From assembly GCA_913055805.1 (NCBI GenBank), contig CAJXLF010000003.1, forward strand, positions 1-64,000: DNA of 64,000 nucleotides, read 5' to 3'. Each line of letters begins with the position of its first letter. Positions within the stretch are counted from its first letter, which is position 1. Shown here in pieces: positions 1 to 64,000 of the stretch. The notes under the pieces were generated by a model. The model saw only the letters and a program-made list of their open reading frames with translations. It had not been told where the DNA came from and did no database searches. The stretch comes from an uncultured Salinisphaerales bacterium. Lineage in GTDB: Bacteria > Pseudomonadota > Gammaproteobacteria > Nevskiales > CAJXLF01. A program made the translations under genes and the position numbers.

Positions 1-75
1 TCGTTGTTTGGATGAATTCGACATCTCCATTCTGGCTCATAGAAGCCGTAAGAGGGGGGAGGTCCATGTCATTCG

Positions 76-477
76 TTATGTCTCATCTAATGCCGACCGC
101 AATCCTAATTTTTGGACAAACGGCACAAAGTCTCTATCAGTAAATAACAACGGCAGATTATTCTCTATACAAAAGGAGGCAATAATCACATCTGCCGTTT
201 TCCGTATCGTTATTCCTTTCTTTCTTAACTGGCGGTAGTTATTGGCACATTTATCGACCATATCCGTCCCAAATAACTCGAACTGCCGTAGGCTTTCTAA
301 GTATTTCTTTGCCCTGTTGTAGTCCCGGTCGTTTCGGAAGCCTTGCAGTATTTCGAGCAGTATCAAGTCCCCCATAACTACAACATCGTTTTCTAATGCC
401 CAATCTAATCGGTCGGTTTCTGGGCAGTTTTCTCCTTTGAAGTAATTTATCCATACACTGGTATCTACCAGGATCAC
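76..477 (-). CDS. vapC: VapC-type PIN-domain toxin ribonuclease
   Basis: This is a 133-residue PIN-domain protein, the usual VapC length, expected to cleave RNA in a metal-dependent way when not bound by its antitoxin. It starts MILVDTSVWI, where the first conserved acidic residue (D5) lies in the family signature. Later acidic positions appear in the ADVIIASF segment near residue 98 and in the LLFTDRDF segment near residue 115, matching the four-acid PIN active site. The start codon overlaps the end of the antitoxin gene by 4 bases (474-477), so translation is probably coupled. It is transcribed against the direction of the neighbouring attC site, which is common for toxin-antitoxin cassettes with their own promoter. 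Confidence 0.93.
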   Translation of the reverse strand: MILVDTSVWINYFKGENCPETDRLDWALENDVVVMGDLILLEILQGFRNDRDYNRAKKYLESLRQFELFGTDMVDKCANNYRQLRKKGITIRKTADVIIASFCIENNLPLLFTDRDFVPFVQKLGLRSALDET

Positions 478-668
478 TTGGCTCCCCTCATTTCATCGAG
501 GTCGCCTTCCCAATGAAGTTTTCCTTTTAAGCCTCTTATCTTTTGCTGCTTGTTCTGCCGCACCAAAAGTTTCAAGCCAAGCTCAACTGCTTCCTTCTTC
601 GTATTCAATCCAGTAGCCTTTAAGGCATCGTCCATTAACTTGTCATCAATAACTATGTTAGTACGCAT
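474..668 (-). CDS. vapB: VapB-type antitoxin
   Basis: This is a 64-residue antitoxin upstream of and overlapping the PIN toxin. The N-terminal half (MRTNIVIDDKLMDDAL) has the short beta-strand plus helix pattern of a ribbon-helix-helix DNA-binding antitoxin. The basic C-terminal half, containing GLKGKLHWEGDLDEMR, resembles the toxin-wrapping tail of VapB proteins. A GAGG ribosome-binding sequence precedes the ATG. An inverted repeat at 680-709, just upstream of the start, is a good candidate for the operator through which the VapBC complex represses its own promoter. Confidence 0.9.
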   Translation of the reverse strand: MRTNIVIDDKLMDDALKATGLNTKKEAVELGLKLLVRQNKQQKIRGLKGKLHWEGDLDEMRGAK

Positions 669-679
669 AACAAACCTCT

Positions 680-709
680 ATGTGTATAAATATAAGTACT
701 CATACACAT
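680..709. promoter_or_regulatory. Candidate VapBC operator (inverted repeat)
   Basis: Perfect 8-base arms ATGTGTAT (680-687) and ATACACAT (702-709) flank an AT-rich 14-base spacer, 12-41 bases upstream of the vapB start. VapBC pairs usually autorepress by binding such repeats. The functional role is inferred from position and symmetry. Confidence 0.55.
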
Positions 710-725
710 TATCATTGGTCATGAA

Positions 726-788
726 ACATAACAAGTCACTCAACCAGGACACCCACTAGGTGGGCGCCTGTTAGTTCAAGCGTTATGC
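726..788 (+). other. Integron attC recombination site 1
   Basis: This is a 63-base imperfect palindrome bounded by the core sites ACATAAC (726-732) and GTTATGC (782-788), which are complementary except for the outer base. Inside, a CTCAA...TTCAAGC pair and an inner CCCAC-TA-GTGGG hairpin reproduce the layout of classical short attC sites such as those of aadA-type cassettes. The recombination point would lie between G782 and T783. It closes the vapBC cassette and opens the higBA cassette. Confidence 0.85.
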
Positions 789-808
789 CCCATATTTCCG
801 CGATACCA

Positions 809-825
809 AACATAACAATTATGTT
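809..825. promoter_or_regulatory. Candidate HigA operator (inverted repeat)
   Basis: AACATAA (809-815), a 3-base centre, and TTATGTT (819-825) form a perfect 7-base inverted repeat ending 11 bases before the higB start. Position and symmetry fit autoregulation by the helix-turn-helix antitoxin encoded downstream. The regulatory role is inferred. Confidence 0.5.
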
Positions 826-836
826 ACTATTCAGAA

Positions 837-1163
837 ATGACATGGCGCATTGAGTATCCATACGAAGACGTAGAGCACTTCGTTTTGAGGTTGCAGCCCA
901 AATTAGCAGCACGGTATTTCCGGCTCACTGATCTCATGCTTGAGTTCGGTTCTGATTTGGGCATGCCGCATTCCCGCCCCATGTCTGACGGGTTGATTGA
1001 GCTTCGGATCAAAGGCCAGGAAGGCATTGCCCGTGTGTTCTATTGCACGTTGGTAGGAAAGCGCATTGTCATGCTGCATGGCTTTGTGAAGAAGTCCCAG
1101 AAAACCCCAGCCAAGGAATTACGCATCGCCAGAAATCGAATGGCGGAGGTTAAAGGAAAATGA
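837..1163 (+). CDS. higB: HigB/RelE-family toxin (phage Gp49-like type)
   Basis: This 108-residue protein belongs to the RelE-superfamily group annotated as Gp49-like or DUF891, whose members cleave mRNA, usually at the ribosome. Visible family features are the central ELRIKGQEGIARVFY segment (about residues 52-66) and the HGFVKKSQKTP segment (about residues 80-90), the most conserved motif of this group. The toxin-first order with the antitoxin overlapping by 4 bases (1160-1163) is typical of HigBA. No strong ribosome-binding sequence precedes the ATG. The gene lies fully between two attC sites. Confidence 0.88.
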   Translation: MTWRIEYPYEDVEHFVLRLQPKLAARYFRLTDLMLEFGSDLGMPHSRPMSDGLIELRIKGQEGIARVFYCTLVGKRIVMLHGFVKKSQKTPAKELRIARNRMAEVKGK

Positions 1164-1462
1164 AGCACGCTGAATTAAAGAAAAAAGCACTTTCAGATCC
1201 GGAAGTTCTTTCTGCCTATGAGGGCATGGAGACGGAGTTCACGCTCTTGCGTCAAATGCTCAAGGCTCGAAATAAGGCTGGCCTCACCCAGGCTGAGGTA
1301 GCTGCACGCATGGGCACCAAGGCACCAGCCATTACTCGTCTAGAGTCTTCGCTTAGCTCTGGCAAGCATTCGCCCTCAATAGCGACCCTGCAGCGTTACG
1401 CTGAGGCTGTTGGTTGTGAGCTTCAAGTAAAGCTGGTCAAGTCTCACGGTCATGAGGCATAA
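1160..1462 (+). CDS. higA: HigA-type helix-turn-helix antitoxin
   Basis: This is a 100-residue XRE-family protein. The N-terminal third is helical (KKKALSDPEVLSAYEGMETEF), as in antitoxins paired with Gp49-like toxins. Residues 35-85 form the helix-turn-helix (ARNKAGLTQAEVAARMG, then PAITRLES). It should neutralise the toxin encoded just upstream and repress the operon, probably at the repeat at 809-825. The stop codon lies inside the left core of the downstream attC site (1457-1463), as is common in integron cassettes where the gene nearly fills the cassette. Confidence 0.9.
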   Translation: MKHAELKKKALSDPEVLSAYEGMETEFTLLRQMLKARNKAGLTQAEVAARMGTKAPAITRLESSLSSGKHSPSIATLQRYAEAVGCELQVKLVKSHGHEA

Positions 1463-1522
1463 CAATTCGCTCAAGCCGGGACGCCCAGCTTCGCTGGCCG
1501 CCCCTTAATTCCGGCGTTGGGT
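1457..1522 (+). other. Integron attC recombination site 2
   Basis: This 66-base palindromic site is bounded by GCATAAC (1457-1463) and GTTGGGT (1516-1522), the latter a perfect match to the GTTRRRY consensus. Inside are CTCAAGCC and GCCCAGC-TTC-GCTGGC, a stable central hairpin. The AACAATTC start and the TTAATTC segment before the right core are the usual short-attC layout. The stop of higA is inside the left core. The next cassette starts at T1517. Confidence 0.9.
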
Positions 1523-1552
1523 GTCAACCCACCCACTACAGGGAATCGAATT

Positions 1553-2251
1553 ATGAGTAAGAAAATAATTGGCAAGATTACGTTACTGATTACCGTGGCC
1601 CTGTATTCATTGCCATCTCTAGCCGCAGACAAGCAAATCGGAATCCTGGTTTACGACAAAGTTTTGAGCAGCGACGTAACTGCGCCAGCCGAGGTGTTTG
1701 GCGTTGCTACACGAAAATCGTGGTTCTCCAATTATCAGGTTTTATTGATTGGTGTAGAGGAAGATGCTGCCGTAGTCACCACAGAGGAAGGCATTCGCCT
1801 GACAGTTGATAAAACGATCTATGACAATCCCAAATTAGATGCGCTGATAGTAACCAGTTCTTATGTCATGGACACCCTCTTTGAGAACGAGGATTTAACC
1901 AAATTCCTCAAAAATCAGGCCGAAACCGTTTCTTGGTTGGCAAGCAACTGCTCTGGTGCTTTTTTGTATGCTCACGCAGGCCTGCTTGATGGCTACACAG
2001 CAACTACGTGGGCGGGTGGTGAAAAGCAATTGCAGCGAGAATTCCCCGAGATCAACGTAATCGAAGATCGCAATGTTGTTGTTGATCGCAACAGAATTTC
2101 CAGCAATGGCGGAATTCCTTCTTATCAGGGGGCTCTTGTTTTACTGGCTCAGATGAGCAGCGAGGGCAAGGCTAAAGAGGTCTTTGAAACGATTCAACTA
2201 AATCGCCTTATTCCCTGGTCTGAGGTAACCAGATATTTTCCTGAAAAATGA
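1553..2251 (+). CDS. Exported DJ-1/PfpI (GATase1-like) family protein
   Basis: This 232-residue protein starts with a cleavable signal peptide (KKIIGK, hydrophobic stretch, LPSLAA), so it should act in the periplasm. The rest is a DJ-1/PfpI fold like the N-terminal half of AraC-type regulators: the strand IGILVYDKV, the DVTAPAEVFGVA segment, and a nucleophile-elbow cysteine in ASNCSGAFL. The family's usual histidine after the ATT segment is replaced: the sequence reads ATTWAGG. Catalysis is therefore uncertain. The ATG at 1553 is preceded by an AGGGA sequence and suits the signal peptide better than the in-frame start at 1517, which lies in the attC site. Enzymatic role unknown. Confidence 0.82.
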   Translation: MSKKIIGKITLLITVALYSLPSLAADKQIGILVYDKVLSSDVTAPAEVFGVATRKSWFSNYQVLLIGVEEDAAVVTTEEGIRLTVDKTIYDNPKLDALIVTSSYVMDTLFENEDLTKFLKNQAETVSWLASNCSGAFLYAHAGLLDGYTATTWAGGEKQLQREFPEINVIEDRNVVVDRNRISSNGGIPSYQGALVLLAQMSSEGKAKEVFETIQLNRLIPWSEVTRYFPEK

Positions 2252-2282
2252 CTGCGCGTTATCAGCTTGGGTGCTTATTGAT

Positions 2283-2307
2283 GCCCAACAAATCGTTGCG
2301 CAGGACG
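2283..2307 (+). other. Half attC site, end of cassette array
   Basis: GCCCAAC (2283-2289) followed by AAATCGTTGCGCAGGACG has the expected left-half layout of an attC site and lies 31 bases after the stop of the DJ-1-like gene. No matching GTTRRRY right half follows at the usual distance; instead the sequence runs into a DUF4325 gene remnant. I read this as the last cassette's attC, truncated at the join with the chromosome. Confidence 0.5.
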
Positions 2308-2309
2308 TT

Positions 2310-2615
2310 TGAATGCTTGTCTGAACCGATCTCGCTCTGCCAATCATCCGCCTAACTGCAGAACTGGCTTTTATAAAGTTGATTTCCATTTCTGTGTACT
2401 TTAAGGGAAATACCCCGAATACCTCATCGCTAAAAGCTTGGCCGATTTCACTTACACCCTCAAAATCAACGATTACGATTGTGAGTCGATCAACCGCTGT
2501 CAGTAAATGTTTAGCCTGAGAACGCGATACCAGCCTCTCATTCCCGTATTGTGCAAGTCTCACCCGAACTACAGTTTTTTAATACCGTATACATCTTCCG
2601 CTTTTTCGAATTCAG
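2310..2615 (-). pseudogene. Remnant of an ATPase/DUF4325 (STAS-like) protein
   Basis: Reading leftward from 2563, a GTG-started frame gives RLAQYGNERLVSRSQAKHLL and later DFEGVSEIGQAFSDEVF, the clear signature of the DUF4325 STAS-like domain. Further upstream, in another frame (2580-2615), the sequence TEFEKAEDVYGIKK looks like the segment that normally precedes this domain. The two join if one base is added in the run of six A/T at 2575-2580. The N-terminal ATPase part expected in the long form of this family is absent, because the plus-strand membrane gene starts at 2639. So this is a truncated, frameshifted fragment. The exact C-terminal end is unclear. Confidence 0.62.
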
Positions 2616-2638
2616 TTAGCAGCAGAAGGAAAATTCCC

Positions 2639-3034
2639 GTGCAATTAATTAACCGTAATATCAAATGGCTCATGCTCGTTGCCGGCATGCTTACATGCAG
2701 CATGGTTCTGGCCGTTTTCTCTCCAGAGTTGGCCCTGAAAAATACTTTTGGCGCTTCCATACAAGACCCTCTGGCCGAGGTGGTGGTGCGTAGTTGGGGC
2801 TCCTTGATTACCCTGGTGGGCGCCATGTTGATTTACGGCGCGTTTCGCCCTGTTCATCGAAATCTGATTCTGCTCATCGCCACTTTGGGAAAAGCGATTT
2901 TTGTCGGCCTGGTGGTTACTGTCGGCAGTCAGTTCCTCGGCAAGGCGGCCTTGACCATAGCCTTTGATGCTACGGTAGTCGTCCTTTTCACACTCTATCT
3001 CTTGAGTCCGCAAAACAGAGCCGCTGAGGGATAA
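2639..3034 (+). CDS. Small four-helix membrane protein, unknown function
   Basis: This 131-residue protein probably starts at the GTG at 2639: an AGAAGGA ribosome-binding sequence lies 8 bases upstream, whereas the longer frame from 2507 would run over the DUF4325 remnant. Four hydrophobic segments are visible, at about residues 9-27, 51-68, 74-96 and 101-122, with short polar loops. I do not recognise the family; its size and layout resemble small inner-membrane DUF proteins. No operon partner is evident: the next gene follows after 74 bases that contain a short inverted repeat (CGACTG 3044-3049, CAGTCG 3057-3062). Confidence 0.7.
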   Translation: MQLINRNIKWLMLVAGMLTCSMVLAVFSPELALKNTFGASIQDPLAEVVVRSWGSLITLVGAMLIYGAFRPVHRNLILLIATLGKAIFVGLVVTVGSQFLGKAALTIAFDATVVVLFTLYLLSPQNRAAEG

Positions 3035-3108
3035 CACCCAATCCGACTGCCGCTTACAGTCGCCGGCCCTAACCCGGATATTAGGCGACTCGAATCCGGA
3101 GCAAAGCC

Positions 3109-3882
3109 ATGACAATGAATCGCAGAAACTTTCTACGGCTGGCGACCGCTGGCGCATTACTGAATACCCGATCGGTGGATGCCATTGCGGGGCAAGCCAA
3201 AGCTGCAGGTATCAAGGCCATCGCATTCGATGGATTTCCGATTCTTGATCCCCGCCCGATAGCTTCCAAGGCAGAAGCGCTTTTCCCTGAGCACGGGGCG
3301 ACCCTCATGCAGGCATGGCGTATCCGTTTATTCCAATACCAATGGTTACGCGCGCTGTCAGACCAGTATCTGGACTTTCTTAAACTGGCGGATCACAGCC
3401 TGACGTTCGTTGCAAAACAGCTTGAGATTGAGCTCAGCCGGGAAAAGCGACAGAGCCTGTTGTCAGCCTGGGAAAATCTGCAGGTATGGCCGGATGTTCC
3501 TGATGCCGTGGAGCACCTGCGTGAGGCAGGATTGCGACTGGCCTTTCTGTCAAACATGACGGCCGGAATGCTTACTCGCGGACTGGATAACGCCGGCTTG
3601 AGGGATGCATTCGAAGCGGTAATCAGCACAGACCGTATCCGGACGTACAAACCCGATCCGCGCGCTTATGCGCTGGGCATGCAAGTGCTGCAGTTACAAA
3701 AGCAGGAAATCCTGTTCGCCGCCTTCGCCGGTTGGGATGTGGCCGGAGCCAAATGGTTTGGTTATCCAACATTCTGGGTAAACCGGACGAATAGCCCGGC
3801 TGAAGAGCTGGGCGTTGAGCCCGATGCTATCGGCACTGACCTGGCAGCACTCGTGCACTTTTCGACTGCGAAAACCGTCTAG
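3109..3882 (+). CDS. Tat-exported HAD-superfamily (haloacid dehalogenase type II-like) protein
   Basis: This 257-residue protein starts with a twin-arginine signal (NRRNFLRLATAGALL), so it should fold in the cytoplasm and act in the periplasm. The mature part follows L-2-haloacid dehalogenases: nucleophile Asp in AIAFDGF, motif II in FLSNMT, motif III lysine in YKPDPRAY, and GWDVAGAKWFGYPTFWVNR. The usual GTL after the nucleophile reads PIL instead. Real dehalogenases of this type are mostly cytoplasmic, so substrate and activity are uncertain. A CGGAG sequence precedes the ATG at 3109; a second ATG at 3115 would keep the Tat motif. Confidence 0.85.
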   Translation: MTMNRRNFLRLATAGALLNTRSVDAIAGQAKAAGIKAIAFDGFPILDPRPIASKAEALFPEHGATLMQAWRIRLFQYQWLRALSDQYLDFLKLADHSLTFVAKQLEIELSREKRQSLLSAWENLQVWPDVPDAVEHLREAGLRLAFLSNMTAGMLTRGLDNAGLRDAFEAVISTDRIRTYKPDPRAYALGMQVLQLQKQEILFAAFAGWDVAGAKWFGYPTFWVNRTNSPAEELGVEPDAIGTDLAALVHFSTAKTV

Positions 3883-3918
3883 AATGTGACCGGTTAAGCT
3901 GACCGACCGGAGCAAGGA

Positions 3919-4113
3919 ATGAGCAGGTACAGAGGTATTACGTTGAACGAACGCCTGTTGGTGTCCGGTCTTCTCGCGAAATTCGATGAGGCGATAAAAA
4001 CCGGCAGCCAGGACGAGGCAGTGAACATTCTGCTTAAAACCGGTTTGAGAAAAGTCGAAGCCGAGGAAACAGCGAAAGCCATCCTCAACAACCCCAAGGA
4101 ATACGGTTATTAA
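3919..4113 (+). CDS. Small conserved hypothetical protein (64 aa)
   Basis: This short helical acidic protein has a start region YRGITLNERLLVSGLL and an end ILNNPKEYGY, patterns I have seen in small uncharacterised proteobacterial proteins. No membrane segment or signal peptide is present. An AGGA sequence precedes the ATG. It lies 36 bases after the HAD gene and 15 bases before the GFA-family gene, so the three may share a transcript. Function unknown. Confidence 0.75.
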   Translation: MSRYRGITLNERLLVSGLLAKFDEAIKTGSQDEAVNILLKTGLRKVEAEETAKAILNNPKEYGY

Positions 4114-4128
4114 CTTGTTGGAGCAATC

Positions 4129-4530
4129 ATGTACACCGGTAGTTGTCTCTGCGGCTCGATCCAGTACCAGATAGAAGGAGAACTGGAACCTGTTCAGCTC
4201 TGCCATTGCCGGCAATGCCGCAAGGCGCAAGGCACGCCTTTCGTGTCCAACATTCCGGTAGCAGCCTCGGCTTTCAGAATCACCTCCGGTGAGGACGCCA
4301 TGAAGGAATATGAATCCACGCCAGGCAAAATCAGGGCTTTCTGCGGTCGCTGCGGCTCGCCGATTCTCAGCCGCCGTACGACGATGCCGGAAGTGGTGAG
4401 AATACGCGCCGGCACGATCAATGAAGATTTACCGGTAAGGCCGGCCTTTCACATCTTTGCCGCACACAAGGCCAACTGGTGGGAAATACAGGATAGCCTG
4501 CCGCAATACAGTGATTTTCCCGCTCAGTGA
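4129..4530 (+). CDS. GFA-family zinc protein (Gfa-like)
   Basis: This 133-residue protein belongs to the GFA family, named after a glutathione-dependent formaldehyde-activating enzyme, although most members have no proven activity. Zinc-binding cysteines are visible in GSCLCGSI near the N-terminus, CHCRQCRKA near residue 25 and FCGRCGSP near residue 66. The C-terminal part (HIFAAHKANWWEI) is also typical. It is a soluble cytoplasmic protein. It lies between the 64-residue protein and the thioesterase with short gaps, suggesting one transcription unit. Confidence 0.9.
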   Translation: MYTGSCLCGSIQYQIEGELEPVQLCHCRQCRKAQGTPFVSNIPVAASAFRITSGEDAMKEYESTPGKIRAFCGRCGSPILSRRTTMPEVVRIRAGTINEDLPVRPAFHIFAAHKANWWEIQDSLPQYSDFPAQ

Positions 4531-4551
4531 AAAAGCACCCGAACTGAAAAA

Positions 4552-4965
4552 ATGGTAACGAAAGAACAATTGATCGCTTTCTTTGCGGATGATTTCCCGC
4601 AAGTCGACCTGGTCATTGAAAGCCTGGGAAACAAGTCGGCCACCCTGCGCAAGAAGATTGATCACAACCACCTGCGCCCCGGCGGCACGGTTGCCGGACC
4701 GGTTTTAATGGAAATTGCCGATGCGGCCCTGTATGCGGCCATCCTGGGTGAAATAGGGCTGGTGCCCCTGGCAGTGACCACCAATCTGAATATCAATTTC
4801 CTGCGCAAACCTGCCCCCGACAAAGACGTGCTGGCTGTATGCTCGCTGATCAAGGTGGGCAGAACGCTGGCCATTGGCGAAGTTTCGATCTACTCGGAGG
4901 GCATGTCCGAACCCGTCGCTCATGCAGTGGGCACTTATTCCATACCTCCTGACAGAACCGGCTGA
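4552..4965 (+). CDS. PaaI-type hotdog thioesterase
   Basis: This 137-residue single hotdog-fold protein is probably an acyl-CoA thioesterase. The conserved block RPGGTVAGPVLMEIADAAL (about residues 43-61) carries the active-site acidic residue on the central helix, and TTNLNINFLRKPAPDKD follows, as in PaaI/YbgC-like proteins. The C-terminal GTYSIPP strand closes the fold. It follows the GFA gene by 21 bases, and a DUF3955 frame begins immediately after or overlapping its stop. The acyl substrate cannot be told from sequence. Confidence 0.85.
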   Translation: MVTKEQLIAFFADDFPQVDLVIESLGNKSATLRKKIDHNHLRPGGTVAGPVLMEIADAALYAAILGEIGLVPLAVTTNLNINFLRKPAPDKDVLAVCSLIKVGRTLAIGEVSIYSEGMSEPVAHAVGTYSIPPDRTG

Positions 4966-4973
4966 GAGCTGCC

Positions 4974-5180
4974 ATTAACAAGTTACTGATAGCAACATGC
5001 GCACTACTGTTGGCAGGAGCAGGTTCCCTGTTGCTGGAAAACACTTTTTATCAGTATGTCGACGAACAGGGTTTTCTGCATGAAAGCCTTTTCCTGCCCC
5101 TGGGTCTGCTCTGCATCTCGCTCGGCATTTCTGGATTATTCTTTCTACTGACTCGAAGACTGTGGGCGCTTCGCCGATAA
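4974..5180 (+). CDS. DUF3955 two-helix membrane microprotein, non-standard start
   Basis: The open frame after the thioesterase encodes about 68 residues with two membrane segments (LLIATCALLLAGAGSLLL and a leucine-rich second one) joined by the loop YVDEQGFLHESLFLPLG. That loop is the DUF3955 signature. The frame has no ATG, GTG or TTG start. The best candidates are ATT at 4974, 5 bases after GAGAG, or CTG at 4962, overlapping the thioesterase stop. Translation is therefore probably weak or coupled to the upstream gene. Inner-membrane location is predicted; function unknown. Confidence 0.7.
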   Translation: MNKLLIATCALLLAGAGSLLLENTFYQYVDEQGFLHESLFLPLGLLCISLGISGLFFLLTRRLWALRR

Positions 5181-5289
5181 TGCGGGAAAGTACGGTTTTC
5201 AGGATTTACCCATAAAGTTTCACAAGCAGCGTCTTTGAGGCATTGACGCACGCCTATGCGCAGGACGCTGTATTGGCCGGGAGCATTAA

Positions 5290-6519
5290 GTGAGCAGAAT
5301 CGCCTATTTCTATAGAAAGATACTTCGCGCCTGGGCAAGTGGCACCTTGTTGGAAAAATCCACCCGCTTTCTTTCGACCCGCATCAGCCGGCCATTCGAA
5401 GTACTTGCCGGTTTTCTGCTGCTATCAACCGCTGACAAGAAGTTGAACGTACGCGATGGCTTTTCAGATCATCGTCAGCGCCCCGATCATCGCCGCAGCA
5501 ACCCCGAGCATATTCAAAGAATCATGGCGGCGTACAAGAAAGCGAAACAGGCTCAGGAGCACGCTCCGCAAGCCTTGCAGGTAAGGGGGCTGTGGTCCGA
5601 ATGGATATCGGTCAATTACGGCAAGCTGATTGCCGTGCTGGAAGCCGGGGATGCAGAGCAACTCTCGGCCATGCTGGAAAACCTGTTCAGGGAGCCCTGC
5701 ACAATCGGTGCCGGTGGATACGACAGTTATTTGCGCTATAAATCATTGCTCGGCAGCCTGTACATCAAGTACGTATGGAGCAAATACAGGAATTGCCTGC
5801 TCAGCATGGACCTGGATCCACGGGACGTGGATTTTCCGAATGTGGGTAATCAAACAGGCGTTTATCTTGATAGAAAAATCATATCCATAGAGACTCTTCG
5901 CCATGCCTATCACGCAGTCGAAATGCGTAACCTGCTGACTGACGTACCCGGCGCAGTGTGTGTAGAGATCGGAGCCGGCCTCGGCGGCCAGGCTTTCCAA
6001 AGCTTGCAGATCGGCAAGAACCAGATATCGAAATACATACTTTTTGACATACCCGAAGTGGCTGTTCTGAGCTCCTACTTTCTGCTATCGGCTTTTCCTG
6101 AAAAGAATATCCGGCTTTTTGGCGAGGGAGAGATATCCACTTCACCGGATGAGGCATTCGATGTAGCCGTCTTCCCTCACTTCTGCATCCAACAGTTAGA
6201 AGACAAGTCTGTTGATCTGTTTTACAACTCCTGCAGTTTTTCTGAAATGGATGGCGCCTCTTCCAGGGAATATCTAAAAGTGATTGAGAAATCCTGCCGC
6301 AGATATTTCCTGCATGACAATCACGATGTCAGATTGGAGTTCAAGGAAACTGACGGTTCGATTTCCACCAACGTTATCGGCTCGGAACTACTGCCCGACC
6401 CGGCGTTGTTCAAACGCATTTACAAAAAGCCCCGCGTGCATGGCCTTCCCGAGGATCGGCCGTTTATTCAATATGAATATTTGTATGAGCGAATCGCCCG
6501 GCCCGACGTTTCTTCGTGA
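5290..6519 (+). CDS. Putative sugar O-methyltransferase-like protein
   Basis: This 409-residue cytoplasmic protein starts at GTG 5290, after a GGGAG sequence. The C-terminal half is a SAM-dependent methyltransferase: VCVEIGAGLGGQAFQSL (near residue 220) is the glycine-rich SAM loop, followed by YILFDIPEVAVLSSYFL and DLFYNSCSFSEM. This arrangement matches the putative sugar O-methyltransferase family found near polysaccharide gene clusters. The first 100 residues are variable and may bind the acceptor. No polysaccharide genes are nearby, so the substrate is unknown. Base composition is slightly AT-richer than downstream genes, which may mean it was acquired. Confidence 0.78.
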   Translation: MSRIAYFYRKILRAWASGTLLEKSTRFLSTRISRPFEVLAGFLLLSTADKKLNVRDGFSDHRQRPDHRRSNPEHIQRIMAAYKKAKQAQEHAPQALQVRGLWSEWISVNYGKLIAVLEAGDAEQLSAMLENLFREPCTIGAGGYDSYLRYKSLLGSLYIKYVWSKYRNCLLSMDLDPRDVDFPNVGNQTGVYLDRKIISIETLRHAYHAVEMRNLLTDVPGAVCVEIGAGLGGQAFQSLQIGKNQISKYILFDIPEVAVLSSYFLLSAFPEKNIRLFGEGEISTSPDEAFDVAVFPHFCIQQLEDKSVDLFYNSCSFSEMDGASSREYLKVIEKSCRRYFLHDNHDVRLEFKETDGSISTNVIGSELLPDPALFKRIYKKPRVHGLPEDRPFIQYEYLYERIARPDVSS

Positions 6520-6552
6520 GGCGCTCCATAGTTACCCCCATGAGCTGTCCTG

Positions 6553-7233
6553 ATGTTTAGTGAAGCGGACTGGGTCGCGCTGGCTGTAACGTTCAAGCTG
6601 GCGCTGATCACCACATTTATCCTTCTTCTGCTGGGCACACCGCTCGCCTGGTGGCTGGCCCGCAGCGCATGGCGCTGGAAATTTGTTCTGGAGGCTCTTG
6701 TGGCACTGCCGCTGGTCCTGCCTCCTACGGTACTGGGATTCTATCTACTGATTACGCTAGGCCCGCATGGTCCGGTGGGCAGCCTGATGCAGGCCATGGG
6801 CGGGCACTCGCTGGCCTTTACTTTCACCGGACTGGTCATTGGTTCGGTTATCTATTCCCTGCCCTTCGTGGTGCAACCCATGCAGGCGGCCTTCGCCGGC
6901 ATCGGGAAGCGCCCGATGGAAGCCGCCGCCACACTGAGGGCTCCGGCCCTGGACCGCTTTCTTACGGTCGCCCTGCCCATGGCCCGACCCGGCATTCTCA
7001 GCGCCGCGGTTCTGGGTTTTGCCCATACGATCGGCGAGTTTGGCGTGGTGCTGATGATCGGCGGCAATATCCCGGGTGAAACCACCGTCGCTTCGATTGC
7101 GATTTACGATCATGTGGAAAGCATGGATTACGTACACGCACATGCCTTGAGCGGCGCCCTGTTACTGGCGTCTTTCCTGATGTTATTGCTGGCCTATGCC
7201 GGCAATCGCCGCTTCAGAGTGCTGCAGGGGTAG
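6553..7233 (+). CDS. modB: Molybdate ABC transporter permease ModB
   Basis: This 226-residue inner-membrane permease has five predicted helices. The cytoplasmic coupling motif that docks on the ATPase is seen in MEAAATLRAPALDRFLTVALP (roughly residues 118-138), followed by HTIGEFGVVLMIGGNIPGET, a signature of ModB/CysT-type permeases. The length matches ModB. The ATPase gene modC starts 10 bases after its stop, so the two form an operon. The expected periplasmic molybdate-binding gene modA is not upstream, where a methyltransferase gene sits instead. Confidence 0.92.
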   Translation: MFSEADWVALAVTFKLALITTFILLLLGTPLAWWLARSAWRWKFVLEALVALPLVLPPTVLGFYLLITLGPHGPVGSLMQAMGGHSLAFTFTGLVIGSVIYSLPFVVQPMQAAFAGIGKRPMEAAATLRAPALDRFLTVALPMARPGILSAAVLGFAHTIGEFGVVLMIGGNIPGETTVASIAIYDHVESMDYVHAHALSGALLLASFLMLLLAYAGNRRFRVLQG

Positions 7234-7243
7234 GCGGCGCATC

Positions 7244-8311
7244 ATGTCTGTCAAGGCCGCCTTTCACTTTCAATGGCCAGGCTTCACGCTGGATGTTGAT
7301 CTGAGCCTGCCCCCTCGTGGAGTCACGGGAATCTTCGGCCCCTCGGGCAGTGGCAAAACCAGCCTGCTGCGCGCCATTGCCGGCCTGGACCGGCACGCTG
7401 GCGGTCAGCTAAGTGTTGATGGCAGCGTTTGGCAATCGAACCAGGTTTTTATTCCCCCGCACCGGCGGGCGCTGGGCTTTGTATTCCAGCAGCCGGCCCT
7501 GTTTGAACACCTGGATGTGCTTGGCAACCTGGAATACGGCTATAAACGCGTACCGACTGGTAAACGGCGGATAGAACTGCATTCGGCTATCGAGATGCTG
7601 GGCCTGTCTCCCCTGCTGAAACGCCGCACCAGCACACTCTCCGGGGGAGAAACTCAACGGGTGGCCATAGCGCGCGCGCTGGCCACCAGTCCGCAGCTGT
7701 TACTCATGGACGAACCCCTGGCGGCGCTGGATCGCCGGCGCAGGGAGGAAATACTGCCGTACCTGGAGAGTCTGCACGATGAACTGGAAATACCCTTGTT
7801 GTACGTCAGTCACTCGCCTGAAGAAATTGCCCGGCTGGCCGATCATCTCGTAATGCTGGAGGGTGGCCGGGTAACCGCTGCAGGCGAGCCTCAGGCGCTG
7901 TTCAGCCGGCTGGATCTCTCGCTCGCACACGAAAGCGATGCCGCCACAGTGATTGAGGCAGTAGTCGAATCACATGACGAAACCTTCCAGCTCACGGAGC
8001 TGTCTTTTGCGGGCGGAAGCTTCCGTGTGGCGCAGCGGCCACTCGAGCCGGGAAGCCGCGCCAGACTGCGGCTGGCTGCCCGGGACGTCAGCCTCACGCT
8101 GAACCGCCAGACAGATACAAGCATCCTGAATATTTTTGCCGCCACTGTTGAAGCCATCAGCGACGAAGGCAACGGACAGGTGACGGTGCGCCTGCTGGCG
8201 TCGGGTGTGCCCATTCTCAGCCGCATCACGAAAAAATCAGCCCATGAACTGAACCTGAAGCCTGGTCAGCAGGTTTTCGCCCAGGTCAAAGGCGTTGCTT
8301 TTTTGACTTGA
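7244..8311 (+). CDS. modC: Molybdate ABC transporter ATPase ModC
   Basis: This 355-residue ATPase powers molybdate import with ModB. The N-terminal nucleotide-binding domain shows Walker A FGPSGSGKTS, the Q-loop region VFQQPALFEHL, signature LSGGETQRV, and Walker B LLMDEPLAALD. The C-terminal 90 residues form the molybdate-type TOBE domain (NIFAATVEAISDEGNGQVTVRL). The ATG at 7244 is preferred over the upstream in-frame start inside modB. A missing modA means the substrate protein is encoded elsewhere or shared. Confidence 0.93.
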   Translation: MSVKAAFHFQWPGFTLDVDLSLPPRGVTGIFGPSGSGKTSLLRAIAGLDRHAGGQLSVDGSVWQSNQVFIPPHRRALGFVFQQPALFEHLDVLGNLEYGYKRVPTGKRRIELHSAIEMLGLSPLLKRRTSTLSGGETQRVAIARALATSPQLLLMDEPLAALDRRRREEILPYLESLHDELEIPLLYVSHSPEEIARLADHLVMLEGGRVTAAGEPQALFSRLDLSLAHESDAATVIEAVVESHDETFQLTELSFAGGSFRVAQRPLEPGSRARLRLAARDVSLTLNRQTDTSILNIFAATVEAISDEGNGQVTVRLLASGVPILSRITKKSAHELNLKPGQQVFAQVKGVAFLT

Positions 8312-8346
8312 TTACCTGTTCACCCTGGCTCTGACAAGAAAGATGT

Positions 8347-8598
8347 TTGAACAGATTCCAGGAGACGAGTACGCGAGAAGGCGACTTCCTTTTGCGGCCC
8401 GGCTCACCGGTTCAGGCTGTGCCGCAAACCATCACCGACGCCAATATGATCAACATGCGGGAAACCGTGCACTACTATCGGCATGATCCGCATGGCCGCC
8501 ATTACCTGGTGAATATCCAGCGCCGCTACCGTAATGACCCCGCGGCTACTTGCGGCAAGAACATGCCGGTCGAGAACTTGCCGGCGCAGCTGTATTAG
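8347..8598 (+). CDS. Possible small protein of unknown function
   Basis: An 83-codon frame starts at TTG 8347. The second half, including MINMRETVHYYRHDPHG and the end MPVENLPAQLY, has strong third-position GC preference like neighbouring genes, so at least this part looks coded. The first 35 codons are less convincing and the ribosome-binding sequence is weak; an internal ATG could be the true start. It ends convergently with the minus-strand gene, overlapping it by 4 bases. No family recognised. Confidence 0.4.
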   Translation: MNRFQETSTREGDFLLRPGSPVQAVPQTITDANMINMRETVHYYRHDPHGRHYLVNIQRRYRNDPAATCGKNMPVENLPAQLY

Positions 8599-8978
8599 GC
8601 AAACCGGCGCCAGTCGCGGATATTCAGTGTCAACGAAATGGCCAGGCTGGTGAAGTAGGACACAACCACACAGACATCGACCCAGAAGGCATCAGCCGTA
8701 ATGCCGCAGCAACGTCCGAGCATGTAGTTCACATAGGAATAAGGCAGCCCGGTTTCGCCCAGCGCCTGAAGCACGTCATAGTGCCAATCGGTCAACGGAC
8801 AGTAACCCCAGCCATAGAAGATGCCCAGGCCGAACCAGCTGAGGCCGGTCAACACCAATAAAACCAGATTCGCCCGCCGCGTACCGCGCCAGCACCAGCC
8901 GAACAGGTTGAAGCCGATGACCAGGCAATGCAGAGCGATGAAGGCATAGTCCAGGCCATGTAACAGCCAGGCAGGCAC
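8595..8978 (-). CDS. Four-helix membrane protein, DUF2784-like
   Basis: This 127-residue integral membrane protein has hydrophobic segments near residues 8-28, 37-56, 75-85 (weak) and 97-117. The central GWGYCPLTDWHYDVLQALG segment resembles the CPLT motif of DUF2784 membrane proteins, but the rest differs, so the assignment is tentative. Start MPAWLLHGLDYAF at 8978 is 13 bases after the stop of the gamma-glutamyltransferase gene in the same direction, so it may be the last gene of the coaD-fdx-ggt transcription unit. Confidence 0.65.
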   Translation of the reverse strand: MPAWLLHGLDYAFIALHCLVIGFNLFGWCWRGTRRANLVLLVLTGLSWFGLGIFYGWGYCPLTDWHYDVLQALGETGLPYSYVNYMLGRCCGITADAFWVDVCVVVSYFTSLAISLTLNIRDWRRFA

Positions 8979-8991
8979 TGGCAGCCCCTGC

Positions 8992-10695
8992 TCAGGGTTT
9001 CTGTTTTTTCACCACGAGCCCGGCGCCTATGCCCCTGGGATCGGAGGCTGCCTCGAGCCGGTTCTGTTTCCTGTGCCAGATAACCACCTGCATATTGCCG
9101 TAGTCCCGGCCGACCGCTTCGAGTCTGTGACCCATGGACTGCAGTTCGTCACGGGTCTGGTCACTGAAAGCGGATTTCTCGTGCTGCACCACATCCGGCA
9201 GATACTGATGATGATAGCGCCCCTGGCTCACAATGCCTTCGGCGCCGAGCCCGTCATCCACCAGGCTCAACACACCCAGCAGAACCATGCTGATAATGCG
9301 GCTGCCACCGGGTGTGCCGATGATGGCGAGCCTGTCCTTGCCCTCCACGATGGTCGGCGACATGCTCGACAGCATACGCTTGCCCGGCTCTATGGCATTG
9401 GCCTCGCTGCCAACCAGACCATAGCTGTTCGGCGCATTGGGTTTGGCGACGAAATCGTCCATTTCGTTATTGAGCAGCACACCCGTGCCCGGCGGCATGA
9501 AACCCGAACCGAAAGGCAGATTAATGGACAGGGTGGCCGCCACACGATTGCCTTCGCTGTCGATCACCGAGAAGTGACTGGTGTCGGCCCCCTTGGGTGT
9601 GTCACCCGCGGGCTGGCCCAGACTGGCGCTGGGTGTGGCTCTGGTGAGATCAATTCCCCGTCGCAGCATATCGGCATAGGGCTGGCTGGCCAGGCGGGTG
9701 AACGGGATTTCCACGTAGTCGGGATCACCCAGATAAACAGCGCGGTCGCGATACGCACGCCGCATGGCCTCGATAACCAGATGACGGCGCTCGGTTTGCG
9801 GCAGGGCCGCAAAGTCATAGCCGGACAGGATATTGAACATGGTAGTGAGCGCCACGCCACCCGAAGATGGCGGTGATGCCGACACCACGCGATAACCCCG
9901 GTAATAGCCCACGCTTGGCTTGCGCTCGACCACTTCATAGTCGGCCAGGTCGTCCATGGTCCAGATACCACCGGCGGCCCGTACACCTTCGACCAGTTTG
10001 CGCGCAACACTGCCCATATAGAAACCATCGTGCCCGCGCTCTGCCAGACGCTTCAGCGTCCGGGCCAGATCCGGCTGCCTGATAACCACGCCCGGCGGCG
10101 TTGGCAGGCCCAGTGTGAGGAAGACATCGGCAGCAGCGGGCGAATCAGCCAGCACCTGACGGCGCCATGCCATCAGCTTGAACATGTGTGTGTCGACCTT
10201 GAAGCCCTCTTCGGCCAGCCGGATGGCAGGCGCCAGCGACTCTTCCAGCGGCAGCTTGCCGTATTTTTCAGCGATATGCGCCCAGGCCGCCGGCGCACCC
10301 GGAATACCTGCCGCCAGCGGACCATTAATGGCCAGTTTGCTGTCGAAGTTGCCGTTTTCGTCCAGGTACATATCGGCCGTGGATTCGATAGGTGCGATTT
10401 CACGCCCATCCACCATCACTTCGATACGGTTCTTGCCGGTGTAAGGCCCCTGCAGCAGCCAGAAGCCGCCACCGCCAATCCCGGAACCGGCTGGCTCCAC
10501 CACGGCCAGGGCCGCGCTCACCGCCACCGCGGCATCATAGGCATTACCGCCGGCATCCAGGATTTCAAAACCGGCTGCGGTAGCCAGCGGGTGAGCACTG
10601 GCGATGGCCGCGCCAGGGGGTTTTTCGCCTGCCTGCGCTGTCATACCCACAGCGCAGAACAGCAATGCGGTCATCATCAGCAAGCGTTTCATCAT
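8992..10695 (-). CDS. ggt: Gamma-glutamyltransferase proenzyme
   Basis: This 567-residue periplasmic enzyme cleaves the gamma-glutamyl bond of glutathione and transfers the group to water or amino acids. The N-terminus is a signal peptide ending AQAGE. The proenzyme cuts itself before the nucleophile threonine, visible in GADTSHFSVID near residue 376. Conserved features are ASAHPLAT near the N-terminus, GGNAYDAAVA and GSGIGGGGFWLL (oxyanion/glycine-rich), and NLPFGSGFMPPGTGVLLNNEMDDF in the small subunit. Length fits the family. Its start overlaps the ferredoxin stop by 4 bases. Confidence 0.95.
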   Translation of the reverse strand: MMKRLLMMTALLFCAVGMTAQAGEKPPGAAIASAHPLATAAGFEILDAGGNAYDAAVAVSAALAVVEPAGSGIGGGGFWLLQGPYTGKNRIEVMVDGREIAPIESTADMYLDENGNFDSKLAINGPLAAGIPGAPAAWAHIAEKYGKLPLEESLAPAIRLAEEGFKVDTHMFKLMAWRRQVLADSPAAADVFLTLGLPTPPGVVIRQPDLARTLKRLAERGHDGFYMGSVARKLVEGVRAAGGIWTMDDLADYEVVERKPSVGYYRGYRVVSASPPSSGGVALTTMFNILSGYDFAALPQTERRHLVIEAMRRAYRDRAVYLGDPDYVEIPFTRLASQPYADMLRRGIDLTRATPSASLGQPAGDTPKGADTSHFSVIDSEGNRVAATLSINLPFGSGFMPPGTGVLLNNEMDDFVAKPNAPNSYGLVGSEANAIEPGKRMLSSMSPTIVEGKDRLAIIGTPGGSRIISMVLLGVLSLVDDGLGAEGIVSQGRYHHQYLPDVVQHEKSAFSDQTRDELQSMGHRLEAVGRDYGNMQVVIWHRKQNRLEAASDPRGIGAGLVVKKQKP

Positions 10696-10949
10696 TTTTC
10701 ATCTCCGGAAGTCAGGCGCCGATATTTTTGCATCAACTGCGCCTCGCTTTCGACGTAATCGGGATCATTCGGAATGCAGTCAACCGGGCAGATATCCCGG
10801 CATTGCGGCGTGTCAAAGTGACCGACACACTCGGTGCAGCGATTCGGGTCTATCTCGTAGATGACGGGGCCTACGTAAATAGCCTCGTTCGGACACACGG
10901 GCTCACACACATCGCAGTTAATGCAGGCGTCTGTGATCTTGAGTGCCAT
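10692..10949 (-). CDS. YfhL-type 2[4Fe-4S] ferredoxin
   Basis: This 85-residue cytoplasmic ferredoxin carries two [4Fe-4S] clusters. The first ligand set is CINCDVCEPVCPNEA (residues about 9-22); the second is CTECVGHFDTPQCRDICPVDC, where extra residues between the second and third cysteines define the Alvin/YfhL-type subgroup. A short charged C-terminal tail follows (QLMQKYRRL). Its gene often sits next to coaD in gammaproteobacteria, as here, 18 bases downstream of it. Its redox partner is not apparent. Confidence 0.93.
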   Translation of the reverse strand: MALKITDACINCDVCEPVCPNEAIYVGPVIYEIDPNRCTECVGHFDTPQCRDICPVDCIPNDPDYVESEAQLMQKYRRLTSGDEK

Positions 10950-10967
10950 ATGCCTCGTGGGTGCCCT

Positions 10968-11471
10968 CTATTTACCCTGTTTCTGACGTATTTTCTCGAC
11001 CACCGGCCCTGGAACCAGACCATCCAGATCGCCCCCGTGCCCGGCTATTTCACGCACCAGACTGGAAGAAATCTGGGTGAACTGGGGAGCCGGCGCCAGC
11101 AGGATGGTATCAATACCCGGTTGCAGGTGCCGGTTCATCAGCGCCATCTGTTTTTCGTATTCGAAATCGCCCACCCCTCGTGCGCCGCGCACCAGCACGG
11201 TCACGCCACGGGCCTCGAACAGATTAACGATCAACTCGTCCCAGCCCAGCACTTCAAGATTCGGCACATGCGCCAGTGATTGCCGGCAGAGCTCAACGCG
11301 CTCCTCCATGTTGAACATGGGGTTCTTTCCGGAATTCTGCGCCACCACCACGATCATGTGTTCAAACATGCGGGCAGCCCGGGTAATCACATCGACATGA
11401 CCATTGGTAATCGGGTCGAAGGTGCCGGAATAGGCGGCAATCACGGATTTGTGTTCGCTCATATCGTTCAT
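10968..11471 (-). CDS. coaD: Phosphopantetheine adenylyltransferase
   Basis: CoaD adds AMP to 4'-phosphopantetheine in the fourth step of coenzyme A synthesis. The 167-residue protein shows the nucleotidyltransferase motif SGTFDPITNGHVDVI near the start, then RGARGVGDFEYEKQMALMNR and SSSLVREIA, all typical of CoaD. The ATG at 11471 overlaps the rsmD stop by 4 bases (ATGA), implying coupled translation; a second ATG at 11462 is also possible. The rsmD-coaD-fdx order is conserved in many gammaproteobacteria. Confidence 0.96.
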   Translation of the reverse strand: MNDMSEHKSVIAAYSGTFDPITNGHVDVITRAARMFEHMIVVVAQNSGKNPMFNMEERVELCRQSLAHVPNLEVLGWDELIVNLFEARGVTVLVRGARGVGDFEYEKQMALMNRHLQPGIDTILLAPAPQFTQISSSLVREIAGHGGDLDGLVPGPVVEKIRQKQGK

Positions 11472-12073
11472 TCTTTGTGGTTGTCAGATGGGGGCTGACT
11501 GGAATACGCCACCCAATGGTAACTCACTTGGCCGGCAGACTTGTGTTTCAGCAACTCGAAGCCTTCGGGTAACTGCAGGGCGCTGCCTGTTTCCATTTCT
11601 ACATAAAGCTGCGCCCCGTCAGCCATGCAGGCAGGCAGATATTCCAGGATACGCGGCACCCAATCCTGCCTGTAGGGTGGGTCGATAAACACCAGGTCAA
11701 ACGTCTGCGGAACCCCGCGCAAATAGGCGAGCGCGTCACCGCAGACCACCTCGGCGGATGCCCCCAGTGTTTGCAGATGCCGCTTGATATTGGCTGTGAC
11801 GCTGCGCTGGCTGTCTACGAAAACCACCTGATCCGCGCCCCGGGACAGGGCTTCCAGGCCCAGCGCGCCGCTGCCGGCGAACAGATCCAGGCAACGGGCC
11901 CCGCGCACCACGGGCATGGCCCAGTTGAACAATGTTTCCCGCACGCGATCCGGGGACGGGCGCACAGAACCGTCATCGACAAAGTCCAGACGGCGCCCGC
12001 GCCAGCGTCCACCGATAATGCGGAAACTGCCACGCTGGTCGGGTCTGGAAGCCTTAGCTTTGTGTGCCACCAA
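11468..12073 (-). CDS. rsmD: 16S rRNA (guanine966-N2)-methyltransferase
   Basis: RsmD methylates guanine 966 of 16S rRNA. About 201 residues: [13 protein letters not shown] at the N-terminus, the [14 protein letters not shown] helix, the SAM-binding motif [20 protein letters not shown], and the catalytic VFIDPPY motif (near residue 133). The start is uncertain: TTG at 12073 is followed directly by GTG at 12070, both inside the 3' end of tldD, and no clear ribosome-binding site separates them. The overlap with tldD suggests coupling. Confidence 0.94.
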
Positions 12074-13496
12074 CAGTGAGTCCGTCGATACGCAGAGTCG
12101 GCTGGCCTACACCCACCGGCACACTCTGACCATCCTTGCCGCAGACACCGACACCGGAGTCCAGCGCCAGGTCGTTGCCAACCATGGAAACGCGCCCCAG
12201 CACTTCAGGCCCGTTACCGATCAGGGTGGCGCCCTTCACCGGCCGGGTGACCTTGCCGTTTTCAATCAGGTAAGCCTCGGAAGCGGAAAACACGAAATTG
12301 CCGGAGGTGATATCTACCTGGCCGCCGTCGAAATTCACCGCATACAGCCCCTTGTCCACCGAGGCGAGAATTTCCCCAGGGTCATCCTCGCCCGGCAACA
12401 TATAGGTATTGGTCATGCGCGGCATGGGCAGATGGGCGAAGGATTCCCGCCGGCCGTTGCCGGTAGGCTCCACACCCATCAGGCGCGCATTGAGCTTGTC
12501 CTGCATGTAGCCCTTGAGAATGCCCTTTTCTATCAGAACGTTATAGCTGGACGGCGTGCCCTCGTCGTCAATATTGAGTGACCCGCGCCGACCCGGCAGC
12601 GTGCCGTCATCCACGATGGTGCACAACTCGGAGGCCACCTTTTCACCCATGCGCCCCGAGTAGGTAGAGCTGCCCTTGCGGTTGAAATCCCCCTCCAGGC
12701 CATGACCCACGGCTTCATGCAGCAGCACACCTGGCCAGCCGGGCCCCAGCACGACCGGCATGGTGCCGGCCGGCGCCGCTTCGGCCTCAAGCCGCACCAG
12801 CGCCTTGCGCACCGCTTCCTGCGCATAACTCTCCACCAGCTCGCGGCTGAAATAACCATAGCCGCTGCGCCCGCCGCCACCGTTGGAGGCCTGTTCCGTG
12901 CGGCCAGCCTTTTCCACGATGACAGTGACATTCATGCGCACCAGTGGACGCACATCACCGGCCATGGTGCCGTCGCTGGCCACCGTCATGACTATGTCGT
13001 GCACGCCGACCAGTTGCACCATCACCTGGGTGACATGACTGTCTGCGGCGCGGGCAGCCGCATCTGCCCACTGCAGCAACTGCAGCTTGTCGTTGGTTTC
13101 CAGGCTATGAGTCGGGTCAAGCACGGGATACAGACCGGTGCCGTCCTTGCGCCGCCAGGCGCAGAGTTCGCCACTTTGCCCCTGCCGGGCAATGGCGGCG
13201 GCGGCCTGCGAGGCGCGTTGCAACGCCGGCAGTTTCAGTTCCTCGGCATAGGCGAAACCGGTTTTCTCGCCGCTGATGGCTCGCAGGCCCGCCCCCTGGT
13301 TCAGGGAGAAGCTGCTGTCCTTGACGATGCCATCTTCCAGATACCAGCTCTCACGCCGGGAATATTCAAAATAGATGTCGGCATAATCAATCGAAGGCGC
13401 CAGCAGGGACCCGAGCAGCCGCTCCAGGTCGGCATGCGCCAGACCACCGGGCTGCAGCAGGGTATTTTCGGCAATGTTCAGTGTCGATTCATTCAT
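12054..13496 (-). CDS. tldD: Metalloprotease TldD
   Basis: TldD and its partner TldE (PmbA) form a heterodimeric metalloprotease that degrades unfolded peptides and processes microcin-type substrates. The 480-residue length is typical. The zinc-binding HExxxH-type motif is visible as [14 protein letters not shown] (about residues 258-271), with the distal cysteine-containing [23 protein letters not shown] block near the C-terminus. No pmbA gene is in this window, which is normal since the two are usually unlinked. It lies 14 bases downstream of the nitrilase-family gene. Confidence 0.95.
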
Positions 13497-13510
13497 CAGT
13501 GCCTGTATCC

Positions 13511-14356
13511 TCAGGATTCGGTATCCAGCGGCAGCCGGCGGTGTTTGAGGCAGGGAAATCCGCGGCGCACCTCTTGCAAATGTTCCATATCCAGCTCCGC
13601 AACCACGCAGCCAATACCCTCGGCCATGCGTCCGAGGCTTTCACCCCAGGGCCCCAGTATCTGGCTGGCGCCGTAGGTGCGCCTGCCACCTGGATGACGC
13701 CCCCATTGATTGGGTGCGAGCACGAAGCACTGGTTTTCAACTGCACGCGCCTTGAGCAGGACATCCCAATGCACCTGCCCCGTGGCTTCGGTAAAGGCTG
13801 AAGGCACGGCCAGCAGTTCAGCCCCTTGCGCCGTCAGTTCGCGATAGAGTTCCGGAAAGCGCAAATCGTAACAAATCGACAGCCCCAGCCGTCCAGCCGG
13901 CGTTTTCACTACAACGAGCTTGTCGCCGGCATGCAGGCTGGCAGACTCCCGATATCGCTCACCCGGGCGCCCCGGCACTTCCACATCAAAAAGGTGGATT
14001 TTGTCGTAGCGCGCCACGCACTGGCCGTCACTGTTGTAGACCAGGCTTGCCGCATAGACTTTCTCCGGAGGTTGCGAGGTATCGCCCATCGCCTTCACAG
14101 GCAGCGAACCGGCTACCAGCCAGATGTCGTGACGCACCGCCTGTTCGGCCAGGAAATCCTGAATCGGCCCTGCACCAAAGGACTCGGCCAGCTGACATTT
14201 GTCGCGCTCATGCCGCCCCAGAAAAGCGAAGTTCTCAGGCAACACGGCCAGCCTGGCGCCCTGCTCGGCCGCAGATCGAATGAATCCGGCCGCGGCAGTC
14301 AGGTTATCCTGCATTTGATCCGTGGACTGCATCTGGATAACGGCGACCTTGCTCAT
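13511..14356 (-). CDS. Carbon-nitrogen hydrolase, Nit1/YbeM-like
   Basis: This 281-residue cytoplasmic amidase of the nitrilase superfamily is related to Nit1/YbeM, which hydrolyse deaminated glutathione. The Glu-Lys-Cys triad is visible: glutamate in [10 protein letters not shown], lysine in [13 protein letters not shown], and cysteine in [14 protein letters not shown]. The yhdP-nit-tldD gene order is a common gammaproteobacterial arrangement. Substrate preference between deaminated glutathione and other omega-amides cannot be told from sequence. Confidence 0.92.
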
Positions 14357-14376
14357 AGCCTGCTATCTCCGGTCAC

Positions 14377-14748
14377 TCAGCGACGGCCACTGGTTTGCAC
14401 GTCAAGCCGCAAGGCAGCGGGCGCAACTTCTGCCGTTCCCAGCATCATATTGCCCGGCGGCACACCCAGCGAAACCAGCCAGTCACGCAACTCCGCGCCC
14501 CACAGGGCGCCTTCCTCGTCAGCCTCGTGCAATATGCTCAGCCGCGCGCCTGGCTGACCCAGCAACTCCTGCACGGCAGCCTTCACGGCAGGCAATGACT
14601 TCACCATCACCGCACTGCGCGGCTGCTGCCAGGCCGCCTGATCGATACTGTAACTCTCCGCGGCGGCCGGAAAAACACAGCAGGCCAGCAACACTGTTAT
14701 CCACAGGCGAGGAATTAAAAAACCGGAATTAAGGTGCGGGTATTTCAC
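14377..14748 (-). CDS. Exported small protein of unknown function
   Basis: This 123-residue protein starts at GTG 14748, preceded by GAGGAG, with a signal peptide (MKYPHLNSGFLIPRLW, hydrophobic core, FPAAAE). The longer frame upstream would lie inside yhdP and is less likely. The mature part (SYSIDQAAW, AVQELLGQPGARLSILHEADEEG, LRDWLVSLGVP) has the alternating pattern of an OmpA/MotB-like beta-alpha fold, but key peptidoglycan-binding residues are not obvious. It overlaps the end of yhdP by 20 bases. Probably periplasmic; function unknown. Confidence 0.72.
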   Translation of the reverse strand: MKYPHLNSGFLIPRLWITVLLACCVFPAAAESYSIDQAAWQQPRSAVMVKSLPAVKAAVQELLGQPGARLSILHEADEEGALWGAELRDWLVSLGVPPGNMMLGTAEVAPAALRLDVQTSGRR

Positions 14749-17700
14749 TACCTGACTCCTCTGCCGGCGGGGCCGGATTATCTGCCGCAGGCGCCGGATT
14801 TGCGGGTGACTTGCGAACTTCGGCGCCCAGCGGCTCAACCACCGGCTCATCCCAGCTGCCGGTCAGCCGATAACTCAGTTTGGCCACCTGATCCAGCGGT
14901 TTTTCAAGCAGTTCCTGGGCAAGCCACAGACCAATTCCCAATACCGGTCCGCCCAGTACCGCGCCAGCCAGTGCCACGCCCGAAGCCACACCCGGATAAA
15001 TGGTCACCACCTGGTCGTAATCCTGGGCGGCCAGCCCCACCCGGCCGCGTACTTCAATACGCGCCGACGGCGTGGTGACGACCAGATCATCTGTCGTGGC
15101 ATTGCCTTTCTCTATGGCAAATACGCCGGTTAATTTATCAAACGCGGTGCCCTTGCCGAGCACATCACTGAAATCCAGCGTCAACCTTCTGGGCAGGGAA
15201 TAGAAGCTGAGCAGACTGAGTACCCGGCCGGCACCCGGCTTTACTTCCAGCAAACTGCCGTCCACGAGATCAAAACTCATCTTGCCGTTGAGTTGTTCCA
15301 TCTCCAGTCCGCTGGCCGCCGGCGCCCAGTCGACTTCCATGAAGACGTCGGCCTGTTCGGCAGTAATGCTGGGTGCGTAACCGGTGGCATTGAGCAGTCC
15401 GACAATATCATTGCCATTAATGTTCAGCAGCAGCCTGGCGCTGCTTTGGCCATTCTCGCGCTGCCATTGACCGCCACCGCGCACTTCGATACGCCGTCCA
15501 CCGATTTCCAGTGTCGACAGGCGCACCCCGACCGGCATCGCCTGTGTGACCAGCCGCAAGTGTCCCAAGCCTTCATCGCCGAGACGAAAATTCTTCACAC
15601 TCAGGTTGAGTACAGGCAACTGGGCCGGATCAACAGGCTCGGCCTGCACCTTATCCCCCGCCTGACTTTCCTCTTCCTCGAAAAGGCTGCCGGGAACCTT
15701 GAGATTGAGGTGATTAAATTCGCCGTTAATAGCCAGGCGGCCGCCTTCCTGTTGTTTCCAGCTCAGCATACCTTCGGCATCTGCGCCACTCACAGCTATT
15801 TGACCCTGCCTTGCCGACAACGGTTTGCCGGCGCCGCCTGACGACAGGCCGAGCTTTCTGAATGTCTGACCGGCCACACGCAGCTCTCCCAGCTCTGCGT
15901 TGACATAAAGTGGTGGCAACTGACTATCCGATTCGCTGCGAGCCGGCGCCAGATTGTTCAAGTCCAGTAACGGCAGTTCACCCTCCACATACATCCCCGG
16001 CTGTAGTGGCCAGGCCAGTGCGGGCGCGTCACCCAGAAAAATCTTGCCTACGTGGAGCCTTGTCACCTCCCCGCTGGTCACAAATCTCAACAAGCCATGC
16101 AACTGGTCGCTGTAATGCCAGCGCATATCGGTCTGCCTCGACGCAGGCTGGATTACGGCCTTGAACTCACGACTCTCGCCGGCTTCCTTGGCAAAGGGCT
16201 CACCCAATGTGCTGCGCATACCCTGGAAGTTGCTGTATACACTGAGTTCAGATGCCGAAGCACTGGCGTCGAAAGTGGATTCGAGAACGACCTCGCTCTC
16301 TCCACTCAGTGCAGACAGGGTCTTTGCCGACACATAGGCACTGAGCGGCTGTTTGTGTTCCGGCAAGCGCACATGCGCTGTTGCCTGCAGATGCGTGAGC
16401 TGCCGCCCATCCTTCTCTACCGGTGTCAGTCTTGCCGTTAACGGCAGGCCGAGAAACTGACCCGATAGATGCTCCGCCGAGAGTCCCTTTTCGCTGAAAT
16501 GTAACTGTCCACGGATGGCATCCACTGTCTTGTCCAGTGAACTGTATTTGAGTTGCGCCCCCTGCATGTCGATGTCACCGGATATCCGGACTGCTTCCAC
16601 ATCGCTGAGCGGCATGCGCAAATCCAGATCCAGACGACCGGGACCACTCAGGCTGATGGCGTCCAGCAGGCCCTGATATTCCGACCTGAGCGGTGAAGCC
16701 CCCAGAAAGCCCAGCTGCCGGCCAACGTCCGCCTGTACCGTGCCTCTGATAATCAGCACCGGGTCGAGAAAATCCGGAATCTCCGCCACGGTTTTACCTA
16801 TCGGCACGCCGATGATCCGCCCGCTGCCGGCTTCGATGTACATGCTGCGACCATGGAAAACCGCATGCCCGTTAATGCGGTCTACCACCGGCCAGTCAGG
16901 TGCATAGGACAAACTGGCATCCCGCGCCTGGAATTCAATACGGAAAACTCCCGGCTCGCCGGGGTTTTCGTAAGGGAAGTCGGCCAGCCTGCCCTTTAAT
17001 TGCATCGTGCCTTCCGGCACGGTGCCGCCTGCCAGAGATGCCTGTAACCATTCCCCCACCGGCCCCGGCAGTGCCGGCGGCTTGGGAATATAGGGCTTGA
17101 GCGGAAGAATATCCGTTGCCTCAAAGGCCAGTTTCAGATCGATAGCCGGCGAGGGGGCATCATCCAATAGTAGATTCAGGCTGCCAGTGGCCCGGGCGGT
17201 GAGAACCTGTGTCTCCAGCTTGTCGGTGAATATTCGCCACGCCTCACCCTGCTTTTCCCATGCCAAGCCCAGGTCGAACCGGCTCAGCGGCAGAACCTGC
17301 TCGAACACCTGAGGCAGATCCAGCCGGGCATTGGATACCTTGGCATCAAAGCGGCCTGCCTGATCAGTGGCGTAAAGCTTCCCGGACAAGCCGGTAACAC
17401 CCGGCAAACCGTCGACCGCCGGCAACGCCAGCCCCTGTACCTGGGCCTGAACTTCATACTGAGGCTGCGCTCCCACGGCCTGCCGATACTCAAAACGCAG
17501 GGACTGCAGATTGCCTCTGACCTGCTCACCACGGGGCAATGGCATATCGCCCGCCACATTAAGCACTGACAGCCAGGACAGCAGGTCGGCAACGCGCAAG
17601 CTGTCCAGGTCCGCATCCAGCCGTGTACCGAATCCGTCCGGTGTAGGCTGGTAGCGGAAATGGCCCTGGGTGACCGGACTCCTGTCTTCGCCCCGCCAAT

Positions 17701-18652
17701 ATTGCAGAGACAGGACCTTCATGTCCCAGCCATCCCCAAGCGGACTGAAGCGGAGTTCCGCATCCAGGCCTGGCAGTGGATGCTCCTCGCCGGTACCTAC
17801 ATCACTGAGCGGACTCACGGCGAGACGCAATGCCGCGTTCTGGAACGAAAGACCCTGCCACTGACTGGCAAATTCCACGGTCATCGGCCCGCCACGCAGG
17901 GCTGCCGTGTCGCGCAATACAGGCGCCAGCCAGCCATCGGCATACAGGCTTTCAGTGCGGAAACGGGTATGAATCTGCAGCTCATCCGGCCTGGACAGCG
18001 CGCCCTTGAGATCAGCGTCGAAATGAAAGTCTTCGCCAAGATGTTTAGGTAACCGGCCTTCCAGCGCCAGATGCACACCCTTGCCGGCCTTCTCGAGCAC
18101 CACGTTCACCTGCTCGACCCGCGTCAGGCCGATAGGCGCGCCAAAATCGCTCCAGTTAACCACGCCCTCTTCGACTTCTATGCGATTGATCTTCTCCAGA
18201 TAGGAAAATATCTCAGCCACATCCAGTTCACCGCCTTCCGCCGCCTCGCCTACGCCGCGAATCCCGACACTGCCATCCGCGCGCCATTCCAGCGCGACGG
18301 CCAAGCCACGAAGCTCAATCATGTAGGGAAACAGTTCACCGCGCAGCAGGCTGCTCCACATGAAGGGCAACCCGATGTGCGCCACCTGAAAGGCCGGACG
18401 CCGCTGATCATCCAGCACGATGACCTCGTCCAGCTCGAACGTCGGGCGGAAAAGCTGCCAGCTCATGCCGATGCCGCCAATCGTAACCGGCAGATCCAGC
18501 GATTCGGACATTTCGGCTGCGAGCCGTTCCCGGTACTTGGGTGCTGCCAGATCAATCAGCCGCACCGCACCTACCACCACGGCCGCCAGTATCAATACGA
18601 CGGATGCAGTGAGCAGAGCTCCGGTCCAGACATGTTTCTTCCAGCGTTGCAT
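14729..18652 (-). CDS. yhdP: YhdP, AsmA-like inter-membrane lipid transport protein
   Basis: This 1307-residue protein belongs to the AsmA-like family with YhdP, TamB and YdbH, which bridge the periplasm and move phospholipids to the outer membrane. It starts with one membrane anchor (residues about 11-31: LLTASVVLILAAVVVGAV) followed by a long beta-rich periplasmic body containing DUF3971, and ends with an AsmA-C-like region (about residues 1080-1250). The last 40 residues are proline- and alanine-rich. The gene lies between rng and the nit gene as in many gammaproteobacteria. Full length, no break seen. Confidence 0.93.
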   Translation of the reverse strand: MQRWKKHVWTGALLTASVVLILAAVVVGAVRLIDLAAPKYRERLAAEMSESLDLPVTIGGIGMSWQLFRPTFELDEVIVLDDQRRPAFQVAHIGLPFMWSSLLRGELFPYMIELRGLAVALEWRADGSVGIRGVGEAAEGGELDVAEIFSYLEKINRIEVEEGVVNWSDFGAPIGLTRVEQVNVVLEKAGKGVHLALEGRLPKHLGEDFHFDADLKGALSRPDELQIHTRFRTESLYADGWLAPVLRDTAALRGGPMTVEFASQWQGLSFQNAALRLAVSPLSDVGTGEEHPLPGLDAELRFSPLGDGWDMKVLSLQYWRGEDRSPVTQGHFRYQPTPDGFGTRLDADLDSLRVADLLSWLSVLNVAGDMPLPRGEQVRGNLQSLRFEYRQAVGAQPQYEVQAQVQGLALPAVDGLPGVTGLSGKLYATDQAGRFDAKVSNARLDLPQVFEQVLPLSRFDLGLAWEKQGEAWRIFTDKLETQVLTARATGSLNLLLDDAPSPAIDLKLAFEATDILPLKPYIPKPPALPGPVGEWLQASLAGGTVPEGTMQLKGRLADFPYENPGEPGVFRIEFQARDASLSYAPDWPVVDRINGHAVFHGRSMYIEAGSGRIIGVPIGKTVAEIPDFLDPVLIIRGTVQADVGRQLGFLGASPLRSEYQGLLDAISLSGPGRLDLDLRMPLSDVEAVRISGDIDMQGAQLKYSSLDKTVDAIRGQLHFSEKGLSAEHLSGQFLGLPLTARLTPVEKDGRQLTHLQATAHVRLPEHKQPLSAYVSAKTLSALSGESEVVLESTFDASASASELSVYSNFQGMRSTLGEPFAKEAGESREFKAVIQPASRQTDMRWHYSDQLHGLLRFVTSGEVTRLHVGKIFLGDAPALAWPLQPGMYVEGELPLLDLNNLAPARSESDSQLPPLYVNAELGELRVAGQTFRKLGLSSGGAGKPLSARQGQIAVSGADAEGMLSWKQQEGGRLAINGEFNHLNLKVPGSLFEEEESQAGDKVQAEPVDPAQLPVLNLSVKNFRLGDEGLGHLRLVTQAMPVGVRLSTLEIGGRRIEVRGGGQWQRENGQSSARLLLNINGNDIVGLLNATGYAPSITAEQADVFMEVDWAPAASGLEMEQLNGKMSFDLVDGSLLEVKPGAGRVLSLLSFYSLPRRLTLDFSDVLGKGTAFDKLTGVFAIEKGNATTDDLVVTTPSARIEVRGRVGLAAQDYDQVVTIYPGVASGVALAGAVLGGPVLGIGLWLAQELLEKPLDQVAKLSYRLTGSWDEPVVEPLGAEVRKSPANPAPAADNPAPPAEESGSEIPAP

Positions 18653-18673
18653 TACTTGGTACCGGTCGTCCGC

Positions 18674-20161
18674 TCACACGATAACGACGTCGAAAGCCTC
18701 CTGCTGATATAGGGCCTCTTCCTGAAGCCGTATTGGCCGGCCAATGAAATTCTCCAGATCACCCATGGCGGATGACAGCTCATCCAGCAGCATGGCGATG
18801 ACATCGGGGTTGGCCAGAACCAGCAATTCGCTGGCCTGAAATTGCCGGGCCGAACGCATGACTTCGCGCATGATTTCATGGCATACGGTTTCCACGGATT
18901 TCACGTGTCCGCGTCCACCACAATGCTGACAAGATTCACACAGGATTTGTTCCATGCTCTCGCGCGTGCGCTTGCGGGTCATCTCCACCAGGCCCAGCGG
19001 AGAGATGCCGGTAATCACGGTCTTGGCAGGGTCCCGATGAGTATGACGCTCCAGCGCCGCCAGCACCTGACGGCGATGGTCCTCACCCTGCATGTCAATG
19101 AAATCGATGATGATAATGCCGCCCAGGTTACGCAGCCGCAGTTGCCGGGCAATGGCCTGCGCCGCCTCCAGGTTGGTCTTGAATATGGTTTCCTCGGGAT
19201 TACGGGTACCTACAAAACCACCGGTATTGACGTCGATGGTCACCATCGCCTCGGTCTGTTCGACGATCAGGTAGCCCCCTGACTTCAGCGGCACCCGCGA
19301 ACTGAGCGCCTTGTTGAGTTCGTCTTCCGCACCATAGAGATCGAAAATCGGCGACTCACCCTTGTAGAGTTCGATGCGATCGACCACCTCAGGCATGAAG
19401 CGCTGGGCAAATTTAACCACCTGCTCCCAGTTTTCGCGTGAATCGATGCGCAGTCGATCCACGTCTGCTCCCAGCAAATCGCGCAGCATGCGCATCACCA
19501 GCGGCAGGTCACCATAAACCATGCTGCCGGCTTCGGCCTGTTCAGCCTGAACACGTACAAAGCCCCAGAGTTTGTCCAGAAACTGCATATCCGCCAGCAG
19601 ATCTTCCTCGCTGGCGCCCTCACCCACGGTGCGGACAATGAATCCGCCTTCTATACCCAGCTTCAGACGTATGGATTCAATAAGATTCTTCAGGCGATCA
19701 CGTTCGGCAGCATCTTCGATACGCGCTGATATGCCGATGTTGTTGCAATGAGGCAGCAGCACCAGATAGCGGGACGGAATGCTGATGTTGGTGGAAAGCC
19801 TGGCACCCTTGGTGCTGATCGGATCCTTGATGACCTGCACCAGCACGGTATCGCCTTCGCGCAGCAGGCGCTGTATCTCGGGCAGGGACTGCGGCGGCGG
19901 CATCTCGACTGCCTCGCCTTCGGCCTGCGCAGGCGGCTGGGCGATATCCGCCACATGCAAAAAGGCCGTGCGCTCCAGCCCGATATCCACAAAGGCTGCC
20001 TGCATACCCGGCAACACCCGCTGCACCTGGCCCAGGTAGACATTACCGACCACCCCCCTGTGGGTGGACCGCTGCAGATAAACCTCCTGGAGTACACCAT
20101 TTTCGATCAACGCAACCCTTGTCTCCTGGGGGGTGACGTTGGCGAGGATTTCTTCGCTCAT
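18674..20161 (-). CDS. rng: Ribonuclease G
   Basis: RNase G is an endoribonuclease of the RNase E family that processes the 5' end of 16S rRNA and some mRNAs. The ATG at 20161 gives MSEEILANVTPQETRVAL, the normal start; an upstream TTG adds five residues. An S1 domain follows (GNVYLGQVQRVLPGMQAAFVDIG). Catalytic aspartates lie in VTIDVNTGGFVG and IIIDFIDMQGE. The CESCQHCGGRG segment supplies zinc-link cysteines. Length (495) matches RNase G, without the long RNase E tail. A maf gene, often between rlmH and rng, is absent. Confidence 0.95.
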   Translation of the reverse strand: MSEEILANVTPQETRVALIENGVLQEVYLQRSTHRGVVGNVYLGQVQRVLPGMQAAFVDIGLERTAFLHVADIAQPPAQAEGEAVEMPPPQSLPEIQRLLREGDTVLVQVIKDPISTKGARLSTNISIPSRYLVLLPHCNNIGISARIEDAAERDRLKNLIESIRLKLGIEGGFIVRTVGEGASEEDLLADMQFLDKLWGFVRVQAEQAEAGSMVYGDLPLVMRMLRDLLGADVDRLRIDSRENWEQVVKFAQRFMPEVVDRIELYKGESPIFDLYGAEDELNKALSSRVPLKSGGYLIVEQTEAMVTIDVNTGGFVGTRNPEETIFKTNLEAAQAIARQLRLRNLGGIIIIDFIDMQGEDHRRQVLAALERHTHRDPAKTVITGISPLGLVEMTRKRTRESMEQILCESCQHCGGRGHVKSVETVCHEIMREVMRSARQFQASELLVLANPDVIAMLLDELSSAMGDLENFIGRPIRLQEEALYQQEAFDVVIV

Positions 20162-20264
20162 CAGCGACTCACGCAATAGTTACTGTCTGTCTGCATTATG
20201 GCTTGTCAATCAGGTCTTTGGCAGTGCCCGCAGAAAAAACAGGACTTGCTGTCTGCTACGGCGA

Positions 20265-20735
20265 TCAATCTCGATGATAGGGATGGTTGTTCAGGATGCT
20301 CCATGCGCGGTAAAGCTGTTCGGCCACCAGCACACGCACCATGCCGTGCGGGAGTGTCAGTGGCGAAAGGGACCAGCGCTGTGATGCCGCCTGCAGGCAG
20401 CGGGCATCCAGACCGTCGGCGCCACCAACCATCAGCGCAATATCGCGACCATCCTGCAGCCATTGCCCCAGCCAGCCGGCCAGATCATGACTGCCGGGAG
20501 ATTTACCGCGCTCATCGAGTGCAATGATATTGGCGCCCTTGGGCACGGCCGCCAGCAAGCGATCAGCCTCTTCCGACTTGCAACGATCCGGGGATGTATT
20601 TTTGCTGCGGCGCGCCGGTTCAACTTCCTGAATCTGCAGGCTGCATTCCGGCGGGAAGCGCTTGAGATATTCGGCAACACCTGCCTCGACCCAGCCTGGC
20701 ATACGCCGGCCAACCGCCAGCAGGTGGATACGCAT
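20265..20735 (-). CDS. rlmH: 23S rRNA (pseudouridine1915-N3)-methyltransferase
   Basis: RlmH methylates pseudouridine 1915 in helix 69 of 23S rRNA on assembled ribosomes. The 156-residue protein is full length, with the SPOUT-class trefoil knot seen in IALMVGGADGLD and the C-terminal LTLPHGMVRVLVAEQLYRAWSI, the signature of the family. The N-terminus MRIHLLAVGRRMPGWV is canonical. It overlaps the stop of rsfS by 1 base. The rsfS-rlmH pairing is conserved across bacteria. Confidence 0.96.
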   Translation of the reverse strand: MRIHLLAVGRRMPGWVEAGVAEYLKRFPPECSLQIQEVEPARRSKNTSPDRCKSEEADRLLAAVPKGANIIALDERGKSPGSHDLAGWLGQWLQDGRDIALMVGGADGLDARCLQAASQRWSLSPLTLPHGMVRVLVAEQLYRAWSILNNHPYHRD

Positions 20736-21082
20736 CAGGTATGCGCGGCGGATTCTTTCACAGAGGCGGCCCAGAGTTTCTCAAGTTGATAGAACGCACG
20801 GGACTGAGCCTGCATGATATGCACGACAATCTCACCCAGGTCGACCAACACCCATTCGGCCTGCTCAATACCCTCGACGCCATAGGGCCGCACGCCGGCC
20901 TGCTTGGCGTCGTGAATGACGTTATCCGCAAGAGATTTGACATGGCGCTGCGAAGTGCCGGTACAGATCACCATCCTGGAAGTGATGGTGGTCAGTTCTT
21001 CGACATCCAGTACCTGAATGTTGAGCCCCTTGAGGTCGTCCAGCGCCTTTTCCACCAGGGCCAGTAGTTCGTCAGCTTGCAT
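20735..21082 (-). CDS. rsfS: Ribosome silencing factor RsfS
   Basis: RsfS binds ribosomal protein L14 and blocks subunit joining when nutrients are scarce. The 115-residue protein shows the conserved LNIQVLDVEELT segment, then MVICTGTSQRHVKSLADNV and GVEGIEQAEWVLVDLGEIVVHIM. It overlaps the stop of nadD by 1 base and the start of rlmH by 1 base, so the three are translated from one message. Confidence 0.96.
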   Translation of the reverse strand: MQADELLALVEKALDDLKGLNIQVLDVEELTTITSRMVICTGTSQRHVKSLADNVIHDAKQAGVRPYGVEGIEQAEWVLVDLGEIVVHIMQAQSRAFYQLEKLWAASVKESAAHT

Positions 21083-21750
21083 CAGATATCTTCAGCCTGC
21101 GCCGGTTCGGTGTATGCACCAATTTCTTCAATATCCCGCCAAACCTGATCCGGCAGCAGATAGCGTGGACTATGTCCGTGACCGATCAGGCGGCGGATTT
21201 CGTTGCCGGAAATTTCCAGCAGCGGGAACAGAGCGTGATAGACAAAGCCGGCCAGGCGATCACCCAGGGCGCGTGCGTCCTCGATTTCGCGGTCGCCGAT
21301 CCAGGCTTTGACTTCCTCGTTGATCTGCGCGCGCACACCTGGACGGGGCACGTAGATAATGTGGCAATAGTCCAGCAGTTCCTGCCAGCGGTGCCAGGTA
21401 TGAATCTGCGCGAACACGTCCATTCCCATGACTAGGCACAGCGGCGTATCCGGCAGGTCCTCGCGCAGCGACGTCAGCGTATCAATGGTGTAGGACAGAC
21501 CCGGGCGGATCAGCTCACGATCGTCCAGATCCAGGCGCGGTTCACTGGACACCGCCACGCGAATCCACTTGGCGCGCTGACCCGGCGTTGCTCCCGGCAC
21601 GTCACGATGCGGCGGCCGGGCGCTGGGAATGAGGCGTACCGAGGCCAGCCCCAGTTGATCACGCAGTTGCACCGCCAGACGCAAATGACCGTTATGGATG
21701 GGATCAAAAGTGCCGCCGAGCAGGCCGATCGGCTTGTTAAGGCCCGCCAC
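21082..21750 (-). CDS. nadD: Nicotinate-nucleotide adenylyltransferase
   Basis: NadD makes deamido-NAD from nicotinate mononucleotide and ATP. The 222-residue protein has the nucleotidyltransferase motif LLGGTFDPIHNGHLRLA at the N-terminus, the LIPSARPPHRD segment, and the C-terminal ISGNEIRRLIGHGHSPRYLLP, which contains the second (ISSTxxR-like) motif with N instead of the usual T. It follows proA by 2 bases and overlaps rsfS by 1 base. Confidence 0.95.
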   Translation of the reverse strand: MAGLNKPIGLLGGTFDPIHNGHLRLAVQLRDQLGLASVRLIPSARPPHRDVPGATPGQRAKWIRVAVSSEPRLDLDDRELIRPGLSYTIDTLTSLREDLPDTPLCLVMGMDVFAQIHTWHRWQELLDYCHIIYVPRPGVRAQINEEVKAWIGDREIEDARALGDRLAGFVYHALFPLLEISGNEIRRLIGHGHSPRYLLPDQVWRDIEEIGAYTEPAQAEDI

Positions 21751-21752
21751 GA

Positions 21753-23060
21753 CTAACGTACGTGTCCGTCGCCAAACACGACGTACTTCAGTGACGTGAG
21801 CCCTTCCAGACCCACGGGACCGCGGGCATGGAACTTGTCGGTGCTGATACCAATCTCCGCACCCAGACCATACTCAAAACCATCGGCAAAACGCGTCGAA
21901 GCATTGACCATGACCGAACTGGAATCGACTTCCCTCAGGAAGCGGCGCGCGCGGGTCACGCTTTCGGTCACGATACAGTCGGTATGACCTGAACCGTATT
22001 CGTTGATATGTGCGATAGCGGCATCCAGATCATCCACTACACGAATCGAGAGAATGGCGTCGAGATATTCAGTACGCCAGTCCTCTTCCGTCGCGGCCTT
22101 GATATCGGCCAGTACTGCATGTGTACGATCGCAGCCGCGCAACTCAATGTCTTTGGCCTGGTATTCCTTCGCCAGCCAGGGCAGTACCTGAGCGGCCACA
22201 GCCTGTGACACCAGCAGGGTTTCCATGGTGTTACAGGTGCCCAGACGCTGGGTCTTGGCATTCACCGCAACTGCTACGGCCTTGTCCAGATCAGCATCCT
22301 GGTCAATGAATACATGACAAACACCATCCAGATGCTTGATGACCGGCACCCGTGCATGTTCGGCCACGTATTCAATGAGGCCCTTGCCGCCGCGTGGCAC
22401 AATCACGTCCACATACTTGTCCATGCGCAACAGTTCGCCGACCGCACGCCGGTCGGTGGTATCCACCACCTGTACCGCTGTTGCCGGCAAACCGGCAGCC
22501 TGCAGTGCACCGGATATGCAGCGGCCAATGGCCAGGTTGGATTCGCGCGCTTCCGACCCCCCGCGCAGAATCGCCGCGTTACCCGATTTAAGGCACAGCG
22601 CCGCGGCATCCGCCGTGACGTTGGGGCGTGACTCATAAATGATGCCGACCACACCCAGTGGCACGCGCATGCGCCCCACCTGGATGCCTGAAGGCCGGTA
22701 GTTGAGATCGGTAATGGCGCCAATGGGGTCCGGCAGGGCGGCGATTTCACGCACGCCGTCAGCCATGCCCTGAATGCGCTCGGCCGTCAGTTCCAGCCGG
22801 TCCAGCAGCGCAGCATCCAGCCCGCTGTCCTCGGCCGCCTTGAGATCACGCTTGTTCGCCGCCATCAGCGCTTCGCGCTCGGCCTCAATGGCCTCGGCAA
22901 GAATCAGCAGGGCGGCGTTCTTGGCATTGGTGTCGGCTGCCGCCATGGCGCGGGAAGCCTGGCGCGCAGCCGCACCCACGCCAAGCATCTTGTCTGCCAG
23001 CGCCTCTTGGCTCAGTTTGTCCTGGTCAGCCCCGATCTGCTGGGCTGTCTGTGCATTCAT
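21753..23060 (-). CDS. proA: Gamma-glutamyl phosphate reductase
   Basis: ProA reduces gamma-glutamyl phosphate with NADPH in the second step of proline synthesis. The 435-residue protein has an aldehyde-dehydrogenase fold with the catalytic cysteine in [12 protein letters not shown] (near residue 278). [29 protein letters not shown] is the conserved cofactor region, given here only as its start and end: [11 protein letters not shown]...CLKSGNA. The C-terminal [11 protein letters not shown] segment is also canonical. It overlaps the holA stop by 4 bases. The partner kinase proB is not in the window. Confidence 0.96.
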
Positions 23061-24115
23061 GTAACGCTACTCACTTTCAGGTTCAGTGCCGGGGCCACCT
23101 GCGGCGATATCGGCAACTGCGTAAGACATGCGCATAATTTTACCAGTTCCTCCCAGGGTGAGTCGGAACTCATGCCTTTGCTGGCCCGATCCACCGAGGA
23201 GGCAATACCGAGCGCCTGATGAATCCGCGCACTTCCCAGGCGACGGGCGGCGCTCTCAAAGGCCTTGCGCTTCGGCCCCCAGACGCGCGCGTCGCGAAAG
23301 GCGGCTTCCAGATTGCCCCGCGTTTCCAGCGCCACGGCAATACGTTCAACGCCCCGCAGGGACCAGACCAGCGAGGCCAGAACACCCAAGGGTTCCTCGC
23401 CTTCTTCCCGCAGCCGCCACAGGCTTCTCAGCGCGGCAGCCGGCTGTGCGAGCAGCAGCTTGTCGACCAGATCAAAGGCATCGAAGCGCGCATGGTCGGA
23501 TACCGCCTGCTCGGCCGCGTCAAGGCTGAGCTCGCCATCCGGACACAGCAGCGCCAGCTTGGCAACTTCCTGCTTGCAGGCCAGCAGATTGCCTTCGGTC
23601 AGGGCCGCCAGCCACTGCACCACCTCACGCCCTGCGCGTAGACCGGCCGCCTGCAGCCTGCCCGCCACCCAGCGTTCGTAGTCAACACCCTTGACCGGCC
23701 AGGCATACATCGTATTGCCGGCGCTCTCGATCGTCTTGAACCACTTGCTGTTGCGTGCACTCTTGTCCAGGGTATTGGCGGTCACCAACAGCACCACATC
23801 GTCCTGCGGATTATTGGCAAAGGCCACCAGGGCCTCACTGCCTTCCCGGCCCGGTCCCTTGTCGCCCATATGCAGTTCAATACGGCGCCGGCTGGCGAAC
23901 AGGGAAAGACTGGCGCTGGCCGCCGATAGCTGGCCCCAGTCGAAACCGGATTCGACATAGAGTACTTCGCGCTCCTCAAAGCCCTGCGCTCTTGCAGCAG
24001 TTCTGAAAGCATCCGCGGCTTCCTGCACCAGCAGGGGTTCATCGCCGGCGACCAGGGCAATATGCGGCAGCTTGCGTTTGATTTGTGCAGCGAATTGTTC
24101 GGGATTAAGCGGCAT
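23057..24115 (-). CDS. holA: DNA polymerase III subunit delta
   Basis: The delta subunit opens the sliding clamp as part of the clamp loader. The 352-residue protein has a typical N-terminus [30 protein letters not shown], recognisable by its [15 protein letters not shown] core, then the [22 protein letters not shown] block (AAA+-like, no functional Walker A as expected for delta). It is the first gene of the holA-proA-nadD-rsfS-rlmH run. The lptE gene that precedes holA in many relatives is not present; instead a palindromic repeat lies 34 bases upstream. Confidence 0.93.
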
Positions 24116-24148
24116 TACGGGGAGTCCGTTACAACTGAATCTATTTAT

Positions 24149-24232
24149 CTCACGCCAGGGCGCAAAGGCGCAAAGGCTTTAGGAAAATATGTTTGATCAT
24201 GTTTCTCTTGCGTTCTCCGAGCTTTGCGTGAG
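24149..24232. repeat. Palindromic intergenic repeat of CGCAAAGG type
   Basis: The two ends, CTCACGCCAGGGCGCAAAGG and GAGCTTTGCGTGAG, are imperfect inverted copies around an AT-rich middle. The left half also holds two tandem copies of GCGCAAAGG. Sequences of this style (CTCACGC near CGCAAAG units) recur as dispersed palindromes in many environmental bacterial genomes. It occupies the gap between the divergent holA and coq7 genes and may have brought or displaced promoter sequence. Copy number in this genome cannot be judged from one window. Confidence 0.6.
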
Positions 24233-24260
24233 CCATTTATCCGCAGGTTATAATGCCGAT

Positions 24261-24902
24261 ATGACACGCCGCTATTCACTCGCCGACCGCTTTCTCATGG
24301 ACCTGAGCCAGGGCCTGAAGACACTGCATGGCGGTGAGCAACTCAAGCACCGCGAAAGCCCGGGCCAGGATGCCGGGAACGATACGCTCAGCCCCCGTGA
24401 GCGCCGTCATGCCGCCGGCCTGATGCGCGTGAATCATGCCGGAGAAGTCGCCGCACAAGCGCTTTATCAGGGCCAGGCCGCAACCGCCCGCCTGCCCGAA
24501 GTACGCGAAGCCATGGAAGAGGCAGCCCGCGAAGAAGAGGATCATCTGGCCTGGTGCGAAGAACGCCTGGCCGAGCTGGGTGAGAAACCCAGCCGTCTGG
24601 GTCCGTTCTGGTATGTCGGTTCCTTCGCCATCGGCGCCGCGGCCGGTCTGGCCGGTGACAAATGGAGCCTGGGCTTTGTCGCCGAAACGGAAAAACAGGT
24701 CTGTGACCATCTGGAAGGACACCTGAAGAAACTGCCGGAACAGGACCAGCGCAGCCGGGCTATCGTGGAACAGATGAAGGCGGACGAAGCCCATCACGGC
24801 GAAACCGCCAGGCAGGCCGGTGGCGCCAATCTGCCGCGACCGATCCGGGATGTAATGAAACTTGCGTCCAGAGTCATGACGCGGACCGCTTACTGGTTCT
24901 AG
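24261..24902 (+). CDS. coq7: 2-nonaprenyl-3-methyl-6-methoxy-1,4-benzoquinol hydroxylase
   Basis: Coq7 hydroxylates demethoxyubiquinol in ubiquinone synthesis, using a di-iron centre and oxygen. The 213-residue protein starts at ATG 24261 ([15 protein letters not shown]). Iron ligands are in [31 protein letters not shown] and the C-terminal DEAHHGETA, giving the E..ExxH pattern twice. It implies aerobic respiration with ubiquinone. It is convergent with the FMN reductase gene, and their stop codons overlap. Confidence 0.95.
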
Positions 24903-25480
24903 CCCCCAGCCAGGCGTGCGCTGACTTTCACCAGCCGCTGCACCACTTTTTCCACGGCCTGCTGATCGCGCTCGTTCTTGAGCCCGCCGTCGAATGCAAA
25001 CGCATCGGCCGCCTGACTGACGGCATGTTGCTCGGGGATCACCAGTACACCCATGTTCTCGAGAATGTCGCGCAGGTGCATCAGGCCGCGCAGGCCGCCC
25101 AGACGTCCGGGTGATGCCGACAGGATGGCTGCCACCTTGCCCTTGTAAGCCGCCAGACCGGGCACATCGCCATCCGGCCTGGAAACCCAGTCCAGATAAT
25201 TTTTCAATGTGCCGGGTATGGAACTGTTGTATTCCGGCGATGCAATGATGAAGGCATCGTGGTCCTCCATGAGATTGCGCAGGATCTGCGCCCGCTCCGG
25301 AATGCCACCGCCCGTTTCCATGTCGCCGTCGTAAGGCGGTATGCGGTAATCACGCAGATCGATATGGGTGACATCAGCGCCCGCTGCTTCCGCCACCGCG
25401 GCTGCCACAGCAGCCAGCTGCTTGTTCAGGGATGCCTGACGCAGACTGCCGGCAAAGACCAATACCTTGGGTGCTGACAC
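24899..25480 (-). CDS. NAD(P)H-dependent FMN reductase family flavoprotein
   Basis: This 193-residue flavodoxin-like protein has the phosphate-binding loop [15 protein letters not shown] at the N-terminus and the isoalloxazine-contacting [18 protein letters not shown] segment (about residues 81-98), followed by [12 protein letters not shown]. These are hallmarks of ChrR/YieF-like reductases that use NAD(P)H to reduce FMN, quinones or metal oxyanions. The physiological substrate is not deducible. It stands alone between coq7 and speD. Confidence 0.9.
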
Positions 25481-25542
25481 GAAATCACCTTTACTTAAAA
25501 TCCGTTCGGGTCAACAAATAGTAACAGGCAAGTCGCGGCTGG

Positions 25543-26331
25543 CTACTTGGGCAGATTACGTCCGTAAAAGATTTCCTCGATTTCATGCTGCACCCGCTTG
25601 CGGATATTGCGCCCTTCCTTTTTCGTGAGATCTTCCGCCTCACCAAACAGGTAAGTATCGAGGTCGAGATTCTTGAGACGCATCTTGGTGTGGTACATGT
25701 ATTCCTGATGCACGTTCACATCGACCATGTCGTAACGGTCGACAATATCGCGGGCCAGGAAGTCCTGAATGGAATTGATCTTGTGATCGATGAAATGCTT
25801 GCGCCCGCGGATGTTGCGGGTGAAGCCGCGCACGCGGTAATCCATGATCACGATGTCCGACTCGAAACTGCTGATCAGGTAGTTCAGGGCCTTGAGCGGG
25901 GAAATCACACCGCAGGTAGAGACATCAATATCGGCACGGAAGGTGCTGATGCCCTGGTCCGGATGGCTCTCCGGATAGGTGTGAACGGTGATATGACTCT
26001 TGTCCAGATGACCGACCACCGAATCCTTGAGCACTTCGCGTGGCAGGTCTTCCTCACTGATCGGCTCTTCACAGATCAGCATGGTGACGCTGGCGCCCTG
26101 CGGCTCGTAATCCTGACGCGCCACATTGAGAAGATTGGCGCCGATGATATTCGACACCTCGGTGAGGATGTTGGTCAGGCGCTCGGCGTTATAGGCCTCG
26201 TCGATGTACTCGATGTACTCCTGACGATGGGCATCGGTACGCGCATAGCAGATGTCGTAGATGTTGAAGCTGAGTGTCTTGGTCAGGTTGTTAAACCCGT
26301 GCAATTTCAGCTTCTTATCAGACTTTTTCAA
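25543..26331 (-). CDS. speD: S-adenosylmethionine decarboxylase proenzyme (E. coli type)
   Basis: SpeD decarboxylates S-adenosylmethionine to supply aminopropyl groups for spermidine. The 262-residue protein is the long class 1A form of gammaproteobacteria. It self-cleaves at a serine to form the pyruvoyl cofactor; the cleavage-site region is seen around [16 protein letters not shown] (about residues 110-125). The strongly conserved blocks [16 protein letters not shown] and [11 protein letters not shown] follow. No spermidine synthase gene is in the window. Confidence 0.96.
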
Positions 26332-26381
26332 TTCGGGGCGCTCCCTGAGAAAGTCGTGAATGGGCGCGTATTATGCGCAAA

Positions 26382-26816
26382 CTAGTTCTCGCTATCTACC
26401 GCGATGATTTCGTGGCTGTGCGTGATGTTCACAGACGCCTGAAGCATGATCGACGCCGAACAGTATTTTTCCGCTGACAGCTGCACCGCACGGGCCACCT
26501 GACGCTCATTAAGACCTTCGCCCATGACCTTAAAATGCAGATGAATATCTGTAAACACCTTGGGATCGCTGTCGACGCGCTCACCCTTGAGCTCGATCAC
26601 CACGTCCTCCACCGGCTGGCGGCCCTTCTTCAGGATATGGATCACGTCCATGGCCGAGCAGGAGCCCACACCCAGCAGGATCAACTCCATCGGACGCACA
26701 CCCAGGTTACGTCCGCCGATTTCGGCCGGACCGTCGATCACCAGGCCGTGACCGCTGCCGGTTTCGCCAACCCAGGCTGCGTTTTCAATCCACTTGATAC
26801 GGGCTTTCATCGCCAT
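26382..26816 (-). CDS. OsmC-family protein (YhfA-like)
   Basis: This 144-residue OsmC-family protein shows the first conserved cysteine in LGVGSCSAMDVIHIL (near residue 53) and the second in SAEKYCSASIMLQ (near residue 118), the redox pair used by OsmC/Ohr peroxidases. The overall pattern follows YhfA rather than the osmotically inducible OsmC. Two Met starts (26816 and 26810) are possible; the first overlaps the trpC stop by 1 base (TAATG), so it is probably the last gene of the trp transcript. Confidence 0.92.
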   Translation of the reverse strand: MAMKARIKWIENAAWVGETGSGHGLVIDGPAEIGGRNLGVRPMELILLGVGSCSAMDVIHILKKGRQPVEDVVIELKGERVDSDPKVFTDIHLHFKVMGEGLNERQVARAVQLSAEKYCSASIMLQASVNITHSHEIIAVDSEN

Positions 26817-27622
26817 TAGTTGGTCTCCAGAAGGTGTTCCAGCGCCACGCCGGGATCGTCCGCGCGCATGAGGGATTCGCCGACCAGGAAGGCATGGACG
26901 CCATGTTCGCGCATGAACGCGACATCTTCATGACCGCCGATACCGCTTTCGGTCACCACCAGGCGTCCCTCGGGAATACGCGGCAACAGATCAATGGTGG
27001 TCTGCAGGGTGGTTTCGAAAGTACGCAGGTTGCGGTTGTTGATGCCCAGCAACACCCGGCCGGCGGCATCGTTCAACGCCAGGGCGCGATCCAGTTCGGC
27101 GGCATCATGCACTTCCACCAGCACGTCCATGCCCTGCTCCAGCGCAGCGGCATTGAGTTCATTCATCTGCCCGTCTTCCAGCGCCGCCACGATCAGCAGG
27201 ATGCAGTCGGCACCCATGGCGCGGGCCTCGGTCACCTGGTAGGTATCGATCATGAAATCCTTGCGCAGCACCGGCAGGCCCGAGGCCTCGCGCGCCTGCT
27301 GCAGATATTCAGCCGCGCCCTGAAAATACTTGCGATCGGTCAGCACCGACAGGCAGGCCGCGCCGCCGGCTGCGTAGCGGGCGGCGATCCAGGCCGGGTC
27401 GAAGTCCTCGCGGATGAGACCCTTGCTGGGCGAGGCTTTCTTGACCTCGGCGATCACGCCGGCGCCGCCGTTTTCGATGCGATCACGCAAGGCAGCGGCA
27501 AAACCCCGTGGCTCGGAAATGCCCGCGGCTATTGCCTCGATTTCTTCGAGCGGATGTGCCGTTCTGGCCGCGGCGACTTCGCCGCGCTTGTGCGCCAGGA
27601 TTTCGGTCAGGATGTCGCTCAC
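26816..27622 (-). CDS. trpC: Indole-3-glycerol-phosphate synthase
   Basis: TrpC closes the indole ring in tryptophan synthesis. The 268-residue monofunctional TIM-barrel protein has the conserved [18 protein letters not shown] block, the [12 protein letters not shown] segment, the [13 protein letters not shown] segment and the phosphate-binding [12 protein letters not shown]. It is not fused to TrpF. It overlaps trpD by 4 bases. trpF, trpA and trpB are not in the window. Confidence 0.96.
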
Positions 27623-28680
27623 AGCGCCTCCACGAAAGACTGGCTGAGTTCGACCAGGGCCTGCAGCCTGGCGCTGGCTGCACCGCTATCGATCACTTCC
27701 AGTGCCAGCGCAACGCCACTGCGGATATCCTGCGCCTTGCCGGCCACGTACAGCGCCGCACCGGCGTTGAGAGCGATCATGTCGCGGGCGATGTTCTTTT
27801 CGCCGGCGAATACACCACGGATCAGATCCAGGCTGCCGGCGGCATCCTCCACCCGCAGCGCATCCAGTGAACCACGCTGCAGCCCGACATCTTCCGGCGC
27901 CAGGGTATAGCTGGTGACCTGGCCATTCATGAGTTCGGCCACGCGGGTGGGCGCATTGATACTGAATTCGTCCAGGCCGTCCTCGCCGTGCACCACCAGC
28001 ACATGGCGGCTGCCCAGCGTATTCAGCACCTGCGCCAGTGGCTCGGTCAGGTGGCCGTTGAACACGCCCAGCACCTGGTTGGGCGCGCCGGCCGGATTGG
28101 TCAGCGGTCCCAGAATATTGAAAATGGTGCGCACGCCCAGTTCCCGACGCGGGCCGATGGCATGCTTCATGGCGCCGTGAAAACCGGGTGCGAACATGAA
28201 GCCCACGCCCACTTCGGCCACGCACTGCGCCACCTGTTCGGGACTCAGCGCCAGCTGTACGCCGGCCGCTTCCAGCACGTCGGCACTGCCGGACTTGCTG
28301 GAGACCGAACGGTTGCCGTGCTTGGCCACGCGGCCGCCGGCCGCGGCCACCACGAAGGCGCAGGCGGTGGACACATTGAACAGGCCGGAAGCATCGCCGC
28401 CGGTACCGCAGGTATCCACCAGTTCATCACGATAAGCGGGATCGACCGGCACCGGGGTGGCCAGTTCACGCATCACCTGCGCGGCCGCAGCGATCTCGGC
28501 CACGGTCTCGCCTTTCATGCGCAGCGCCACCAGGAAACCGCCGATCTGGGCGTCCGTGGCTTCGCCGCTCATGATGGTGTTCATCGCCTCGCGCATCTGT
28601 TCGGCGCTCAGGTCGCGGCCTTCGATGACTTGTTGCAAATGGGGTTGCAACTGGCGTTGCAGCAGGGTTTTATCCGGCAT
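27619..28680 (-). CDS. trpD: Anthranilate phosphoribosyltransferase
   Basis: TrpD joins anthranilate to phosphoribosyl diphosphate. About 353 residues; the PRPP-binding [18 protein letters not shown] loop and [19 protein letters not shown] are both clear, as are [14 protein letters not shown] and the [17 protein letters not shown] segment. The ATG at 28680 has GAAGGTGAG just upstream and is preferred to the GTG at 28689. It lies 14 bases after trpG and overlaps trpC. Confidence 0.96.
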
Positions 28681-28694
28681 GGCGCTCACCTTCT

Positions 28695-29279
28695 TTATGC
28701 ACAGCGCTCGAGAAAATTCTTGAGCAGGGCGTGGCCGTGCTCGCTGAGGATGGACTCGGGATGAAACTGCACCCCTTCCACGTCCAGCGTCTTGTGACGC
28801 AGGCCCATGATTTCATCCACCTGTCCGTCTTCGCCCTGTGTCCAGGCGGTGACTTCCAGACAATCCGGCAGACTGTCCTTGGCCACCACCAGCGAATGAT
28901 AGCGGGTGGCATCGAAGGGACTGGGCAGGCCGGTAAACACGCCCTGGCCGTTGTGATAGATCTTCGAGATCTTGCCGTGCATGACCTCGCGGGCACGTAC
29001 CACCTCGCCGCCAAAAGCCTGACCGATGGCCTGATGACCCAGGCAGACACCCAGGATCGGCAGACGGCCAGCCATTTTCCCGATGACTTCCAGCGACACG
29101 CCGGCCTCGTTGGGTGTGCAGGGTCCTGGCGAAATGACAATGCCCTCGGGCTCCAGCGCCTCGATCTCGGCTACCGTGATGCGGTCGTTGCGGCGCACAG
29201 CCACGTCGGCATTCAATTCACCCAGGTATTGCACCAGGTTGTAGGTGAAGGAGTCATAGTTGTCGATCATCAGAATCAT
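28695..29279 (-). CDS. trpG: Anthranilate synthase component II (glutamine amidotransferase)
   Basis: TrpG/PabA supplies ammonia from glutamine to TrpE. From ATG 29279 ([19 protein letters not shown]) it is 194 residues. The catalytic triad is visible: cysteine in [16 protein letters not shown], histidine and glutamate in [13 protein letters not shown]. The start follows GGAAGG. In many bacteria this subunit also serves p-aminobenzoate synthesis. A 139-base repeat-like insertion separates it from trpE. Confidence 0.95.
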
Positions 29280-29284
29280 GAGCC

Positions 29285-29415
29285 TTCCCCACAACTACTA
29301 CGCTCGTCATCTCGCATGCCAGCGATGCTCGGAATCCTCACGTATTGAGATATACGCTGCGGCTCCTGCGCTCCGGTGGCTAGCGACCTGACTTCGCTCG
29401 CTACGTTCTGTGAAA
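29285..29415. repeat. Repeat-like palindromic insert between trpE and trpG
   Basis: The gap between trpE and trpG holds several short palindromic pieces: TAGCGA...TCGCTA near 29380-29403 and GCAT...ATGC near 29314-29329. It has no coding character. Most trpE-trpG pairs in relatives are close together, so this stretch looks inserted. It could be a dispersed intergenic repeat or an RNA element affecting expression of the distal genes. Recurrence elsewhere in the genome is needed to call it a repeat with certainty. Confidence 0.45.
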
Positions 29416-29418
29416 GAC

Positions 29419-30897
29419 TCATTGCGACGCCCCCTCGGCCATGCCCGCCGCCCGGATCACCGCCTGCGCCTTGTTCATGGTTTCTTCCCACTCCTTGCTC
29501 GGCACCGAGTCGGCGACGATGCCGGCGCCGGCCTGTACATGCAGCTGGCCGTCCTTGATCACGGCGGTGCGGATGGCGATGGCGGTGTCCATGTTGCCGT
29601 TCCAGCCCAGGTAACCGACCGCGCCGGAGTAGACGCCACGCTTGACCGGCTCCAGTTCATCAATGATTTCCAGAGCGCGGATCTTCGGCGCACCGGACAG
29701 CGTGCCGGCCGGGAACGTGGCGCGCAGGGCATCCATGGCGCTGATCCCGGGTTTCAGCTTGCCGGTGACATTCGAGACGATATGCATGACATGTGAATAA
29801 CGCTCGACGATCATCTGGTCGGTCACTTCCACCGACCCCACCTCGGCCACGCGCCCGGCGTCGTTGCGGCCCAGATCGATCAGCATCAGGTGCTCGGCGA
29901 TTTCCTTGGGATCAGCCAGCAGGTCCTCTTCATAGGCGCGATCCTCGGCCTCGGTATGACCGCGCGGACGCGTGCCGGCGAGGGGCCGCACGGTGATTTC
30001 ACCGTCTTCGACCCGCAGCAGGATTTCCGGGGACGCACCCACCACATGATGATCGCCCAGGTTGAGGCAGAACATGTAGGGCGAGGGATTCAAGCTGCGC
30101 AGCGCGCGATACAGACCCAGCGGCGAACCACTGAACTTGGCTGTGAGCCGTTGCGAGGGCACCACCTGCATGACATCGCCGGCACGGATGTATTCACGGA
30201 TACGTTCCACCGCCGCCTCGTAGCCTTCCTGCGTAAAGCCGGAGACGAATTCCACCGCCGGCCGGTCACCGGCCTGCAGCGCAGGCGCCGGCGGCGGCGT
30301 CAGTGGCTGGCGCATACCTTCAACAATTTCATCCAGACGTGCTTCGGCGCGCGTCATGTCTTCCGGCGAAGACGGATCGGCATGCACGATGGCAAACAGT
30401 CGCCCGGCCAGGTTGTCGAACACCACCAGCTCATCGGACAACATGAGCAGAATATCCGGCGTACCCAGCGGGTCGGGTTTGCCGTCCGCCTGGCCGCGCA
30501 GGCGCGGTTCGATATAGCGCACGGTGTCATAACCGAAATAGCCCACCAGCCCGCCGGTCAAGCGCGGCAGGTCGGGCGGCTCGGGCACATCAAATTGGTC
30601 GGCATAGGCTTCGATCCAGGCCAGCGGGTCGTCGACGGTTTCCTGACTAACCAGCTCGCCGTCTCGCTCCACGCTGACCTCGAATCCGCGCACCTTGATG
30701 ATCTCGCGGCACGGCAGGCCGATAATCGAGTAACGGCCCCAGCGCTCGCCGCCCTGCACTGATTCGAACAGATAGCTGTAGGGCGCATCCGCCAGTTTCA
30801 GATACACCGACAGCGGCGTATCCAGGTCCGCCGGCGCTTCACGCACCAACGGCACGCGGCGCTGCGGCGTCATGGCGTAGGAACCTTGAATGGGCAT
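29419..30897 (-). CDS. trpE: Anthranilate synthase component I
   Basis: TrpE converts chorismate and ammonia to anthranilate. The 492-residue protein has the N-terminal regulatory region with LESVQ-like [18 protein letters not shown] (tryptophan feedback-binding area) and the C-terminal chorismate-binding domain, with [55 protein letters not shown] and [18 protein letters not shown]. The start [13 protein letters not shown] at 30897 is favoured; a second Met lies eight residues later. No leader peptide with Trp codons was seen upstream. Confidence 0.96.
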
Positions 30898-30914
30898 GGT
30901 TTACAGACTGGGCG

Positions 30915-31589
30915 CTAGGTGGATTGAATGGCGCCACGCATGGCGTCGATGGTTGCCTTGTAGTCGTCGCTGTTGAAGATGGCGGAACCGGCCACGAAGG
31001 TATCGGCGCCGGCGGCGGCGATTTCGCCGATGTTGTCCACTTTCACACCGCCGTCGATTTCCAGGCGAATGTCACGGCCGCTGGCGTCGATGCGTGCGCG
31101 GGCCGCGCGCAGCTTGTCCAGCGCCGAGGGAATGAAACTCTGGCCGCCGAAACCGGGATTGACCGACATCAACAGAATCATGTCGACCTTGTCCATCACA
31201 TAGTCCAGGTAATCCAGCGGCGTGGCGGGATTGAACACCAGTCCGGACTTGCAGCCGCTGTCACGCACCAGCTGCAGACTGCGGTCGATATGCCCGGATG
31301 CCTCGGGGTGAAAGGTGATATAGCTGGCGCCGGCCTCGGCGAAATCGCCAATCAGGCGGTCCACCGGCGACACCATCAGGTGTACGTCGATGGGCGCGCT
31401 GATGCCATAGTCACGCAGGGCCTTGCAGATGGGTGGGCCGAAGGTGAGATTCGGCACGTAGTGGTTGTCCATGACATCGAAATGCACGATGTCGGCGCCG
31501 GCTTCGAGCACGCGCTCGACGTCCTCGCCGAGCCGCGCCAGATCGGCGGACAGGATGGAGGGGGCGATCAATGCTTCTTGTCGGGCCAT
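30915..31589 (-). CDS. rpe: Ribulose-phosphate 3-epimerase
   Basis: Rpe interconverts ribulose 5-phosphate and xylulose 5-phosphate. From ATG 31589 it is 224 residues. Conserved features are [33 protein letters not shown] (catalytic Asp and metal-binding His), [26 protein letters not shown] and [12 protein letters not shown]. It precedes trpE by 17 bases. The gph gene that usually lies between rpe and trpE in gammaproteobacteria is absent. Confidence 0.96.
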
Positions 31590-31676
31590 GACGCTTGCCA
31601 ATACAGTGCTTTCGGGGCGGCTACTTTACCCGATGGACCCTGCTGTTGCAGCTTTTTTGGCAGGGGCAGTTGCAGC

Positions 31677-31764
31677 GTTAAAGCTTTGCGAGAACGCTGT
31701 GAATACATCCCTGTACGCTCCGACGGCCGCGTCCATGCGGCCGACGCTCTCGCAAAGCTTTAAC
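31677..31764. repeat. Large inverted repeat in rpe-purC divergent gap
   Basis: Outer arms GTTAAAGCTTTGCGAGA and TCTCGCAAAGCTTTAAC (17 bases each, perfectly complementary) enclose a core that itself contains CGGCCGC-GTCCAT-GCGGCCG. The whole is 88 bases. It lies between the divergent rpe and purC starts, so it is not a simple terminator of either. The nested palindromes suggest a mobile palindromic element or a structured regulatory site. Confidence 0.75.
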
Positions 31765-31842
31765 ACCGCAACCCTGTTCCCTCCAGCAACACAGGACAGG
31801 TACAATGCGCCGCTCCCTTTCCAACCAGATGAAGCCTTCGCC

Positions 31843-32730
31843 ATGCAAAACGCATTGTTCGAATCCAGCATCAAGAGCCTGCCGCTGCTCAACCGCGGCA
31901 AGGTGCGTGATATCTACAGCGTGGGTGACGATCACCTGCTGATTGTGACCACCGATCGCCTCTCGGCCTTCGACGTGATCCTGCCCGACCCCATTCCCGG
32001 CAAGGGTGCCGTGCTGACCGCCGTCTCCAACTTCTGGTTCGAGCGCACCAAAGACATTATCGGCAACCACCTGTCCGACATGACCCTGGAACAAGCCCTG
32101 CCCGACGCCGAGGAACGCGCCCAAGTGGAAGGTCGCGCCATCGTGGTCAAGAAACTGCGGCCGCTGCCGGTGGAAGCCATCGTGCGCGGCTACATCATCG
32201 GCTCCGGCTGGAAGGACTACCAGAAGACCGGTTCGGTATGCGGCATCCAGCTACCTGAAGGACTGCAGCAGGCCGACAAACTGCCCGAAGCGCTGTATAC
32301 GCCTTCGACCAAAGCCGAGGTCGGGGAACACGACGAGAACATTGATTTCGACGCCACGGTCAAACTGCTGGGCCGCGAACTGGCCGAGAAAGTGCGTGAC
32401 GTCAGTCTGCGCATCTACAAGGAAGCGGCCGATTTTGCCCGTGAGAAAGGCATCATCATCGCCGACACCAAATTCGAGTTCGGCCTGGACGAGAACGACA
32501 ACCTGCTGCTGATCGACGAGGCCCTGACGCCCGACTCCTCTCGCTTCTGGCCGGCCGACAGCTATCGCCCGGGCATCAGCCCGCCCAGCTTCGACAAGCA
32601 GTTCGTACGCGACTACCTGGAAACCCTGGACTGGGACAAGACCCCGCCGGCGCCGCATCTGCCCGAAGACATCCTGCAGAAAACCGCCGACAAGTATCGC
32701 GAAGCACAGACGCGGGTGACGGGCAGCTGA
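31843..32730 (+). CDS. purC: Phosphoribosylaminoimidazole-succinocarboxamide synthase
   Basis: PurC joins aspartate to CAIR in purine synthesis. The ATG at 31843 gives 295 residues, the long form seen in many proteobacteria and fungi rather than the 237-residue E. coli form. Motifs: [56 protein letters not shown](I)GSGWKDY and [31 protein letters not shown], cited here by their recognisable cores [25 protein letters not shown] and DTKFEFGLD. The upstream in-frame extension to 31465 crosses the palindrome and rpe and is not real. Confidence 0.95.
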
Positions 32731-32757
32731 TTCGCGCCAGACTTCACGGCAACACCG

Positions 32758-32785
32758 GAAAAAGCGGCCTGAGGGCCGCTTTTTT
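32758..32785 (+). terminator. Rho-independent terminator after purC
   Basis: AAAGCGGCC (32761-32769), a 4-base loop TGAG whose last base can pair, and GGCCGCTTT (32774-32782) form a strong hairpin followed by a T-run, 28 bases after the purC stop. Confidence 0.9.
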
Positions 32786-32911
32786 CTTGTTTTTTCAGCG
32801 ACTTTTCGCAAAACACATGACAAGCGCCCGCCAAGCTGGCTATATTTCCAGTGAAGAACATCGCATAACCCGGCGATGATCCGGTCTCCGGGTTGTGCTG
32901 AGGAGATAACG

Positions 32912-33907
32912 ATGCGCGCAATTCAGTTCAGCCGATTCGGCAACCCAGCGGAAGTTCTCGAACTGGTCGATCACGACCCCGGCTACCCCGCCGACGGCGA
33001 GGCGTTGGTCACTGTCGAGGCCACACCCATCCATCCCTCGGACCTGCTCACGGTCAGCGGTGAATACGGCCTGCTCCCGCCCTTGCCGGCGACACCCGGC
33101 AACGAAGGCGTCGGCCGGGTGCTGGAAGCCGGCCGCGGAGTCAGCCACATCAAGACAGGCGATCTGGTTCTTCTGCCACTGGGCAGCGGCACCTGGTGTC
33201 AGCAGATGCGCAGTAGCGCCGAAGAACTCGTCAAGCTCCCGGACAACACCGACCCGGTGCAGTCGAGCATGATGACGATCAACCCGCTCACCGCAGACCT
33301 GCTGCTCGGCGACATTGTCGATCTGCAGCCGGGTGACTGGATCATCCAGAATGCCGCCAACTCCTCGGTGGGCCACTACCTGGCTGCCCTCGCCAAACAG
33401 CGCGGCATCAAGACTATCAACCTGGTACGCCGTGGCGGCGGTGTGGAACTGCAGCTGAATGAGCTGGGCGCTACCGAAGTCATCGTGGACAAGGGCCAGG
33501 ATATTCCCGACCAGGTCAAAGCCATTGTCGGCGGCGACCCTGTACGACTGGCGATCGATGCCGTGGGTGGCGCAGGCAGCAATGTGCTGGCGCGCTGCCT
33601 GAGCGAAGGCGGCACCCTGGTCAGCTATGGCCGCATGTCCGGACAGGCTTGTGAAATTGATCCCAGCCTGCTGATTTTCCGTGACATCCGCGTTACCGGC
33701 TTCTGGCTGCTCAACTGGTTGCGCGAGCATGGCCGCCAGGCGATGGTGCAGCGCCTACACAGTCTGAGCCAGCATGTTGCAGCGGGTCGCTTGCGCGCGG
33801 AAATAGCCGGCACGTATCCTCTGGAACGCATCCGCGATGCTGTGCGGCAGGCCCAGCAATCCAGCCGCGACGGCAAGGTCGTACTTACACCAGAAGCGCA
33901 TTGGTGA
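32912..33907 (+). CDS. Zinc-free MDR oxidoreductase, MECR/quinone-reductase-like
   Basis: This 331-residue member of the medium-chain dehydrogenase/reductase superfamily starts at ATG 32912 after AGGAG. N-terminal GroES-like domain: ATPIHPSDLLTVSGEYG and PATPGNEGVGRVLEAG. Rossmann domain: LQPGDWIIQNAANSSVGHYLAALAK, with the NSSVGHY signature of 2-enoyl thioester reductases (mitochondrial MECR/Etr1 type). The zinc-binding cysteines of alcohol dehydrogenases are missing. It may reduce enoyl thioesters or quinones with NADPH; the substrate is inferred from family only. Confidence 0.85.
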   Translation: MRAIQFSRFGNPAEVLELVDHDPGYPADGEALVTVEATPIHPSDLLTVSGEYGLLPPLPATPGNEGVGRVLEAGRGVSHIKTGDLVLLPLGSGTWCQQMRSSAEELVKLPDNTDPVQSSMMTINPLTADLLLGDIVDLQPGDWIIQNAANSSVGHYLAALAKQRGIKTINLVRRGGGVELQLNELGATEVIVDKGQDIPDQVKAIVGGDPVRLAIDAVGGAGSNVLARCLSEGGTLVSYGRMSGQACEIDPSLLIFRDIRVTGFWLLNWLREHGRQAMVQRLHSLSQHVAAGRLRAEIAGTYPLERIRDAVRQAQQSSRDGKVVLTPEAHW

Positions 33908-33914
33908 CAGCCTG

Positions 33915-34232
33915 ATGATTATCAAGATTGAAATCGACGTAAAACCGGAGGAGCTGCGGCGCTTCCTGGGACTGCCGGATGTCGGCGCTCTGCAGGAAGA
34001 CATGGTCGACTACCTGCGCCTTAAAATCGGCAGTGGCATCGAACACTTTGACCCCGCCCAGTTCCTCAAGGAGAACATCGAGACCGGCAGCAAGGCCTGG
34101 AAGCGCCTAATGTCGATGGCCAACTCCTTTACCACGGAAGAACCTGAACAACCGGCTCCGAAGAAACGCAGCACCACACGCAAATCCACTGGCAGAAGCG
34201 GCACCCGCACGCGCAAGACCAGCAAGTCCTGA
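33915..34232 (+). CDS. DUF6489-like small protein with basic tail
   Basis: This 105-residue protein starts at ATG 33915 (MIIKIEIDVKPEELRRFLGLPDV). The pattern IDV-PEE-RRFLGLPDV and a following helix (GIEHFDPAQFLKENIETGSKAWKRL) match what I recall as DUF6489, small proteins with phasin-like amphipathic helices. The last 30 residues are rich in Lys, Arg, Thr and Ser (KKRSTTRKS, RTRKTSKS), suggesting nucleic-acid or membrane-surface binding. It sits 7 bases after the MDR gene and 24 bases before the GAF-SpoIIE gene. Function unknown. Confidence 0.7.
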   Translation: MIIKIEIDVKPEELRRFLGLPDVGALQEDMVDYLRLKIGSGIEHFDPAQFLKENIETGSKAWKRLMSMANSFTTEEPEQPAPKKRSTTRKSTGRSGTRTRKTSKS

Positions 34233-34256
34233 AGCTGCGGGTCACCGGCCCAGTCC

Positions 34257-35993
34257 ATGTCTTCCGCCCCCACTCCGGAAACCGACGCACCACCGCTAAC
34301 AGTGGGGGCGCGTACGCCTGAAAGCGATTATCTCGATCTCATGGCGGACCTGACGCGCGACTATGCCACCACTGACGACCTGGCCAGCGTGCATCTCAAG
34401 GCGCTGGGGCGCATACGCGATGCCATGCGAGTTGCGGGCAGCTCGCTGTTCCTGCTGGAAAACAACGACAGTGAACTGGTTTGCCACGCCTGCATAGGCC
34501 CGGTGGACATCACCGGCCTGCGCCTGCCGGCCGGCTCCGGCATTGTTGGCCGCTCGGTAGAGAAAAACGAAGTGCAATGGGTTGCCGACGTCGACAAGGA
34601 CCCCGACTTCTTCTCGGATGCGGACGCCAGCTCCGGCTTTATCACGCGCGCGGTTCTGGCGGCCCCGATGAGTATTCACGGCCGCACCCTGGGAGCTGTA
34701 AGCGTGGTAAACCCGCTTGCACCGGACGGTGAGCAGGTACGCCAGTTCAGCCAGCGGGATATTGAACTGATGCGCAGCCTGGCCAGCGCCGCGGCCATGG
34801 CCATGAACAACGCCGACATGACCCGCGAGCTGCTGAGCAGGGAAAGAGTACGTCAGGAACTGGTTCTGGCGGCAAAGGTGCAGCGCAGCCTGCTGCCCGA
34901 TTGCAGCCGCCTGCCGGCCAACGTTTGTGGCATCAGCCATCCAGCGCGGGAAATGTCGGGTGACTTTTATGACGTCGTACCCCTGCCGGACGGCCGTCTG
35001 TATTTTGCGGTGGCGGACGTATCCGGCAAGGGACTTAACGCCGCCCTGCTCATGGTCAAGACCACCAGCCTGTTTCGCATGCTGGCCAAATCCGTGCCGG
35101 AGCCCGGCCGGCTGCTTGCCATGCTCAATCACGAACTCTGCGAAACCATCACCGCCGGCATGTTCGTGACCATGACGGTGGGCGTTTACGAACCCGACAC
35201 AGGGCGGGTTTGCCTCAGCAGCGCTGGCCACATGCCTACCCTGCTACGTCATGCACACGGCCGTTTCCGGCAACTTTCCAGCGCCATGCCGCCGCTGGGT
35301 ATCCTCTGCGAAACCGAGGACAACCGTTATCCGGAAGACGAGCTGCTGCTTTGCAGCGGACAACTCTATCTCTATACGGATGGTGTCACCGAAGGCCGCC
35401 TGGCCGACGGCAGCGAGCTCGAGCTGGAGGGCTTCTGCCGACTACTGGATGAACTGGCGGATGAAAACCTGCACGATCGTCTCGAATCCATTGTTAACCG
35501 CCTGGCCGACGATTCCCGTCCATTGCGCGACGACGTCACACTGCTTGGACTGGAGACTCCGGAGAGCCGGCAACCCGGCCTGCCGCTGAGTTTCCGAGTC
35601 ACCGCCATACCCGACCGGCTGGCGCTGGTACGTGACCTGATACACCACGCCTTTGCCGCTCTGGACTATCCGGCGGAACTCAAGGACAACATCGTGCTGG
35701 CGGTGGATGAAGCCTGCCAGAACATTATCCGGCATGCCTACGAAGGCCAGCCCGAAGGCGAGATCGAAGGATCTCTGGACCTGAGCGGCAGAACCCTGAC
35801 CATCCGCCTGCGTGATCAGGCGCCCACGGTCCCGCCCACTGCCTGCAATCCCAGACAGTCGTCTGAACTGAAGCCCGGCGGGTTGGGCAACCAGTTCATC
35901 AACAGCATCATGGACAAGGTCTACTTCGAAACGATCAACGATTCACAACAACGTCACAGCGGTAACTGTCTGGTTATGTTAAAAGAGCTGTAA
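34257..35993 (+). CDS. GAF - SpoIIE phosphatase - HATPase (anti-sigma kinase-like) switch protein
   Basis: This 578-residue cytoplasmic protein has three modules. Residues about 35-190 are a GAF sensor (LPAGSGIVGRSV, AAPMSIHGRTLGAVSVVNP). Residues about 200-435 are a PP2C-type SpoIIE/RsbU phosphatase: MSGDFYDVV, VADVSGKGLNAALL, YTDGVTEG and DDVTLLGLE carry the metal-binding aspartates. Residues about 445-578 are an RsbW/SpoIIAB-like HATPase with N-box VDEACQNIIRHAYEG and a glycine loop GGLGNQFI. Phosphatase and kinase in one chain should toggle a STAS protein between phosphorylated and free forms; a STAS gene starts 18 bases downstream. Confidence 0.93.
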   Translation: MSSAPTPETDAPPLTVGARTPESDYLDLMADLTRDYATTDDLASVHLKALGRIRDAMRVAGSSLFLLENNDSELVCHACIGPVDITGLRLPAGSGIVGRSVEKNEVQWVADVDKDPDFFSDADASSGFITRAVLAAPMSIHGRTLGAVSVVNPLAPDGEQVRQFSQRDIELMRSLASAAAMAMNNADMTRELLSRERVRQELVLAAKVQRSLLPDCSRLPANVCGISHPAREMSGDFYDVVPLPDGRLYFAVADVSGKGLNAALLMVKTTSLFRMLAKSVPEPGRLLAMLNHELCETITAGMFVTMTVGVYEPDTGRVCLSSAGHMPTLLRHAHGRFRQLSSAMPPLGILCETEDNRYPEDELLLCSGQLYLYTDGVTEGRLADGSELELEGFCRLLDELADENLHDRLESIVNRLADDSRPLRDDVTLLGLETPESRQPGLPLSFRVTAIPDRLALVRDLIHHAFAALDYPAELKDNIVLAVDEACQNIIRHAYEGQPEGEIEGSLDLSGRTLTIRLRDQAPTVPPTACNPRQSSELKPGGLGNQFINSIMDKVYFETINDSQQRHSGNCLVMLKEL

Positions 35994-36011
35994 CAGGGGG
36001 AGCGTCTGAGT

Positions 36012-36314
36012 ATGGAATACCGCGTGGATATCAACGATGGCCAGGCCATCGTTTACCTGACCGGCGAAATCGATCTGGACAAATCGCCGGCAGCGCGTGC
36101 CGCATTGTTGCACTGCGTGACTCAGCACAGCGCAGTACACGTGGACATGTCGGCCGTCGATTACATCGACTCTTCCGGGGTCGCGAGTCTGGTTGAGGCC
36201 CTGCAGAAAGCCCGCAGCCGCAAGGTCGAATTTCATCTGCGTCAGGTCAGCCCGGCCACGTTGAAGGTGCTGGCCCTGGCCCGGCTGGACCGGGTCTTCA
36301 GCATTCTCGACTAA
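36012..36314 (+). CDS. STAS-domain anti-anti-sigma-like / MlaB-like protein
   Basis: This 100-residue single STAS domain matches SpoIIAA/RsbV-type antagonists: AIVYLTGEIDLDKSPAARAAL and DMSAVDYIDSSGVASLVEAL. The phospho-acceptor motif D-S-S-G is intact, the second serine (residue 55) aligning with the site phosphorylated in SpoIIAA. It is located between the SpoIIE/HATPase gene and an Mla-type permease gene. In E. coli the STAS protein MlaB binds the ATPase MlaF and is needed for transporter activity, so this protein may be both the phospho-switch target and the MlaB equivalent. Confidence 0.92.
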   Translation: MEYRVDINDGQAIVYLTGEIDLDKSPAARAALLHCVTQHSAVHVDMSAVDYIDSSGVASLVEALQKARSRKVEFHLRQVSPATLKVLALARLDRVFSILD

Positions 36315-36327
36315 GCACCCCACAGCC

Positions 36328-37116
36328 ATGCGCGCGTTCATCGAGGGGATAGGCCGGCGCAGCATCAGCGGCATCACCGAATTCGGTCAGGCTGCAGCGA
36401 TCCTGCTCGAATCCATCTATTGGCTGTTTATGGGGCCCGGACAACGCCAACCCGTACGCTTGCGCGCAGTCTTTGCCCAGGCCATGGAAATCGGCATCGG
36501 CGCCCTGCCCATTGTTACCGTACTAAGCCTGGCCATCGGCATCATGCTGGCCATCCAGGGTATCTATTCGCTGCGTGTGTTTGGCGCCGAACACAATGTC
36601 ACCCTCGGCATTGCCCTTTCGGTGACCCGCGAATTCGGCCCCATGATTACCGGCATCCTGGTTGCCGGCCGCACCGGTTCAGCGCTGGCGGCACGCATCG
36701 GCACCATGAAAATCAACCAGGAGCTGGATGCCCTGACAGTGATGGGCATTCAACCCGTACGTTACCTGGTGGCCCCTGCTTTACTGGCCATTCTGATCAT
36801 GCTGCCTGCGCTCAGCTGGTTTTCTGACTGCGTCGCCCTGTTCGGCGCAGGGCTGTACGTCTCCATGGAACTGGGCATGTCGCTGGGCGCTTATTTCGAG
36901 CAGCTGGTGGAAATCCTGACCGTGGATGATCTCATGCACGGGCTGGGCAAGAGTCTGCTGTTCGGCATTCTGATCGCCCTGATCGGCGTCATCAATGGCG
37001 CCAATGTCAGTGGTGGCGCGGAAGGTATTGGCCATGCCACCACACGCTCGGTGGTGCATGCCATTTCCGCCATTGTCATTACCGACATGCTGTTCACCTT
37101 CCTGCTGGCCCGCTGA
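36328..37116 (+). CDS. MlaE-type lipid ABC transporter permease
   Basis: This 262-residue permease has five to six membrane helices. The block VTREFGPMITGILVAGRTGSA (about residues 92-112) followed by RIGTMKINQELDALTVMGI is the signature of MlaE/Ttg2B permeases that pair with MCE proteins to move phospholipids across the cell envelope. The gene begins 13 bases after the STAS gene and is followed within one base by the ATPase. It differs in gene order from canonical mlaFEDCB (ATPase first). Confidence 0.93.
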   Translation: MRAFIEGIGRRSISGITEFGQAAAILLESIYWLFMGPGQRQPVRLRAVFAQAMEIGIGALPIVTVLSLAIGIMLAIQGIYSLRVFGAEHNVTLGIALSVTREFGPMITGILVAGRTGSALAARIGTMKINQELDALTVMGIQPVRYLVAPALLAILIMLPALSWFSDCVALFGAGLYVSMELGMSLGAYFEQLVEILTVDDLMHGLGKSLLFGILIALIGVINGANVSGGAEGIGHATTRSVVHAISAIVITDMLFTFLLAR

Positions 37117-37117
37117 C

Positions 37118-37924
37118 ATGAACAGCCAGGCGGACACGGCTATCTCGGTAAAGGATCTGGTTGTCTACTACGGCGACCGCAAAATCCTGAAAGAAGTGAG
37201 CATGGATGTCCGCGAGGGCGAGATCATGGTCATTATGGGCGGCTCGGGCTCCGGCAAGAGCACCCTGCTGCGTCATCTGCTGGCGCTGGAACACCCCCGC
37301 TCCGGCGCCATTCACATGCTGGGCCATGACATCACCACAGCCAGCCAGACCGACATGCTGGAAATCCGCAAGAAAATCGGCGTGGCTTTCCAGTTTGGCG
37401 CCCTGCTCAGTTCACTCAGTGTCGGTGAGAATGTCATGCTGCCCCTGCTGGAACATACACGCCTGGACCGCAGCACCATGGAAGTGATGCTGCGCCTGAA
37501 ACTGGAGGTTGTGGGCCTTGCCGGATTCGAAGCGCTGATGCCGGCCGAACTGTCGGGCGGCATGACCAAACGCGCCGCCCTGGCGCGGGCCATCATCATG
37601 GACCCGCAGTTGCTATTTCTGGATGAGCCCAGCGCCGGCCTGGACCCGGTGGTCGCCGCCGCACTGGACGACCTGATCCTGCAGCTGCGCGACGCCACCG
37701 GCATGACCATGGTGGTAGTCACACATGAACTGGACAGCGCCTTCAAGATCGCGGACCGTATTACGGTGCTGGACAAGGGAGAGATCGTGGAAGCCGGCAA
37801 CGTTGAACAGGTCCGCGGCAGTACGAATCCACGCGTGCAGAATCTGCTGAACCGGCGGACCGAGGAGATCGTTACCGATGTGGACGAATACCTTGAACGC
37901 CTGACCGGCCTGCGCATCGACTAG
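37118..37924 (+). CDS. MlaF-type lipid ABC transporter ATPase
   Basis: This 268-residue ATPase shows Walker A GGSGSGKSTLLRHLL, Q-loop VAFQFGALLSSLSV, signature ELSGGMTKRAALARAI and Walker B LLFLDEPSAGLDPV. The SGGM(T/Q)KR variant of the signature is characteristic of MlaF/Ttg2A. A C-terminal extension (NRRTEEIVTDVDEYLERLTGL) may contact a regulator such as the STAS protein. It lies 1 base after the permease stop and 12 bases before the MCE gene. Confidence 0.94.
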   Translation: MNSQADTAISVKDLVVYYGDRKILKEVSMDVREGEIMVIMGGSGSGKSTLLRHLLALEHPRSGAIHMLGHDITTASQTDMLEIRKKIGVAFQFGALLSSLSVGENVMLPLLEHTRLDRSTMEVMLRLKLEVVGLAGFEALMPAELSGGMTKRAALARAIIMDPQLLFLDEPSAGLDPVVAAALDDLILQLRDATGMTMVVVTHELDSAFKIADRITVLDKGEIVEAGNVEQVRGSTNPRVQNLLNRRTEEIVTDVDEYLERLTGLRID

Positions 37925-37936
37925 GGGCAACAACAA

Positions 37937-38905
37937 GTGACGCAATACCGTATCAATCAGTTTGCCGTGGGCCTGTTCGTACTGGCCGGGCTGGTGACCT
38001 TGTTCCTGATGCTGGCCATGCTGACCGGCCGCACCGGTCCTACGCACAGCTATTTCACCGTGCTCAATAATGTAGCCGGCGTGCAGTATGGCACCCAGGT
38101 GGTCTATGAGGGCTACCCCATCGGCCAGGTACAGAATATCGAACCCGAACCCGGTGACGAAGGCCTGCAATTCCGCCTGGAACTGGCCGTGGACAGGAAC
38201 TGGCAGATTCCGGACGACAGCGTCACGGTTGTATCGTCGCCCAGTGTGCTGTCAGCCAAGACCATTCTGATTCGCGGCGGCAAGAGCCAGAATTATTTCG
38301 AACCCGGCGACACCCTGCCTGCGATTGGCAGCGCCAGCATGTTCGGCGCCCTGCAGGACATGGCCCGCACCTTTGCCGACCTCAGCAGTAACGGCCTGTT
38401 CCCGCTGATTACCAATCTCAACAACCAGATCACCAAGGCCGGCGATCTGCTCAGTGGCGACCTGCAAGCGCTGGTAGCGAACCTGCGGGAAACCTCGGGT
38501 GAGCTGCAGACGCAGACTCCGGACATACTTAATAATGTCCAGGCTTTCTCGCGCGACCTGGCCGCCGCCGGCAAGAACATTGACCGCGCCCTGAACGAAG
38601 ACAACCTGGCGGCCATTGATCGCATCCTGGCCAATGCCGACCAGACCTCGGCCCGGCTGGCCGGCATCAGTCAGGACATCAGAACCGTGGTCACCGACCT
38701 GGGCCCCAACATTGATGCCAGCGGCAAGGATCTGCGTTTCAGTCTGGAAACGGTGGCGCGGCATATCGACTCACTTACGCACAACCTGGACGCCGCCAGC
38801 CTGCAGTTGCTGGAATTCAGCCGCCAGATTCGCAATAACCCCAGTGTCATTATCCGCGGTACCGAACCCGGCAGTGGCGAGGAAATCCGGGGGCCTAACG
38901 AATGA
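37937..38905 (+). CDS. MCE-domain (MlaD-like) substrate-binding protein
   Basis: This 322-residue protein starts at GTG 37937. One N-terminal membrane anchor (about residues 8-30, FAVGLFVLAGLVTLFLMLAM) is followed by a single MCE domain (about residues 38-120: GVQYGTQVVYEGYPIGQVQNI and the LSAKTILIRGG strand). A long helical C-terminal part with repeated heptad-like leucines (residues about 150-300) follows, as in elongated MCE proteins that form periplasm-spanning tubes. Its stop overlaps the next gene by 4 bases. Substrate is presumably phospholipid. Confidence 0.92.
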   Translation: MTQYRINQFAVGLFVLAGLVTLFLMLAMLTGRTGPTHSYFTVLNNVAGVQYGTQVVYEGYPIGQVQNIEPEPGDEGLQFRLELAVDRNWQIPDDSVTVVSSPSVLSAKTILIRGGKSQNYFEPGDTLPAIGSASMFGALQDMARTFADLSSNGLFPLITNLNNQITKAGDLLSGDLQALVANLRETSGELQTQTPDILNNVQAFSRDLAAAGKNIDRALNEDNLAAIDRILANADQTSARLAGISQDIRTVVTDLGPNIDASGKDLRFSLETVARHIDSLTHNLDAASLQLLEFSRQIRNNPSVIIRGTEPGSGEEIRGPNE

Positions 38906-39510
38906 CAAGACGGAACTCATGTTTGTTGCTGGCGGCAAGTCTGCTGCTTGGCGCCTGCGTGGCCAGCCCCCCGCCGCCCAAGGAAGTTTTCTATCGCTTC
39001 CTGCCCATCGAAACACAGCCTTTACCCGCGCCCGCACTGGGCGGAAGTGTCCGGGTGGAACGACTGAAGGCTGAAGGCATACTGAGCGAACGGGCGTTGC
39101 TGTTCAGCCAGGCGCACAGCACGGGCAAGCTGGAGCAGTACCGTTACCATCACTGGTCGGAGCCACCGGCTCATTTACTCACCCAGGGCCTGATTCATTA
39201 TCTGCAGGATATGCAGGCCGCGGACAAAGTTATCGCGGCGGATATCCGCACTGAAGTCGCCTACAGCATTGACGGCGATGTACTGCGCCTGGAACGCATC
39301 CTTGATGATGGTACGGACCGGGTCGTGCTGGAACTGGCGTTGAGACTGCAACAGTTCAGCAACCGCGAGCTTGTGCTGCAGAAGCGTTATCTGGAAACAG
39401 TGGACGTTGAGAGCGACAACATGACCGATGTCATCAATGCCTTCAGTCAGGCGCGTCAGCGTATCTATATAAGTTTCGCGGAAGACCTGAAGGCCCTGCC
39501 TTCCCCTTAA
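38902..39510 (+). CDS. ABC-type transport auxiliary lipoprotein (PqiC-like)
   Basis: This 202-residue outer-membrane lipoprotein has a lipobox LLLGACVAS, so Cys18 would be lipidated. The mature part (VFYRFLPIE, GGSVRVERLKAEGILSERALLF, YRYHHWSEPPAHLLTQGLI) matches the family of auxiliary lipoproteins that work with MCE transporters, such as PqiC. The +2 residue after Cys is Val, compatible with outer-membrane sorting. It ends the operon, which is followed by a repeat and a terminator. Confidence 0.88.
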   Translation: MTRRNSCLLLAASLLLGACVASPPPPKEVFYRFLPIETQPLPAPALGGSVRVERLKAEGILSERALLFSQAHSTGKLEQYRYHHWSEPPAHLLTQGLIHYLQDMQAADKVIAADIRTEVAYSIDGDVLRLERILDDGTDRVVLELALRLQQFSNRELVLQKRYLETVDVESDNMTDVINAFSQARQRIYISFAEDLKALPSP

Positions 39511-39533
39511 AGGCACCGGGGACCGAAGGTATT

Positions 39534-39620
39534 GTGGAAACCTCCCACTTGAGTCAAGTGAGACTGAGCGGGTTTTGGAAAACTTCCCCTTGAGTCAAGG
39601 GGGATCGAGGGGGTTGTGGC
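39534..39620. repeat. Tandem repeat of two palindromes with compensatory arm changes
   Basis: Two direct copies of about 42 bases each hold a perfect palindrome around TTGAGTCAA: CACTTGAGTCAAGTG (39546-39560) and CCCCTTGAGTCAAGGGG (39586-39602). Outer arm bases differ between copies but change on both sides, preserving pairing. Flanks also repeat (TGGAAA before and GAGnGGGTT after). The element lies between the lipoprotein stop and a terminator. Preserved pairing suggests the hairpins matter as DNA or RNA structure. Confidence 0.75.
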
Positions 39621-39626
39621 AAAAAG

Positions 39627-39658
39627 AAAGGGCCAGCCGGCTACCCGACTGGCCCTTT
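39627..39658. terminator. Bidirectional rho-independent terminator
   Basis: AAAGGGCCAG (39627-39636) pairs with CTGGCCCTTT (39649-39658), with T-rich sequence on the right and A-rich on the left. It lies between the convergent lipid-transport operon and the phasin gene and can serve both. Confidence 0.9.
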
Positions 39659-39677
39659 TATATCGAAGTACTACGAC

Positions 39678-40178
39678 TTAAGCAGCAGCTTTAGCCGTGG
39701 TCTTCTTGGCAGGCGCCTTCTTGGCAGCCGGCTTCTTGGCCGGAGCCTTGCGGGCTGCAGGCTTCTTGGCGGCGGCTTTCTTGGCCGGAGCCTTCTTGCC
39801 GGTCAGTTCGGCGCGAACTGCTTCAACGCCCTTCTTGACGGCAGCCTGAACGTCCTCACCCGCCTTGGTCAGCAGGGCAACGGTGTCGTTGTAGGCAGCA
39901 ACCGCACGGTCCTTGCCGGAAGTCGGCAGGTAGGCAGCCGGGTCGTTGGCCACAGCCTGAACGCCGGCGTCACGCGCCTTGTTCACGCTACCAACCACAA
40001 CGTCCAGCAGGTCCTTGGCGGCCTGGCTTTCGGTTTCAACCAGCTTCTGGGCATTGCCCTTCACCAGTTCAAGCACCGGCTTGGCGGCTTCAACAGCAGC
40101 CTTGCCAGCAGCCTGGGCACGCTGGCCCGCGGTTTCAACGCGGCTGCGCGCGTCGTTTACATATTCCTGAATTGCCAT
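39678..40178 (-). CDS. Phasin-family protein with histone-H1-like Lys/Ala/Pro tail
   Basis: This 166-residue protein starts at ATG 40178, after GGGAG. Residues 1-115 are a helical phasin-like domain (MAIQEYVNDARSRVETAGQ, then ETESQAAKDLLDVVVGSVNKA). Residues 120-166 are tandem lysine/alanine/proline repeats (KKAPAKKAAAKKPAARK) like the C-terminal tails of PhaF and AlgP, which bind DNA. PhaF coats polyhydroxyalkanoate granules and ties them to the nucleoid. No pha synthesis genes are in the window, so granule association is inferred only. The longer frame upstream to 40223 is less likely. Confidence 0.85.
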   Translation of the reverse strand: MAIQEYVNDARSRVETAGQRAQAAGKAAVEAAKPVLELVKGNAQKLVETESQAAKDLLDVVVGSVNKARDAGVQAVANDPAAYLPTSGKDRAVAAYNDTVALLTKAGEDVQAAVKKGVEAVRAELTGKKAPAKKAAAKKPAARKAPAKKPAAKKAPAKKTTAKAAA

Positions 40179-40223
40179 GTCTAAATTCTCCCGAATTGAT
40201 CTGAACCTGGCATTATGCTGCAA

Positions 40224-40240
40224 CGCAACATAATGTTGCG
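40224..40240. promoter_or_regulatory. Perfect palindrome upstream of the phasin gene, candidate operator
   Basis: CGCAACATAATGTTGCG is a perfect 17-base palindrome centred on A40232, 46-62 bases upstream of the phasin start, with TGC-rich sequence around it. Phasin genes in other bacteria are controlled by PhaR-type repressors binding TGC-rich palindromes; assignment to such a regulator is only a guess. The rest of 40179-40471 holds no gene I can support. Confidence 0.5.
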
Positions 40241-40471
40241 GTGCATCATAGTGGATAGGATTTTCACTGTCAACGTCCCCGACGGGATCTACACGCAGAT
40301 TCTATGCACCGTCCGGGACAGTTGTATGACAAGTTTTGTCGTCCAACATTCCCCACAAAAAAAACCTGCATGCATTGCGTCGAACGCTCCGCATACAGGA
40401 CAAACATAGATGCAATCTTCCTGCCAGGTGCGCTAGTCTTGGTCAGGATACAAGCACTGGTTGGAGCACTG

Positions 40472-41815
40472 ATGCTACAGAGCTGGCAGCAACGCCTTGA
40501 AGCGCGACTCTGGCAGGACGACCTGGAACAACTGAGCGGTCTGCAGAAACTGATCATCAGCACCCTGCGGATCGGCTATATCGTGTCCAGGGATCTGAGC
40601 GATCCGCAGATTACATTGCGTGCGATGGGCCTGGTCTACACCAGCCTGCTGTCACTGGTGCCGCTACTGGCCCTGAGCTTTTCGCTGCTCAAGGCCTTCG
40701 GTGTTCACAACCGCATTGAACCTGTGCTGCTCAATTTTCTTATGCCGCTCGGCCCGCAAGCCACCGAGCTAAGCCAGACCATTATCGGCTTTGTCGAAAA
40801 CATCAAGGTCGGGGTGCTCGGCACTATCGGCCTGGCCCTGTTGCTGTATGCAGCCGTTTCCCTGATCCAGAAGCTTGAAAACGGCCTGAATTTCGTCTGG
40901 CAGATACGCCGCTCGCGAAGCCTGGCGCGGCGTTTCAGCGAATACCTCAGCGTACTGATCGTGGGACCGGTACTGCTGGTCTCCGCCCTGGGTCTGACTG
41001 CGAGCGTGCTCAACAACAGCGTCGTACAGCACATATTGGCTATTGAACCGTTCGGCACGCTGTTTCTGCTCGCCGGCAAACTGCTGCCCTATCTGCTGAT
41101 CAGCCTGGGCTTTGCCTTTCTCTACTTCTTTATACCGAATACGCGGGTGCGGCCGCTGGCGGCGATTGCGGGTGGCCTGTTTGCCGGCATCCTGTGGCAA
41201 ACCGCCAGCTGGATATTTGCCAAATTCGCAGCCGGGGCGAGCAACTACAACGCCATTTATTCCGGCTTTGCCATCCTGATTTTCCTGCTCATCTGGCTCT
41301 ATGTAAGCTGGCTGGTCACCCTGCTGGGTGCTCATGTGGCTTTTCTGCTGCAGAGAACCGAGCATCTGGCCCGCGCCAAGCTGGATGTCCGTATTGGCAT
41401 TGACCTCAAGGAGCAGGCCGCCCTGGTCATCATGGGTCTGGTCACCCACAGTTTCATCGAGGGGCAGTCCGCCTGGCGACCGTCGGCTCTGGTCAAGCAC
41501 CTGCATCTGCCGCCGCATGAGGTCTATGCCATCATCGACCGCCTTCTGAGCCTGGGTTACCTGGCGGAAGTCGGGGAGGATCAGTCCGCACTCATGCCGG
41601 GGCGCGACCCGGACACCACGCCGGTCGTTAATATTCTCAACGCCATTCGCGCAGGCGAAACCGACATCAGTATGCGTTTCTACAATCTGCCCCCACATGT
41701 GCAGACCCGGGACATCATCGAGCAGATGCAAAACGTACGCGACGAAGCTTTCGGGCATATGACGCTGCGCGATCTGGCCGGCACCGGCACCCCTGTGAGC
41801 CACGCCGCACAATAA
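40472..41815 (+). CDS. YihY/UPF0761 family inner-membrane protein
   Basis: This 447-residue protein starts at ATG 40472. The first 290 residues are the six-helix YihY (BrkB) domain: LRAMGLVYTSLLSLVPLLALSFS, an RRSRSLARRFSEYLSVLIVGP loop and FLYFFIPNTRVRPLAAIAGGLFAG, identified by their cores YTSLLSLVPLLA and IPNTRVR. Residues about 300-440 form a cytoplasmic winged-helix-like domain (LVKHLHLPPHEVYAIIDRLLSLGYL), often fused to YihY in gammaproteobacteria. The protein's transport or lipid role is unproven; older ribonuclease BN annotations of this family were wrong. Confidence 0.92.
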   Translation: MLQSWQQRLEARLWQDDLEQLSGLQKLIISTLRIGYIVSRDLSDPQITLRAMGLVYTSLLSLVPLLALSFSLLKAFGVHNRIEPVLLNFLMPLGPQATELSQTIIGFVENIKVGVLGTIGLALLLYAAVSLIQKLENGLNFVWQIRRSRSLARRFSEYLSVLIVGPVLLVSALGLTASVLNNSVVQHILAIEPFGTLFLLAGKLLPYLLISLGFAFLYFFIPNTRVRPLAAIAGGLFAGILWQTASWIFAKFAAGASNYNAIYSGFAILIFLLIWLYVSWLVTLLGAHVAFLLQRTEHLARAKLDVRIGIDLKEQAALVIMGLVTHSFIEGQSAWRPSALVKHLHLPPHEVYAIIDRLLSLGYLAEVGEDQSALMPGRDPDTTPVVNILNAIRAGETDISMRFYNLPPHVQTRDIIEQMQNVRDEAFGHMTLRDLAGTGTPVSHAAQ

Positions 41816-41931
41816 TTCGAGACGCGAATAAGTTTACTTTATTCAAAGAGCTGTCTATGCTCTGCGGGCAACAAAAATAAGCACTGTCAGGACCTTACAG
41901 ACCATATACAGGCGATTGAGGGAGAGAGACA

Positions 41932-42105
41932 TTGAAGTCCGACAGCAGCCACGCGGCCATGACCTGGCCGGATTCCCTGGAGGAGATCCGGGAACAACCC
42001 AGCACGCCCACACCCCCGAGACCGAAACGGAAAATTGCTTATGCCGTTGTGTTGGGGATACTGTTTTCGCTCGGGGTTCTACTGGTCACTCTGAACATGC
42101 TTTAG
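41932..42105 (+). CDS. 57-residue single-helix membrane protein, TTG start
   Basis: A frame from TTG 41932, preceded by GGGAGAGAGA, encodes 57 residues: a polar proline-rich N-terminal part (SLEEIREQPSTPTPPRPKRK) and one C-terminal membrane helix (IAYAVVLGILFSLGVLLVTL). The positive PRPKRK before the helix predicts the N-terminus in the cytoplasm. An internal ATG at 41959 is an alternative start. Too short for most gene finders. Family not recognised. The 116 bases before it separate it from yihY, so it may have its own promoter. Confidence 0.68.
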   Translation: MKSDSSHAAMTWPDSLEEIREQPSTPTPPRPKRKIAYAVVLGILFSLGVLLVTLNML

Positions 42106-42153
42106 GCGCCGGACGGGATTCACTTCTCCGCTCCGCATACAGCCGGAACGCTG

Positions 42154-43824
42154 TCAATTCACAGGAAATGCCGTCCAGTCCGCCAACCAGCTCCGGTTAA
42201 GCCCGGGACGCACAGCCCCCAGGTAGAGAGCCGATTCGTCCCAGAACTCTCCCTGCGGAATCGGCTGTGCTGCTGGCAAATTCTGCTGCTTGGGATCAGG
42301 CACCAACACCGGTGCTGTAGTATCCAGCGCCCCGATGCCCAGGCCAGTTCGGGCAGCTAGCATATTTCCGCGTTGAGGTGCTGTGAAATAGAGGATTTCG
42401 GAGAAACCTTCATCATCGTCGTTCTCGCCTTTCTCCGCCGAGAAGAAAAGCTTGCCCCCCGGACCAATCATGGACATCGCCACTCCGCGCAGACTCAGCA
42501 CATCATTCAAGGCCTGTGTGGCGGATTCACGCCCAATGATATCTATCGACTCGGTATTGAAACCACTCACAAGAAAATTACCGAAGGTGCCTGCGCTGCC
42601 CCGCCGAATGGTCATGGCACGCTGGCTCTTTTCGGCTTTGGGAGAAGCCAGCAGGGTAACGTTGAAGAATTGCGGCGCCGACCGCGGCAGCCTGTCCGGG
42701 TCTTGCTTCAGATTATCACCTTCAAACGCGTTATCACCGGTATCAGGGTGCATCTGCACAACCAGAAACTGCACGCGCCCCTGCCACCCCATATCCCAGT
42801 CGAAGGCGTCATCACCCGGCCCGGTAACGACAACATTGCGTAAATCCACCGTACCGCCAAAAACTTCCACACCGTCATCCAGTGCACGATGAACCTGAAC
42901 GTTGCGCACCACGGTACCGCTACCGCAGCCGCCCAGGGTCAGGCCGTTGAGTTCGTTATTGGCGTATACCTCGAAGCCGGCATATTCGATACGAGCGTAC
43001 TCGAGCACGCCACAACTGGACTCTGCCATCGTGCCTCCGAAATCACCTCGCGAGTCTTTGGCATCGATCCCTTCGATATGGGCATCCGGCACATTCACAG
43101 GGGCATTGCCAAGCATGACCACGCCGCCCCAGTCTCCCGCCTTGCGGCTACCCGGTAATTGAGCACTGGTAAATACAATGGGCGCATCTGGTCGGCCCCG
43201 TGCATGCAGACTGGCGTCCCGCGTCACCACCAGGGCCGACCCCGGCCGGCCCATAACCTGTACGCCGGGCTCCACCACCAGCTGCGCCCCGGCCTCGATG
43301 TAAACAATCTTGTCCAATATGTAGGTGTAGCCCGTCTGCCACACCGTGTCCTGCAAAATCGGCGCAGACACTACAATGTCGCGTGAACCCAGCCAGCCCA
43401 TTTTCCAGATACCGCCAGCCGCCGCGGCAGCCAGCAATATAAACAGAGCAGCGAAAGTCACTCCGCGTGGAGGGCCGGAACGCCGCGCGGCCGGGGGTGT
43501 CGCAGGCGGCAAACGAATAGCCGCCGCACCGTTACCCGATACGACAGAGGACTGGCCGTTATACGAACCGTTGGCGCCGTTTGGCCTGTGAATCAGATTA
43601 CCCTGAGGTCCCACTTCAAGCAGTGTTCTCGCCAGTGAACGCACTTCGGCATCGTCGGCCAGCGAGGTCTTGTTGAGAATCTCGTCGCGATAGTCCTGAT
43701 TATTCAGCATGCTGTTGAAATGCACGAATGGCAGGGCATCAGTCTTGTCCCGCTCGCATGCCTGCTTGAAGCGCCACAGCAGATGAACCACCTCGGCGCG
43801 CGACATTTCAGTGCCATGCTGCAT
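42154..43824 (-). CDS. Membrane-anchored beta-helix protein of unknown function
   Basis: This 556-residue protein starts at ATG 43824 after GGGGAG. Residues 1-85 are soluble and probably cytoplasmic (SRAEVVHLLWRFKQACERDK). One membrane helix follows at about residues 121-141 (GVTFAALFILLAAAAAGGIW). The remaining 400 residues are extracytoplasmic, with parallel beta-helix patterns: VYIEAGAQLVVEPGVQVMG, RKAGDWGGVVMLGNAPVN, and repeated turns such as GGTVDLRNVVVTGPGDDAFDWD. The GDWGGVV(M/I)LGNAP type motif occurs in secreted surface proteins of Bacteroidetes and marine bacteria. No catalytic site recognised. Confidence 0.75.
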   Translation of the reverse strand: MQHGTEMSRAEVVHLLWRFKQACERDKTDALPFVHFNSMLNNQDYRDEILNKTSLADDAEVRSLARTLLEVGPQGNLIHRPNGANGSYNGQSSVVSGNGAAAIRLPPATPPAARRSGPPRGVTFAALFILLAAAAAGGIWKMGWLGSRDIVVSAPILQDTVWQTGYTYILDKIVYIEAGAQLVVEPGVQVMGRPGSALVVTRDASLHARGRPDAPIVFTSAQLPGSRKAGDWGGVVMLGNAPVNVPDAHIEGIDAKDSRGDFGGTMAESSCGVLEYARIEYAGFEVYANNELNGLTLGGCGSGTVVRNVQVHRALDDGVEVFGGTVDLRNVVVTGPGDDAFDWDMGWQGRVQFLVVQMHPDTGDNAFEGDNLKQDPDRLPRSAPQFFNVTLLASPKAEKSQRAMTIRRGSAGTFGNFLVSGFNTESIDIIGRESATQALNDVLSLRGVAMSMIGPGGKLFFSAEKGENDDDEGFSEILYFTAPQRGNMLAARTGLGIGALDTTAPVLVPDPKQQNLPAAQPIPQGEFWDESALYLGAVRPGLNRSWLADWTAFPVN

Positions 43825-43927
43825 TTCAAACTCCCCAATCCATTCGAACCGGGAAGGCTATCGGGCAGAGATGACACTATGTTGACGGGCCAATGCCGTC
43901 AGTACGTAGCGGGAATGCTCCGGCTTT

Positions 43928-44626
43928 CTAGAAGCGGTAAGCAATCCCCAGGCTGATCACCGGATAGATCACGAAATCTTCCAGTTCATCCTCGAGTTCG
44001 TTTTCTTCTTCTTCCAGCGCTGACCGGCAGGCCGCACCCAGCAGCGCCGAATTCACGCAGCTGCCGTTGGAGGTCATTTCGATGTCGGGTGAACCCTGGT
44101 AATAGGCGCCGATGTCAAAGGTCAGGATCCAGCTCCTGGTCACGTCCAGCGGCTTGTCCCAGCCAATGCCCAGATAGGGGCCGAAATCCTCGACGTCAAT
44201 ATCGGTGCTGATGGTGCCCAATTCAGTGCGGGAAAAATTGTTACCCCCGACTTCACAGCCGCTGGGGTTATCGCAGGATGCCTCGACGCTGAAATCATTG
44301 TCGTTCAGCACAGCGCCACCGCTGACGCGGAAAACCCCGCCCCAGGGGTACCAGTCGGCCAGCAGTCCGAAGTTACTCAGCTGCAATTCGCTGGAGTAAC
44401 GCAGCTCGTCGTTGGGCACCCCATTGTTGTCCTCGGCATCCGTATCGATGTCGAGATCATAGAAATGGTAATTGCCGCGTACCCGCAGATAATCACTGAA
44501 GCGGTAGGACAGCTCCAGCCCGAGGCCATTGGTGCCCGCGTTGATACCGGCTTCCAGAGGTTTGTCGGCCGCTTGTACAGCCGCGCCGAACAGACAGATC
44601 AAAACAGCCAGACTGAGTCGCTTCAC
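43928..44626 (-). CDS. Outer-membrane beta-barrel protein
   Basis: This 232-residue protein starts with a signal peptide ending AVQAADKP. The mature part alternates hydrophobic and polar residues in strand pairs (GLGLELSYRFSDYLRVRGNYHFY, FGLLADWYPWGGVFRVSGG) and ends in IAYRF; a terminal phenylalanine is the outer-membrane assembly signal. An acidic stretch EEEENELEDELEDF lies near the C-terminus. It resembles the small OmpW-like or OmpA-like barrels but I do not assign a family. It follows minE with a 27-base gap. Confidence 0.85.
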   Translation of the reverse strand: MKRLSLAVLICLFGAAVQAADKPLEAGINAGTNGLGLELSYRFSDYLRVRGNYHFYDLDIDTDAEDNNGVPNDELRYSSELQLSNFGLLADWYPWGGVFRVSGGAVLNDNDFSVEASCDNPSGCEVGGNNFSRTELGTISTDIDVEDFGPYLGIGWDKPLDVTRSWILTFDIGAYYQGSPDIEMTSNGSCVNSALLGAACRSALEEEENELEDELEDFVIYPVISLGIAYRF

Positions 44627-44653
44627 GTCTCTCTCCTGGTGACCGCGGCCACT

Positions 44654-44914
44654 TTATTTATGTTCAGGCAGAGTGATATTGAGTTCCAGCACTTCCAGTT
44701 CGCCATCGCGCTCAATACCGATATTGACCGCGTCCTCATTCACCTGCACGTATTTGCGAATCACCCGCAGCAGGTCCTTCTGCAGTTTGGGGAAATAGTC
44801 GGGATGGTCCCGACCACTATGGCGCTGATGCGCCACAATCACCTGCAGCCGCTCCTTGGCCAGGCTGGCCGAGCCCTTGCGCTCCTCGCCGCGGAATAGT
44901 TTCAGCCAGTCCAT
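44654..44914 (-). CDS. minE: Cell division topological specificity factor MinE
   Basis: MinE drives pole-to-pole oscillation of MinD, placing the division site at mid-cell. The 86-residue protein shows the N-terminal membrane-targeting segment MDWLKLFRG, then the MinD-contacting AKERLQVIVAHQRH and the dimerisation domain LEVLELNITLP. It lies 2 bases after minD, in the conserved minCDE order. Confidence 0.97.
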   Translation of the reverse strand: MDWLKLFRGEERKGSASLAKERLQVIVAHQRHSGRDHPDYFPKLQKDLLRVIRKYVQVNEDAVNIGIERDGELEVLELNITLPEHK

Positions 44915-44916
44915 GA

Positions 44917-45723
44917 TTATTTACCCAGCAAGCGGTTGAGAAAGCCCTTCTTCTCGGCTTCCAGAAAACGATGCGGCCTGTCTTCACCCAGGAAGCGGTC
45001 AACCATATCGCCATAGGCCAGGCCCGGCTTGCTCTCTTCGTTCAACACCACCGGCACACCGGAATTCGAAGCATTGAGCACGTCCTCCGACTCGGGGATC
45101 ACACCCAGCAGGTCAATGGCCAGAATTTCGCAGACATCCTCGACGCTGAGCATTTCGCCTTCGGCTACGCGGCTCGGCACATAACGCGTCAGCACCAGGT
45201 GCTCCTTGACCCGCTCACCCTTCTCGGCACGCTGGGTCTTGCTGGCCAGTATGCCCAGCACTCGGTCGGAGTCACGCACGGAAGAGACTTCCGGATTGGT
45301 CACCACGACCGCCTCATCAGCGTAGTACATGGCCATCAGGGCGCCCTTTTCGATACCGGCGGGCGAGTCACAGATGATGTACTCGAAATCCTCGGACAGC
45401 TCTTCCAGCACGCGGCCCACACCGGCCTGGCTCAGGGCGTCCTTGTCACGGGTCTGTGAAGCGGCCAGCACATAGAGATTATCAATGCGCTTGTCCTTGA
45501 TCAGGGCCTGCTTGAGATTGGCTTCCTTGGTGATGACGTTGACGAAGTCAAACACCACGCGCCGTTCGCAACCCATGATCAAATCCAGATTACGCAGACC
45601 CACATCGAAATCGATGACCACGGTCTTGTGCCCGCGCAATGCCAGCCCGGTGGCAAAGGAGGCGCTGGTGGTGGTCTTGCCGACGCCACCCTTACCGGAG
45701 GTCACTACAATGATCTTAGCCAC
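44917..45723 (-). CDS. minD: Septum site-determining ATPase MinD
   Basis: MinD is a membrane-bound ATPase that recruits MinC and is released by MinE. From GTG 45723 the 268-residue protein begins AKIIVVTSGKGGVGKTTTSA, a deviant Walker A motif with two lysines. The C-terminus FLNRLLGK region (EKKGFLNRLLGK) is the amphipathic membrane-targeting helix. GGAG lies upstream of the GTG. A longer in-frame extension to 45837 overlaps minC and is unlikely. Confidence 0.97.
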   Translation of the reverse strand: MAKIIVVTSGKGGVGKTTTSASFATGLALRGHKTVVIDFDVGLRNLDLIMGCERRVVFDFVNVITKEANLKQALIKDKRIDNLYVLAASQTRDKDALSQAGVGRVLEELSEDFEYIICDSPAGIEKGALMAMYYADEAVVVTNPEVSSVRDSDRVLGILASKTQRAEKGERVKEHLVLTRYVPSRVAEGEMLSVEDVCEILAIDLLGVIPESEDVLNASNSGVPVVLNEESKPGLAYGDMVDRFLGEDRPHRFLEAEKKGFLNRLLGK

Positions 45724-45740
45724 TACAACTCCTTGAATAA

Positions 45741-46487
45741 TCAGAGCGGAGCGATTTCGAGCCGCTCGCCCTCCAGAAAAATTTGTGCCGCCCGGCCGGC
45801 CAGCTTGGCATTGATATCCTCGCTGATCTTGTAGCAACCGGCTACCGATACCAGCTCGGCACTCAACTCGCGGCAGAAAATACGGGCGCTTTCGTCACCC
45901 TGCACGCCGGCCAGCGCACGGCCGCGCAGGGCGCCGTAGACATGTATATTGCCGTCGGCCAGCACCTCGGCGCCCGGGCTCACCGCGCCCAGCACCACCA
46001 GGTCCCCGCCGCGGGCATACACCTGCTGCCCCGAACGCACGGGATCGGATACCACCTTGGTGGCATTGCGCGCCGCTTTTGCCGGCGGCGCCGCTGCCGT
46101 GATCGGCTGGGCGGATGCGGATTCCGCAGACGACTCCGCTACCGTGGCTTCCGCCTTGCGTGCAGCCTTGGGGTCATTGATCACTCCCAGACCCGCCTGG
46201 GCCGCCTGCGTCGCCACGGCGGCGCTGGGCTGAAACACCGCAACCGGCACCAAACCGTATCGCCGCAGCATCTCCACCAGCGGCGGCAAATCGATGCCGT
46301 CCACCGCCACATCCAGCAAAACCGGCATATTGCGGAAGAAATCCGCAGCACGCTGCACCTTGGCAGCCAGCGCGGGTTCGGTCTGATTGAGGTCGGCGGA
46401 ATTCAGTTTGAGCACTGACAGAGTCAGCATGCGGCCTTTGAATTCAACGGCGTCGGTAGCGGCGGTTTGTGCTGAAAAATCAGGCAT
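45741..46487 (-). CDS. minC: Septum site-determining protein MinC
   Basis: MinC inhibits FtsZ polymerisation away from mid-cell. The 248-residue protein has an N-terminal FtsZ-binding domain (residues about 10-110) and a C-terminal beta-helix domain starting near [20 protein letters not shown] and running to [15 protein letters not shown]; the [12 protein letters not shown] and [15 protein letters not shown] blocks are typical. Between them is an alanine-rich linker (residues about 115-150). It starts the minCDE operon. Confidence 0.95.
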
Positions 46488-46604
46488 GGGGACTCGGCAT
46501 GAATAGTCCGCGGCATTATAGGGGCTGCGGCTTTCAAGTGCACTGCAGCATCAGGCTTTGCGGTGAAGGCGTTTTTGGCCTAGTTTGTGCTTAAGCCTTT
46601 ATTA

Positions 46605-48098
46605 ATGAACAAGGTTATGCCCTTTAACTGGCAGCAATATCGTCCTGGTGAATTCTACGACGAGCTGTTCGCCGCCCCCGGCGAGCCGCGACCCGCTGCG
46701 CAGGACCTTATTAACTATCTTTCCCAGCTCTCGCCCGAAGAACTCAAGCACCGCCGCACCACAGCCGACCTGACCATCAAACTGATGGGCATTACCTTCA
46801 CGGTATACAGCGAAGGCCAGATGATTGACCGCGCATGGCCCTTCGACATTATTCCGCGCATCATCCCCCTGAGCGAGTGGCGCCAGGTGGAAGCCGGGCT
46901 GAAACAGCGGGTCGAAGCCCTGAACCTTTTTATTCAGGACATATACAACGGCCAGAAAATCATCAAGGACAAGGTATTCCCCAGGCACTTGCTGGAACGC
47001 TCCACCAATTTCCGCAAGCAATGCCTGGGCATTACCCCACCGCTGAATGTCTGGGCGCATATCTGCGGCACCGATCTGGTGCGCGATGCAGACGGTGTTT
47101 TCTATGTACTGGAAGACAACCTGCGCGTACCTTCCGGCGTGTCCTACATGCTGGAGAACCGTCTGGTCACCAAGCGCGTGTTTCCCGAGGTGTTCTCCAC
47201 CACCAACATCATGCCGGTGGACGATTACACCACCCAGTTGTATGAAACACTGGCGGAACTGTCACCGCGCAAGAATGAACAGCCCACCATCGCCCTGCTA
47301 ACGCCCGGCATCTATAACTCGGCGTATTTCGAGCACGCCTACCTCGCGCAGCAGATGGGTATTGAACTGGTCATCGGATCGGACCTGTATACCGGCGACG
47401 ACGACTGCGTCTACATGCGCACCATTGAAGGTCCGGAACGGGTAGATGTGATCTACCGGCGCATCGACGACCTGTTCCTGGACCCGGAAGCCTTCCGCAA
47501 GGATTCCGTACTCGGCTCACCAGGGCTGATGCGCGCCTGGCTCAAGGGCAAGGTGGCTCTGGCCAATGCCCCCGGCGCAGGCGTGGCCGACGACAAGGTG
47601 GTCTACACCTATGTGCCGGACATCATCAAATACTATCTGGATGAGGATCCGATTCTGCCGAACGTGCCGTCCTACCGTTGCTACCTGAAAAAAGAACGCG
47701 ATCATGTACTCGCCAACCTCGACAAGCTGGTGGTCAAACCCGCCAACGAATCCGGTGGCTACGGCATGCTGGTGGGTCCAAAGTCGACCAGGCCGGAAAG
47801 AAAGAAATTCGCTGAGCTGATCAAGGACAAACCCCGTAATTACATCGCCCAGCCCACTCTGGCCCTGTCCACGGCGCCCACCATAGCCGGCCGCGGCATA
47901 GCACCCCGGCACCTGGATCTGCGGCCCTTCATCCTGTCTGGCAAAAGCCGGCATGTCACCACTGGCGGCCTGACCCGCGTGGCCATGCGCAAGGGCTCAC
48001 TGGTGGTCAACAGCTCACAGGGCGGCGGCAGCAAGGACACCTGGATTGTGGATACCGGCAAGCCGGCAGGCAAAACCGGCAAAAAGGGTAAAGGCTGA
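46605..48098 (+). CDS. Circularly permuted ATP-grasp protein (Anbu-associated)
   Basis: This 497-residue protein begins MNKVMPFNWQQYRPGEFYDEL; the ATG at 46605 is chosen, with another at 46617 possible. It belongs to the circularly permuted ATP-grasp type (DUF404/DUF407), with MGITFTVYSEGQMIDRAWPFDIIPRIIP, cited by its core TFTVYSEG, and the ATP-grasp segments KLVVKPANESGGYGMLVGP and NYIAQPTLALSTAPT. These proteins probably form peptide-like bonds. In many bacteria they are coded with alpha-E, a transglutaminase-like protein and the Anbu protease. The next gene overlaps its stop by 1 base. Confidence 0.93.
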   Translation: MNKVMPFNWQQYRPGEFYDELFAAPGEPRPAAQDLINYLSQLSPEELKHRRTTADLTIKLMGITFTVYSEGQMIDRAWPFDIIPRIIPLSEWRQVEAGLKQRVEALNLFIQDIYNGQKIIKDKVFPRHLLERSTNFRKQCLGITPPLNVWAHICGTDLVRDADGVFYVLEDNLRVPSGVSYMLENRLVTKRVFPEVFSTTNIMPVDDYTTQLYETLAELSPRKNEQPTIALLTPGIYNSAYFEHAYLAQQMGIELVIGSDLYTGDDDCVYMRTIEGPERVDVIYRRIDDLFLDPEAFRKDSVLGSPGLMRAWLKGKVALANAPGAGVADDKVVYTYVPDIIKYYLDEDPILPNVPSYRCYLKKERDHVLANLDKLVVKPANESGGYGMLVGPKSTRPERKKFAELIKDKPRNYIAQPTLALSTAPTIAGRGIAPRHLDLRPFILSGKSRHVTTGGLTRVAMRKGSLVVNSSQGGGSKDTWIVDTGKPAGKTGKKGKG

Positions 48099-49024
48099 TG
48101 CTTTCGCGCGTTGCCGAAAATCTCTACTGGTTCGGCCGCTACCTGGAACGGGCCGAAAACACCGCCCGCCTGATCAACGTCAACACTTATTTGCTGCTCG
48201 ACCTGCCACGTCTTATCACGCCCGGCTGGCTGCCGCTGGTTGAAATGACGGGCGGCGAACGGGCCTTTGCCAAGGCCTACAAGGAAGCGACTGAAGCCAA
48301 TGTACTGCGCTTCATGATCATTGATCCGGAAAACCCCGACTCCATTCTCAGCAATCTGAAAAAAGCGCGCGAGAACCTGCGCACCACGCGTGACGTAACA
48401 CCGCGCGAAGTCTGGGAACTGGTGAATGATCTTTACTACGACGTGCGGGACCAGGGTTACCGCGCCATTCCGCGCCAGCACCGTCATGATCACCTGACGG
48501 AAATCATCCGCGATGTGCAGCTCATCACCGGCACGCTGTTTACCAGCACCAGTTACGACACTGCCTTCCGTTTTATCCGCATGGGTTTCAATATCGAGCA
48601 GGCGGACATGACCACCCGCATTCTGGATGTCACCTCGGCCGACCTGTTGCCACATCAGCATGATGAACTGGCGTCACTGCAGAACATCCAGTGGATGAGC
48701 GTGCTCAAGTCGCTCACGGCCTACCAGATGTACCGCCGGCATGTCCGCCTGCGCGTCAGCGGGCCGTCAGTTATCCGGTTCCTGCTACAGAATTCCGACT
48801 TCCCTCGGGCGGTGCATTTCAGCCTGCTGCGCATCACTTCGCAGTTGCATACCCTGCCCAATCACAAGAAGCCCCTGCATCATGTCGACCGGCTCAAGCA
48901 TCTGATTCAGGATGCAGATGTACGCGCCCTGAGCGAACACGGACTGCATGAATTCGTGGATGAAATACAGCGCGAATTGTTCGAGCTGAACGACAGTATC
49001 GGCCAGACCTACTTCTATTCCTGA
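48098..49024 (+). CDS. Alpha-E domain protein
   Basis: This 308-residue all-helical protein is the usual partner of the circularly permuted ATP-grasp protein. It starts MLSRVAENLYWFGRYLERAENTARLINVN, recognisable by its ENLYWFGRYLERAE signature. Further conserved pieces are YYDVRDQGYRAIPRQHRHDH and SFTSTSYDTAFRF-like residues (TGTLFTSTSYDTAFRFIRMG). Molecular function is unproven; it is suspected to act with the ATP-grasp enzyme. Its stop is 3 bases from the convergent Anbu gene stop. Confidence 0.93.
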   Translation: MLSRVAENLYWFGRYLERAENTARLINVNTYLLLDLPRLITPGWLPLVEMTGGERAFAKAYKEATEANVLRFMIIDPENPDSILSNLKKARENLRTTRDVTPREVWELVNDLYYDVRDQGYRAIPRQHRHDHLTEIIRDVQLITGTLFTSTSYDTAFRFIRMGFNIEQADMTTRILDVTSADLLPHQHDELASLQNIQWMSVLKSLTAYQMYRRHVRLRVSGPSVIRFLLQNSDFPRAVHFSLLRITSQLHTLPNHKKPLHHVDRLKHLIQDADVRALSEHGLHEFVDEIQRELFELNDSIGQTYFYS

Positions 49025-49027
49025 TCT

Positions 49028-49825
49028 CTACTGCTGCTGAACCTGCTGCTGCGGCAGCATGATTTCTTCCTGCTGCTCCCTGGACTCCTCCTTTTCCCAG
49101 TAGAAGCGCGGCAAGGCCTGGAAAGCCATTTCCAGCTGCCGCGTCCATTCCGCCTGCAGCTGGTTGTAGAAAGGATCGCTGTAGTCGAACTGCATGCGAT
49201 GATCGATTTCCAGGCTATCGCGCCGGTAGACAATAACGTCCAGCGGCGGACCAACAGAAATATTGCTGCGCATGGTGGACTCCAGCGACACCAGGGCGCA
49301 TCGGGTAGCATCGCCCAGGCTGACATGCGGCCGGATGATACGATCCAGAATCGGCTTGCCGTACTTGCTTTCGCCAATCTGCAGGAACGGCATTTCCGGC
49401 GCCGGTGAAATACAGTTACCGGCCGGGTAGATCATGTAAAGCGTAGGCTCCTCACCGGCAATCTGCCCGGCCAGGATGAAGGTGCTTTCCAGATGCAGGC
49501 TCTCGCCTTCCTTGTCCTTGCCCGGCACATTCTCGCGCGCCTCCACGCCCAGCCGGCCAATGTATTCCGCAGCATCAAACATATGCCGCACGGTCAGGAG
49601 ATTCTCTGCAGCCTCCGGGTTCTCCAGGTCGTCCTGAATCTGGGTCAGTACCGCCTGGGTGGTCGCCAGATTGCCCGAAGCCAGCAGAATGAAGACCCGG
49701 TTACCCGGAAACTCGAAACTGTGCAGCTTGTTATAGGTACGCACGTCGTCCACGCTGGCGCTGGTGCGCCGGTCGCCCGCCAGCACCAGTCCGTCATTGA
49801 CCTTGATACCCAGACAATAAGTCAT
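49028..49825 (-). CDS. Anbu/proteasome-type protease
   Basis: This 265-residue protein belongs to the Anbu (ancestral beta-subunit, bacterial proteasome homologue) group. Thr2 directly after the initiator Met (MTYCLGIKVNDG) would be the nucleophile. Lysine/aspartate in GLVLAGDRRTSASVDD and the CALVSLESTMRSNISVGPPLDV block complete the fold. The last 30 residues are unusually rich in Glu and Gln (KEESREQQEE, LPQQQVQQQ). It is convergent with the ATP-grasp/alpha-E pair, overlapping neither. The transglutaminase-like gene of the usual set is not found beside it. Confidence 0.92.
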   Translation of the reverse strand: MTYCLGIKVNDGLVLAGDRRTSASVDDVRTYNKLHSFEFPGNRVFILLASGNLATTQAVLTQIQDDLENPEAAENLLTVRHMFDAAEYIGRLGVEARENVPGKDKEGESLHLESTFILAGQIAGEEPTLYMIYPAGNCISPAPEMPFLQIGESKYGKPILDRIIRPHVSLGDATRCALVSLESTMRSNISVGPPLDVIVYRRDSLEIDHRMQFDYSDPFYNQLQAEWTRQLEMAFQALPRFYWEKEESREQQEEIMLPQQQVQQQ

Positions 49826-50018
49826 GTTGTGCCCTTAGCAGTGAATACCGTCATTCTAGGCCGACTTGGATGGGCCTGCCATTCCACCCATATGCAAGAA
49901 ACGGGCGCAAAAAGGGACGGAATAATACGGAATACCCGAGAGTCTACATGAAGCTATACCTTGCCCCGCCAGCGTGGCACACTCCATACCAACTGGTATC
50001 TAAAACAAGGAGACAGCC

Positions 50019-50624
50019 ATGTCCAACAAGACCATCGAATTTTTCTGGGACGCTGCGAGCCCTTATACCTATTTCGCTTCCACGCAGATTGAAGGTATTG
50101 CCGAGCGCAGTGGCGCCACGGTGGAATGGAAGCCCTTCCTGATTGGCGCGGCCTTCAAGGCCACCGGTAATTCACCGCCGGCCATGGCCGTGCCTGCCAA
50201 GGGCAAATACATGATGACCGACCTGAAGCTCAGCGCCGGTTACCTCGGAATTCCAATCACCATGCCGGCTTCTTTCCCCATCAACAGCCTGCTGCCGATG
50301 CGGTTTTCGCTGGCCGCCATGCATGGCGACAAGGGAGCGGAACTGGCCAAGGCCGTAATGCACGCGCACTGGGGCGAGGGCAAGGATGTAAGCCAGCCCG
50401 AAGTCCTGTCAGAGATCGCCGGCAGCCTTGGCCTGGATGGTGAAGCCCTGTTGGCCGCTACACAGGACCAGTCCATCAAGGATGAACTCAAGGCCAACTG
50501 TGAAAGCGCCATCAGTCGTGGCGCCTTCGGTGCACCCACCTTCTTCGTGGGCGACACCATGTTCTGGGGACACGACCGCCTGCCGATCCTGGAAGCCTTC
50601 CTGCAGGGCAAGCTGGCCGCCTGA
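50019..50624 (+). CDS. 2-hydroxychromene-2-carboxylate isomerase-like (DsbA fold)
   Basis: This 201-residue DsbA-fold protein of the HCCA isomerase/kappa GST group starts KTIEFFWDAASPYTYFAST, where a serine (SPYTY) replaces the CxxC of thiol oxidoreductases and binds glutathione. The C-terminal end has RGAFGAPTFFVGDTMFWGHDRL, typical of the group (core GAFGAPTFFV). Members isomerise aromatic catabolites using glutathione, but no aromatic degradation genes are nearby, so the substrate is unknown. AAGGAGA precedes the start. Confidence 0.9.
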   Translation: MSNKTIEFFWDAASPYTYFASTQIEGIAERSGATVEWKPFLIGAAFKATGNSPPAMAVPAKGKYMMTDLKLSAGYLGIPITMPASFPINSLLPMRFSLAAMHGDKGAELAKAVMHAHWGEGKDVSQPEVLSEIAGSLGLDGEALLAATQDQSIKDELKANCESAISRGAFGAPTFFVGDTMFWGHDRLPILEAFLQGKLAA

Positions 50625-50638
50625 TCGCGGATCAACGA

Positions 50639-50666
50639 GGCCGCATGCCATTTGCGGCATGCGGCC
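50639..50666. repeat. Perfect hairpin between isomerase and hydrolase genes
   Basis: GGCCGCATGCC (50639-50649) and GGCATGCGGCC (50656-50666) form an 11-base perfect stem with a 6-base loop. There is no T-run, so it is not a standard terminator; it may limit read-through or stabilise mRNA. Confidence 0.6.
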
Positions 50667-50686
50667 CTGGTTAGCAAGAGAACGAT

Positions 50687-51550
50687 ATGAAACCTTCCCG
50701 CTCAGAGTTCCTGGACATCCGCGGCCTGCGCTATCACCTGCGCTGCTGGGGTCCGGACACAGCCCCGCCTCTGGTCATCCTGCATGGCTGGATGGATGTC
50801 TCCAACAGCTTCCAGTTCGTGGTGGATGCGCTGCAGTCGGAATGGCGGGTAATCGCACCGGATCTGCGCGGCTTCGGACTCACCGAATGGGCGCCCGACA
50901 CCTACTGGTTTCCCGAGTACTATGCCGATCTGGAAGCCATTCTGGATACGCTGACACCTGACGCCGCCGTCAATCTGGCAGGCCATAGCATGGGCTCCCA
51001 GGTCGCCAGCATGTACGCCGGCATTCGTCCGGAGCGCATCAGCAAACTCATCGTTCTGGACGGCCTCAATGTGCCGGACATGCCTCCTGAACTGGCGCCC
51101 AAGCGTCTGCGCAAATGGCTGGATCAGATCAAGGAACCCCAAAGTCACAAGGACTATGACGATTTCGAAGCCCTGGCCGAACGTATACGCAAACACCACG
51201 CCGGGCTTTCGCCGGAACGCGCCCTGCAAGTCGCCCGGGGTTGGGGGCAGCGCAACCAGGCAGGCAGGGTAGAACTGGTGGGTGACCCCAAACACCGTAT
51301 TCACGGCCCTTCGCTTTATCGCCTGGCCGAAGCCGAAGCCGTGTGGAAAGAAGTCACGGCCCCTGCCCTGTGCATCGACGGCGCCACTTCACCCATGTTC
51401 AAGATGCTGGGTGAAGAGGAAGTCAGCCGGCGCCGCGCAACCTTCAGGGATTCACGTACCGTCGTGATTCCCGACTGCGGCCACATGGTGCATTTCGATG
51501 CACCGGAGACGGTAGCGGCCACCATGGAGCAATTTCTGCTTGACACTTAA
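50687..51550 (+). CDS. Alpha/beta-fold hydrolase
   Basis: This 287-residue cytoplasmic enzyme has VILHGWMDVSNSFQFVVDAL (oxyanion-hole HGW), nucleophile serine in LAGHSMGSQVASMYA, and catalytic histidine in PDCGHMVHFDAPE. The acid residue is probably in the CIDGATSPMFK region. It is an esterase or lyase-like hydrolase; substrate unknown. The 136-base gap downstream to hemP contains the Fur operator, so it is not part of the heme operon. Confidence 0.9.
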   Translation: MKPSRSEFLDIRGLRYHLRCWGPDTAPPLVILHGWMDVSNSFQFVVDALQSEWRVIAPDLRGFGLTEWAPDTYWFPEYYADLEAILDTLTPDAAVNLAGHSMGSQVASMYAGIRPERISKLIVLDGLNVPDMPPELAPKRLRKWLDQIKEPQSHKDYDDFEALAERIRKHHAGLSPERALQVARGWGQRNQAGRVELVGDPKHRIHGPSLYRLAEAEAVWKEVTAPALCIDGATSPMFKMLGEEEVSRRRATFRDSRTVVIPDCGHMVHFDAPETVAATMEQFLLDT

Positions 51551-51569
51551 ATGATAATGATTATCATTT
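51549..51569 (+). promoter_or_regulatory. Fur box (perfect 21-base palindrome)
   Basis: AAATGATAATGATTATCATTT is perfectly symmetrical around G51559 and closely matches the Fur consensus GATAATGATAATCATTATC. It begins inside the stop region of the hydrolase gene and ends 6 bases before the hemP ATG, so Fur would block hemP and the downstream heme operon when iron is sufficient. Confidence 0.92.
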
Positions 51570-51575
51570 GTGTTC

Positions 51576-51758
51576 ATGAAGGATTGCCCGTCACCGCACG
51601 TACGCTGTAAAACTCCGGCGTCCACTGCCAGACCCACCACGCCTGTACTGGAAAGTCAGCAGCTGTTCGGCGATGCCCACGAGGTCATCATTGAACATCT
51701 GGGTGTTGAGTACCGTCTGCGGCAAACGCGTAACGGCAAACTTCTGCTCTACAAATAG
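51576..51758 (+). CDS. hemP: Hemin uptake protein HemP/HmuP
   Basis: This 60-residue protein starts at ATG 51576. The conserved part is QLFGDAHEVIIEHLGVEYRLRQTRNGKLLL (core EVIIEHLGVEYRL), the HemP signature, found as a small protein next to heme transport genes. In Bradyrhizobium the homologue HmuP activates heme receptor expression with iron regulators. It sits directly after the Fur box, and the variable 25-residue N-terminal part is rich in proline and threonine. Confidence in identity is high, in mechanism lower. Confidence 0.9.
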   Translation: MKDCPSPHVRCKTPASTARPTTPVLESQQLFGDAHEVIIEHLGVEYRLRQTRNGKLLLYK

Positions 51759-51832
51759 TCCGACCAGCCAGCCAGCGCCCTATCTGAACCGGGTGTACAG
51801 CCAGCACGTCAATGATTCCTGACAAGGAGGAG

Positions 51833-51934
51833 ATGATGATGCTTGCTGCCGCCCTGATATTTGACCTGCTGGTCTGCCTTGGTTTCGTTCTGCTGCTCGG
51901 CCCCGCCAACAAGCGCGTGGGAGGTGAGCAATGA
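51833..51934 (+). CDS. 33-residue membrane microprotein in heme operon
   Basis: The frame from ATG 51833, just 2 bases after the strong ribosome-binding sequence AAGGAGG and with further ATGs at 51836 and 51839, codes for MMMLAAALIFDLLVCLGFVLLL followed by GPANKRVGGEQ, given here as the membrane core ALIFDLLVCLGFVLL. The third ATG (51839) has the best spacing. Its stop overlaps the hmuS ATG (ATGA, 51931-51934), so hmuS translation is probably coupled. Predicted one-helix membrane peptide with cytoplasmic positive tail. Not a known family to me. Confidence 0.7.
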   Translation: MMMLAAALIFDLLVCLGFVLLLGPANKRVGGEQ

Positions 51935-52998
51935 GTGTCTCCGCCACCCGCCTGGCCGGCTCCTGCAAAGACCTGCGTATTGCCTGGCAGGCGCTGGCCG
52001 ACAATCGCCCCGGCATCCGCTACCGCGAAGCCGCCGATGAACTCGGCGTTTCCGAAGTCGAACTGGTGGCCTGCGGCTGCGGCGAGGACACCATCCGCCT
52101 GCGCGACGACTGGGCCGGCATTCTGGAACGCATGCCGAAGATCGGCCGCGTCATGTGCCTCACGCGCAACGACTCGGTCGTGCATGAGCGCTACGGCTGC
52201 TTTGAAGACGTCAGCATCAACGGCGGCATGGGCCTGGTGTTGGGTCCGGATATCGACCTGCGCCTGTTCCTGCGCCAGTGGCGCTACGGTTTCGCCACCA
52301 CCCAGTCGCTGCCCTCCGGCCAGCGCAACAGCCTGCAGTTCTTCGACGCCAGCGGCCGGGCGGTGTTCAAGATTTACGCGGTCAAGGAAAGCCACATGGA
52401 GGCCTGGCAAAACCTGGTCTTCGATTTCGCCTCCGGCGACCCCCAAAGCCCGCTGCAACTCGAAACAGTGCATAACAAAGCCGTCACCGCCGGTGATGCC
52501 GAGATTGATCAGGTAGCTTTCCGCAGCGAATGGGCGGCCATGACCGATACGCACCAGTTCACTGGCCTGCTGAGCCGCCACAAGCTGGGACGGCTGCAGG
52601 CACTGCGGCTGATCGGGGAAGATTACGCCAGACCTCTGCCGGCGCAGAGTGTCAGCCGTCTGCTGGAAGGCGCGGCCTCCAGCGGCCAGCCGATCATGGT
52701 CTTCGTGGGCAACCGGGGCACCATTCAGATTCACAGCGGTATGGTGGAAAACCTGCGGCGCATGGGCCCCTGGTTCAACGTGCTTGATCCCGACTTCAAT
52801 CTGCACCTGCGCGAAGACCACGTCGGCCAGGTGTGGTGGGTACGCAAACCTACCGAGGACGGCGACGTGAACTCGGTGGAAGTCTATGACCGTAACGGCG
52901 AGTTGATGGTGCAGTTCTTCGGCACCCGCAAACCCGGCGTGCCGGAGCGCGACGACTGGCGCAACCTGACCCGCGAACTGCTGGCGGAGGCGGCCTGA
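51931..52998 (+). CDS. hmuS: Hemin-degrading factor HmuS/HemS
   Basis: HmuS/ChuS binds heme in the cytoplasm and in some species degrades it. The 355-residue protein is a tandem repeat of two structural halves (about 1-175 and 180-355). The NDSVVHERYGCFEDVSI segment in the first half (core VVHERYG) and the matching GNRGTIQIHSGMVENLR segment in the second half give candidate heme-binding histidines. Both halves have the same spacing of PSP-like ends. It is the first enzymatic gene after hemP and the microprotein, and overlaps hmuT by 1 base. Confidence 0.94.
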   Translation: MSVSATRLAGSCKDLRIAWQALADNRPGIRYREAADELGVSEVELVACGCGEDTIRLRDDWAGILERMPKIGRVMCLTRNDSVVHERYGCFEDVSINGGMGLVLGPDIDLRLFLRQWRYGFATTQSLPSGQRNSLQFFDASGRAVFKIYAVKESHMEAWQNLVFDFASGDPQSPLQLETVHNKAVTAGDAEIDQVAFRSEWAAMTDTHQFTGLLSRHKLGRLQALRLIGEDYARPLPAQSVSRLLEGAASSGQPIMVFVGNRGTIQIHSGMVENLRRMGPWFNVLDPDFNLHLREDHVGQVWWVRKPTEDGDVNSVEVYDRNGELMVQFFGTRKPGVPERDDWRNLTRELLAEAA

Positions 52999-53852
52999 TG
53001 CCGCGCATTCTCGCATGCCTGCTGGTCTTGCTGCCGCTGACCACACAGGCCGCAACAGCACAGCGCATCATCACGCTGGGCACCTCCATCACCGAAACGG
53101 TATTTGCCCTGGGTGAGGCACAGCGCCTGGTCGGCCGCGACAGCACCAGCCTCTATCCTGCCGCCGTCTTCGAATTGCCGGATGTCGGGTATCTGCGCAC
53201 GCTGGCGGCTGAAGGCCTGCTTTCGCTGCAACCGGACCTGGTCATCGCCAGCCACGAAGCCGGCCCGCCGCAGGTGCTGGAACAGCTGCGCGGCGCCGGT
53301 GTTCAGGTGGAAATGATCGACACCGGACCCACCGCCGAACATGCCCTGGCCGCCATGCAGAAAGTCGGCGAACTGCTGGGCCGGGCCGACGCCGGGCGCG
53401 AGCTGGCGCAGCGCAACCGCGAACAACTGGCCGCCCTGCAGGAACAATACGCCGGCCAGGAAAAACGTCCGCGCGTGCTGTTCGTTCTCGGCGGTCATGG
53501 TTCGCAACCCACCATCGGCGGCCGCGACACCAAGGCCGCCACCATGATCGAACTGGCCGGCGGCGAAAACGCGGCCACCAGTTTCACCAGCTATCGCCCG
53601 GGCAGCGCCGAAGCCCTGCTGGGCATGCAGCCTGATGTGATCCTCGCCGCCAGTCATGGCATGGAACAGGTCGGCGGTGTGGACCAGCTGATGAAGGATT
53701 CCGCCCTGGCGCTGACACCGGCCGGCCGCAGCGGCCGCGTCATTGTCATGAACAGCGGCCTGCTGCTGGGCATGGGGCCGCGCATGGGCGCTGCCGCGAC
53801 AGAGCTGGCCGCGCAGCTGCATGGCAAACAAACCGCAGAGAACGTGCAGTGA
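52998..53852 (+). CDS. hmuT: Heme ABC transporter periplasmic binding protein HmuT
   Basis: HmuT carries heme from the outer-membrane receptor to HmuUV. The 284-residue protein has a signal peptide (MPRILACLLVLLPLTTQAAT). The mature part is a class III binding protein: TLGTSITETVFALGE, SLYPAAVFELPDVGYL with a candidate heme-ligand tyrosine, and the second-lobe sequence GGRDTKAATMIELAGGEN. It overlaps both neighbours by a few bases. Confidence 0.94.
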   Translation: MPRILACLLVLLPLTTQAATAQRIITLGTSITETVFALGEAQRLVGRDSTSLYPAAVFELPDVGYLRTLAAEGLLSLQPDLVIASHEAGPPQVLEQLRGAGVQVEMIDTGPTAEHALAAMQKVGELLGRADAGRELAQRNREQLAALQEQYAGQEKRPRVLFVLGGHGSQPTIGGRDTKAATMIELAGGENAATSFTSYRPGSAEALLGMQPDVILAASHGMEQVGGVDQLMKDSALALTPAGRSGRVIVMNSGLLLGMGPRMGAAATELAAQLHGKQTAENVQ

Positions 53853-54898
53853 GTGAGTTGGCCCTGCGCATGCGGCAATGGCGCGGCCTGCGCCTGCCGC
53901 GCGGATGGCTGATGCCTGCATTGGCCGTCGCGCTGCTGCTGTCCTGCCTCGTCGCCATCGGCATCGGGCCGGTACGCCTGAGCCCGGCGGAGGTGTGGAG
54001 CGTCTTGCTCTCTCCGTTAAGTGGCGGCAGCGTCCAGGACCAGGCGGTGGTCTGGCAACTGCGCCTGCCGCGCCTGATCCTGGCGGTGCTGACCGGCAGC
54101 ACGCTGGCGCTGGCCGGCGCCTCGCTGCAGGGCCTGTTCCGCAATCCGCTGGCTGATCCGGGGCTGATAGGCGTGTCCAGTGGCGCCGCGCTGGCTGCCG
54201 GCAGCGTCATCGTCCTTGTCGGCGTGACTGCACCGGTCTGGCTGCTGCCGGTGGCCGCCTTCGGTGGTGGCCTGAGTGCCGCAATCATCGTGGCCCGTAT
54301 TGCCAAAGTCGGCAGTGCCACTTCGGTTGCCACATTGCTGCTGGCCGGCGTCGCCATGACCGCGATTGCCACCGCCGGGCTCGGTCTGTTGAGTTTTCTG
54401 GCCGATGACTTCGCCCTGCGCAGCCTGACCTTCTGGACCCTGGGCAGTCTCGGACGCGCCGGCTGGCGCGAACTGGTTCCCGCCCTGCCCATGCTGATCC
54501 TTGCCGTGCTGGTTATGCTGCGCATGGCGCGACCGCTCAATGCCCTGCTGCTGGGTGAAGCCGAGGCCCGCCATCTCGGCGTGAACGTTGAACGCCTGAA
54601 AAAAATGCTGCTGATCTGGTCCACTCTGGGTGTCGGCGCCGCGGTGTCCCTGACCGGCATCATCGGTTTTGTCGGCCTGCTGGTACCGCATCTCATCCGC
54701 CTGATCACAGGGCCGGACCACCGCATCGTGATGCAGGCCTCCGCCTGCGGCGGTGCCCTGCTCATGGTCTGGACCGATGCCATGTCGCGCACCCTGGTGG
54801 CGCCGGCCGAACTGCCCATCGGCATCATCACCTCGCTGATCGGTGGCCCGTTTTTCATCTGGCTGCTGATCCGGCAACGGCAAAGGATCGTCGGCTGA
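53849..54898 (+). CDS. hmuU: Heme ABC transporter permease HmuU
   Basis: HmuU is the ten-helix FecCD-type permease of the heme importer. The 349-residue protein starts at GTG 53849, overlapping the hmuT stop. Motifs: QLRLPRLILAVLTGSTLALAGASLQ, FRNPLADPGLIGVSSGAAL, GFVGLLVPHLIRLITGPDHR, typical of the family (cores LRLPRLI, NPLADPGLIGVS, GFVGLLVPH). The N-terminal region has a basic RRQWRGLRLPRGW-like cytoplasmic start. Confidence 0.95.
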   Translation: MSELALRMRQWRGLRLPRGWLMPALAVALLLSCLVAIGIGPVRLSPAEVWSVLLSPLSGGSVQDQAVVWQLRLPRLILAVLTGSTLALAGASLQGLFRNPLADPGLIGVSSGAALAAGSVIVLVGVTAPVWLLPVAAFGGGLSAAIIVARIAKVGSATSVATLLLAGVAMTAIATAGLGLLSFLADDFALRSLTFWTLGSLGRAGWRELVPALPMLILAVLVMLRMARPLNALLLGEAEARHLGVNVERLKKMLLIWSTLGVGAAVSLTGIIGFVGLLVPHLIRLITGPDHRIVMQASACGGALLMVWTDAMSRTLVAPAELPIGIITSLIGGPFFIWLLIRQRQRIVG

Positions 54899-55710
54899 TG
54901 TTTGTGGTTGAACAGGCCTTCATCGACCGGCACGGCAAGCGTGTGCTGCACGTGCCCGACTTTGTATTCAACACGGGCGAACTGGTTGCGGTGATCGGCC
55001 CCAACGGTGCCGGCAAGTCGACCCTGCTGCAAACCCTGTCCGGCGACCTTGTCCCTGTACAGGGTCGCACCGCACTGAACGGCCGTCCCCTTGCAGAATG
55101 GAATATCAACGAACTGGCGCAGCGCCGTGCGGTGTATACCCAAAGCGATTACCTGACCTTCCCCTTTACCGTGGGCGAGGTAGTCATGCTCGGGCGTATG
55201 CCGCACCAGCATGAGACCACGCAACATGATGTGGAAGTGGTACGCGCCGCACTGCGTGTTACGGACACCACCGCCTTCACCGAACGTTGCTATACCGAAC
55301 TGTCCGGCGGCGAGCGTGCCCGTGTGCGGCTGGCGCGTGCGCTGGCCCAGGTCTGGCCCAACCGGCGCAAGCAGCCGCATTTACAGCAATACCTGTTACT
55401 CGACGAACCGCTGGCGGCGCTGGACCTGCATTACCAGGTGCATATGCTGGAAATGCTCAAGGCGCGCGTTGGCCCGCAACTGGGCGTGCTGATCGTGATG
55501 CACGATCTGGGCATGGCGGCGCGGTATGCCGACCGTGTCGCACTGGTCAACGAAGGTCGGCTGGTGGCCGACGGCCCGCCCGACATAGTGCTGACTTCCG
55601 AGCGCCTCAGCCAGCATTACCGCCTGCCGATGCAGGTACTGCGACACCCTGAACTCGACTATCCCCTGATCGCCGCCGGCTCTGCCTCGCAGAACCCTCC
55701 TGCCGCTTGA
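54898..55710 (+). CDS. hmuV: Heme ABC transporter ATPase HmuV
   Basis: HmuV is the ATPase for heme import. The 270-residue protein shows Walker A GPNGAGKSTLLQTLS, signature ELSGGERARVRLARAL, Walker B LLLDEPLAALDL and the H-loop VMHDLGMAARYADR. A small insertion AQVWPNRRKQPHLQQYLLL between signature and Walker B is common in HmuV (core NRRKQPHLQQ). It overlaps the hmuU stop by 1 base. Confidence 0.95.
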   Translation: MFVVEQAFIDRHGKRVLHVPDFVFNTGELVAVIGPNGAGKSTLLQTLSGDLVPVQGRTALNGRPLAEWNINELAQRRAVYTQSDYLTFPFTVGEVVMLGRMPHQHETTQHDVEVVRAALRVTDTTAFTERCYTELSGGERARVRLARALAQVWPNRRKQPHLQQYLLLDEPLAALDLHYQVHMLEMLKARVGPQLGVLIVMHDLGMAARYADRVALVNEGRLVADGPPDIVLTSERLSQHYRLPMQVLRHPELDYPLIAAGSASQNPPAA

Positions 55711-55731
55711 ACCCCTTTCCCGTACCGCCCT

Positions 55732-57753
55732 ATGAGACCATCTCGACCAAATATCAAGAATGATTCTCATTCGCTTTTGATGCTTGTCACGCTGCTGTCC
55801 TGCCTGTGCTTGCCGGCTTACGCAGCCAGTAATGCCAGCAGCAATAAACTCGACACGGTCGTCGTTACCGGCACACGCAGCGAACGCCCCGCCGAAGATG
55901 CGCCGGTGCGCACCGAGGTCGTCAGCCGCGAGGAAATAGAGCGCACCCACGCCCGCACACTCAAGGAAGCCCTGGAAGACATTCCCGGTCTGCAGCTCAG
56001 CCCCATCCACGGCAAAGCCGGCTACGAAGCCTCGCTGCAGGGACTCAGCGGCGAACAGGTGCTGGTCCTGATGGATGGCCTGCCCCTCACCGCCACCACC
56101 GGATCGACGGTGGATCTCAGCCAGCTGGCGCTGGTCGACGTGGAACGCATTGAAGTGGTGAAGGGCGCCATGTCGGCCCAGTACGGCAGTGCTGCCATGG
56201 GCGGCGTTATCAATGTCATTACACGCCGTGTACAACCGGGCCTGTCCGGCGGCATCACACTGGATGCCGGCAGTTACGGCGACCAGAACCCCTCAGGCGA
56301 CAGCAATGAGTTGAGCAACCAGCACGGCCAGTTCCATATCCAGGGCGGAACGCAACAATGGCGCCTGCGCCTGGCCGGTGATATTCGCAACAGCGACGGC
56401 GTGGACCCTGATCCCGATTCCTGGCCGGTCCCCGGCGATGCAGTAGACCGCGAGCAACTCAGCCTGCGTGGCGAATGGGTACCCGGTTCAAAACGCTCTG
56501 CCTACGCCAGTGTCAGCACTTTCCAGGAACAGGCCAGCAGCCGATATCTGCGAGTACGCCCCGGCAGAGATGTGCCCCAGGAAAAACTCGAAGACGCCGA
56601 GCGCCTGCGACTGAGTGCCGGCGGCTCATGGACTTTGAATAATGATCTGCGGCTGGAACTGAACGCTGTCGATGAGCAATTCGACGACCGGACCCTTAAA
56701 TATGCCGGCAGTAGCAGCTTTGATGATCGCCAGGCGGAACTGGGTCTGACGCATATCACGGGACTGGCGGTGCTGCCCGCCCTGGGCAAACACCTGCTGC
56801 AGATTGGCAGTGACTATCACACCGAAAGCCTGGGCCAGACCATTGATGGCAACAGCGAACTGCAGCAGTCAGGCAAAATTTCCCGCAGCAGCAAAGAGCT
56901 GTTCGTACATGACGACGTCCTTTTATCCGACAGCTGGGAACTGCTGCTCGGCGCCCGCTACCAGGACGATTCCGACTTTGGCGGCCACAGCGCTCCCAAG
57001 GCCAACCTGCGCGGACATCTGCTGCAGAACGGCGACTGGAGCGGCACCCTGCGTTTCGGCTGGGGTGAAGGCTACCGCGTGCCCAATCTCAAGGAGCGGC
57101 ATTACCTGTTTAATCACAGCAATCTGGGCTATGTCGTCATCGGCAATCCCGACCTTCAGCCGGAAAGCTCGGAAAGCTGGCAACTGGGCTGGCGCATGGC
57201 CTGGAGAGGCAGCACCTGGCTGGACATCAACCTGTTCAACAACCGCCTGCGCGACCTGATTCAGGTCGACGAAGACAACGCGCCCGTCGTTAATGGCATC
57301 CAGCAATTCACTTACAAGAACATCAACCGTGCCAGCACCCGTGGCGCGGAGCTGGGCGCCTACTGGCAGGCCACCGGCGCGCTGGGACTGTCGGCCGGCT
57401 ACACCTATACCCGCACGCGGGACGAGGACAGCGGCGGCGAACTGACCCGTCGCCCGAAACAACAGGCACGCCTGGGCATGGACTGGCGCTTCCTGCCGCG
57501 CTGGAGTTTCACCTCGCGCACACGCTATCAGAGTGACGAACTGGTCAGCACCGCCACGGGCCGACGCTCACCTTCCTGGGCGGTGCTCGACGTGTCCCTG
57601 AATTTTGACTGGTCGGATCAACTGCGCCTGTTTGCCGGCATCGACAACCTCGGTCACGAGCAACGGGACTTCACCGACAGCGCCAACGATTTCCGGCCCG
57701 TTGAGGGCCGCTTTGTCTATGCCGGTCTGCGCTACGACTGGCAGCAACCCTGA
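55732..57753 (+). CDS. TonB-dependent heme/iron receptor
   Basis: This 673-residue outer-membrane receptor has a signal peptide (N-terminal KNDSHSLLMLV, cleavage near YAASN), a TonB box-like start DTVVVTGTRSE, a plug domain (EEIERTHARTLKEALEDIPG, LMDGLPLT, VVKGAMSAQYGSAAMGGVINVI) and a 22-strand barrel ending in RYDWQQP. The barrel holds EGYRVPNLKERH and IGNPDLQPESSESW, equivalents of the FRAP and NPDL motifs of heme receptors. The Fur-like sequence at 55758 lies inside the N-terminal codons, so a later start near 55777-55780 is possible, though the signal peptide fits better from 55732. It follows hmuV by 21 bases. Confidence 0.93.
   Translation: MRPSRPNIKNDSHSLLMLVTLLSCLCLPAYAASNASSNKLDTVVVTGTRSERPAEDAPVRTEVVSREEIERTHARTLKEALEDIPGLQLSPIHGKAGYEASLQGLSGEQVLVLMDGLPLTATTGSTVDLSQLALVDVERIEVVKGAMSAQYGSAAMGGVINVITRRVQPGLSGGITLDAGSYGDQNPSGDSNELSNQHGQFHIQGGTQQWRLRLAGDIRNSDGVDPDPDSWPVPGDAVDREQLSLRGEWVPGSKRSAYASVSTFQEQASSRYLRVRPGRDVPQEKLEDAERLRLSAGGSWTLNNDLRLELNAVDEQFDDRTLKYAGSSSFDDRQAELGLTHITGLAVLPALGKHLLQIGSDYHTESLGQTIDGNSELQQSGKISRSSKELFVHDDVLLSDSWELLLGARYQDDSDFGGHSAPKANLRGHLLQNGDWSGTLRFGWGEGYRVPNLKERHYLFNHSNLGYVVIGNPDLQPESSESWQLGWRMAWRGSTWLDINLFNNRLRDLIQVDEDNAPVVNGIQQFTYKNINRASTRGAELGAYWQATGALGLSAGYTYTRTRDEDSGGELTRRPKQQARLGMDWRFLPRWSFTSRTRYQSDELVSTATGRRSPSWAVLDVSLNFDWSDQLRLFAGIDNLGHEQRDFTDSANDFRPVEGRFVYAGLRYDWQQP
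55758..55772 (+). promoter_or_regulatory. Candidate second Fur site
   Basis: GAATGATTCTCATTC is a perfect inverted repeat of GAATGA with a 3-base centre, close to the Fur consensus. It overlaps the first codons of the receptor gene if that gene starts at 55732, or lies in its 5' region if it starts near 55780. An internal Fur-controlled promoter for the receptor is thus possible. Confidence 0.5.
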
Positions 57754-57781
57754 TGCCTTTTCCAACCCACCGGGAGGACCC

Positions 57782-59068
57782 ATGAACTGGCTACGTTTAC
57801 TTTTACTGACTCTCTTTCTGACCCTGACAGTCACCGGCTGCGGCTCGGGCTCGGATGACGACGGCAGCAACAATAATGCTTCATCCGGAGATGGCGACGG
57901 TGACGGCGATGGGGACGGGGACGGCGACAGTGCTGAAAGCACCTGCGGTGCGCCGGATACCGATGGCGTCGTCACCTGCACTATCGACGCTACCTCTTAC
58001 ACGGATTATGTGTATTTCGATCTCGATGGCCAGGAAATCGTCGATCTGAGCGACAGCGAAGCACTCAGCTCTGATGCCTGGAACATCGCCCTGCGCCGCT
58101 ATGCCCTCAAAACCAATGGCGGTGCCTCATCGAACGGCCATGCCGCTGCTGCCCTGGTGGATGCACAGGAAGACTTTTATGACGACGAAGGCAATCCCGA
58201 CACCACCACCTTCATCAACGCCACGGCGGCTGGCGAACGCGATCATCTGGTTAACGCCAGCACCCTGCCCGACAGTTGGGTAGCCGATGCGGAAGTCAGC
58301 GCCCTGGCGCCCGAAGCCATCAATGACGACTCCAGCTGCACACCCATCTCACCGCCCCAGTACCGCATCGACTATGGCTGGTATATCTATCACGGCGGCT
58401 GCCTGCCTACGCCACACACCATTGAGGAAAACGACCAAAACGGCTGGCTGCTGCGCTCGGCAGAGGGTGACAGTTACGCACGCTTCCGCGCGACCGATGT
58501 CAGCTACAGTACTTCGGACGGCGTCAGTGCAACTTTCGCCTTCCTGGTACAACTGGCCAACACCAGCAGCTTCAGTGAAACGCGTACCTGGCAGGTAAGC
58601 GATCTCGCACTGGGCGAACTCTGCTATGACTTCGACGCAGATATCGAGGTCGGTGACTGCTCGGGCACGGCCTGGGATGTGAAGCTGATGGCCGACGGCC
58701 AGGATTTCTCGCTACGCACCAACAGTGGACCTTCGGGCAGCGGTGGTGCAGGCGCCTTCGGCCCTCTGCCGTGGACCGAAATCACCACCTATGACAACGG
58801 CACCACAGGTCCGGACAGCCAGCCGATTGCCAGTCACTACAGCGAAGACACCACCAGTAGCGTAATCGACCTGGAATCCTGGTATGCCTACAACCTGCAG
58901 AATCAACACGCATTGTGGCCAAACTACCGCGTGTACATGATCGATGTGGATACCGAAGATGACAGCTCTGCCGTCTATGCCCTGCAGATCATTGATTATT
59001 ACGACCCGGACACGGGCAATGAAAGTGGTCATATCACTTTCCGTTTCCTGCCGGTCTCCACGAACTAA
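57782..59068 (+). CDS. HmuY-like lipoprotein with (Gly-Asp)7 linker and two similar segments
   Basis: This 428-residue lipoprotein has a lipobox ending LTVTGCGSG, Cys20 lipidated. A Gly-Asp repeat (seven copies, coded at 57887-57928) follows. The first body segment (SYTDYVYFDLDGQEIVDL, then AWNIALRRYALKTNGGASS) matches the HmuY family, whose Porphyromonas member is a surface hemophore. A second, related segment (CSGTAWDVKLMADGQDFSLRTNSG) appears 200 residues later, so the protein seems to contain two HmuY-like units. It lies 28 bases after the receptor gene, at the end of the heme operon. It may capture heme at the cell surface for that receptor. Confidence 0.78.
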   Translation: MNWLRLLLLTLFLTLTVTGCGSGSDDDGSNNNASSGDGDGDGDGDGDGDSAESTCGAPDTDGVVTCTIDATSYTDYVYFDLDGQEIVDLSDSEALSSDAWNIALRRYALKTNGGASSNGHAAAALVDAQEDFYDDEGNPDTTTFINATAAGERDHLVNASTLPDSWVADAEVSALAPEAINDDSSCTPISPPQYRIDYGWYIYHGGCLPTPHTIEENDQNGWLLRSAEGDSYARFRATDVSYSTSDGVSATFAFLVQLANTSSFSETRTWQVSDLALGELCYDFDADIEVGDCSGTAWDVKLMADGQDFSLRTNSGPSGSGGAGAFGPLPWTEITTYDNGTTGPDSQPIASHYSEDTTSSVIDLESWYAYNLQNQHALWPNYRVYMIDVDTEDDSSAVYALQIIDYYDPDTGNESGHITFRFLPVSTN

Positions 59069-59085
59069 TACCACGGAGTAAGAGG

Positions 59086-59118
59086 CCGGGCCGGCATGGA
59101 TTGCCGGCCCGGTTTTTT
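59086..59118 (+). terminator. Rho-independent terminator after heme operon
   Basis: CCGGGCCGGC (59086-59095), a 7-base loop, GCCGGCCCGG (59103-59112) and six T. It ends the heme-uptake operon after the HmuY-like gene. Confidence 0.93.
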
Positions 59119-59230
59119 ATACCCTGGACACTGTCATCAAAGCGGCAAAAAAGCTTCAACAAAGCGTAACCCATTCGTCACTCAGTCCCGCTAGTTTTCC
59201 GGATTCACGACAGTTATTCGGAGAACCCGC

Positions 59231-61264
59231 ATGGCAGGCCAGAAGACCCCCGGCAAGAAAGCATCCCCTGTTCAGCGCCAGGCGCTGAAAGTCGAAAAAA
59301 CGACATCGCAGAGCGCCAGCCCCAGCCTGGAGGCCCTGATGCAGGCACGCATTTCGCGTCGCTCCGCGTTGCGCGGCGGCCTGGGCCTGGCCACCACCAC
59401 GATCTTTGCCGGCGCCGGCGTCGCCGCACTAACCGGCTGCTCCGACAGTGACGACGATAGCGATGACAGCAGTACATCCACCATGCAGCTGGGCTTCAGT
59501 TCGGTGGATGGTTCTGATGTCGATGCCCTGACGGTGCCCGAAGGTTACATTGCAGAAATCCTGGCGCCCTGGGGTACACCGATCCTGGGCAGCCTGCCGG
59601 CCTTCGCTACCGATGGCTCCGGTTCGACCAACAGCGCCGCCGAACAGGCCATGCAGATGGGCCAGAACCACGACGGCATGCATTACTTTCCGCTGTCGCA
59701 GTCTGATCCGTCTTCCCGCGGCCTGCTGGTCATGAATCACGAATACAGCAACAGCACGCTGTTCCCCGGCGGCGCGCGTAGCGAAGATGTCGATGGCAAG
59801 CCCACCGACCCGGAGCAGGTACGCAAGGACATCAATGCCCATGGCGTGGCAATCATCGAAATCGAGCGTAACGGCGAAGGCCAGGTCAGCCTGGTATCCG
59901 GCAGCGGCTTCAACCGCCGTATTACCGCCGCCACACCCATGTTGTTGTCCGGCCCGGCGGCAGGCAGCAGTTTCATGGTCACCGCCTATGACAACAGCGG
60001 CATGACCACGCGCGGCACGGTCAATAACTGCGCCCACGGCTATACGCCCTGGGGCACTTACCTGGCCTGCGAGGAAAATATCCAGGGCTACTTCATCACC
60101 AACGAAGCCACCCCACCGCGGGAAAAAGACCGCATGGGTATCAACGATGCCGGCTTTGGTTATTTCTGGAACAACGTTGCCGGTGATGCTTCCGAAGTAA
60201 ACGGTGAATTCGCCCGCTTCGACACCACGCCCGGCGGTGGCGACGCCACCGGGGACTACCGCAACGAGGCCAACACTTTCGGCTGGATCGTGGAAATCGA
60301 TCCCCGCAACCCCAGCGCCATGCCAATCAAGCGCACGGCCATGGGCCGTTTCCGCCACGAAGGCTGCACACCGGGCCGCGTGGTTGAGGGGCAAAAAATC
60401 GCCTTCTACATGGGCGATGACTCACGTTTCGAATACTTCTACAAGTTCGTGACAGACGACAACTACGACCCGGACCGCCCCAGCCCCAACATGCTGGACA
60501 ACGGCACACTGTTCGTCGCCAAATTCAATGAAGACGGTACAGGCGCATGGCTGCCGGTGGACTACTCCAACGCTGCGCTGGCTACGGACTTTGTCAGCCA
60601 GGCGGATGTCATGGTCAACACCCGCAGCGCCGCCGATGTGCTGGGCGCCACACCCATGGACCGTCCCGAGTGGACAGCGACCGACCCCAACACCGGCGAA
60701 ATCTACCTGACCCTGACCAATAACACCCAGCGCGTATCCGGCGACGAGAACGCGCCCAATCCGCGCGCCGACAACAGCCATGGCCACGTGGTACGCCTGG
60801 CGGAAGACGGCGACGACCCGGCCGCCACCGGTTTCACCTGGGATATCTTCGTATTCGGCTCCAATGCCAATGCGGATTCGGCCTTCAACATCTCCGGCCT
60901 CGATGCCTCCAACGAATTCGGTAGCCCGGATGGCATCTGGTTCGACTCACGCGGCATTCTGTGGATCCAGACCGATAACGGCGCACCACTGGATTTCGGC
61001 CAGAACGACCAGATGCTGGCCGTGATCCCGGCCAACCTGGACGGCGATCGCGTGATCACGCCCGACAACAATGCCAGCCTGCGGCGCTTCTTTGTCGGCC
61101 CGGTGGGTTGCGAAGTGACCGGCGTGGATATGACGCCGGACAACAGGACCATGTTCGTCAACATCCAGCATCCGGGCGGCCACTGGCCGCAAGGCGGCAG
61201 CGCCGTGCCACGTTCCTCCACGGTAGTCATCCGTCGTGAGGATGGCGGCGAAATCGGCACCTGA
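59231..61264 (+). CDS. PhoX-family phosphatase (DUF839), Tat-exported
   Basis: This 677-residue protein has an unusually long N-terminal part before a twin-arginine motif (ISRRSALRGGLGLATTT, about residues 42-58), so it is exported folded. The rest matches PhoX/DUF839: PEGYIAEILAPWGTPI, QNHDGMHYFPL, LLVMNHEYSN, AHGVAIIEIER, GTYLACEENIQGYF and the C-terminal GPVGCEVTGVDMTPDNRTMFVNIQHPG (core TGVDMTPDN). PhoX enzymes are calcium/iron phosphatases used under phosphate limitation. A CTGTCAT sequence at 59131-59137 resembles half of a Pho box. Confidence 0.93.
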   Translation: MAGQKTPGKKASPVQRQALKVEKTTSQSASPSLEALMQARISRRSALRGGLGLATTTIFAGAGVAALTGCSDSDDDSDDSSTSTMQLGFSSVDGSDVDALTVPEGYIAEILAPWGTPILGSLPAFATDGSGSTNSAAEQAMQMGQNHDGMHYFPLSQSDPSSRGLLVMNHEYSNSTLFPGGARSEDVDGKPTDPEQVRKDINAHGVAIIEIERNGEGQVSLVSGSGFNRRITAATPMLLSGPAAGSSFMVTAYDNSGMTTRGTVNNCAHGYTPWGTYLACEENIQGYFITNEATPPREKDRMGINDAGFGYFWNNVAGDASEVNGEFARFDTTPGGGDATGDYRNEANTFGWIVEIDPRNPSAMPIKRTAMGRFRHEGCTPGRVVEGQKIAFYMGDDSRFEYFYKFVTDDNYDPDRPSPNMLDNGTLFVAKFNEDGTGAWLPVDYSNAALATDFVSQADVMVNTRSAADVLGATPMDRPEWTATDPNTGEIYLTLTNNTQRVSGDENAPNPRADNSHGHVVRLAEDGDDPAATGFTWDIFVFGSNANADSAFNISGLDASNEFGSPDGIWFDSRGILWIQTDNGAPLDFGQNDQMLAVIPANLDGDRVITPDNNASLRRFFVGPVGCEVTGVDMTPDNRTMFVNIQHPGGHWPQGGSAVPRSSTVVIRREDGGEIGT

Positions 61265-61278
61265 TCCCGAACGGGGCA

Positions 61279-61306
61279 AAAAACGCCGGCGACTGCCGGC
61301 GTTTTT
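61279..61306 (+). terminator. Rho-independent terminator after phoX-like gene
   Basis: AAAAACGCCGGC (61279-61290), loop GACT (61291-61294), GCCGGCGTTTTT (61295-61306), then more T. A-rich left side allows function in both directions. Confidence 0.93.
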
Positions 61307-61376
61307 GTTTCTGTCGAAATTCAGTAATCCCAATCGACTATAGTGTGCAAAATCGTATTTTCAGGAAGGAGCCGAC

Positions 61377-61727
61377 ATGAAATACCTGTGCCTGGTTTAT
61401 GGCGAAGAAGCCAAAATTGCGTCCGTGAACGACGAACATTGTGTGGAGTTTGACGAAGGCATCCGCAAAAGCGGCCAATGCATCGCCTCCGAAGCCCTGC
61501 AACCGGTGCATACCGCCACCACGGTGCGGGTGCGCGACGGCAAGGTCAGCGTCACCGACGGCCCGTTTGCCGAAACCAAGGAACAGCTGGCCGGTTTTTA
61601 CATGATCGAGGCCAGCGACCTGGACGAAGCAATTGAAATTGCTTCGCGTATTCCGCCCGCCGATGTCGGCTCCATCGAGGTGCGGCCGGTCCGCCAGCTG
61701 CCGGGAAGGGTGTTGGGCGCCACCTGA
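61377..61727 (+). CDS. YciI-like (DGPF-domain) protein, copy 1
   Basis: This 116-residue YCII-related protein shows MKYLCLVYGEEAK at the start, the DGPFAETKEQLAGFYMIEA block that names the DGPF family, and a conserved histidine in the middle (LQPVHTATTVRV). Such proteins are often coded next to ECF sigma factors of the ECF41-like group, but none is nearby. Function unknown. GGAAGGAG precedes the ATG. It may share a transcript with copy 2. Confidence 0.9.
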   Translation: MKYLCLVYGEEAKIASVNDEHCVEFDEGIRKSGQCIASEALQPVHTATTVRVRDGKVSVTDGPFAETKEQLAGFYMIEASDLDEAIEIASRIPPADVGSIEVRPVRQLPGRVLGAT

Positions 61728-61795
61728 TTGTCCGGGCTTGTCGATTTCAGGTTGGCAAATACGACTACCGGATAATCACTTTTCAAGGAGTCGTA

Positions 61796-62164
61796 ATGAA
61801 ATACCTGTGCCTGGCCTATGAAGAAGAAAGCAAGCTGAGCGCGCTCAGCCGGGAACAATGGCTGGATCTGCGTGCGGAAACGCTGGCCTATGTCGAGACC
61901 CTGCAGCAAAGCGATCAGCTGATCATGACCAAACCCCTGCAGAGCGCACGCACTGCCACCACGGTACGGGTACGCAACGGCAAAATGTCGGCCACGGATG
62001 GCCCCTTTGCGGAAACCAAGGAACAGATCGGCGGCTTTTTCCTGATTGAAGCCCGCGACTTCAACGAAGCCCTGAACATTGCTTCGCGTTGGCCGTCGGC
62101 CCGTATCGGCAGTATCGAGGTACGACCTATTCAGGAAGGGCTGCCGACGAGCAACCGCTACTGA
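61796..62164 (+). CDS. YciI-like (DGPF-domain) protein, copy 2
   Basis: This 122-residue protein is a clear paralogue of copy 1: both start MKYLCL(V/A)Y, share ATTVRVR(D/N)GK, and have DGPFAETKEQ(L/I)(A/G)GF. The mid-protein histidine of copy 1 is replaced here (SARTATTVRV). Arrangement suggests a tandem duplication, after which one copy lost that residue. AAGGAG precedes the start. It ends convergently with the VOC gene, overlapping by 7 bases. Confidence 0.9.
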   Translation: MKYLCLAYEEESKLSALSREQWLDLRAETLAYVETLQQSDQLIMTKPLQSARTATTVRVRNGKMSATDGPFAETKEQIGGFFLIEARDFNEALNIASRWPSARIGSIEVRPIQEGLPTSNRY

Positions 62165-62553
62165 AGATTGAGCTGCCAGGACACCTTGAAACGGTCGCAG
62201 ACCCAGCCATAACGCCGGCTGAAACCGTAGTCGTCCAGCGGCATCATCACCTGCCCGCCGCTGGACAACTCGGCAAATAGTCTTTCGAGTTCAGCCTCGT
62301 CCTCGCATTCTACGAAGACAGACATGGCCGGTGTAAACGTAAAACCATGTTCGATCGGGCTGTCGATGCAGATGAAGTCCCGGTCGCGCAGCCTGAAATA
62401 CGCCATCATGACGGAACCTTCCTGGCCGGCTTCACCGGGCCCGTAACGCCGGACCTCGGTAACAGCCGCGTCCTCGAACAATGAAACGTAGAAGTTCATG
62501 GCCTCCTCGGCCGCGCCCTCGAACATCAGGTGGGTAAGTATCTGACGTGCCAT
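62158..62553 (-). CDS. VOC-family (PhnB-like) protein
   Basis: This 131-residue glyoxalase/VOC-fold protein starts at ATG 62553 after AAGGAG. Features: ILTHLMFEGAAEEAMNFYVSLF, a metal-binding-type His at the start of the fold, FICIDSPIEHGFTFTPAMSVFV and MMPLDDYGFSRRYGWVCDRFKVSW (core YGWVCDRFKVSW), typical of PhnB-like 3-demethylubiquinone-methyltransferase-related proteins. It is the last gene of the arsR-SRPBCC-SRPBCC operon. Enzymatic function unknown. Confidence 0.88.
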   Translation of the reverse strand: MARQILTHLMFEGAAEEAMNFYVSLFEDAAVTEVRRYGPGEAGQEGSVMMAYFRLRDRDFICIDSPIEHGFTFTPAMSVFVECEDEAELERLFAELSSGGQVMMPLDDYGFSRRYGWVCDRFKVSWQLNLQ

Positions 62554-62576
62554 TGCGCACTCCTTGTCGTCTGAAT

Positions 62577-63140
62577 TCAACGAGCGGAAATCCGCTCGTT
62601 ATAGAGCTTTTCCACCTCAGTGAATGACGACCAGAAGCCGCGCGGCGCCCGGTGGTTGAGATGATCCAGCAACAGACCCAGATGCGTATGCCAGCCGCTG
62701 GCCACATTGGCCATGGTCGCCCTGTCGAACAGGCGCTCATGCGTCACCACCAGCAGTACGCCATCATCCTGTGGCGTTAATTCGAATGTGACCTCCGAGT
62801 CCTCGGCAGGCGCGCCCTCGCCGTGGCCTTGCGGCCAGGTAAAGCTCAGCACCCGCGGCGGCTCGCAGCGGGTGATGTGGCAGTGATGCACATGCCCGTC
62901 GGCGTCAGCCCAACGCTCGGGAGTGGGCTCATGTGACAGCTGGCTGTGCCTGAACACCAGCTCGAATCCCGCACCTGGCGCCAGGTCCATGCTCCCGGCA
63001 GCCAACCATTTGGCGCGCTTGTCGGATTCCACCAGATAGGCCCATACCCGTTCAATCGGCCCGGGCAGCAGGCGCTCGATACGCACCGTGGCGGAATCGA
63101 CGATCTCGCCTGCAGGCTCCTGGATATTCAGTTCCGGCAT
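62577..63140 (-). CDS. SRPBCC (AHSA1-like) domain protein, copy 2
   Basis: This 187-residue protein has the START-like AHSA1 fold: TVRIERLLPGPIERVWAYLVESDKRAKWL at the N-terminus (core GPIERVWAYLV), a middle CEPPRVLSFTWP and a C-terminal helix SGWHTHLGLLLDHL. It probably binds a hydrophobic ligand. It follows the first SRPBCC gene by 1 base. Confidence 0.9.
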   Translation of the reverse strand: MPELNIQEPAGEIVDSATVRIERLLPGPIERVWAYLVESDKRAKWLAAGSMDLAPGAGFELVFRHSQLSHEPTPERWADADGHVHHCHITRCEPPRVLSFTWPQGHGEGAPAEDSEVTFELTPQDDGVLLVVTHERLFDRATMANVASGWHTHLGLLLDHLNHRAPRGFWSSFTEVEKLYNERISAR

Positions 63141-63141
63141 G

Positions 63142-63621
63142 TCAGCTCCTTGCTTTCCATGATTCGCTCAAGGCTTCAATCTGCGCCAGCATGCGACCCC
63201 AGCCGCCTTCTGTCTGTTCCACATAGTCGGACCATTCGGCACTCATTTCATGAACGATGGTTGCCACGCAGCCTTCCCCGTCAGCTTCCAGGGTCAGGGT
63301 TACAGTTGAAAGATTCTGCGTTTCCTCTTCCTCCGAGGTGAACCAGGTGAATACCAGCCTGTGCGGGCGCTCCATTTCCAGGTAGCTGCCCCAATGAATC
63401 GCCTCGCCTTCGTCGCGCATGTCGGAAAAGACAAACCGGCCGCCAGGTCGGGCATCCACTTCCACACGCCGCACATCGCCCGCCAGCCCTGCCGACTTCA
63501 GCGCCGCGGCCATCCAGCTGCGGATTCTTTCCGGCTCGAGCCAGGCGTCAAACACCCGCTCGGGCGAAACCGCCATCCGACGACTGGCACGCGCTGCAAC
63601 TGTGCCTTCTGCAATACTCAT
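63142..63621 (-). CDS. SRPBCC (AHSA1-like) domain protein, copy 1
   Basis: This 159-residue protein starts at ATG 63621, overlapping the arsR stop (ATGA). It has the AHSA1 pattern: SRRMAVSPERVFDAWLEPERI, DARPGGRFVFSDMRDEGEAIHW and HRLVFTWFTSEEEE, ending GGWGRMLAQIEAL. In such operons SRPBCC proteins appear with an ArsR-type regulator, suggesting response to a small hydrophobic compound. The longer frame to 63729 lies inside arsR. Confidence 0.92.
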   Translation of the reverse strand: MSIAEGTVAARASRRMAVSPERVFDAWLEPERIRSWMAAALKSAGLAGDVRRVEVDARPGGRFVFSDMRDEGEAIHWGSYLEMERPHRLVFTWFTSEEEETQNLSTVTLTLEADGEGCVATIVHEMSAEWSDYVEQTEGGWGRMLAQIEALSESWKARS

Positions 63622-63983
63622 GATTCCTCCTTGTTTTGCGTGGCTTTTGCCGCTTCGTCCTCGGCTTTGAGCGCAGCCTCCAACGCATCCAGGCTGCGGC
63701 TCCAGAATCGCTTGTAGTAAGCCAGCCATTCATGTACTTCGGCCAGCCGGGCAGCTTCAAGTTCACACCAGTGGGTTCTGCCTTGCACCCGTCGGCGCAC
63801 CAGTCCGGCTTTTTCCAGCACCTTGAGATGCTTGGAAGCGCCGGCCAGCGACATGGCGAAGGGCTCGGCCAGGTCGCTTACGCGCTGTCCACCCCTGCTC
63901 AGGCGGCGCAGCATTTCGCGGCGCGTGGGGTCGGCCAGGGCGCGGAAGATGTTGTCGAGATGTTCGGGATTTTGTTCAACCAT
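63618..63983 (-). CDS. ArsR-family winged-helix regulator
   Basis: This 121-residue transcription factor has DNIFRALADPTRREMLRRL followed by VSDLAEPFAMSLAGASKHLKVLEKAGLV, the helix-turn-helix and recognition helix of the ArsR type (core AGASKHLKVLEKAGLV), and RRRVQGRTHWCEL. The Cys-x-Cys-type metal site of classical ArsR proteins is absent, so it is of the SdpR-like, non-metal group. It leads the SRPBCC-VOC operon and probably represses it. Its start is 17 bases from the window end, so the promoter lies mostly outside. Confidence 0.93.
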   Translation of the reverse strand: MVEQNPEHLDNIFRALADPTRREMLRRLSRGGQRVSDLAEPFAMSLAGASKHLKVLEKAGLVRRRVQGRTHWCELEAARLAEVHEWLAYYKRFWSRSLDALEAALKAEDEAAKATQNKEES

Positions 63984-64000
63984 ATGGTTGATTATAGTCG

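Follow-up and report, generated by a model that had tools for sequence, protein, structure and literature searches.

A lipid transport operon whose MlaB subunit is predicted to be a partner-switch phosphoprotein

What does a partner-switching phosphatase and kinase control when the genes behind it encode a lipid transporter? The question is raised by an operon in a 64,000-nucleotide stretch of DNA from an uncultured Salinisphaerales bacterium (the whole stretch is called the window here). Six tightly spaced genes, all on the forward strand between positions 34257 and 39510, encode in this order a GAF-SpoIIE-HATPase protein, a STAS protein with a D-S-S-G motif, MlaE, MlaF, a long MCE protein and a PqiC-like lipoprotein (Table 1). 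We think it likely that the transporter is Mla-type (Mpc-like), that its MlaB subunit is a partner-switch phosphoprotein and that phosphorylation turns transport down.

Table 1. Features of the operon and its downstream flank (positions in the window).
Feature	Position	Strand	Basis
GAF-SpoIIE (PP2C-type phosphatase)-HATPase (RsbW-type kinase) protein, 578 aa	34257..35993	+	Pfam
GAF domain of the SpoIIE protein	about 34377-34805	+	Pfam GAF_2 2e-11
SpoIIE domain	about 34986-35558	+	Pfam SpoIIE 9.6e-43
HATPase domain of the SpoIIE protein	about 35601-35981	+	Pfam HATPase_c_2 1.6e-22
STAS protein, 100 aa, proposed phosphorylatable MlaB	36012..36314	+	Pfam STAS_2 7.7e-18
Ser54 codon of STAS, predicted phospho-acceptor, first Ser of D-S-S-G	36171..36173	+	alignment
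MlaE-type permease	36328..37116	+	Pfam MlaE 2.4e-68; TIGR00056 above cut-off
MlaF-type ATPase with C-terminal extension	37118..37924	+	Pfam ABC_tran 1.2e-31
MlaF C-terminal extension, residues 245-268, with Y258-x3-L262	37850..37921	+	tail alignment
MCE (MlaD-like) protein, 322 aa, long C-terminal part	37937..38905	+	Pfam MlaD 2.5e-10
PqiC-like lipoprotein	38902..39510	+	Pfam ABC_trans_aux 4.8e-11
Terminator-like hairpin between operon and convergent gene	39627..39658	.	consensus scan; such sites occur in about the number expected by chance

The initial annotation had read the locus as SpoIIE/HATPase and STAS genes followed by MlaE, MlaF, MCE and lipoprotein genes, and Pfam recovers all of them. 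With MlaE, MlaF and an MCE protein, the operon has the gene set of an Mla-type MCE lipid ABC transporter. The MCE protein also matches TIGR00996 (1.6e-22), and its gene stop is overlapped by the start of the lipoprotein gene. A gene for periplasmic MlaC is absent from the operon, and the ABC_trans_aux lipoprotein takes that place; MlaC occurs in variants of the module with a canonical MlaE, for example L136. Within the source genome, the MlaE is the sole match to PF02405 and the MlaF the sole match at E<=1e-36. A site scan found no sigma-70 promoter-like site. The DUF6489 gene upstream was considered as a part of the module and dropped; in the relatives compared no homologue stands beside the module.

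The regulatory half of the operon holds every part of a partner switch: a SpoIIE phosphatase, a HATPase_c_2 kinase and a STAS protein with an acceptor serine, with the catalytic residues intact. Among about 130 homologues the acidic residues of the phosphatase (D236, D254, D375, D425 and D426) and the N-box, G1 and G2 residues of the kinase are each at least 97% conserved. The HATPase model superimposes on SpoIIAB (1th8) with Z 17.4 and rmsd 2.8 over 130 residues. The sensor domain varies between species, being GAF, HDOD or receiver. Kinase and phosphatase had been annotated as a single chain, which is right for the window but does not extend to a general rule: the kinase is fused in 55 loci and separate in 70.

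Which serine would be phosphorylated? Within D53-S54-S55-G56 the acceptor is probably Ser54, the first serine, because it aligns with the acceptors of TM1442 (DSAG) and RsbV (DSTG) and with T52 of E. coli MlaB (DTGG). The same alignment moves the site away from Ser55, which had been suggested before. The DSSG motif is kept in 139 of 140 distinct loci. STAS-MlaE fusions without a kinase carry it in 0 of 19 cases.

Is the STAS protein then an MlaB? It matches the anti-sigma factor antagonist family TIGR00377 at 6.3e-19 and the NCBIfam MlaB family (NF033618) at 7.4e-5, the latter with 23.1 bits, below the curated cut-off of 90. Its model matches both RsbV (6m36, Z 17.2) and P. aeruginosa MlaB (7cha, Z 12.9). 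No other MlaB candidate was found in the source genome, and no relatives of the STAS protein were found in the viral contigs or plasmids searched.

The ATPase carries a C-terminal extension of the type that packs against MlaB. Y258-x3-L262 has the spacing of Y261 and L265 in E. coli MlaF, which are located at the MlaF-MlaB groove; a short helix is predicted at residues 255-263, and the Y-x3-L pattern is present in 94 of 94 MlaF tails. Our MlaF model aligns through its last residue, 268, with the MlaF of 7ch8 (Z 35.0, rmsd 3.5, 256 residues) and of 6xbd (Z 34.5, rmsd 3.1, 258 residues), whereas the alignment with other ABC ATPases mostly ends near residue 250. Mutual information places 2 of the 20 top STAS-MlaF pairs at the expected interface against 2.2 expected, which is no enrichment. 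For STAS and HATPase, 12 of the 20 top pairs fall on the expected face against 2.6 expected, an excess that two big clades may cause. A kinase-STAS read-through built from the window folds with a mean pLDDT of 91.5 and a pTM of 0.62, which is no evidence for or against docking.

The association between module and transporter is not peculiar to this genome. In a survey of 369 gammaproteobacterial genomes, 57 strong homologues of the STAS protein had a context that could be read. An RsbW-type kinase adjoins the STAS gene in all 57, and MlaE or MlaF does so in 52. In a count of 80 loci outside this class survey, 75 have the kinase together with MlaE or MlaF. Near-identical gene order also occurs in Rhodospirillales, Myxococcota and Nitrospirota, and such repetition across several phyla is far beyond chance. 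Searches that start from MlaE or from MlaF, without regard to STAS, arrive at this link as well, with 43 of the 46 closest MlaE adjoining a window-type STAS. The annotation would have failed if SpoIIE were rarely linked to these genes in relatives; linkage is almost always present.

Co-occurrence tells us which subunit the STAS protein follows. STAS and one MlaF subtype are both present in 57 genomes and both absent from 307; one occurs alone in 5 (2 and 3 for the two ways round). Among the exceptions, G395 is without the MlaF subtype, and G149 and G317 have it without the module STAS. In 14 of the 57 genomes the same MlaF subtype is paired with a canonical MlaE. Hence STAS tracks the ATPase. 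In trees, the MlaF from both MlaE contexts intermingle, and the MlaE split has 100/99 support. In G387 the sole MlaF detected lies beside the module and the sole MlaE elsewhere. A few genomes have modules that do not adjoin Mla genes. In Nevskia, G126, G202 and G424 the module is unlinked, and the MlaF subtype is still found elsewhere in each genome. In the canonical-type mla operons of the surveyed genomes, no STAS was found besides that of the module. The only candidate found in its genome, co-occurring with the MlaF subtype and accompanied by an MlaF with a conserved tail, the STAS protein is on this indirect evidence probably the MlaB equivalent that the annotation had taken it for.

A more conventional explanation is that the HATPase is an anti-sigma factor and the STAS protein its antagonist, with the Mla genes merely co-transcribed. 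The closest likeness of the two proteins is to SpoIIAB/RsbW and SpoIIAA/RsbV, and the unlinked Nevskia modules that we read are followed downstream by genes for a vWA protein and an ECF sigma factor. Still, we regard ordinary anti-sigma control as improbable. In the window the module has no sigma gene beside it, just as the annotation had noted, and the recurring neighbour in the loci read is MlaE or MlaF. The STAS protein follows one MlaF subtype even where the two are unlinked, and discounting it would leave these operons without an MlaB.

Our preferred reading is a phosphorylatable MlaB. Like MlaB, the STAS protein would bind MlaF at its helical face and C-terminal tail, and it would keep the ATPase attached to the permease. 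The HATPase domain would phosphorylate Ser54, which is predicted to lie on the same STAS face that binds MlaF, and the phosphate would block binding and reduce transport. Removal of the phosphate by the SpoIIE domain would bring back the active complex and restore transport. The GAF domain would gate SpoIIE, a role that HDOD or receiver domains may have in other species. Four elements of this scheme are inferred: that STAS is phosphorylated, that it binds MlaF, which way the switch works and what signal it answers.

The sign of the switch could be reversed, with the phosphate or the hydroxyl promoting MlaF ATPase activity, or the kinase could act by sequestering STAS; SpoIIAB-type kinases also hold the unphosphorylated antagonist. 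E. coli MlaB offers evidence for and against a reversed sign. The T52A variant remains bound to MlaF and ATPase activity is abolished (PMC5016091), so T52 may do more than switch binding on and off. However, T52 lies at the centre of the interface and T52E binds MlaF less, in work that left phosphoregulation open (PMC7367683). Overall, a phosphorylated MlaB that works by either of these routes seems unlikely to us.

It is also conceivable that the kinase domain is the direct partner and inhibitor of MlaF, and that STAS relieves the inhibition when it binds the kinase, in the manner of sigma and anti-sigma factors. Modules of this kind classically work that way, and the kinase adjoins STAS in all 57 strong loci of the class. 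But STAS would then not be MlaB, leaving the transporters without one, and fusions of STAS to MlaE elsewhere place STAS in the transporter (PMC12436622). We give this arrangement very little credence compared with a phosphorylatable MlaB.

How does the operon compare with known systems? Like the window, RsbU-RsbW-RsbV and SpoIIE-SpoIIAB-SpoIIAA combine a SpoIIE phosphatase, a HATPase kinase and a STAS protein with D-S-S-G; no sigma gene was seen next to the window operon, whose switch is predicted to end on an ABC ATPase. M. tuberculosis Rv1364c is part of sigma-factor signalling. Its phosphatase and kinase domains share a single chain (3ke6), as in the window protein, but it is not known to be tied to lipid transport genes. 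P. aeruginosa SiaABC-SiaD has a PP2C phosphatase, a kinase, a STAS-like protein and a non-sigma output, but there the phosphorylation of SiaC acts on a diguanylate cyclase pathway rather than on a transporter (PMC7647112).

On the transport side, E. coli MlaFEDCB shares with the window MlaE, a tailed MlaF, an MCE protein and a single STAS as the only MlaB candidate. It differs in that the window STAS is RsbV-like, carries DSSG and comes with a sensor phosphatase and a kinase of its own, whereas the E. coli mlaB operon has no kinase gene; the window operon in turn lacks MlaC and has the long MCE protein and the PqiC-like lipoprotein. Brucella Mpc (MpcE, F, D and A) resembles the window in MlaE-F, the long MCE protein and the PqiC-like lipoprotein. 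Yet its STAS domain is fused to the MlaE N-terminus, not a separate gene with a phospho-motif, and neither a kinase nor a phosphatase is among the four genes of its operon (PMC12436622).

Phosphorylation of Thr52 in E. coli MlaB has been proposed twice, neither time with evidence in cells or a named kinase (PMC5016091; PMC7367683). In a literature search that mostly did not cover subscription journals and preprints, so that prior notice is possible, we found no report that connects Mla with kinase-phosphatase modules of the SpoIIE or HDOD kind. The operon supplies a candidate kinase, phosphatase and signal domain for MlaB phosphorylation, which could be rebuilt in vitro.

Through this module, many bacteria probably use phosphorylation to turn lipid transport on and off. 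We also lean towards a widespread class of lipid ABC transporters in which a dedicated sensor phosphatase and kinase act on a phosphorylatable MlaB to recruit or release the ATPase. Legionella needs a related mla operon, whose MlaE is of the STAS type, to survive in water (PMC10117105), which makes the control of lipid transport in starvation a plausible use. If our reading is true, the phosphoregulation guessed for E. coli MlaB would be real in this transporter class, and MlaB proteins that have neither DSSG nor a kinase would be its unregulated or differently regulated relatives. A partner switch would then act directly on an ABC ATPase, and outer-membrane lipid transport would be under post-translational control in many Gram-negative lineages.

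Everything ascribed to the operon by the initial annotation is present as described: a GAF-SpoIIE-HATPase gene, a STAS gene, and genes for MlaE, MlaF, an MCE protein and a lipoprotein. The genes are separated by 1 to 18 bases or overlap slightly.

Genes of the STAS-Mla operon in the window
Product	Position	Strand
GAF-SpoIIE-HATPase protein	34257-35993	+
STAS protein	36012-36314	+
MlaE	36328-37116	+
MlaF	37118-37924	+
MCE protein	37937-38905	+
PqiC-like lipoprotein	38902-39510	+

The home genome (3.38 Mb, 96% complete) contains a single MlaE and, at E<=1e-36, one MlaF-like ATPase. It has four STAS_2 matches, the window STAS included. The other three are of other kinds: a small protein among chemotaxis genes, a SulP transporter tail and a glutaminase-like fusion. 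Hence, the window STAS is the sole MlaB candidate found for the sole Mla transporter found in this genome. In the glutaminase-like protein (L196, C2:341302) the STAS domain shares a single chain with an apparent cyclic-nucleotide-binding domain. A gene for a small DUF6489 protein (33837-34232) stops 24 bases short of the SpoIIE gene; among the relatives compared, none showed a homologue next to the module. At the window's start (1-6000), a GC content of 46-53%, compared to about 60% in the rest, suggests a different origin.

The phospho-acceptor had been placed at Ser55. Alignment to TM1442 (D-S-A-G), RsbV (D-S-T-G) and E. coli MlaB (D-T52-G-G) points to Ser54, the first serine, whose equivalent in SpoIIAA we take to be Ser58. 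Among about 130 homologues, conservation reaches 97% or more at the acidic residues of the phosphatase and at the N-box, G1 and G2 positions of the kinase. The HATPase domain model matches SpoIIAB (Z 17.4, rmsd 2.8, 130 residues). The STAS model matches both RsbV (Z 17.2, rmsd 1.5, 101 residues) and P. aeruginosa MlaB (Z 12.9, rmsd 2.0, 96 residues).

E. coli MlaB contacts MlaF through its helical part and also touches the C-terminal tail of a neighbouring MlaF, whose Tyr261, Leu265 and Leu266 occupy the MlaB groove; Thr52 of MlaB lies at the interface centre, and T52E weakens binding (PMC7367683). By analogy with E. coli T52A data (PMC5016091), the acceptor-position residue may affect not only binding but also catalysis. 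Window MlaF has Y258-x3-L262, spaced as in E. coli, and Y-x3-L occurs in 94/94 tails. The MlaF model aligns with MlaF structures to its final residue, while most other ABC ATPases listed end near residue 250. Confidence in the modelled tail is modest (pLDDT 63-75), as would be expected for a part packing on another subunit. Coupling analysis of STAS against MlaF gave no signal.

We collected 80 named loci with a STAS profile; the search pattern contained DSSG, so DSSG conservation in this set is partly circular. Kinase (79), phosphatase (76) and MlaE (76) genes are nearly always present, and 75/80 loci combine a kinase with MlaE or MlaF. Taxa named in the record titles include Gammaproteobacteria, Rhodospirillales, Myxococcota and Nitrospirota, although some labels may be wrong because many records are metagenome bins. 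A profile without a fixed pattern (E<=1e-12) matched 63 of 369 gammaproteobacterial genomes. Among the 57 strong matches with readable context, a kinase is nearby in all 57, a phosphatase in 50 and MlaE or MlaF in 52. DSSG is found in 139/140 distinct loci. Kinase and phosphatase are fused in 55 loci and separate in 70, and the sensor is a GAF, HDOD or response-regulator receiver domain. Such a conserved core with variable inputs is typical of signalling modules. The idea of a STAS predicted to be phosphorylated, now at Ser54, and to act on Mla transport holds up, and it extends beyond a single genome to an operon class found widely.

Some modules lie away from Mla genes. In three genomes (L199, L200, L201) the module has as neighbours a gene for an FHA-domain protein and another, second gene for a PP2C phosphatase. 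In Nevskia (L068, L071, L081) the GAF-SpoIIE-HATPase and STAS pair is apart from the Mla operon; at the two loci read, genes for a vWA-domain protein and an ECF sigma factor lie downstream.

The association also holds when the search starts from the transporter. Close MlaE relatives, with identities of 49% or more and scores over 250 bits, occur in 46 of 369 genomes; after them the scores fall sharply to 170 bits. Of the 46, 43 adjoin this STAS. The exceptions are G149 and G383, from the same family, and one G166 copy. In the former (L208, L211, L236) two genes, one LemA-like and the other small and conserved, replace the STAS directly upstream of the transporter. In the latter (L206, contig C45) an HD-GYP-type protein gene (362-1471) immediately precedes mlaE, hinting at a possible different regulator. 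The window-type MlaF subtype occurs in 60 genomes, 57 of them with this STAS; two genomes have only the STAS and three only the MlaF subtype, one case of each kind lying at a contig end (G297, G095). The Fisher value is 1e-60, ignoring shared ancestry and with cut-offs placed at visible gaps after inspection.

Which subunit partners the STAS? Fourteen genomes encode this STAS and the MlaF subtype, yet their MlaE is canonical (30-36% identical to window MlaE across the compared loci) and comes with MlaD and MlaC; no second STAS was found in their canonical-type operons. In trees, MlaF of both contexts intermixes, whereas the two MlaE lineages split with 100/99 support. In G387 the only MlaF detected adjoins HDOD-SpoIIE, kinase and STAS genes, with the only MlaE on a different contig, an arrangement also seen in G106 and G253. 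Genomes with a stand-alone module (Nevskia, G126, G202, G424) still encode the MlaF subtype elsewhere. Because STAS and MlaF subtype persist together across MlaE types, split loci and stand-alone loci, the module tracks the ATPase, as expected of MlaB.

In the Brucella Mpc system (PMC12436622) STAS is fused to MlaE. We sampled 20 loci with fusions of this type, which carry STAS motifs such as DTAG and DTSG, in contrast to DSSG here; DSSG occurs in 0 of the 19 with readable STAS, and no recognised kinase gene lies close upstream. At the position of Ser54 most fusions still have a hydroxyl residue, as E. coli MlaB does in Thr52, and therefore the hydroxyl alone is not diagnostic. The diagnostic feature is Ser-Ser together with a linked kinase.

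Partner switches with an output other than a sigma factor are already known, as in SiaABC (PMC7647112). In RbaV-RbaW-RbaY of Rhodobacter capsulatus no sigma factor was found and the STAS is the apparent output (PMC3999984); a possible action of this system on an MlaF is a question worth asking. Non-sigma partner switches and MlaB are known separately; we found no report of a partner switch joined to MlaB in the literature searched, which covered a limited range of journals. The operon class merits attention, since through it a question explicitly left open can be put to experiment.
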